A DNA stretch of 22,121 bases from Myxococcales bacterium UBA5297 (lineage in GTDB: Bacteria > Myxococcota > Myxococcia > Myxococcales > UBA5297), in assembly GCA_002408385.1 (NCBI GenBank), contig DHSB01000192.1:1-22121 (forward strand), given 5' to 3'. Numbering within the stretch: the first letter of the stretch is position 1; every line of letters starts with the position of its first letter. Below, in pieces: positions 1 to 22,121 of this stretch. A program made the translations under genes and the position numbers. A model generated the notes under the pieces. The model was given only the letters and a program-made list of their open reading frames with translations. It did not search any database and was not told where the DNA came from.

Positions 1-121
1 CGCAAGCTCGGCCTACGCTCGGGATGACCGGGCGGGGAGCCGACGTCCGCCGACAGCGCCGTCAGCTCAAGGTCACGGCCGGGCAAGGGGCCGGTGCGAG
101 GCTCGGGGTGACCGGGGGGCC
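1..121. repeat. Intergenic region with a dispersed-repeat copy and a short direct repeat
   Basis: Positions 1-36 match 15807-15842 at about 31 of 36 bases, with the first 20 identical, and match 17903-17932 at about 24 of 30. This marks a dispersed intergenic repeat cut by the window edge. Positions 17-37 (gctcgggatgaccgggcgggg) recur with small changes at 101-121. No credible gene lies in 1-196. Confidence 0.5.
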
Positions 122-159
122 GGACCCGGCGCTACGTGGCCGAGCCCGAGGCGCCGGGC

Positions 160-165
160 TATAGT
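160..165 (+). promoter_or_regulatory. Possible -10 element (TATAGT) of the FHA/sigma-54 regulator gene
   Basis: TATAGT lies 31 bases before the ATG at 197 in the context CGGGCTATAGT, much like the CGGGCTATCCT -10 region before the EamA gene at 11183. No convincing -35 hexamer is seen at 16-18 bases upstream. A purine-rich stretch (gaggga, 176-181) lies between it and the start. This is a pattern call only. Confidence 0.3.
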
Positions 166-196
166 CCGCCGCGGCGAGGGAAGACCGAAGAGCCCC

Positions 197-1633
197 ATGT
201 CGTCGCCCATCCAGAACTACAACCCCGACGAGATCCTCACCAACCCGGGCGACAGCCTCCTGGAGCCACCGGCCAGCGAGCTGACCTCGCCGCGAACTCT
301 GATCGTCGAGACCCGCACGACCCTCAGGGTGCGCCGCTGCCGGCTGGTCGTCGTCTCCGGTCCGTGCACCGGCGCCGAGCTCACCTCGGAAAAGGAGCGC
401 ATCCGAGTCGGTACGCACCTGTCGAACGACCTGGTGCTCGACGAGCGGACCGTCTCGCGCCATCACTTCGAGATCGTCTACACCGACAAAGGCTACCTGC
501 TGCTCGATCTCGCCTCGACCAATGGCACCTTCCTCGACGGCCGTCGCGTCGAGCGCGCCTACCTGCCGTCGGGAGCGGCGATCAAGGTCGGAAGCAGCAC
601 GCTCTCCTTTGCCCCGGTCAACGAGGAGATCTCCGTCGAGCCCGAGCGCGAGGCCGAGCTCGGCGGCATGCTCGGGCACTCGGTCAAGATGAGGCAGATC
701 TTCGGCCTCATCAAAAAGATCGCGCCGATGGACGTCTCGGTGATTGTCGAAGGCGAGACCGGCACGGGCAAGGAGCTCGCCGCGCGGGCGATCCACGAGC
801 TGTCGCCGCGCCGCAAGGAGCCGTTTCTCGTCGTCGACTGCGGCGCCATCCCGCCCAACCTCATCGAGTCCGAGTTCTTCGGGCACGAAAAGGGCGCCTT
901 CACCGGAGCCAGCGCGGCGCGCCCCGGCGTCTTCGAGCGGGCCAACGGCGGGACCATCTTCCTCGACGAGATCGGCGAGCTGCGGGTCGACCTGCAGCCG
1001 AAGCTGCTCCGGGTGCTCGAAAACGGTGAGGTGCGCCGCATCGGCGCCAACGAGCTGGTGCAGGTTGACGTCCGGGTGATTGCGGCGACCAACCGCGACC
1101 TCGTCAAGGAGGCCGCCGAAGGCAACTTCCGCGAGGACCTCTACTTTCGCCTCTCGGTCATCAACATCCAGATGCCGCCCTTGCGCCAGCGCGGCGAGGA
1201 CATCGTCCACCTGGTGCGCAGCTACCTGGGCTCGCCGGACATCGTCGGCAAGCACGGCCGCAAGCGCCTGAGCGCCGAGGCGATGGCGCTCCTCAAGAGC
1301 TACGCCTGGCCCGGGAACGTCCGCGAGCTGATCAACGTGCTCTCGCACGTGCTCACCTTCGCCGACGGAGAGCTCGTCGGGGTCGAGCACCTTCCGGCAC
1401 GCCTTCGTGGTCACGAGCAGAGCGCGCCGCTGCCCTTCAACGAGCACCTCTCGTTCAAGGAAGCCAAAGACCAGGTGCTCGCCCACTTCGAGCGCGAGTA
1501 CCTCGACTCCCTGCTCAAGCGCTGCTCCGGGAACGTGAGCCAGGCTGCGCGTGAGTCGGGCCTGCATCGCAAGTCGATCGAGCGGCTCGTCAAAAAGCAC
1601 GGGCTCGACGTCCGGGCGCTGCGGCTCAGATAG
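197..1633 (+). CDS. FHA domain-containing sigma-54-dependent Fis-family transcriptional activator
   Basis: This 478-residue protein is a bacterial enhancer-binding protein that would activate RNA polymerase-sigma54 in response to a phosphothreonine ligand. An FHA domain spans about residues 45-140, with the hallmark RVGTHLSNDLVL, SRHH and STNGTFLDG segments. The AAA+ domain follows at about 158-400: Walker A GETGTGKE (186-193), the sigma54-contacting GAFTGA loop (233-238), Walker B IFLDEIGEL (254-262), FREDLYFRL (311-319) and WPGNVREL (371-378). A Fis-type helix-turn-helix closes the protein (about 444-466, GNVSQAARESGLHRKSIERL). All catalytic motifs are intact. FHA in place of a receiver domain is typical of Myxococcota, where such regulators are paired with Ser/Thr kinases; no kinase gene of that type is in the window. 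It is a single-gene unit converging with the next gene, and its targets are unknown. Confidence 0.97.
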   Translation: MSSPIQNYNPDEILTNPGDSLLEPPASELTSPRTLIVETRTTLRVRRCRLVVVSGPCTGAELTSEKERIRVGTHLSNDLVLDERTVSRHHFEIVYTDKGYLLLDLASTNGTFLDGRRVERAYLPSGAAIKVGSSTLSFAPVNEEISVEPEREAELGGMLGHSVKMRQIFGLIKKIAPMDVSVIVEGETGTGKELAARAIHELSPRRKEPFLVVDCGAIPPNLIESEFFGHEKGAFTGASAARPGVFERANGGTIFLDEIGELRVDLQPKLLRVLENGEVRRIGANELVQVDVRVIAATNRDLVKEAAEGNFREDLYFRLSVINIQMPPLRQRGEDIVHLVRSYLGSPDIVGKHGRKRLSAEAMALLKSYAWPGNVRELINVLSHVLTFADGELVGVEHLPARLRGHEQSAPLPFNEHLSFKEAKDQVLAHFEREYLDSLLKRCSGNVSQAARESGLHRKSIERLVKKHGLDVRALRLR

Positions 1634-1658
1634 CCGCGAACCGGACCCCGACGCGGAG

Positions 1659-1672
1659 AGCGCCGCGGCGCT
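1659..1672. other. 14-bp perfect GC palindrome between convergent genes
   Basis: AGCGCCGCGGCGCT is a perfect palindrome in the 109-base gap between two convergent genes. It could act as a bidirectional stop or pause hairpin, but neither strand shows a T-tract, so a terminator role is only a guess. Confidence 0.3.
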
Positions 1673-1742
1673 TGCCCGCCGAGGGGCGACCGCGGTTATC
1701 GGAAGTGCGCGACCGACGCCGCGAGCCGGCCGGGACAGCGCC

Positions 1743-2228
1743 TCAACCGAGCGAGAGCACTCTCGTCGCGAGCTCGCGCACCGCGGGCGAGGCGGCGAAG
1801 TCGCCCACCAGGCGTCGAGTCGGCTCGAAGAGCAGCGCGACGAGCAGCCACGCAGGCGCGTAGTCGAGTCGGATCAGCCCGCGGAAGTTGAGCCCGCGGC
1901 CGGTGTAGTCCCAAGGGCATCGACCGAGCAGCCTGCGCAGCGTCCAGCCGGCCGAGAGCTCGGCGAGATAGATGACGAGGACGTAGACCAGCGCGCGCAC
2001 CGGCAAGGGTGCCGACATCGCGTCGTGAAGCCTCTCGAGCAGCAGCGCCGTCGCCCCGTAGATGGGGAACATCCACAGGTAGGTCTTGCCCGTCGCCGCG
2101 CGGTCGCGCTTGAAGACGACGGCCGAGACCCCGGTGAACAGCACTTCGAGGCACCAGCCGAGTGCGCCGTAGATGAGAAACCGGGCCAGCACACCGTAAA
2201 CGCTAGGGACGGGCGTCCCTGAACCCAA
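1743..2228 (-). CDS. Putative ABC-transporter type IV (CmpB-like, PF06541) membrane protein
   Basis: This is a 161-residue integral membrane protein with hydrophobic segments at about 13-38, 49-65, 76-95 and 122-135. It carries the signature pattern of the CmpB/PF06541 family: GWCLE (24-28), WMFPIYG (52-58) and the WDYTG...NFRGLIRLDYAPAW block (106-127). The family is labelled putative ABC transporter, but its transport role is not well established, so I do not assign a substrate. The TTG start at 2228 is chosen because GGGGAGAG lies about 6 bases upstream; an alternative GTG at 2192 lacks a ribosome site. It is transcribed divergently from the pqqD-like gene and convergently with the sigma-54 regulator. 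Confidence 0.8.
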   Translation of the reverse strand: MGSGTPVPSVYGVLARFLIYGALGWCLEVLFTGVSAVVFKRDRAATGKTYLWMFPIYGATALLLERLHDAMSAPLPVRALVYVLVIYLAELSAGWTLRRLLGRCPWDYTGRGLNFRGLIRLDYAPAWLLVALLFEPTRRLVGDFAASPAVRELATRVLSLG

Positions 2229-2246
2229 AGCCGCTCTCCCCGGGCC

Positions 2247-2258
2247 CGATGATCATCG
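2247..2258. promoter_or_regulatory. 12-bp perfect palindrome, possible operator
   Basis: CGATGATCATCG is a perfect palindrome 18 bases upstream of the TTG start of the minus-strand membrane protein gene, in the divergent intergenic region 2229-2470. This position and symmetry suit a dimeric regulator. No other copy was noticed in the window. Confidence 0.3.
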
Positions 2259-2429
2259 TTTCGACCGAGCGCTGCGTCGGTCGCATGCTCGGGCACCGGC
2301 CGGGCGGCTCTCGATGGGACGGGACAGGCGGTCGCGGGCCTCGTTTCGCCGACCGTGGGGTGCGCGCCAATGCGCTCGATCGGCCCCTTCGGCGCCCTGC
2401 CGAACGCCGTGCCGGACACGCCCCGGCGA

Positions 2430-2464
2430 TTGACGGCACTGTCGGCCCCACCGACAATGGGGCC
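2430..2464 (+). promoter_or_regulatory. Candidate promoter of the pqqD-like operon with overlapping inverted repeats
   Basis: TTGACG (2430-2435) is followed after 17 bases by GACAAT (2453-2458), a 5/6 and 4/6 match to the sigma70 consensus. Transcription would start near 2465, only about six bases before the ATG at 2471. Two mutually exclusive perfect dyads overlap the -10: TGTCGG/CCGACA (2440-2456, 5-base loop) and GGCCCCA/TGGGGCC (2444-2464, 7-base loop). They could be operators or competing hairpins. Neither has been tested. Confidence 0.4.
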
Positions 2465-2470
2465 TTTCAC

Positions 2471-2806
2471 ATGGAAGAGCTGCTCGACAAGAAGCCCTCG
2501 CCTCACCCCGAGGCGGCCATCGAGAACGTGGGCGGCCGCATCATGGCGGCGACGCCCGACGACCAATTGCACTACTTCGTCGAGGATGGCACCGAAGAGG
2601 AGCCCAGCGAGGTTGGCGATCGCATCGTCGAGCTCTCAGACGGCGCGCGCACCGTTCGTGAAATCGCCGAGTGCCTCTGCGAAGAGTTTGAAGTCGATCT
2701 GGAAACGGCGCTGGAGGATACCGCCGAGTTCATTCGGCAACTCGTCGACAGCAAGGTCTTGCAGCTTAACGGAGGGGGGCAGCCCGCCCCCGACAACGTG
2801 CCTTAG
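2471..2806 (+). CDS. PqqD family (peptide-recognition) protein
   Basis: This 111-residue acidic protein fits the PqqD/RRE fold, a winged helix-turn-helix that binds leader peptides for modifying enzymes. The diagnostic half is residues 50-99: DRIVELSDGARTVREIAE, then the EEFEVD turn, and a helix ending TAEFIRQLVDSKVLQL. The N-terminal beta part (GGRIMAATPDDQLHYF) is also family-like. The ATG at 2471 is the first start giving a normal family length; upstream reading-frame sequence is arginine- and proline-rich and looks non-coding. The stop is 33 bases before the giant lipoprotein gene, so the two are probably co-transcribed. No radical SAM enzyme is adjacent. PqqD-like proteins are known partners of HprK-related kinases in the 'HPr-rel-A' type, and such a kinase is encoded downstream at 9972. 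The function here is inferred. Confidence 0.8.
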   Translation: MEELLDKKPSPHPEAAIENVGGRIMAATPDDQLHYFVEDGTEEEPSEVGDRIVELSDGARTVREIAECLCEEFEVDLETALEDTAEFIRQLVDSKVLQLNGGGQPAPDNVP

Positions 2807-2839
2807 CCAGGGCGGCTGGCGAGGCGCCGGGGAAGAAGC

Positions 2840-5800
2840 ATGTTCCGAAACCTCGGAATTGCGGTCGTGTTTGCGCTGGTTGCCTCGGCTTGTTCTTGCG
2901 GCAAGACAGAGCCGACCCCGCCGATCACCTCGGTCGCCCTCTCGCAGCCGGCCGACGGCGCGACGCTCACCATGCGCGACGACGTCGCCAACGACGTCGA
3001 AGGGCTGCAGGTGAACGTCCGCGGCAGCGCCACCGGTTTCGCCGCGGGAGCGACCGCCGCCCTGGCGCTCGACGGCACCGAGACCGGCCAGTCGATCGGG
3101 CTGACCGACGGCTCGTTCTCCTTCGCCGCGGTGACCATCCCTGCCGGCGCGCACGTCGTCGCGGTCACCGTCGGCGACGGCGCGGTGACCAACCAGGCCT
3201 CCGCGTCGGTCGTCTTCGACGACAGCCCGCTTCCCGACTCGATCGAGATCGCCGCTCCGCTCGGCGGGACGCTCAACGCCAAGGCCGACCTCGACCCCGA
3301 ACAGGAAGCCCTGCAGACCGACGTCTCGGTCAACAGCGTCATGCTCACCGGCGGCACCGTGCGCCTGTGCCTGGCCGCCGAGGGCTTCGTCGGAAACGGG
3401 GACTGCAAGCAGGCCCAAGGCCAGGTCCTCGGCGAGCCGGCGGCCCTCTCGACCAGCGGGACCACGACTTTTGTCGGCGTCACCCTGCCCGAAGGCGACC
3501 TCGCCCTGACCGCCGAGTACGAGGCCGAAAACGGCGAGGTGCTCCTCTCGCAGACCGTGCCGCTGGTCGTCGACACGATCGCGCCGACCCTCGAGTTCGT
3601 CTCGCCGAGAAGCGGCGAGATGGTCGGAGCTCAGGCCTTCGACGTCGTCCTTCAGACCGACGCCGAAGCGAACCAGCGGGTGACCATCGAGTCGAGCACG
3701 AAGCCGGGCGAGCCCTTCTACGACAACGTGGGCGCCGACGGCTCGGCGGTCGTCTTCGTGAGCCTCGAGCCTGGCGTCCAGGAGCTGACGGCGAGCCTGA
3801 CCGACAAGGCGGGCAACCCCGCAACTGCGTCCATCCAGCTCACCGTGGACCTCGCCGGCTGCCTCGTCGAGCTGACCGCTCCGCCGACGGGCGCACACTT
3901 CTATTTCAACCTCGCGAACACCACCGCTGCCGAAGGCTCGCTGCGCACCTACACGCTCAGCGGGAGCACCGAGAACTGCGCCGGCGGCACGGTGCGCGTC
4001 ACCAAGACCGTCGACTCGGTCTCCGCCGAGCTTGGCAGCGTGATCGCGGCCGAGGACGGCTCGTTCAGCTTCGTGGCCGCGCTCGCCGACGGCGAGAACA
4101 ACGCCACACTCAACGTGAAGGTCGAAGGGGGGCTTGCCCCGAACGACGGCGTCACGCTCGTCTACACGGCCGACTTCACGCCTCCCGTCATCTCCTTCGC
4201 CGCTCCCGCCGAAGGACAGCTCATCACGCAGCAGACGACGCCGGTGAAGCTGGGGACCGAGGGGCTCGAGGAAGGAGCGGCCGTCGTCATCGAGTCTCCT
4301 GAGCAGACGGTCACCTCTCACGTCACCGCCGGCGGCGAGGTCGTGACGGTCCTCAGCCTCGCGCTCGGTCCACAGACCCTGACCGCGAGCGCCAGCGACC
4401 GGGCAGGCAATCCCGCGAGCCGCTCCATCGGCGTGACCGTGGACGTCCAAGGCTGTGACGTCGAGGTGTCGGAGCCCGGTCTCAACGCGGTCTTCAACCT
4501 CGCCAACGCGATCGTGGACGACTCGGTCAGCCCGAAGACCGGCACCTATCTGATCGTGGGTCACACCGACCGCTGCCCGAACGGCCTCGTGCGCTTCACC
4601 AAGGCCGTGGGCGGAGCGTCGACCGATCTCGGCACGGTCCAGGCCGATGCCCAGGGCGATTTTTCGTACCTGGCGACCTTTATCGACGGCGAGACGGACG
4701 CGGTCCTCAACATCAAGATCGAAGCCGGCCTCGCCCCGAACGACGGCGTCGACCTCGTCTACACCGCCGACTTCACCGCGCCGACCGTCGCCTTCCTCGC
4801 GCCGCTCGACGGGGAGCTCCTCACCACGCAGACCGCCGAGGTCCAGGTGCAGACCACCGGCCTGGAGGAGGGCGCGAGCGTCTCGATCGCCTCGTCCCCG
4901 ACACAGACGGTCACGGCCACGACCGATGCGGCGGGCCGCGCCAGCGCGACGATCAGCCTCAGCCTCGGGCAACAGACCCTGACCGCGAGCGTCGCCGACG
5001 CCGCGGGAAACCCCGCCGAAGCTTCGATCTCGGTGACGATGGACATCGACGGTTGCGACGTGGTGGTGACCTCGCCGACGCCCGCTTTCGTCTTCAACAC
5101 GGTCAACTCGACTGTGGACAGCTCGGTCAGCCCGAAGACCGGCACCTACGAGATCGTCGGCCACACCACCCGCTGTGCGAACGGCACGGTGCGGTTCACC
5201 AAGGCCGTCAACGGCGTCAGCAGCGAGCTGGGGACGACGCAAGCCGACGACCAGGGCGCGTTCCGCTATCTCGCCACCCTGGTGGACGGCGAGAGCGGCG
5301 CAACTCTCAACGTCAAGGTCGAAGCCGGCCTCGCGCCCAACGACGGCGTCGACATCACCTACTCCGCTGACTTCACCCCGCCGACGATAGCCTTTGTCGC
5401 CCCGGTGCAAGACGAGCTGATCACCGCCGAGACCACGGCCGTGGGGCTGCAGACCGGGGGCCTCGAGGCTGGCGCGCTCGTCACCATTCGCTCGCCCGCC
5501 GAGACCGTCACCGCGAACACCGACGCGAGCGGAAGCGCGAGCGCAATCCTTAGGCTCGCAACCGGCCGCCAGACCCTGACCGCGCAAGTGGAGGATCTGG
5601 CAGGCAACCCCGCGACCGCATCGGTTGAGATCCTGATGGACCTCGAGGGCTGCGACGTCCTCGTCAGCGACCCCGCGCCGGGCATCGTCTTCAACACCGC
5701 CAATGCGACGGTCAACGACACGGCCAACCCGAAGACCGGCACCTATACCGTCGTCGGCCACACCGACCGCTGCCCGAACGGCACCGTGCGGCTCACCAAG

Positions 5801-8800
5801 ACCGTAGCCGGCGTCGCGACCGAGCTTGGGACCGTGGCCGCGGACGCCCAGGGCGATTTCAGCTTCCCCGCCACCTTCGTCGACGGAGAGGCCGACGCGA
5901 CGCTCAACGTCAGGGTCGAGGCGGGCCTCGCGCCGAACGCCGGGTTCGACCTCGGCTACACGGCCGACTTCACGCCTCCGAGCCTCGTCTCCGCGCTCCC
6001 CGAGCTGGGCACACTGACGATCGTGCACCCGAGCAACCCGAACGTCGGCCAGCCCGGCTTCGTCGCTGACGCCGACCCGACGAGCGCCGGCGGCCAGGTC
6101 GATGTCGCGCTCGTCGTCAGCGGGGCGGGCAGCATCTCGAGCACCGGCACCGGCAACGTTGCGATCAGCGGGACGACCCCGGCCTTCTCGCAGACGATCG
6201 ACTCGAACGCGCAGCAGACCGTCTCGGCGCGGGTCACCTTCGCCGAAGGGTTCAACGGCACCGCGACCATCACGCTGACCGACGGCGCGGGCAACTTCGT
6301 GACCGGCGAGTGGAACGTGCGAGTCGCGACGGCGCAGCTCCCGACGCCGACCATCGCTCTACCGAGCGCGGGAACCGTCAACGTCTTCCGGGATCTTGGT
6401 GGCGACCGGGCGACCTACGCGGTCGTGCAGGGCAACGTGACCTTCTCGGCGACACCCTCTGGAGCGCAGGTCTACCTGTGCTCGAATGCACCCGGCCTCA
6501 CGGGCGTCGGCGCCTGCAACAAGCCGGGCTTCAACGAGATAGCCGGCACACGCCAAAGCCCAACCGGCAGCAACCAGTTCTACTCCGCGCTGCGACTGCC
6601 GCAGGGCGCTCAACAGCTCGTCGCTGAGATGAGCGACGCGGTCGGGGCCTTTACGAGCTCGGCGACCGTCGCGCTGACCGTCGATACCGTCCCACCGGTC
6701 GTCACCAGCGTCGTCGCGCTCGAGGACACCAACAGCGACGGGCTCCTCTCCGGAACCGAGCTCCCGCCCGGCCAGCAGGCACAAATCGAAGTGCGCGTCA
6801 CCGGCGTGCCCGACGGCAGGCAGGTCACGCTGTACGACGGCGCGACGGTGTTGCCCCGCGTCGCTCTCGCTGGCGGCGCCGCGACCTTCCTCGTCACGTT
6901 GAGCGACGGACTTCACGTCTTGAAGGCGAGCGTGACCGATCTCGCGGGCAACCCCAACGAGTCGTCCTCGGTCAGCCCGCCGATCGTGAATGAAGCGGCG
7001 ACCCTCCAGCTACACGTCGACCGAACGGCCCCGTCTATCTCGATACCGTCGCCAACGTTCTCCGTCTGCAATGCCGCCGGGGACGACATGCCGAGCACCC
7101 CGGACTGCGACTTGGTTCTCACCGCCTCGGTCGGCACAGGAGCTAACCGGGTGACCTTCGGCGGCCCCGGCAACCCGACGCCCGCTATCATCGACGCGCC
7201 CTTTGCAAACAACCGTGCGACCTCCCGCTACCAGCTCGGCCAAGGTGGACCGCATACGCTTACCGCCACCGTGTTCGACGCCGCAGGCAACTCGCGCGAG
7301 GCGACCCGCACCTTCACCGTCGATACGCTGCCGCCGACGCTCAGGTTCCTCAGCCCGAGCGAAGGCGAGACGCTCGGCTCGCAGACCTTCACCGTCTCGC
7401 TTCGGGCGACAGGCGCCGAGGCGGGCCGGAAGGTCACGGTCACCAGCTCGGTCGATGGCCGCACTGTCGGGGAAGGGTCCGTCGGCACCGATGAGCTGGC
7501 GACCTTCTCGGTGACCGTTCCCGACGCGAGCCAGACGCTCACCGCGTCGGTCTCCGACTTGGCTGGAAACCCGGCAGTCAACGCCCTACTGAACGTGCAG
7601 ATCGACCTCGTGGGCTGCGACATCAACTTCACCTACCCGGCCGACGCGAACGTCACCTTCAATCTGAACAACGCTCCGAACGGTGAGGTGGTCGTCACCG
7701 GCATCTCGAATCGCTGTCCCGACACCGAGGTACGGTTCTTTGCGAAGGTCGGCACCGGGCCGGAGTCCTTGCTCGGCACCAGGATGACCGACGGAACCGG
7801 CGCGTTCTCGTTCCCCCATACCTTCGCCGACGGAACGGTCACCGAATTCATCGCGGAGCTCACCTCGGGACCGACCAATCGAGGAAGCTTCACCGCGAGG
7901 ACCGACATTACGGCCCCCACCTTCACCATCAACTCGCCGGTAGTTGCTGCCGACCGGAAGCTCTTCGTGGTCGCCCCGACCGGCAACCTCAATGTTCGCG
8001 ACGGCTTGGTCGGCTACGTCCCGGACGCCGACGAGAGCCTGCCCGGCGGCCAGGTCGATTTCGACATCGCCGTCTCCGGAGGCGGGGCGTTCGATGAGAG
8101 CACGGGTGGCTCGCTCGTCATCTATCGGGACGGGACGCCGATCCTGAGCGAGGGGATTACCACCAACGGTTCGGTCACGCTCCCGGTGCTGACCGCCACT
8201 TTGGAGCAGTCGTTCGTCGGGACGGTCACCGTCGCGGTCACCGATGCTGCCGGCAACGAGACGGTCGCGACGTTTGATACGACCGTCGATGTGGTGCCGC
8301 CGGAGGCGCCGACGGTGGTGATGAGCGACCCGGGCGACGGGCTCTTCACCAGGGTTCTCGATCTGCGCCGCGCGGACATCGACGTCTGGATTGTCGCCGG
8401 CGGCGACGACGGCCCGACCGCAGAGGCGAGCGGATGGGCGTTCGGCTACACGACGGGCACCAGGCTCGCCAACGCCGCCTTCGACGATCTCGCTTTTGAC
8501 AACACGAGCATCACCACCAATGCGCCGCTGGCGGCGCTTACCGGGGCGGGTCAGAAAGCGAATGTCGAGCTCCGCGGCATCCCGTCGCTCAACATCCTCT
8601 TCGTGGCCCCGCGCGCTCTTGACAGCGTCGGCAACCGCTCGCCGCTCGAGGCGACCGAAATCGATTTGATGTGGCCGAGCGAGCGCATCGAGAAGCAAAC
8701 CACTTCTCCGACCCCGGCCTATTTCGGCGCCTACATGGCAAGCGGAGACCTGAATGGGGACGGAGTAGCCGATTTGGCAGTCTCCGCTTGGTCGGAAAAC

Positions 8801-9835
8801 AACGTCACCGGATCGGTCAGCGTCTATTTCGGAGGACCCCTTCCGCTTTCCTCAACAACGATGCCCGGACCAGCCCCGAATGCTTACTTCGGCGCAACAC
8901 TTGGCATCGCCGACATCGACGGCGACCACCATCCGGAACTATTCGTAAGGAACGGCACGCTTCTCGACGCGTATTCCTTCCCAGTCGGTCCGCCTGCAGT
9001 TCCTACGAAGCTCTTCTCCTTCAGCCCCCGCGGAACACTCGTTCGACAGCTTCCCGATATTAACGGCGACGGAGTTGCCGAAGTTGGCGTAGGAAACCAG
9101 CTCTTCAACAGCAGCAGCGGGCGCTTCCATGTCTTCTACGGAAGGAGCGACTGGTCGACGGTCATCCAGGGCGGCTTGGTCAGCCTCGATTCGGCCGACC
9201 TAATCATCACTGGATTGGAAAGCGGCGCCCGGCTCACAGGAACGGCAAGCTTCGCATTCCTCGAGGACATGGATGCGCCTGGCGAGCATGGAATCGTGCT
9301 CGGCGCATACGGCGCCAATCATGCCTACCTCTTCGCTACGGAAGACCTGCGGTCCCTGGGAAAGACTGCCGACACAACCCACGCCCGACAGCGCTTTGAG
9401 TTCGCCGGCGCCAATCGATTCGGATTCGCGTTGGCATTTGCGAAGGTAGACGGAGATGAGCTCGCCGACTTGCTCATCGGCGCCCCCTACTCCAGCTCCG
9501 TCTATCTCGCCAGGCAGAATACCCCCGGGCACTTTGATCAAGCCCATCTGCATTTCTCTGGCACGGGCGGATTCGGCACAAGTTTCGCCGCATCCGATCT
9601 TAATGGAGACGCCTATCCCGACCTGGCGGTCGGGGGCAATAGTTATTCCTCGACTCCGTTGTCGATCTTCTGGGCAACCAGCACGGGACTACCTGAAGCA
9701 CCCGGGAGCGTCGTCTGGGGCAACCCTTCGTTTAGCCAAGCAATCGAATCTGCCGACTACAACAATGACGGCCTGCCAGACCTTGCGATAGGAGAATTCG
9801 CCTATGAAAACGGCAACGTCCAACTCTTTTACTAA
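2840..9835 (+). CDS. Giant surface lipoprotein with Ig-like tandem repeats and C-terminal FG-GAP/VCBS beta-propeller
   Basis: This 2331-residue protein starts at ATG 2840, behind a good ribosome site (GGGGAAG). Its signal peptide ends at a lipobox-like ASAC, with Cys18 as the probable lipid-bearing residue. Residues about 25-1950 are beta-rich Ig-like modules, many with the TLTAxVxDxAGNPA signature and ending in TPP or APT linkers. Four units of about 199 residues begin at 340, 538, 738 and 937, each opening with GC and carrying a second Cys (RC or NC), a possible disulfide; a degenerate fifth starts near 1592. A VxDADxxxxGGQVD module occurs twice (near 1080 and 1735). Residues 1960-2331 hold about six or seven FG-GAP repeats with calcium-loop motifs DLNGDGVAD, DIDGDHHPE, DINGDGVAE, DLNGDAYPD and DYNNDGLPD. 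It is likely an outer-surface adhesin or scaffold. The 3' quarter has lower GC than the rest. Confidence 0.93.
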   Translation: MFRNLGIAVVFALVASACSCGKTEPTPPITSVALSQPADGATLTMRDDVANDVEGLQVNVRGSATGFAAGATAALALDGTETGQSIGLTDGSFSFAAVTIPAGAHVVAVTVGDGAVTNQASASVVFDDSPLPDSIEIAAPLGGTLNAKADLDPEQEALQTDVSVNSVMLTGGTVRLCLAAEGFVGNGDCKQAQGQVLGEPAALSTSGTTTFVGVTLPEGDLALTAEYEAENGEVLLSQTVPLVVDTIAPTLEFVSPRSGEMVGAQAFDVVLQTDAEANQRVTIESSTKPGEPFYDNVGADGSAVVFVSLEPGVQELTASLTDKAGNPATASIQLTVDLAGCLVELTAPPTGAHFYFNLANTTAAEGSLRTYTLSGSTENCAGGTVRVTKTVDSVSAELGSVIAAEDGSFSFVAALADGENNATLNVKVEGGLAPNDGVTLVYTADFTPPVISFAAPAEGQLITQQTTPVKLGTEGLEEGAAVVIESPEQTVTSHVTAGGEVVTVLSLALGPQTLTASASDRAGNPASRSIGVTVDVQGCDVEVSEPGLNAVFNLANAIVDDSVSPKTGTYLIVGHTDRCPNGLVRFTKAVGGASTDLGTVQADAQGDFSYLATFIDGETDAVLNIKIEAGLAPNDGVDLVYTADFTAPTVAFLAPLDGELLTTQTAEVQVQTTGLEEGASVSIASSPTQTVTATTDAAGRASATISLSLGQQTLTASVADAAGNPAEASISVTMDIDGCDVVVTSPTPAFVFNTVNSTVDSSVSPKTGTYEIVGHTTRCANGTVRFTKAVNGVSSELGTTQADDQGAFRYLATLVDGESGATLNVKVEAGLAPNDGVDITYSADFTPPTIAFVAPVQDELITAETTAVGLQTGGLEAGALVTIRSPAETVTANTDASGSASAILRLATGRQTLTAQVEDLAGNPATASVEILMDLEGCDVLVSDPAPGIVFNTANATVNDTANPKTGTYTVVGHTDRCPNGTVRLTKTVAGVATELGTVAADAQGDFSFPATFVDGEADATLNVRVEAGLAPNAGFDLGYTADFTPPSLVSALPELGTLTIVHPSNPNVGQPGFVADADPTSAGGQVDVALVVSGAGSISSTGTGNVAISGTTPAFSQTIDSNAQQTVSARVTFAEGFNGTATITLTDGAGNFVTGEWNVRVATAQLPTPTIALPSAGTVNVFRDLGGDRATYAVVQGNVTFSATPSGAQVYLCSNAPGLTGVGACNKPGFNEIAGTRQSPTGSNQFYSALRLPQGAQQLVAEMSDAVGAFTSSATVALTVDTVPPVVTSVVALEDTNSDGLLSGTELPPGQQAQIEVRVTGVPDGRQVTLYDGATVLPRVALAGGAATFLVTLSDGLHVLKASVTDLAGNPNESSSVSPPIVNEAATLQLHVDRTAPSISIPSPTFSVCNAAGDDMPSTPDCDLVLTASVGTGANRVTFGGPGNPTPAIIDAPFANNRATSRYQLGQGGPHTLTATVFDAAGNSREATRTFTVDTLPPTLRFLSPSEGETLGSQTFTVSLRATGAEAGRKVTVTSSVDGRTVGEGSVGTDELATFSVTVPDASQTLTASVSDLAGNPAVNALLNVQIDLVGCDINFTYPADANVTFNLNNAPNGEVVVTGISNRCPDTEVRFFAKVGTGPESLLGTRMTDGTGAFSFPHTFADGTVTEFIAELTSGPTNRGSFTARTDITAPTFTINSPVVAADRKLFVVAPTGNLNVRDGLVGYVPDADESLPGGQVDFDIAVSGGGAFDESTGGSLVIYRDGTPILSEGITTNGSVTLPVLTATLEQSFVGTVTVAVTDAAGNETVATFDTTVDVVPPEAPTVVMSDPGDGLFTRVLDLRRADIDVWIVAGGDDGPTAEASGWAFGYTTGTRLANAAFDDLAFDNTSITTNAPLAALTGAGQKANVELRGIPSLNILFVAPRALDSVGNRSPLEATEIDLMWPSERIEKQTTSPTPAYFGAYMASGDLNGDGVADLAVSAWSENNVTGSVSVYFGGPLPLSSTTMPGPAPNAYFGATLGIADIDGDHHPELFVRNGTLLDAYSFPVGPPAVPTKLFSFSPRGTLVRQLPDINGDGVAEVGVGNQLFNSSSGRFHVFYGRSDWSTVIQGGLVSLDSADLIITGLESGARLTGTASFAFLEDMDAPGEHGIVLGAYGANHAYLFATEDLRSLGKTADTTHARQRFEFAGANRFGFALAFAKVDGDELADLLIGAPYSSSVYLARQNTPGHFDQAHLHFSGTGGFGTSFAASDLNGDAYPDLAVGGNSYSSTPLSIFWATSTGLPEAPGSVVWGNPSFSQAIESADYNNDGLPDLAIGEFAYENGNVQLFY
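3857..5985 (+). repeat. Tandem in-gene repeats of about 597 bp (3.5 copies) encoding paired Ig-like domains
   Basis: Units start at 3857, 4451, 5051 and 5648, giving spacings of 594, 600 and 597 bases. Each encodes two Ig-like domains: a Cys-containing one (GCDVxV ... VFNxxNxTV ... PKTGTY ... GHTxRC ... GLAPNDGVDL ... TADFT) and a second (LITxxT ... QTLTA ... AGNPA). The last unit keeps only its first domain. Stretches such as cccgaagaccggcaccta are identical between units, pointing to fairly recent duplication. Confidence 0.85.
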
Positions 9836-9840
9836 GCCGC

Positions 9841-9960
9841 GCAGGCGCTACCACAAGCCATGCCTGCGTACCGAGCCGCTTGCTGGCCCGGTGGCGGGCC
9901 AGTGCCCGCCCTCAAATCCCGGCTGCGGTTGGAACCCTGATCCGGACGGGTAGCGGTTCC
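9841..9960 (+). promoter_or_regulatory. Three hairpins between the giant lipoprotein gene and the kinase gene
   Basis: The 136-base gap contains GCAGGC/GCCTGC (9841-9846 with 9862-9867), CTGGCCCG/CGGGCCAG with a GTGG loop (9883-9902), and GGAACC/GGTTCC (9931-9936 with 9955-9960). None has a T-tract, so they look more like processing, pausing or mRNA-stability elements than full terminators. They could lower expression of the downstream kinase and peptidase relative to the abundant surface protein. Confidence 0.4.
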
Positions 9961-9971
9961 GAGAAAAAGAA

Positions 9972-10724
9972 GTGTTCTTTCGCATCGCTGCAGGAATCGT
10001 TTGCTCGACCGAGAAGTCATCAGTTTTCGACCGTTTCCGAGTGCCGGTAGCCGAGTCATCTGAACCATTGGTTCAATTGCGGATCACGCAGGCGGAAGTT
10101 GGACGGGCCGGTCTTCCACTCGGAATGGCTGGCCGCCTTGGCACCTTTTCCGTCGATGGAGATCACCTCAGCTGCGCTTGCGACTGGAACTTCGATTCCA
10201 TCCGACTCGTCCTGCAGCTATGTTGCGCTCTCGGCGCATGGCGAACGGGGGGCGTGTTGCTTCATGGCGCGGGGCTGATTGCCTCCGACGACGCTTCAGT
10301 CCTCGCGCTTGCTCCATCGGGTGGAGGCAAGAGCACCCTGACTGACCTCGTCCGCCTGCGAAGCCTCAGTGACGAATGCGTAATCGCCCATCCGGGCCCC
10401 CCGCCAACGCTGGCGGGGACCGTCATTCGCAGCAGCGCTCGCAAGACTCCGTCTCTCGAGACACGTCCACTTCGCGCGCTTCTGCTGCTCGAGAAGTCGG
10501 TCCGCCCGTTCTACGAAAAGCTGCACTCCGCGGACGGACTCCGTGCGCTCGCGCATCAGGCGTTCCGCTTTCCCTCGGAGTTGGGAATGAAGGGGAGCGT
10601 ACTCAGCCGGTTGGCCCCGGTCGCGAACTCCGTTCCCACCTATCGCTTCGCCTTTCCAAAATCCGCTCAGGCTGATGACCTTTTGAGCTCCCTCCTCAAT
10701 GACCTGGCGAAAACGAATCCTTGA
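9972..10724 (+). CDS. HPr kinase-related P-loop protein (HprK-related kinase)
   Basis: This 250-residue protein starts at GTG 9972, eight bases after a purine-rich GAGAAAAAGAA run. The centre matches the HPrK/PEPCK-type kinase core: LLHGAG (97-101), then the Walker A loop APSGGGKST (114-122), then a LSDE segment (131-135) where HPr kinases carry an acidic, magnesium-binding pair. The later LRALLLLEKS segment (167-176) is also typical of HprK-related proteins. The N-terminal 90 residues form a separate, poorly conserved domain. Relatives include the lasso-peptide tailoring kinases that phosphorylate a serine on a peptide, and HprK-related kinase A, which is genetically linked to PqqD-like proteins. 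There is no HPr or PTS gene here, so classical catabolite control is unlikely. Its GC is much lower than that of the next gene. The substrate is unknown. Confidence 0.8.
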   Translation: MFFRIAAGIVCSTEKSSVFDRFRVPVAESSEPLVQLRITQAEVGRAGLPLGMAGRLGTFSVDGDHLSCACDWNFDSIRLVLQLCCALGAWRTGGVLLHGAGLIASDDASVLALAPSGGGKSTLTDLVRLRSLSDECVIAHPGPPPTLAGTVIRSSARKTPSLETRPLRALLLLEKSVRPFYEKLHSADGLRALAHQAFRFPSELGMKGSVLSRLAPVANSVPTYRFAFPKSAQADDLLSSLLNDLAKTNP

Positions 10725-11136
10725 AACCGCCGGGCTCGAGGCCGCGCTGCGAGAAATCGCGACCCCGAGCATGTCGCCCACCATCCGCCCGGGCGACACC
10801 ATCCGCTTCCGCCGCAATCGCCGCTCCCCGCACCCCGGCGAGATCTGGGTCTTCCACCGCGGCCCCCAGCACATCGTCCACCGCATCCTCTGGGTCCGCC
10901 CCGACGGCTCCGCCCTCTTCAAAGGCGACGCCTGCCACCGCACCGACGGCTTCATTCCCCGCCGCCAGCTCTTCGGCCCAGTCTCCGAGATCCGCCGCGG
11001 CGACCGCTGGCGCCCGGCCAACCGCCGCCGCGACCGCCTCCTCGGCCTCACCTACAGCCTGACCCGCACCGCCGCCTACCTCGCCGCCCGCCGCATCTTC
11101 CGACTCGGCAAGCGCTTGGCCGCTCGCGTGGAGTAG
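10699..11136 (+). CDS. S24/S26 family peptidase, Sec11/archaeal signal-peptidase-like
   Basis: This 145-residue protein has the signal-peptidase core. ATPSMSPTIRPGD (21-33) holds the probable nucleophile Ser24, and GEIWVF is the next strand. HIVHRILW (58-65) aligns with the IVHR box of eukaryotic/archaeal Sec11-type enzymes, where His (here His61) replaces the general-base Lys of bacterial SPase I. KGDACHRTDGF (75-85) supplies Asp77 and Asp83, like the GDNN..DD box, and LFGPV follows. No N-terminal membrane segment is visible; the C-terminal 45 residues are very basic and helical. The ATG at 10699 overlaps the kinase gene by 26 bases and has no ribosome site, so translational coupling is likely. 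Small S24/S26 proteases are seen in peptide-modification clusters. Cleavage of a PqqD-bound or kinase-modified substrate is an inference. Confidence 0.82.
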   Translation: MTWRKRILETAGLEAALREIATPSMSPTIRPGDTIRFRRNRRSPHPGEIWVFHRGPQHIVHRILWVRPDGSALFKGDACHRTDGFIPRRQLFGPVSEIRRGDRWRPANRRRDRLLGLTYSLTRTAAYLAARRIFRLGKRLAARVE

Positions 11137-11146
11137 GCCAGCTTCG

Positions 11147-11174
11147 TTGACCCGCCGACCCTCCGGGCTATCCT
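11147..11174 (+). promoter_or_regulatory. Sigma70-like promoter giving a leaderless EamA mRNA
   Basis: TTGACC (11147-11152) and TATCCT (11169-11174) are separated by 16 bases. The ATG at 11183 is only 8 bases past the -10, so the predicted start of transcription falls at or within two bases of the start codon, and no ribosome site exists. This supports a leaderless message and a promoter separate from the upstream operon. Confidence 0.55.
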
Positions 11175-11182
11175 GCCGCCCG

Positions 11183-12103
11183 ATGGACCTTCGCGCTCGC
11201 ACCTCACGCTTCGCTCAACCGACCCCGGTCCTTCTGTTTGCCACCGTCGGCTGGGCCCTCACCTACCCGCTCGTCAAGGACTCGCTCGCCCACACGAGCA
11301 CCGGCGCCTTCCTCACCGTCCGCTTCGCCGTGGGCGCGCTCACCGCGCTCCCTTTCGCCCTGCGCGCCGGCCTCGATCGCACCTCCGTTCTCCGCGGCGC
11401 CTTCCTCGGCCTGCTGTTGTGGCTCGGCTTCGCCCTCAACACCTGGGGCCTCGTCTTCACCACCGCGACCCGCACCGGCTTCATCACCAGCCTCTGCGTG
11501 GTGCTCGTGCCGGTCTTCGGCGTGCTCTTCTTTCGCCTGCGCGCTCACCTGGCCGCCTACCTGGGCGCCGGCCTCGCGACCGCGGGCCTGTTCGTCATGA
11601 GCGCTCCGAGCCTCTTCTCCGGCAGCGGCTCGCTCCTCGGCGACGGGCTGGTCACCGTCTCGGCGCTCGTCCTCAGCTTCCACCTCCTCTTCACCGGCCG
11701 CTTCGCTCCCAAGGTCAATCCGGCCGTCGCCGTTTTCGCGCAGATCGCCGTGGTCACGCTCCTCTCGGCGCTCTCCCTGCCGTTCGAAGAGGTCCGCTTC
11801 GAGCTCACGCCCGCGCTCGTCGGCACCATCCTCTTCACCGGCGTCTTCGCCTCGGCCCTCTTCGTGTACGGGCAGCTCTGGGCCCAGGCCCGCGTCAGCG
11901 CGGTGCGCGCCGCGCTCATCTTTACCCTCGAGCCCCTGCTCTCGGCGCTCTTCTCCCGGCTGCTGCTCGACGACCCGCTGCCGCCCACCACGATCGCCGG
12001 CGGCGGGCTCATCGTCGCCGCGGTCCTCGTCGGCGAGCTCTGGCCACGCCTCGCGGCCCGCCGTGCCGCCGTGCCCGCGAGGCCCGTGAGGCCCGCGCCG
12101 TGA
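11183..12103 (+). CDS. EamA/DMT-family transporter
   Basis: This 306-residue polytopic inner-membrane protein has about ten hydrophobic helices in two EamA halves. The first half includes GWALTYPLVKDSL, FLTVRFAVGAL, the NTWGLVFTTATRTGFITSL segment and VPVFGVLFF. The second includes GDGLVTVSALVLSFHLLFTGRF and VRAALIFTLEPLLSALFSRLLL, the classic last-but-one motif of the drug/metabolite transporter superfamily. Family members export amino acids, nucleosides or drugs; nothing in the sequence identifies the substrate here. I chose ATG 11183 rather than the upstream in-frame TTG 11147 because that TTG lies inside the putative -35 box. The stop overlaps the start of the exonuclease gene (GTGA), so the two form a translationally coupled pair. 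Confidence 0.92.
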   Translation: MDLRARTSRFAQPTPVLLFATVGWALTYPLVKDSLAHTSTGAFLTVRFAVGALTALPFALRAGLDRTSVLRGAFLGLLLWLGFALNTWGLVFTTATRTGFITSLCVVLVPVFGVLFFRLRAHLAAYLGAGLATAGLFVMSAPSLFSGSGSLLGDGLVTVSALVLSFHLLFTGRFAPKVNPAVAVFAQIAVVTLLSALSLPFEEVRFELTPALVGTILFTGVFASALFVYGQLWAQARVSAVRAALIFTLEPLLSALFSRLLLDDPLPPTTIAGGGLIVAAVLVGELWPRLAARRAAVPARPVRPAP

Positions 12104-13101
12104 CCGCCCCGAGCCCCCGACAGTCGCTCCGCGGCTTCGGCGTCGAGCGGGTGGGCAAGGCGATGCGCCTGCGCACCTCGCCGCTCTTCCTCGACGCGCC
12201 CTTCCCGACCGAGGTCTGCTTCGTCTCCCACGCCCATGCCGACCACATCGCCCGGCATGGGCAGACCATCGCCACGGCCCCGACCCTGCGGCTGCTCGAG
12301 CACCGGCTCAAGACCTCGACCACCGCGCTGCCGGTCCCCTACGGCAAGTCGTTCAAGCTCGGCGGCTTCTCGCTCAAGCTGCTCCCCGCGGGCCATGTCC
12401 TCGGCTCGGCGCAGCTTCTCGCCACCCGCGATGATGGCAAGCGCATCCTCTATACCGGCGACTTCAACCCGGTCCCCGCACTCGCGACCGAGGCCGCCGA
12501 GAGCGCGCGCTGCGAGGTGCTGATCATCGAATCGACCTTCGGGCACCCGCGCTTTCGCTTCCCGCCTCGCGACGATGTCTACGCGCAGATGCGGGCGTTC
12601 GCGCGCTCGACGATCTCCAAAGGAGGCACTCCGGTCTTCCTCGCCTACACGCTCGGCAAAAGCCAGGAGGCGATGCGCGTGCTCGCCGACGAGGGCCTGC
12701 CGCTCGTCGCCCATCCCTCGATAGCCGACATCTGCGAGATCTACGCGTCGTTCGGCCACTCGATTCCACATCGCAGGTTCAGCGGCACGATTGAAGAGGG
12801 CGAGGTCCTGTTCCTGCCGACGGGCCCGACGTCCCAGGTTCAGTCGGTCCCCAAGGCCCGTACGGCGATGCTCTCGGGCTGGGCGCTCGAGTCTGGGGCG
12901 CGGTATCGCTTCGGCACCGACGAGGCCTTCGCGCTCTCGGACCACGCCGACTTCGACGGGTTGCTCGGCTACGTCGAGGCGACCGGCGCCAAGCGGGTTC
13001 TCACGGTCCACGGTTATGCCAAGGAGCTCGCCGCTCTGCTTCGGGACCGCGGCCTCGACGCGCAGCCGTTCGAGCCACCGCGGCAGATGGAGTTGTTCTA
13101 G
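12100..13101 (+). CDS. Metallo-beta-lactamase-fold DNA exonuclease (SNM1/ligase-associated exonuclease-like)
   Basis: This 333-residue protein starts at GTG 12100 in a GTGA overlap with the EamA stop. It carries the MBL zinc-site series: SHAHADH (43-49), PAGHVLGSAQL (96-106, His99), YTGDFNP (118-124, Asp121), IESTFGHPRF (143-152) and SDHADF (280-285), plus TVHGY (302-306). The segment order and length match the ligase-associated DNA exonuclease family (TIGR04122-like), related to Artemis/SNM1 and CPSF-type beta-CASP nucleases. These often sit beside an ATP-dependent DNA ligase and an Lhr helicase in a DNA-repair operon. Here neither is in view, and the partner gene is a transporter. An RNase role in the same superfamily cannot be excluded by eye. 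All metal ligands appear intact. Confidence 0.88.
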   Translation: MTAPSPRQSLRGFGVERVGKAMRLRTSPLFLDAPFPTEVCFVSHAHADHIARHGQTIATAPTLRLLEHRLKTSTTALPVPYGKSFKLGGFSLKLLPAGHVLGSAQLLATRDDGKRILYTGDFNPVPALATEAAESARCEVLIIESTFGHPRFRFPPRDDVYAQMRAFARSTISKGGTPVFLAYTLGKSQEAMRVLADEGLPLVAHPSIADICEIYASFGHSIPHRRFSGTIEEGEVLFLPTGPTSQVQSVPKARTAMLSGWALESGARYRFGTDEAFALSDHADFDGLLGYVEATGAKRVLTVHGYAKELAALLRDRGLDAQPFEPPRQMELF

Positions 13102-13130
13102 CGGCGGCCCGGCCGGTGGGATTTGGAGTT

Positions 13131-13176
13131 GGGGAGCGGCGCCGCCGACGGTCGGCCTCACGCGCTCCCCCCCCCC
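13131..13176 (+). other. GC-rich hairpin and C10 homopolymer after the exonuclease gene
   Basis: GGGGAGCG (13131-13138) pairs perfectly with CGCTCCCC (13163-13170) around an internally structured loop, 30 bases after the exonuclease stop. It runs into ten consecutive C (13167-13176). It could slow or stop transcription but lacks a T-tract. The rest of 13102-13283 holds only a degenerate copy of the downstream 43-bp repeat (about 13217-13260). Confidence 0.4.
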
Positions 13177-13283
13177 GGTTGGGTGGCAGGCGCGTGCGCG
13201 GAACGGGACCAGAAGCATCGACCGCGTTGTGGAGAACGACTTTTGCGCGGTCAGAATCGCCTTAGGGGGCGATCAGAATGACT

Positions 13284-13735
13284 GGCGAGGTGCCCGAGAG
13301 TCGCTCGCGCGTCAACCAGAGAGTCCGGCGAGTGGCCCGAGGGTCGCTCGCGCGTCAACCAGAGAGTCCGGCGAGTGGCTTGAGAGTCGCTCGCGCGTCA
13401 GCCAGACAGTCCGGCGAGTGGCCCGAGGGTCGCTCGCGCGTCAACCAGAGAGTCCGGCGAGTGGCTCGAGGGTCGCTCGCGCGTCAACCAGACAGTCCGG
13501 CGAGTGGCTTGAGAGCCGTTTTTTCCCTCGACCAGAAAGACTGGCGAGTGGCTTGGGGGTCGCTTGCGCGTCGATCTGAGAGACCGGCGAGGTGCCCGAG
13601 GGCCGTTTGCACGTCAGCCAGAAAGAGCGGCGAGGTGCCCGTGAGCCGTTTGCACGGCGACCAGAACGACCGACGAGGTGCCCGAGAGTCGTTTGCACGT
13701 CAGCCAGAAAGATCGGCGAGGTGCTCGATGGTCGC
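13284..13735. repeat. 43-bp tandem repeat array (minisatellite), ten full units plus a partial
   Basis: Units start at 13284, 13327, 13370, 13413, 13456, 13499, 13543, 13586, 13629 and 13672, with a partial at 13715. All are 43 bp except the sixth (44 bp). Each opens GGCGAGTGGC or GGCGAGGTGC and ends CCAGA plus a short variable tail. Units 1-5 share CTCGCGCGTCA, units 8-10 share TTTGCACG, and 6-7 are intermediate. There are no unique spacers, so it is not CRISPR. Because 43 is not a multiple of three, long open frames across the array are by-products and not genes. Confidence 0.93.
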
Positions 13736-13803
13736 CTCTCGCGCTCTCGCGTATCGGGCGGGCGAGCATCGGTCTGTCCCTCGGTCCGCGAGCGGATGCG
13801 CTG

Positions 13804-14373
13804 TTACGGCCTGCAGGCCACCACCTTGTCGCCCCACAGGAGATCTCGGGCCGACGACATCAGGCAACCCGCCGTCGCTGCCCGCTCGAGGGCCCTCACC
13901 TCGTCGACCGTGATCACCCGCACGACGCCGCGGGAGGTCAGCGCGATCGAGCCGTCGCCGAGCATCTCGGCCGCGGAGACGACTTCGCCGTCCGCCTTTC
14001 GCACGAGCCCCGCCCTCTCGCCGACGCGAACGAGCTCGAGCTCTTCGACCGTCCCGGCTGGCGAGAGCCGCCGTAGGCGCAGGACGTCGCGCGACGCGCG
14101 AGAGACCTGAACCCCTTCCGCAGTCTCGGTGTTCTCGAGCGGGTTCTTTCCCGACCAGAACTCGATGACGTTGAGGACCACCGCGTCGCCGAAGGCCGCG
14201 AACTCGTAGACGGGGATGATGACCAAGCCCCAGAACAAGAGCGAGCGCAGGTACTCGTTCTCGATGCCGGCGTTGAACTCGTAGAGGTTCCGCACGAGCA
14301 GGAAGCTGCCGAAACAGCCGCTGAGCACCGACATCGAGGCGCACAGCGCCACCAGTCTGATCCGCCGCTTCAT
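13804..14373 (-). CDS. DUF3332 family lipoprotein
   Basis: This 189-residue protein has a lipoprotein signal peptide with lipobox LSGC (Cys20). One hydrophobic segment (about 43-58, RSLLFWGLVIIPVYEF) follows, then the DUF3332 hallmark VLNVIEFWSGKNPLE (67-80). The C-terminal half is a small beta-rich domain with LTSRGVVRVITVDEVRAL. ATG 14373 has an excellent ribosome site (GGAGGGAG, 5 bases away). The family is conserved but of unknown function; it is probably anchored to the periplasmic side of an envelope membrane. It is downstream of, and on the same strand as, the LEA14-like lipoprotein, separated by 363 bases. The 43-bp repeat array begins 69 bases beyond its stop. Confidence 0.87.
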   Translation of the reverse strand: MKRRIRLVALCASMSVLSGCFGSFLLVRNLYEFNAGIENEYLRSLLFWGLVIIPVYEFAAFGDAVVLNVIEFWSGKNPLENTETAEGVQVSRASRDVLRLRRLSPAGTVEELELVRVGERAGLVRKADGEVVSAAEMLGDGSIALTSRGVVRVITVDEVRALERAATAGCLMSSARDLLWGDKVVACRP

Positions 14374-14736
14374 GGCTCCCTCCGGGCATCGGACGCTCGT
14401 CGCGTAGCGGGAGGGTAGCTATCTGGCCTGCGCCGGGTTCTCCTCCGTTTGAGGAGGGTCGACAGGGGGCTCGTGCTTCGACTCCGCGCAGCGCGGGCAT
14501 CGCCCGGAACCCAAGCGATCGGTCATGGGTTGGTAGGGCGGATAGCAATGCCCGTGGAGGAATGGAGCAGAGGCGCGGCCGATTCGAGGGTTCCCGGCGG
14601 CCGGCACACGAAGGCCGGCGCTCCGGAATCGTGCTGCCAGCAATTCGGTTTCGTTCAGCAGCTTCCCAAGCGGCCACTTCGACCTTCTCAAGACGACCGG
14701 GAGTCTGCTCGCCCCCTCCAAATGCCCGAGGCGCCG
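14374..14736 (-). other. Intergenic region with a weak possible small gene
   Basis: This 363-base gap lies between two minus-strand lipoprotein genes. A minus-strand open frame (14419-14721, 100 codons) contains CYPPYQ and CPRCAES, a single zinc-ribbon-like knuckle, but its first half is arginine-rich, unlike any family I recognise. It has no clear ribosome site. I do not call it a gene. No terminator with a T-tract was seen for the LEA14 gene. Confidence 0.25.
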
Positions 14737-15546
14737 CTAACGGAAGCTCAGGTTCTCCGAGAGCGAGATCGGCAGCGACAGGCTCCCCGCGCTCAGGGCC
14801 CCGTCGAGTTTCACGTGGGCGCGCTTGGTGCGTATCGCGTTGGCGACGGCCATTCCCACCTTCGCGAAGCTGATGTCGATGGGCATCTGCACCACCTGCG
14901 CCTGATTGCCCTCGAATACCTTCGGAAGCGCCGCGGTGGTGTTCCCGACGCGCACGCCCGCGATGCTGAAGGCGGCCGAGAACCCGTTGAGCGGAAGTGG
15001 GAAGGAGTTGTTGTTGGTGATCTTAATCGGAAACACGATCCTCGCGCCGCTCAACGACAGGTTCTGAATCGCAGGGGTCTGGAATTTGAAGTCGGGGATC
15101 TTCGGCACGTTGAAGGACGCCGCGTACGACAGCGGCAGCTTCACGACTCCAATCGGTGTCTTCACGCCGATCTCGCCGCTCGCCCGGTAGTTGGCCTTGT
15201 CCTTGGTCAGGAAGACCTGCACCGCCGGCATGATCTCCCTGAACTTGATGCGCGCTGGAAAGGCCAGGTCGGTGTTGGCCTTCTGTCGCACCGATAGGCC
15301 GTTGGGAGGCCGGCCGGAGACGACGTGGTGCCCCTCGACCTCGAGCGCGTAGGCCACCGACGCGAGGTTGAGGCCGACCGGATTCGGGTTCTTCAGGGTG
15401 TAGATCACGTTGAGCGTGGTGCCCTCGAGGTCGATGTCCTTCACCTGGACGCTCTTGAACTTGAGGCTGGGCTTTTGAAACGCGCAGCCGGTCGACCCGA
15501 ACGCCACCACCAACGCCAGCCCGGCGAGCATTCCACGTGTCCGCAT
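14737..15546 (-). CDS. LEA14-like (WHy/LEA_2 domain) lipoprotein
   Basis: This 269-residue lipoprotein has a signal peptide ending in STGC (Cys21). Two consecutive LEA_2/WHy beta-sandwich domains follow. The first (about 28-148) has the LKNPNPVGLNLASVAYALEV signature (51-70). The second (about 152-265) has the matching ITNNNSFPLPLNGFSAAFSI (176-195). Domains of this type occur in plant desiccation proteins and widely in bacterial envelope lipoproteins, where they are thought to stabilise proteins or membranes; the bacterial role is poorly defined. The ATG at 15546 follows AAGGAGGT at ideal spacing, and a sigma70-like promoter lies just upstream. It is transcribed toward the DUF3332 gene, but the 363-base gap argues for separate units. 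Confidence 0.9.
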   Translation of the reverse strand: MRTRGMLAGLALVVAFGSTGCAFQKPSLKFKSVQVKDIDLEGTTLNVIYTLKNPNPVGLNLASVAYALEVEGHHVVSGRPPNGLSVRQKANTDLAFPARIKFREIMPAVQVFLTKDKANYRASGEIGVKTPIGVVKLPLSYAASFNVPKIPDFKFQTPAIQNLSLSGARIVFPIKITNNNSFPLPLNGFSAAFSIAGVRVGNTTAALPKVFEGNQAQVVQMPIDISFAKVGMAVANAIRTKRAHVKLDGALSAGSLSLPISLSENLSFR

Positions 15547-15569
15547 TTAGCTAACCTCCTTGGCCCGCG

Positions 15570-15598
15570 ACCGTAGAACGCCCCCGGTGCTCTTTCAA
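15570..15598 (-). promoter_or_regulatory. Sigma70-like promoter of the LEA14-like gene
   Basis: On the minus strand TTGAAA (15598-15593) and TACGGT (15575-15570) are 17 bases apart. The predicted transcript would start near 15563, immediately before the AAGGAGGT ribosome site. Geometry is good; the -10 matches TATAAT at only three positions. Confidence 0.45.
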
Positions 15599-15740
15599 GG
15601 CGCCTACCGGCTTTGCAGCGAGCCTTGGAACGAAGGGCCGCCAGTCCGATTCATCTCAAGCCCGGCCCTCGAGCCCTCGCCCGCTCGCCGTTTGGAAGCG
15701 CACGGTCCCGGCTGGTGCTTTCTCGCAAACCGCTTCCGCT

Positions 15741-15842
15741 CACCCTGAGCGTACCCCCCGACGCGCGAGCGGCGGGAGCGGAGTCGAAGGGCCCCGACTT
15801 CGGCCTCGCAAGCTCGGCCTACGCTCAAGGCGAACGGGCGGG
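15741..15842. repeat. Dispersed intergenic repeat (REP-like) copy
   Basis: CACCCTGAGCG at 15741 and GGAGTCGAAGGG near 15780 resemble the CCCTGAGCG/CGAAGGG dispersed elements common in many bacterial genomes. They are followed by CGACTTCGGCCTCGCAAGC and the 36-base block 15807-15842 shared with window positions 1-36 and, more loosely, with 17903-17932. There is no coding potential. Confidence 0.6.
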
Positions 15843-15859
15843 TGCGCCGAGCTCTGGGA

Positions 15860-15979
15860 GATTTCTCGACACCTCTTCAGGCGAGACATCAAGCGGTGGC
15901 GCACGATCTCCCTCACCTTGGCTCGCCGCCTCTCGGCTCACCCACGAGCGCGGTCTGGTTGAAGACCCGTCGAGAAATC
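15860..15979. repeat. 20-bp inverted repeat with an 80-base spacer
   Basis: gatttctcgacacctcttca (15860-15879) matches the reverse complement of 15960-15979 at 17 of 20 bases. A similar sequence occurs near 17947. The pair sits in the 567-base gap (15547-16113) between two minus-strand genes; apart from these repeats that gap shows no gene. Confidence 0.6.
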
Positions 15980-16113
15980 CTTCTCAGAGTCGCTCGGGTG
16001 CCTCTTCTTCATGCGCGCACGGAGGCCGCCCGAGACGGCGGCGGTCCCCACCTCGCGATATGCCGCAGAAGGTTCTTCGGACACGGCGTGCCGCGCGAGG
16101 AGCTCCCTTCGGG

Positions 16114-17613
16114 CTAAGGGCGAAAGAAGAGGCGCAGCGGGCGGAACATCCGCGCGTTCCACGCCGCCTCATTGTGCTCGGCGCCCGGCTCGTGCCAGTG
16201 GAAGATGTCGATGTTCTCGGGCTGCAGCAGCGGGGCGTTCGGATCGTCGGGATAGGTGTCGATGCCCTTGGCCTCCAGCGCCGCCTTCATCCTCAGTGTG
16301 TCGCAGTAGTTGTCGCTGCCCTCCCTTCGCGCCTCCATCGAGCAGCCGTCCAGAGGCGGCCCTCCGCCACTGTCGAGGTAGAAGACCTGACCCCGCGTCG
16401 AAAGATCGGCCGCGCCGGCGTACAGGTCGGTCATCGTCGGATTGCCGAGCTCCGAGCCCCACCAGAAGGACGAGGACATGCCGCCGACGTACTTGAAGAC
16501 TTCGGGGTGCTTTAAGCCTATGTAAAACGAGATGAGGCCGCCCAGGCTCGAGCCGAGGATGGCGGTGTGCTCTCGCTCGCGGCGGGTTCGGTAGCGCGCG
16601 TCGACGAGGGGCTTGAGCTCCTGGACGACGAACCGCGCGTACTTGTCGCCGTCACCGCCGAGCGCCTGGCCGTCAATGCTCTCCTTCACGTGCGTGTACT
16701 CGCCCATGCGGTTGGCGTTGTTGGGGATGCCCACGATCAGGTGCTCGCGAACCCTGCCCGCGCCCGTCTCCGCCTCGCTGACCGCATCGACGTCCCAGGT
16801 GCCGGGGGCGCTGTTGGGCTGGCCGGTGTCGAAGAGGTTATTGCCGTCGTGCATGTAGAGCACGGGGTAGCGGTCGGTCCCGAAGTCGTAGCCGCGGGGA
16901 AGGTAGAGGTAGACGTCGCGGGCGATGCCGAGGCTCTGCGAGACGACCTCGCGCACAGTCTCCAGGTGCCCCTGGGCGTCGCCCCCGCGCACGATTGAGA
17001 TGCGCCCGTTCTCGTCGAAATCGAACCGGCGCGACAGCGGGTCGCTAAACCAGACGTCCTCGCCCGTCGAGTCCTTGGCGACGAGCTTGTAGCGCCAGCG
17101 GTCGTCCGCGGCGACGATCATCTTGAAGCTGCGGTGGAAGAAGTCGCCCGACTCGCGCTGAAGCTCCGCGGCCGCTCCGTCCCAGTTGTTGAAGTCGCCG
17201 GCGACGCGAACCGGCTCGCGCCTCCTGCCAGGATTGAAGTCCTCTTCGGGGCGAGCATCGTCTTCGCGGTCGTACTGCGCGCTTCTGACGTAGACGAAGA
17301 CGACCCGCTCGGCGCCGACCAACGGAAAGCCCTCCCGAGACTCGGCCAAAGCCACGAAGGTGGCGACAGCGTCCCGCATGACGCTCTCCTCGGCCTCCGA
17401 GCGCAGGCATTCGACGAGGGCGTCGTAGTTCTCCAGGTCCGAGCCAAATGGGCTGACGAGGCCGCAGTGCTCGACAGGATCGATGCCGGCATCGGCTCGC
17501 TTCCCGCTGCCCGCATCTGGCGGCAGCCCCTGCTCTCCGCACGCGGCGAGGGTTGCCAGCACTGCGAGCGCACTCAAGAGCTGTCGCGAGCTCTGCCTGA
17601 CCTCGGCCCGCAC
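16114..17613 (-). CDS. CBM48-like plus esterase (enterochelin esterase-like, PF00756) lipoprotein
   Basis: This 499-residue lipoprotein starts at GTG 17613, chosen because it directly precedes a short signal peptide (RQLLSALAVLATLAAC, lipid Cys25); the frame stays open upstream but looks non-coding. Residues 50-125 are family-unassigned. An E-set/CBM48-like domain (about 130-210) has VRVAGDFNNW (136-143) and WRYKLVAKD. The alpha/beta-hydrolase esterase domain (about 220-495) has YPVLYMHDGNNLFD, the nucleophile elbow GSSLGG (354-359, Ser356), YLDSGGG (412-418, probable acid Asp414) and HNEAAW (480-485, His480). The triad seems complete. Relatives hydrolyse siderophore, acyl or carbohydrate esters; the glycan-type N-domain hints at a surface carbohydrate ester, but this is inference. 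It is a single-gene unit on the minus strand. Confidence 0.88.
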   Translation of the reverse strand: MRAEVRQSSRQLLSALAVLATLAACGEQGLPPDAGSGKRADAGIDPVEHCGLVSPFGSDLENYDALVECLRSEAEESVMRDAVATFVALAESREGFPLVGAERVVFVYVRSAQYDREDDARPEEDFNPGRRREPVRVAGDFNNWDGAAAELQRESGDFFHRSFKMIVAADDRWRYKLVAKDSTGEDVWFSDPLSRRFDFDENGRISIVRGGDAQGHLETVREVVSQSLGIARDVYLYLPRGYDFGTDRYPVLYMHDGNNLFDTGQPNSAPGTWDVDAVSEAETGAGRVREHLIVGIPNNANRMGEYTHVKESIDGQALGGDGDKYARFVVQELKPLVDARYRTRREREHTAILGSSLGGLISFYIGLKHPEVFKYVGGMSSSFWWGSELGNPTMTDLYAGAADLSTRGQVFYLDSGGGPPLDGCSMEARREGSDNYCDTLRMKAALEAKGIDTYPDDPNAPLLQPENIDIFHWHEPGAEHNEAAWNARMFRPLRLFFRP

Positions 17614-17710
17614 CCGGCTCGCCCCGAGCTTCGCACCGGGTCCTCGCCCGGATGCGGTCTCATGAACGAACAGCGGACTCGACGCTGAGCACGCGCAAGC
17701 AAGTGGAAGT

Positions 17711-17741
17711 CCCCTCTCCCGCGCTTGCGCGGGAAGAGGGG
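17711..17741. repeat. REP-like hairpin
   Basis: CCCCTCT-CCCGCGC, a TT loop and GCGCGGG-A-AGAGGGG form a 14-bp stem with one bulged A. No T-tract follows. The CCCCTCTCCC...GGGAGAGGGG style is a common dispersed intergenic palindrome in bacteria. Confidence 0.6.
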
Positions 17742-17889
17742 ATTGAGGGGAGAGGGAAGACTGGCAGCAATCGGTCGATGAGAGGCCTCCTATCGACCCG
17801 ACGCTCGTGCTCAACCTCGAGGACCATCGGTGGCTGTTCGTTTGGAGCGCAGCCTCGTGACGACCGAGGCAGGCAAGAGCGAGGTGCCC

Positions 17890-17980
17890 TCGACTTGCGC
17901 TTTGCGGGCTCGGCTTACGCTCGGGCTGGCCGGTTGTCGCTCGAAGGATTCGTCGATCCCTCTTCAGCCCGACACGCGGG
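17890..17980. repeat. Third copy of the dispersed repeat
   Basis: CTCGACTTGCGCTTTGCGG, GCTCGGCTTACGCTCGGG and, about 25 bases later, GATTCGTCGATCCCTCTTCAG line up in order with 15793-15880, where the equivalent spacing is about 34. The shared order of two conserved blocks shows a composite element of roughly 90-100 bases. Confidence 0.45.
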
Positions 17981-18324
17981 ATTTCCATGGGTCCTCCAAG
18001 TTCCGAAGTTGCCGAGAGGCCGCATTGTAGCGCCGAGCACGCGCAAGCTGTGGCCTCGGTCACCTTCGGCTTCCGACTCGCACCCGTTGTGCGCGCGATC
18101 ACAAAGAGCGCGTGCGCAAGCGATTCAGGGATTTCTTCCCGCGGGACGGATGCCTGACACCGGTGTCGTGCTCGGCAGAGCCGAAGGTGGCCTCGCGCGG
18201 TCGGTCATCGGCGAGCAGCCTGCGAGATATCCGAAAGAAGTTGAGGGTTTTGCTGCTCCCGGCAACGGCGGGGCCTGTCGTGGCATGGCGGTTGCTCAAA
18301 CAGTCCAGCGTTTAGCGGATGTGC

Positions 18325-18482
18325 GAAGCGCTCGGGGTGTCGAGAGCAGCGCTTCTCCAATCGCGGGTCGCTGCGCTGCGGCCGAATGCGCGCGGCGGCT
18401 CACAAGGTGGGTTGGGTGCCCAATGGGTGGGCGCCCACCGCTCGCTCCTCGGCCGGCCCCGAGGAGCGAGCGGTTGTTTTTT
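18325..18482 (+). ncRNA. Candidate small structured RNA ending at an intrinsic terminator
   Basis: GAAGCGCT/AGCGCTTC (18325-18332 with 18348-18355) forms an 8-bp hairpin. A second hairpin (TGGGTGCCC with GGGCGCCCA, about 18414-18436) follows, then a strong intrinsic terminator at 18438-18482. No open frame of quality leads into this terminator on the plus strand. No clear promoter was found and it matches no RNA family that I recognise. Confidence 0.25.
18438..18482 (+). terminator. Strong Rho-independent terminator without an assigned gene
   Basis: A perfect 15-bp stem (18438-18452 with 18459-18473, CCGCTCGCTCCTCGG and its complement), a six-base loop CCGGCC and the T-rich tail TTGTTTTTT (18474-18482) make a textbook plus-strand intrinsic terminator. 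The nearest upstream plus-strand gene ends more than 5 kb away. Confidence 0.85.
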
Positions 18483-18964
18483 GCGCCCCTTCGCGCGAAG
18501 AAGACTCACACATGCGGTGTTGCCGCTGAACCTATCCGACTCGCTCCCGTTCGCAAGGCGTTGGCCGCCACCGCCCAGCTCGCTGCCGGATCCGCGATCG
18601 AAAGACCTCTCGAGCGCAGCGGTGCTCGCCTGCCTGCTTTCACACGACTCCGGGTCCCCGCCCTCAGGCTCTTCGGGTATCGATGAGCCGCAGGGGCGAG
18701 TCAGAGGAGCGTGTCCTTTCTCCGCACCGGCAAAGGAGGCGTCCTTCGCTGGGCGCTGGTGCTCGGCGCTCCAAATACGCCCGAAGCACTCCGCGGCGCC
18801 GAACGCCAGCCAAGATTTTCCGGCCTTCCGGCCGTAGCGCGGAAATCCTGACAGGCCTGTCGCGGCGAATGCATCGACCAACGGGTGCCAACGTCTCGGG
18901 TGGCGCAAACTCAGCCGCTTTACTTGAGGTTACGGCCGCTCAGCGCGGCCCTGCACAGGTGGCA

Positions 18965-18993
18965 TGAGCGTTGCTTCGGCTAGGAAACGCTCA
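18965..18993 (+). promoter_or_regulatory. Inverted repeat upstream of the cysteine-repeat lipoprotein gene
   Basis: TGAGCGTT (18965-18972) and AACGCTCA (18986-18993) are perfectly complementary around a 13-base loop, 26 bases before the ATG at 19020. This could be a 5'-UTR hairpin or a regulator site. The ribosome site GGAGG lies after it and stays free. Confidence 0.45.
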
Positions 18994-19019
18994 CAGGGCA
19001 CTGCAATCGGAGGCTCCCC

Positions 19020-20675
19020 ATGAAACAGCTTCACCTGCTCACCTCGGTGGTCCTCGCCGGCTTCATCTTCCTGCCCGGCTGCATCTGCGTTCACGACGAG
19101 TGGGGCGACTGCAACGACGACTGCTATAGCTGCGACTACGACGGCGACTGCTGGACCGAGCCCGTCGACGCCGGCCACCCGCTCTACTGTTTCGATCATT
19201 CCGACTGCGCCGCGGGCTTCTACTGCAGCTTCGACGGGCGCTGTGTCCCCGGAACCCAGCCGGCCACCTGCACCCAGACCGCCGACTGTGCTCCGTCCGA
19301 GAGCTGCGTCGACGGCCGCTGTGTCCCGATGCGCTGCGATGTCGAGGGCAAGGCCTGTCCGCCGGACATGAGCTGCATCGCCGGCTCCTGTGTGAAGGGC
19401 TGCACCGCCGACTCGCAATGCCCGGCCGGCAAGCGCTGCTCGGACGGCAACTGCATCGACGCCTCCGCCCCTTGCCGCACCAGCGCCGACTGCACCCCGG
19501 GCGAGGACTGCGTCAACCAGACCTGCGGCAAGCTGTGCGCGGCCGACACCGACTGCCCGACCGGCTTCCTGTGCTCCGACCATCTGTGCGTGCGCGACCT
19601 GAGCTACTGCCTCTCGAACGGCGAGTGCCCCTTCCCCTCGACCTGCATCGAAGGCGTCTGCCAGATCGTCTGCGCCGAAGACACCGAGTGCCCTATCGGC
19701 AAGTACTGCGACAACAACCTCTGCGTGCCTCCCTGCACCGCCGACAGCCAGTGCGCCCAGGACAAGATCTGCCACTCGGGACGCTGCACGTCGCCGTGCA
19801 CCGAAAGCGCCGACTGCGCCCAGGACGAGGTTTGCCAGGGCGCTGCCTGCATCCCCGCGTGCAGCGAGCAGAACCTCTGCGGCGACAACCAGCGCTGCAT
19901 CGCCGGCGTCTGCCGCCGCGAGTGCCTGGCTGACTCCGAGTGCGCGGCCGACGAGTACTGCCAGAACAACGTCTGCGGGGCGCCCTGCGTCGCCGACACC
20001 GAGTGCGGCGAGGGCAACGTCTGCCGCAGCGGCCACTGCCGGCTCGCCTGCGAGGTCGACACCCAGTGCGCCAACGGCGAAGTCTGCGAAGCCAACGCTT
20101 GTGAGAAGGGCTGCCTGATCGACACCGAGTGCGGCTCCTCTGAGGTCTGCCGCGCGGGCCACTGCCTGCCAGGCTGCAGCTCGGACGAGCAATGCGGCGC
20201 GGGCAAGGTCTGCCGCGGCGGCGCCTGCGTCGTCGGCTGCTCGGCCGACAGCCAGTGCGAGCCCGGCCAGCTCTGCGTGGAGGGCGGCTGCGAGGTCGCC
20301 TGCGCGGGCGACGCCCAGTGCCCGACCGGCCAGATCTGCCAGAGCGGTCAGTGCGTCGTCGGCTGCATCGCCGACTCACAGTGCCAGCCCGGCGAGCTGT
20401 GCCAGAACGGCGGCTGCAAGCCCGGTTGCGTCAGCGACCTGCAGTGCCCGACCGGCAACCTGTGCGTCGGTGGCCAGTGCCAGCCCGGCTGCATCTCCGA
20501 CACGCAGTGCGCCACCGGCGAAATCTGCAAGGCAGGCCAGTGCGCCCCCGGCTGCATCTCCGACGCGCAGTGCGGCGCCGGGATGATCTGCCGCGCGGGC
20601 GAGTGCAAGGTCGGCTGCACGAGCGACTCGCAGTGCACCGCTCCAGCCACCTGTCAAGACGGGCAGTGCAGGTAA
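19020..20675 (+). CDS. Cysteine-repeat lipoprotein (Dickkopf_N/EB-module-like), 23 repeats
   Basis: This 551-residue protein begins at ATG 19020 after GGAGG at 8 bases. Its signal peptide ends in LPGC (lipid Cys21), then a short acidic Cys-rich linker (DDCYSCDYDGDC). From residue 57 to the end are 23 tandem units of about 21 residues with the pattern C-x2-D-x2-C-x5-C-x4-C, for example CISDTQCATGEICKAGQC. Each has four cysteines, about 92 in all, likely disulfide-bonded outside the cytoplasm. Such repeats are annotated as Dickkopf-N or EB-like in Myxococcota, and their function is not known. Later units (16-23) are most alike, so the array probably grew at its 3' end. It has its own terminator and stands alone; disulfide-forming machinery must be encoded elsewhere. 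Confidence 0.92.
   Translation: MKQLHLLTSVVLAGFIFLPGCICVHDEWGDCNDDCYSCDYDGDCWTEPVDAGHPLYCFDHSDCAAGFYCSFDGRCVPGTQPATCTQTADCAPSESCVDGRCVPMRCDVEGKACPPDMSCIAGSCVKGCTADSQCPAGKRCSDGNCIDASAPCRTSADCTPGEDCVNQTCGKLCAADTDCPTGFLCSDHLCVRDLSYCLSNGECPFPSTCIEGVCQIVCAEDTECPIGKYCDNNLCVPPCTADSQCAQDKICHSGRCTSPCTESADCAQDEVCQGAACIPACSEQNLCGDNQRCIAGVCRRECLADSECAADEYCQNNVCGAPCVADTECGEGNVCRSGHCRLACEVDTQCANGEVCEANACEKGCLIDTECGSSEVCRAGHCLPGCSSDEQCGAGKVCRGGACVVGCSADSQCEPGQLCVEGGCEVACAGDAQCPTGQICQSGQCVVGCIADSQCQPGELCQNGGCKPGCVSDLQCPTGNLCVGGQCQPGCISDTQCATGEICKAGQCAPGCISDAQCGAGMICRAGECKVGCTSDSQCTAPATCQDGQCR
19188..20672 (+). repeat. In-gene tandem repeat of about 63 bp (23 units)
   Basis: The DNA counterpart of the cysteine array. 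Units are 21 codons long in most of the array and up to 27 near the start. They repeat a gc-tgc-N6-gac-N6-tgc layout, with the strongest nucleotide similarity in the last eight units. Confidence 0.85.
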
Positions 20676-20729
20676 CGCTGGCTGACCCGGGCGCTTGAGG
20701 GTAACGATCCCCTACGCCAGCGCCGCTTC

Positions 20730-20773
20730 GAGGCCCTCTTCTCCCTGACCTGGGGAAGAGGGCCTCTTTTTTT
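20730..20773 (+). terminator. Rho-independent terminator of the cysteine-repeat gene
   Basis: GAGGCCCTCTTC (20730-20741) pairs perfectly with GAAGAGGGCCTC (20755-20766), followed by seven T (20767-20773). It lies 55 bases after the stop of the lipoprotein gene and is a clear intrinsic terminator. Confidence 0.93.
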
Positions 20774-20835
20774 CCCGGGCGCGCGCGCACACCTGTCGCC
20801 CGCTTCACCGCGTGGCGGCGTTAGAGTGCGAACGC

Positions 20836-20943
20836 ATGCGAATCCTCAAGTCGAAGACTGCGCGAGTGCTGCTGACAGCCGGGGGCGGCTCTGCGGCGTT
20901 GGTCGCGCTCGGAGAGCTCTACGCGCTGGTGGGTGGCAGTTGA
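20836..20943 (+). CDS. Possible small hydrophobic peptide, 35 residues
   Basis: An ATG at 20836 opens a 35-codon frame ending at TGA 20941. The peptide has a basic start (MRILKSKTARVLL), a glycine/alanine-rich hydrophobic middle and a short LGELYALVGGS tail, so it could be a single-span membrane peptide. TAGAGT at 20822-20827 is 8 bases before the ATG, the same spacing as the -10 to ATG of the EamA gene, so it may be leaderless; however, no -35 is evident. A tight hairpin (CCCGGCG-GT-CGCCGGG, 20958-20973) follows the stop. No known family comes to mind, and it may be a chance frame. Confidence 0.35.
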   Translation: MRILKSKTARVLLTAGGGSAALVALGELYALVGGS

Positions 20944-21156
20944 AGCCTTCTTTGTTGCCCGGCGGTCGCCGGGCTCTATGGAGCGCTTGTCGGGCTGCTG
21001 CTCGCAATGCAGGGAACTGCGTCGAAGCGACCCAGCGGCACTCGGCCGCCCGCGGACCAATAGCGAGAAGAGGTTCTCAAGCCGGTCCCCTCCTACCGCC
21101 CGCAAGAGAACCGATGGTACCCTCGACCCCTTCGCCAGCTCGCAAGGAGTCACCGC

Positions 21157-22121
21157 GTGGCCATGAATCCGCGGCCAGGCTCGCGCCCCAACGACAGCGG
21201 CCGTAACGACCCTCGCGACGACCTGCCCTCTGGTCCACGCCGGCAACTGCGCCCCGCGACCACTGCGGATGCCCCCGGGGCATCCACTTCCGACAAGACG
21301 CAGGCGACGGCGAGAATGGAGGACTTTGGCAACAAGACGGCGATTGGACCTGCGCCGTCCCGCGATGGTGCGCGGGCCGAGAAGCCGTCGGGCTCACTCC
21401 CCGACAAGACGATGATCGGCCCGGCGCCTGAACCGAGCGAGGCCCGACGAAAAACCGGCGCGCAACCCGAGCGCGAGCTCGTCGTTGTCCGCGGCCGGTC
21501 GACTCGCGAGGACCGTACGCCCGCAAGCTCGGCAGAGCCCCCTTCGGACCGCAGGCTGAAGCCCGACTCGACCCGCGTCGATAGCATCCCGGCCCGCGCC
21601 CCGGGTCTCGGTCTCGAGCCCCTGCCGGGCGAGCGTGACACGGCTCCGATCCCGAGCTTGGGAAGAGACCCGACCTCTGCACTCGGTGGGGATCGGCCCT
21701 CGCACGATCCGCTCCGCCCCCTGCCACAGCGTGGCCGTCCCGAGCCGAACGCCCCTCGGGAAAAGAGCGACTCGCGCCCACTGGACACACCAAGGCGAAC
21801 CACCGGCCCCCAGTGGGCCCAGCGTCCAAGGTCGGACCCGGCCGAGATGCGTGACGCGATGCGTCGCCCCAGCCGCGAGGCCATCCCGGCGGCTGATCTC
21901 GGGCCGCGCAGCGCCGGCTTCCCCGAAGCGACCCGCCCGATGCCGGCCCCGAGCGACACCCCGCCCGGCCGGCCCGCCCGTCGCCCGAGCCGCGAGGCCA
22001 TCCCGGCGGCCGATCTCGGGCCGAGCAGCCCCGGCTTCCCCGACGCGACCCGCCCGATGCCAGCCCCGAGCGACACCCCGCCCGGCCGGCCCGCCCGTCG
22101 CCCGAGCCGCGAGGCCATCCC
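21157..22121 (+). CDS. Proline/arginine-rich low-complexity protein with 39-residue repeats (3' end outside window)
   Basis: The frame is open from GTG 21157 to the window edge (321 codons, no stop). AAGGAG (21144-21149) is 7 bases from the GTG, which favours it over ATG 21163. Almost all codons end in G or C, and the opposite-strand frame is an arginine/glycine-rich shadow. The protein is predicted disordered: rich in Pro, Arg, Ser and Asp, with no signal peptide or membrane segment in the visible part. Two KTxIGPAP motifs (NKTAIGPAP 59-67, DKTMIGPAP 83-91) precede near-identical repeats starting at residue 237. Such linkers occur in Myxococcota proteins that carry a kinase, FHA or gliding/secretion domain further on, but the missing C-terminal part decides the function. 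Confidence 0.75.
   Translation, partial: MAMNPRPGSRPNDSGRNDPRDDLPSGPRRQLRPATTADAPGASTSDKTQATARMEDFGNKTAIGPAPSRDGARAEKPSGSLPDKTMIGPAPEPSEARRKTGAQPERELVVVRGRSTREDRTPASSAEPPSDRRLKPDSTRVDSIPARAPGLGLEPLPGERDTAPIPSLGRDPTSALGGDRPSHDPLRPLPQRGRPEPNAPREKSDSRPLDTPRRTTGPQWAQRPRSDPAEMRDAMRRPSREAIPAADLGPRSAGFPEATRPMPAPSDTPPGRPARRPSREAIPAADLGPSSPGFPDATRPMPAPSDTPPGRPARRPSREAI
21865..22121 (+). repeat. 117-bp tandem repeat (39 codons), at least 2.2 copies
   Basis: Units start at 21865, 21982 and 22099, the last cut by the window end. Each begins RPSREAIPAADLGP and ends PSDTPPGRPAR. The first two full copies differ at only a few bases, so the duplication is recent, and copy number may vary. Confidence 0.9.

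Follow-up and report, generated by a model that had tools for sequence, protein, structure and literature searches.

A probable RiPP-type operon with a PqqD-like protein, an HprK-like kinase and a giant FG-GAP lipoprotein in Myxococcales bacterium UBA5297

The stretch of DNA analysed here, referred to as the window (22,121 nucleotides), is a complete contig (G000:C188) of Myxococcales bacterium UBA5297, the source genome being 7.65 Mb in size and 95.6% complete. Four co-directional genes, encoding a PqqD-like protein, a giant lipoprotein, an HprK-like kinase and an S26-type peptidase, are true neighbours in it and tightly packed, as the original prediction had described, and their domain assignments agreed in kind with Pfam, family-model and structure-relative matches. 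A fifth, short gene was found between the lipoprotein and kinase genes (Table 1). A consensus scan of 10.7 kb revealed two sigma-70-like sites against 0.4 expected, while Rfam gave no matches.

Table 1. Features of the locus (positions in the window)
Feature	Position	Strand	Remarks
Sigma-70-like promoter match	2430..2458	+	5' of the PqqD gene; 9/12 consensus positions; weak, predicted
PqqD-like protein (RRE, leader-peptide-binding domain), 111 aa	2471..2806	+	PF05402
Giant lipoprotein, 2331 aa	2840..9835	+	Lipobox-bearing signal peptide, Ig-like repeats; FG-GAP propeller at the C-terminus
C-terminal FG-GAP repeat region of the giant	8441..9832	+	PF01839, PF13517
Shine-Dalgarno sequence AGGAG	9790..9794	+	9 bases ahead of the ATG of the peptide gene
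Precursor peptide gene, 49 aa	9804..9953	+	ATG start, open frame of 49 codons
Leader motif YHKPCL	9849..9866	+	Fits lasso-type YxxPxL
HprK-like (PEPCK-fold) P-loop kinase, 250 aa	9972..10724	+	GTG start
S26-type (signal-peptidase/NiSOD-protease-like) Ser-His peptidase, 145 aa	10699..11136	+	No N-terminal membrane helix by eye

The PqqD-like protein matched PF05402 (E 2e-11, 44.4 bits against a cut-off of 23.4), and its nearest solved relative was TbiB1 (5v1u, E 2e-5), a lasso leader-binding protein. The C-terminus of the giant matched integrin alpha-V (5nem, E 3.5e-8). It thus resembles the FG-GAP propeller of integrin alpha-chains in sequence, whereas the giant itself is a bacterial lipoprotein; an AF2 model of the FG-GAP region alone was unusable (pLDDT 33). 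Integrin propellers take part in peptide-ligand binding.

The AF2 model of the kinase (pLDDT 93) has a PEPCK-type P-loop fold with an intact P-loop, as in PEPCK/HPrK-type P-loop kinases, and this fold is shared by HPr kinases. HPr kinase was not among the matches listed for the model, which has no bearing either way. The kinase profile gave P-loop matches only against PDB sequences, no Pfam family was matched at E 0.1 when HPr kinase proper was tested, and no curated family scored above its cut-off. PF27840, carried by 33 of 42 database hits of the kinase, was not returned by the Pfam scan for P0009 or P0012. Because the P-loop and the DE motif are invariant in 34 near homologues, the window kinase is probably active; in the wider set the motifs are less strict (TEE in L080), and they are altered in L080 and L077. 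The peptidase, for which again no curated family exceeded its cut-off, carries the catalytic nucleophile and His of S26 proteases. It resembles the nickel-SOD maturation protease (TIGR02754, E 1.6e-4) in being a small S26-type protease, but differs in scoring 22.1 bits against a cut-off of 63. The nickel-SOD maturation protease exposes a new N-terminus.

Short precursor genes are easily overlooked, and the one in the window straddles the end of a 7-kb gene, sharing 32 bases with the 3' end of the giant ORF. It encodes the peptide MKTATSNSFTKPRRRYHKPCLRTEPLAGPVAGQCPPSNPGCGWNPDPDG. The YxxPxL motif is described as conserved in Bradymonadales lasso leaders (PMC10368454), and W/Y/LxxP-type motifs are reported to be bound by the RREs of several RiPP groups (PMC12710340). 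The peptide is the likely substrate of the PqqD-like protein. A peptide profile run against the own genome retrieved this gene at E 9e-12 and nothing better than E 0.47 elsewhere. By eye, an inverted repeat of seven bases (CTGGCCC/GGGCCAG, 9883-9902) was seen within the core-coding part.

In the protein database, 104 peptide hits at E 0.01 were obtained, comprising the window's own and 103 homologues, among others in Stigmatella, Archangium, Hyalangium, Vitiosangium, Pyxidicoccus and Corallococcus, where they are annotated as hypothetical protein. Their commonest residues read KK(P/A)YxPPxVRSE(R/K)ILVPDLF and become variable afterwards, a shared motif that is partly produced by the search itself; exactly two Cys lie C-terminal to this stretch in 91 of the 104. 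The leader of the peptides is thus conserved and the core variable, usually carrying two Cys. A codon comparison of five close relatives gave a pS of 0.37 and a pN of 0.027, and for the leader in 16 loci the values were 0.49 and 0.17, the relation being reversed in the other two frames. By this codon-level measure the peptide is under purifying selection in its own frame only, which marks it as coding in the relatives. A PqqD-like leader-binding protein and a short precursor gene whose leader is conserved while its core varies are two features of an RRE-dependent RiPP system, and we consider it very probable that the locus is a RiPP-type operon.

The distribution of the locus was followed through the kinase, for which matches were found in 65 of the 147 genomes of the class. 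Sixty stretches of at most 18.8 kb, namely 59 of the 69 other kinase places and the own-genome PqqD place on C115, were fetched and screened by means of PqqD, kinase and S26 profiles. Loci with PqqD, then a long FG-GAP ORF and then the kinase were assigned to class 1, which accounts for 35 of 61 stretches including the window. Class 2 (10 of 61) has PqqD and an ORF of about 900-1050 codons, broken up in L086, before the kinase. In the remaining 16, PqqD was otherwise placed (three: L070, L092, L093), the contig was cut (two: L037, L039), the kinase occurred without PqqD (ten) or was lacking (one); L089 had no kinase at the threshold used. At the level of the phylum, a kinase search at 1e-8 matched at least 131 of 195 genomes, and 20 hand-picked stretches yielded five further class 1 loci (L133, L134, L143, L144, L145). 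This brings class 1 to 40 loci in nine families (f1, f2, f5, f6, f7, f8, f10, f11, f24), three of them outside the order (f10 belongs to another order; f11 and f24 come from other parts of the phylum). PqqD is present in all 40 by selection.

The class 1 giants carry FG-GAP repeats and measure about 1200-3000 residues. A hydrophobic N-terminus followed by Cys, commonly GCxCG, was found in the 35 giants collected first and, on visual inspection, in the five that were added later, a count that leans towards the lipobox since start codons were picked by a score rewarding it. The giant protein between PqqD and kinase, regarded as unusual in the original prediction, is instead a constant feature of this locus type. 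Homologues of the four genes were not found scattered in related genomes, although it must be borne in mind that the kinase served to find these loci. Order variants are S26 before the kinase in L064 and radical SAM genes before the kinase in L143.

Each of the 40 class 1 loci was found to hold a YxxP peptide, which lies where the giant gene ends in 39 of them and just before the kinase in L036. The rule applied asked for YxxP closely preceded by K or R, a distance of 22-62 residues between motif and stop, and an upstream start codon. The same rule called 298 of 5000 random stretches of these loci (6%); as each control draw was one stretch, whereas L036 was examined at a second place next to the kinase as well, the like-for-like count is 39 of 40. 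An earlier rule (control 160 of 4000) had missed L036, L038, L045, L069 and L075, and it was revised after their peptides had been read by eye, the new control being run thereafter. The peptides of L133 and L143 were found under the revised rule. For class 2, the earlier rule identified seven of ten peptides and those of L083, L085 and L086 were seen by eye; the revised rule gave four true peptides of ten (six called, two spurious). The small peptide that had been suggested, unseen, as a possible target is therefore supported by both the window and its relatives.

Because the loci had been chosen by a kinase match, a peptide-first profile search was added. It gave 32 places in 31 of the 147 genomes, many of them profile rows or near kin of rows. 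By coordinates, 28 lie beside a kinase, two (L148, L149) beside a giant ORF only and two (L150, L151) alone, L151 near a contig end. L150 (G138:C25) is a second, Cys-rich precursor-like frame (YRRPALRSERV...), seemingly an orphan, whose genome carries a full locus (L035) as well.

Seventeen pieces of the window, the peptide excluded, were compared by BLAST with the 39 class 1 relatives. Matches were obtained for PqqD in 36, for the N-terminal and C-terminal parts of the giant in 24 and 32, for the kinase in 22, for EamA and MBL in 25 each and for S26 in three, the last count being low because S26 is too divergent for BLAST. Upstream, the sigma-54 regulator was matched in three relatives and the next ORF in none. 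The eight pieces beyond MBL matched in none of the 39, to which little weight is given, as most lie downstream of the stretches' reach and some are perhaps not genes. EamA and MBL, which recur mostly in f7, were rejected as parts of the locus: their presence varies, MBL also lies by nine PqqD-less kinases, and the EamA gene is preceded by a promoter-like site.

In L062, L066, L069 and L075 the kinase domain lies 2.6-4 kb after the end of the giant and S26 is missing; these kinases form one clade (support 1.000) with PqqD-less kinases. The PqqD-less members (L058-L061, L063, L065, L072, L074, L082), in which the kinase may have taken on another role, adjoin MBL genes, and neighbouring YdjC (L058) and PanD (L066, of the same clade) were confirmed by Pfam in those two only. 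L148 retains PqqD, giant, peptide and EamA only, with no kinase or S26 nearby. The suggestion that the enzymes act on something encoded elsewhere is not needed in the window; it keeps some ground in that kinase and peptidase no longer belong to the locus in this one lineage (L062, L066, L069, L075, L148). PqqD, giant and peptide hold together most closely, an argument for a functional link between the last two.

An S26-type peptidase occurs in 36 of the 40 class 1 loci. Nucleophile and His were present in all 31 class 1 proteins examined (29 Ser, two Cys) by a revised motif, a stricter earlier one having detected 16 of 31; the Cys variants (CMWP, His kept) are those of L057 and L087 in f6. In 21 of the 40 loci a GNAT domain shares one frame with S26 (PF00583, E 1e-12 in L041), and in L057 kinase and S26 are fused in one frame. 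An S26-first search, which did not reach the divergent S26 of f7, matched 16 of 193 genomes, with 13 matches at most 5 kb from a kinase match and three not (G157, G008, G027). In the own genome, which is 95.6% complete, no match at E 1e-3 was obtained for the lasso leader peptidase (B2, PF13471), leaving S26 as the candidate leader peptidase. There is no constant exporter, EamA being present in 26 of 40 class 1 loci.

The original prediction had also remarked on the absence of a radical SAM enzyme or cyclase. This holds for the window's cassette, as no radical SAM match was found in the window stretch searched and no asparagine-synthetase-like cyclase among eight window proteins scanned with Pfam (including EamA and MBL), but seven of the 40 loci carry a radical SAM enzyme (L079, L080, L087, L133, L134, L143, L144). 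With no enzyme of a known RiPP class in the window's cassette, the nature of the modification is a guess. The short ORF could accordingly be an unmodified small protein, such as a signal, a regulator or a secreted Cys-rich peptide, with the enzymes targeting something else; the cassette has no enzyme forming a known class-defining bond, and Cys-rich cores could fold via disulfides alone. We regard this as quite unlikely in view of a leader motif that fits PqqD-type binding, the conserved leader with its variable core and the radical SAM enzymes in relatives.

Among known systems, the kinase-bearing lasso clusters (paeninodin, pseudomycoidin, Bradymonas bsf) likewise combine an HPrK-type kinase with a lasso-type precursor, and bsf is described as also having a PqqD-like RRE as a discrete protein, a leader with YxxPxL and an FG-GAP protein at its border (PMC10368454, PMC8498205). 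The window shares the YxxPxL leader and the discrete RRE. Unlike these clusters, it has S26, which in relatives is often S26-GNAT, in place of B2 and cyclase, and the giant lipoprotein lies inside its operon; a lasso peptide proper was rejected, since the genome gave no B2 match and the cassette proteins scanned included no cyclase. The PqqD and radical SAM/SPASM RiPPs (PQQ, GeoRSP, mycofactocin-like) are similar in the PqqD-like RRE and the YxxP peptide, and in the radical SAM enzyme of the seven relatives, whereas the window has no radical SAM and its family-model scores are far below cut-off. PQQ biosynthesis was rejected on the PqqD model TIGR03859 (22.7 against 46 bits), and GeoRSP on TIGR04302 (PqqD, 16.2 against 100 bits) and the lack of radical SAM in the window stretch searched. 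HPr-rel-A also pairs a PqqD-like protein with an HprK-related kinase; it was rejected because the kinase (TIGR04352, 19.4 against 200 bits) and PqqD (TIGR04353, 13.7 against 35 bits) scored far below cut-off. No paper on this locus type was found within the open-licence PMC literature, and it looks like an unreported kind of modified-peptide operon, common to many myxobacteria and relatives.

PqqD, radical SAM, YxxP peptide and kinase also occur together without an FG-GAP giant (L136-L139, L141, L095). The last of these was the one locus returned by a kinase-alignment scan of genome contigs (Walker A pattern); it belongs to Anaerolineales, outside the phylum, and its kinase is a related one. 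A scan of viral contigs gave none. The simplest history would be that a radical SAM RiPP system gained the giant and lost radical SAM in the window's and some other lineages. The own genome holds a second PqqD/kinase locus (L070, C91:86500-105000) with the order PqqD, S26, radical SAM, YxxP peptide (EIYEPPQIEVIVLGS...), kinase and a C25 (gingipain-type) peptidase gene.

These giant-less loci favour a RiPP operon in which the giant is a passenger, sharing the transcript for historical reasons and having no contact with the peptide, and in Bradymonas bsf the border FG-GAP protein was judged "presumably not involved" in the published description (PMC10368454). Such a passenger role seems unlikely, as giant and peptide stay together across nine families while the genes just upstream change, L148 and L149 keep both without a nearby kinase, and class 2 holds another large secreted protein in the same slot. 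This class 2 protein differs from the giant: those with an assigned start begin with a signal peptide that has no lipobox, and the sole one scanned (L083) gave propeller matches below Pfam cut-offs (39.6 against 133 and 23.5 against 27.6 bits). In L078, L081, L083, L085, L086, L090, L091 and L094 a sister system was noted, with S26, PqqD, a large secreted protein, a peptide of the type YxxPAILWEQPFVALA..C.IPGESEC.P and a kinase. PqqD is followed in L083 by a protein of 181 aa for which Pfam gave no match. On balance, the giant is probably the partner of the peptide product.

The first reading of the original prediction, that PqqD, kinase and S26 act on the giant lipoprotein itself, could draw on the co-encoding of the genes and on a possible overlap of PqqD with the giant start (in L041, PqqD ends at 6879 and the giant is called from 6876). 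No evidence for modification of the surface protein by the enzymes of the locus was found. The giant starts with a lipoprotein signal rather than YxxPxL, a short conserved YxxP leader lies next door, and kinase and PqqD without an FG-GAP giant are still accompanied by a YxxP peptide, all of which makes this reading very improbable.

The best explanation, to which we assign a probability of about 0.7, is a RiPP-type operon that relies on an RRE and makes a product acting together with the giant surface lipoprotein encoded beside it. The biochemical steps, the export and the contact between peptide and propeller would then be as follows. PqqD would bind the YxxPxL leader of the 49-residue precursor and present it to kinase and peptidase. 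The S26-type peptidase would remove the leader while still in the cytosol, the cleavage site probably lying close to where the conserved leader gives way to the variable core. In many relatives, the GNAT domain fused to the peptidase could then acetylate the new N-terminus. The HprK-like kinase would phosphorylate Ser/Thr of the peptide, a step that we slightly favour. As L036-L038 lack the Ser/Thr of the leader (RTE, RSE), there is no single conserved phospho-site. The kinase of the Bradymonas lasso cluster is reported to phosphorylate core Ser3, as mapped in a precursor variant; even triple YxxPxL changes are described as without effect on phosphorylation, and single or double changes as leaving leader removal effective (PMC10368454). 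The mature peptide, usually with two Cys, would be exported and work with the giant lipoprotein, whose C-terminal integrin-like propeller would be its likely binding partner at the cell surface.

A further, tentative possibility is a new kind of RiPP, the product of which is a made-to-measure ligand or cofactor of the giant integrin-like lipoprotein and not a free antibiotic, the core diversifying with the receptor. With a core diversifying along with its own receptor, the pair could act in myxobacterial adhesion, kin recognition or predation. The findings suggest that FG-GAP proteins bordering other kinase-bearing clusters merit renewed attention, and the HprK-like kinase, the S26-type peptidase and the S26-GNAT fusion gain a concrete candidate substrate. 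If the explanation is true, a widespread operon of social and predatory bacteria would make a modified peptide for a dedicated surface protein, and RiPP chemistry would be linked to cell-surface recognition.
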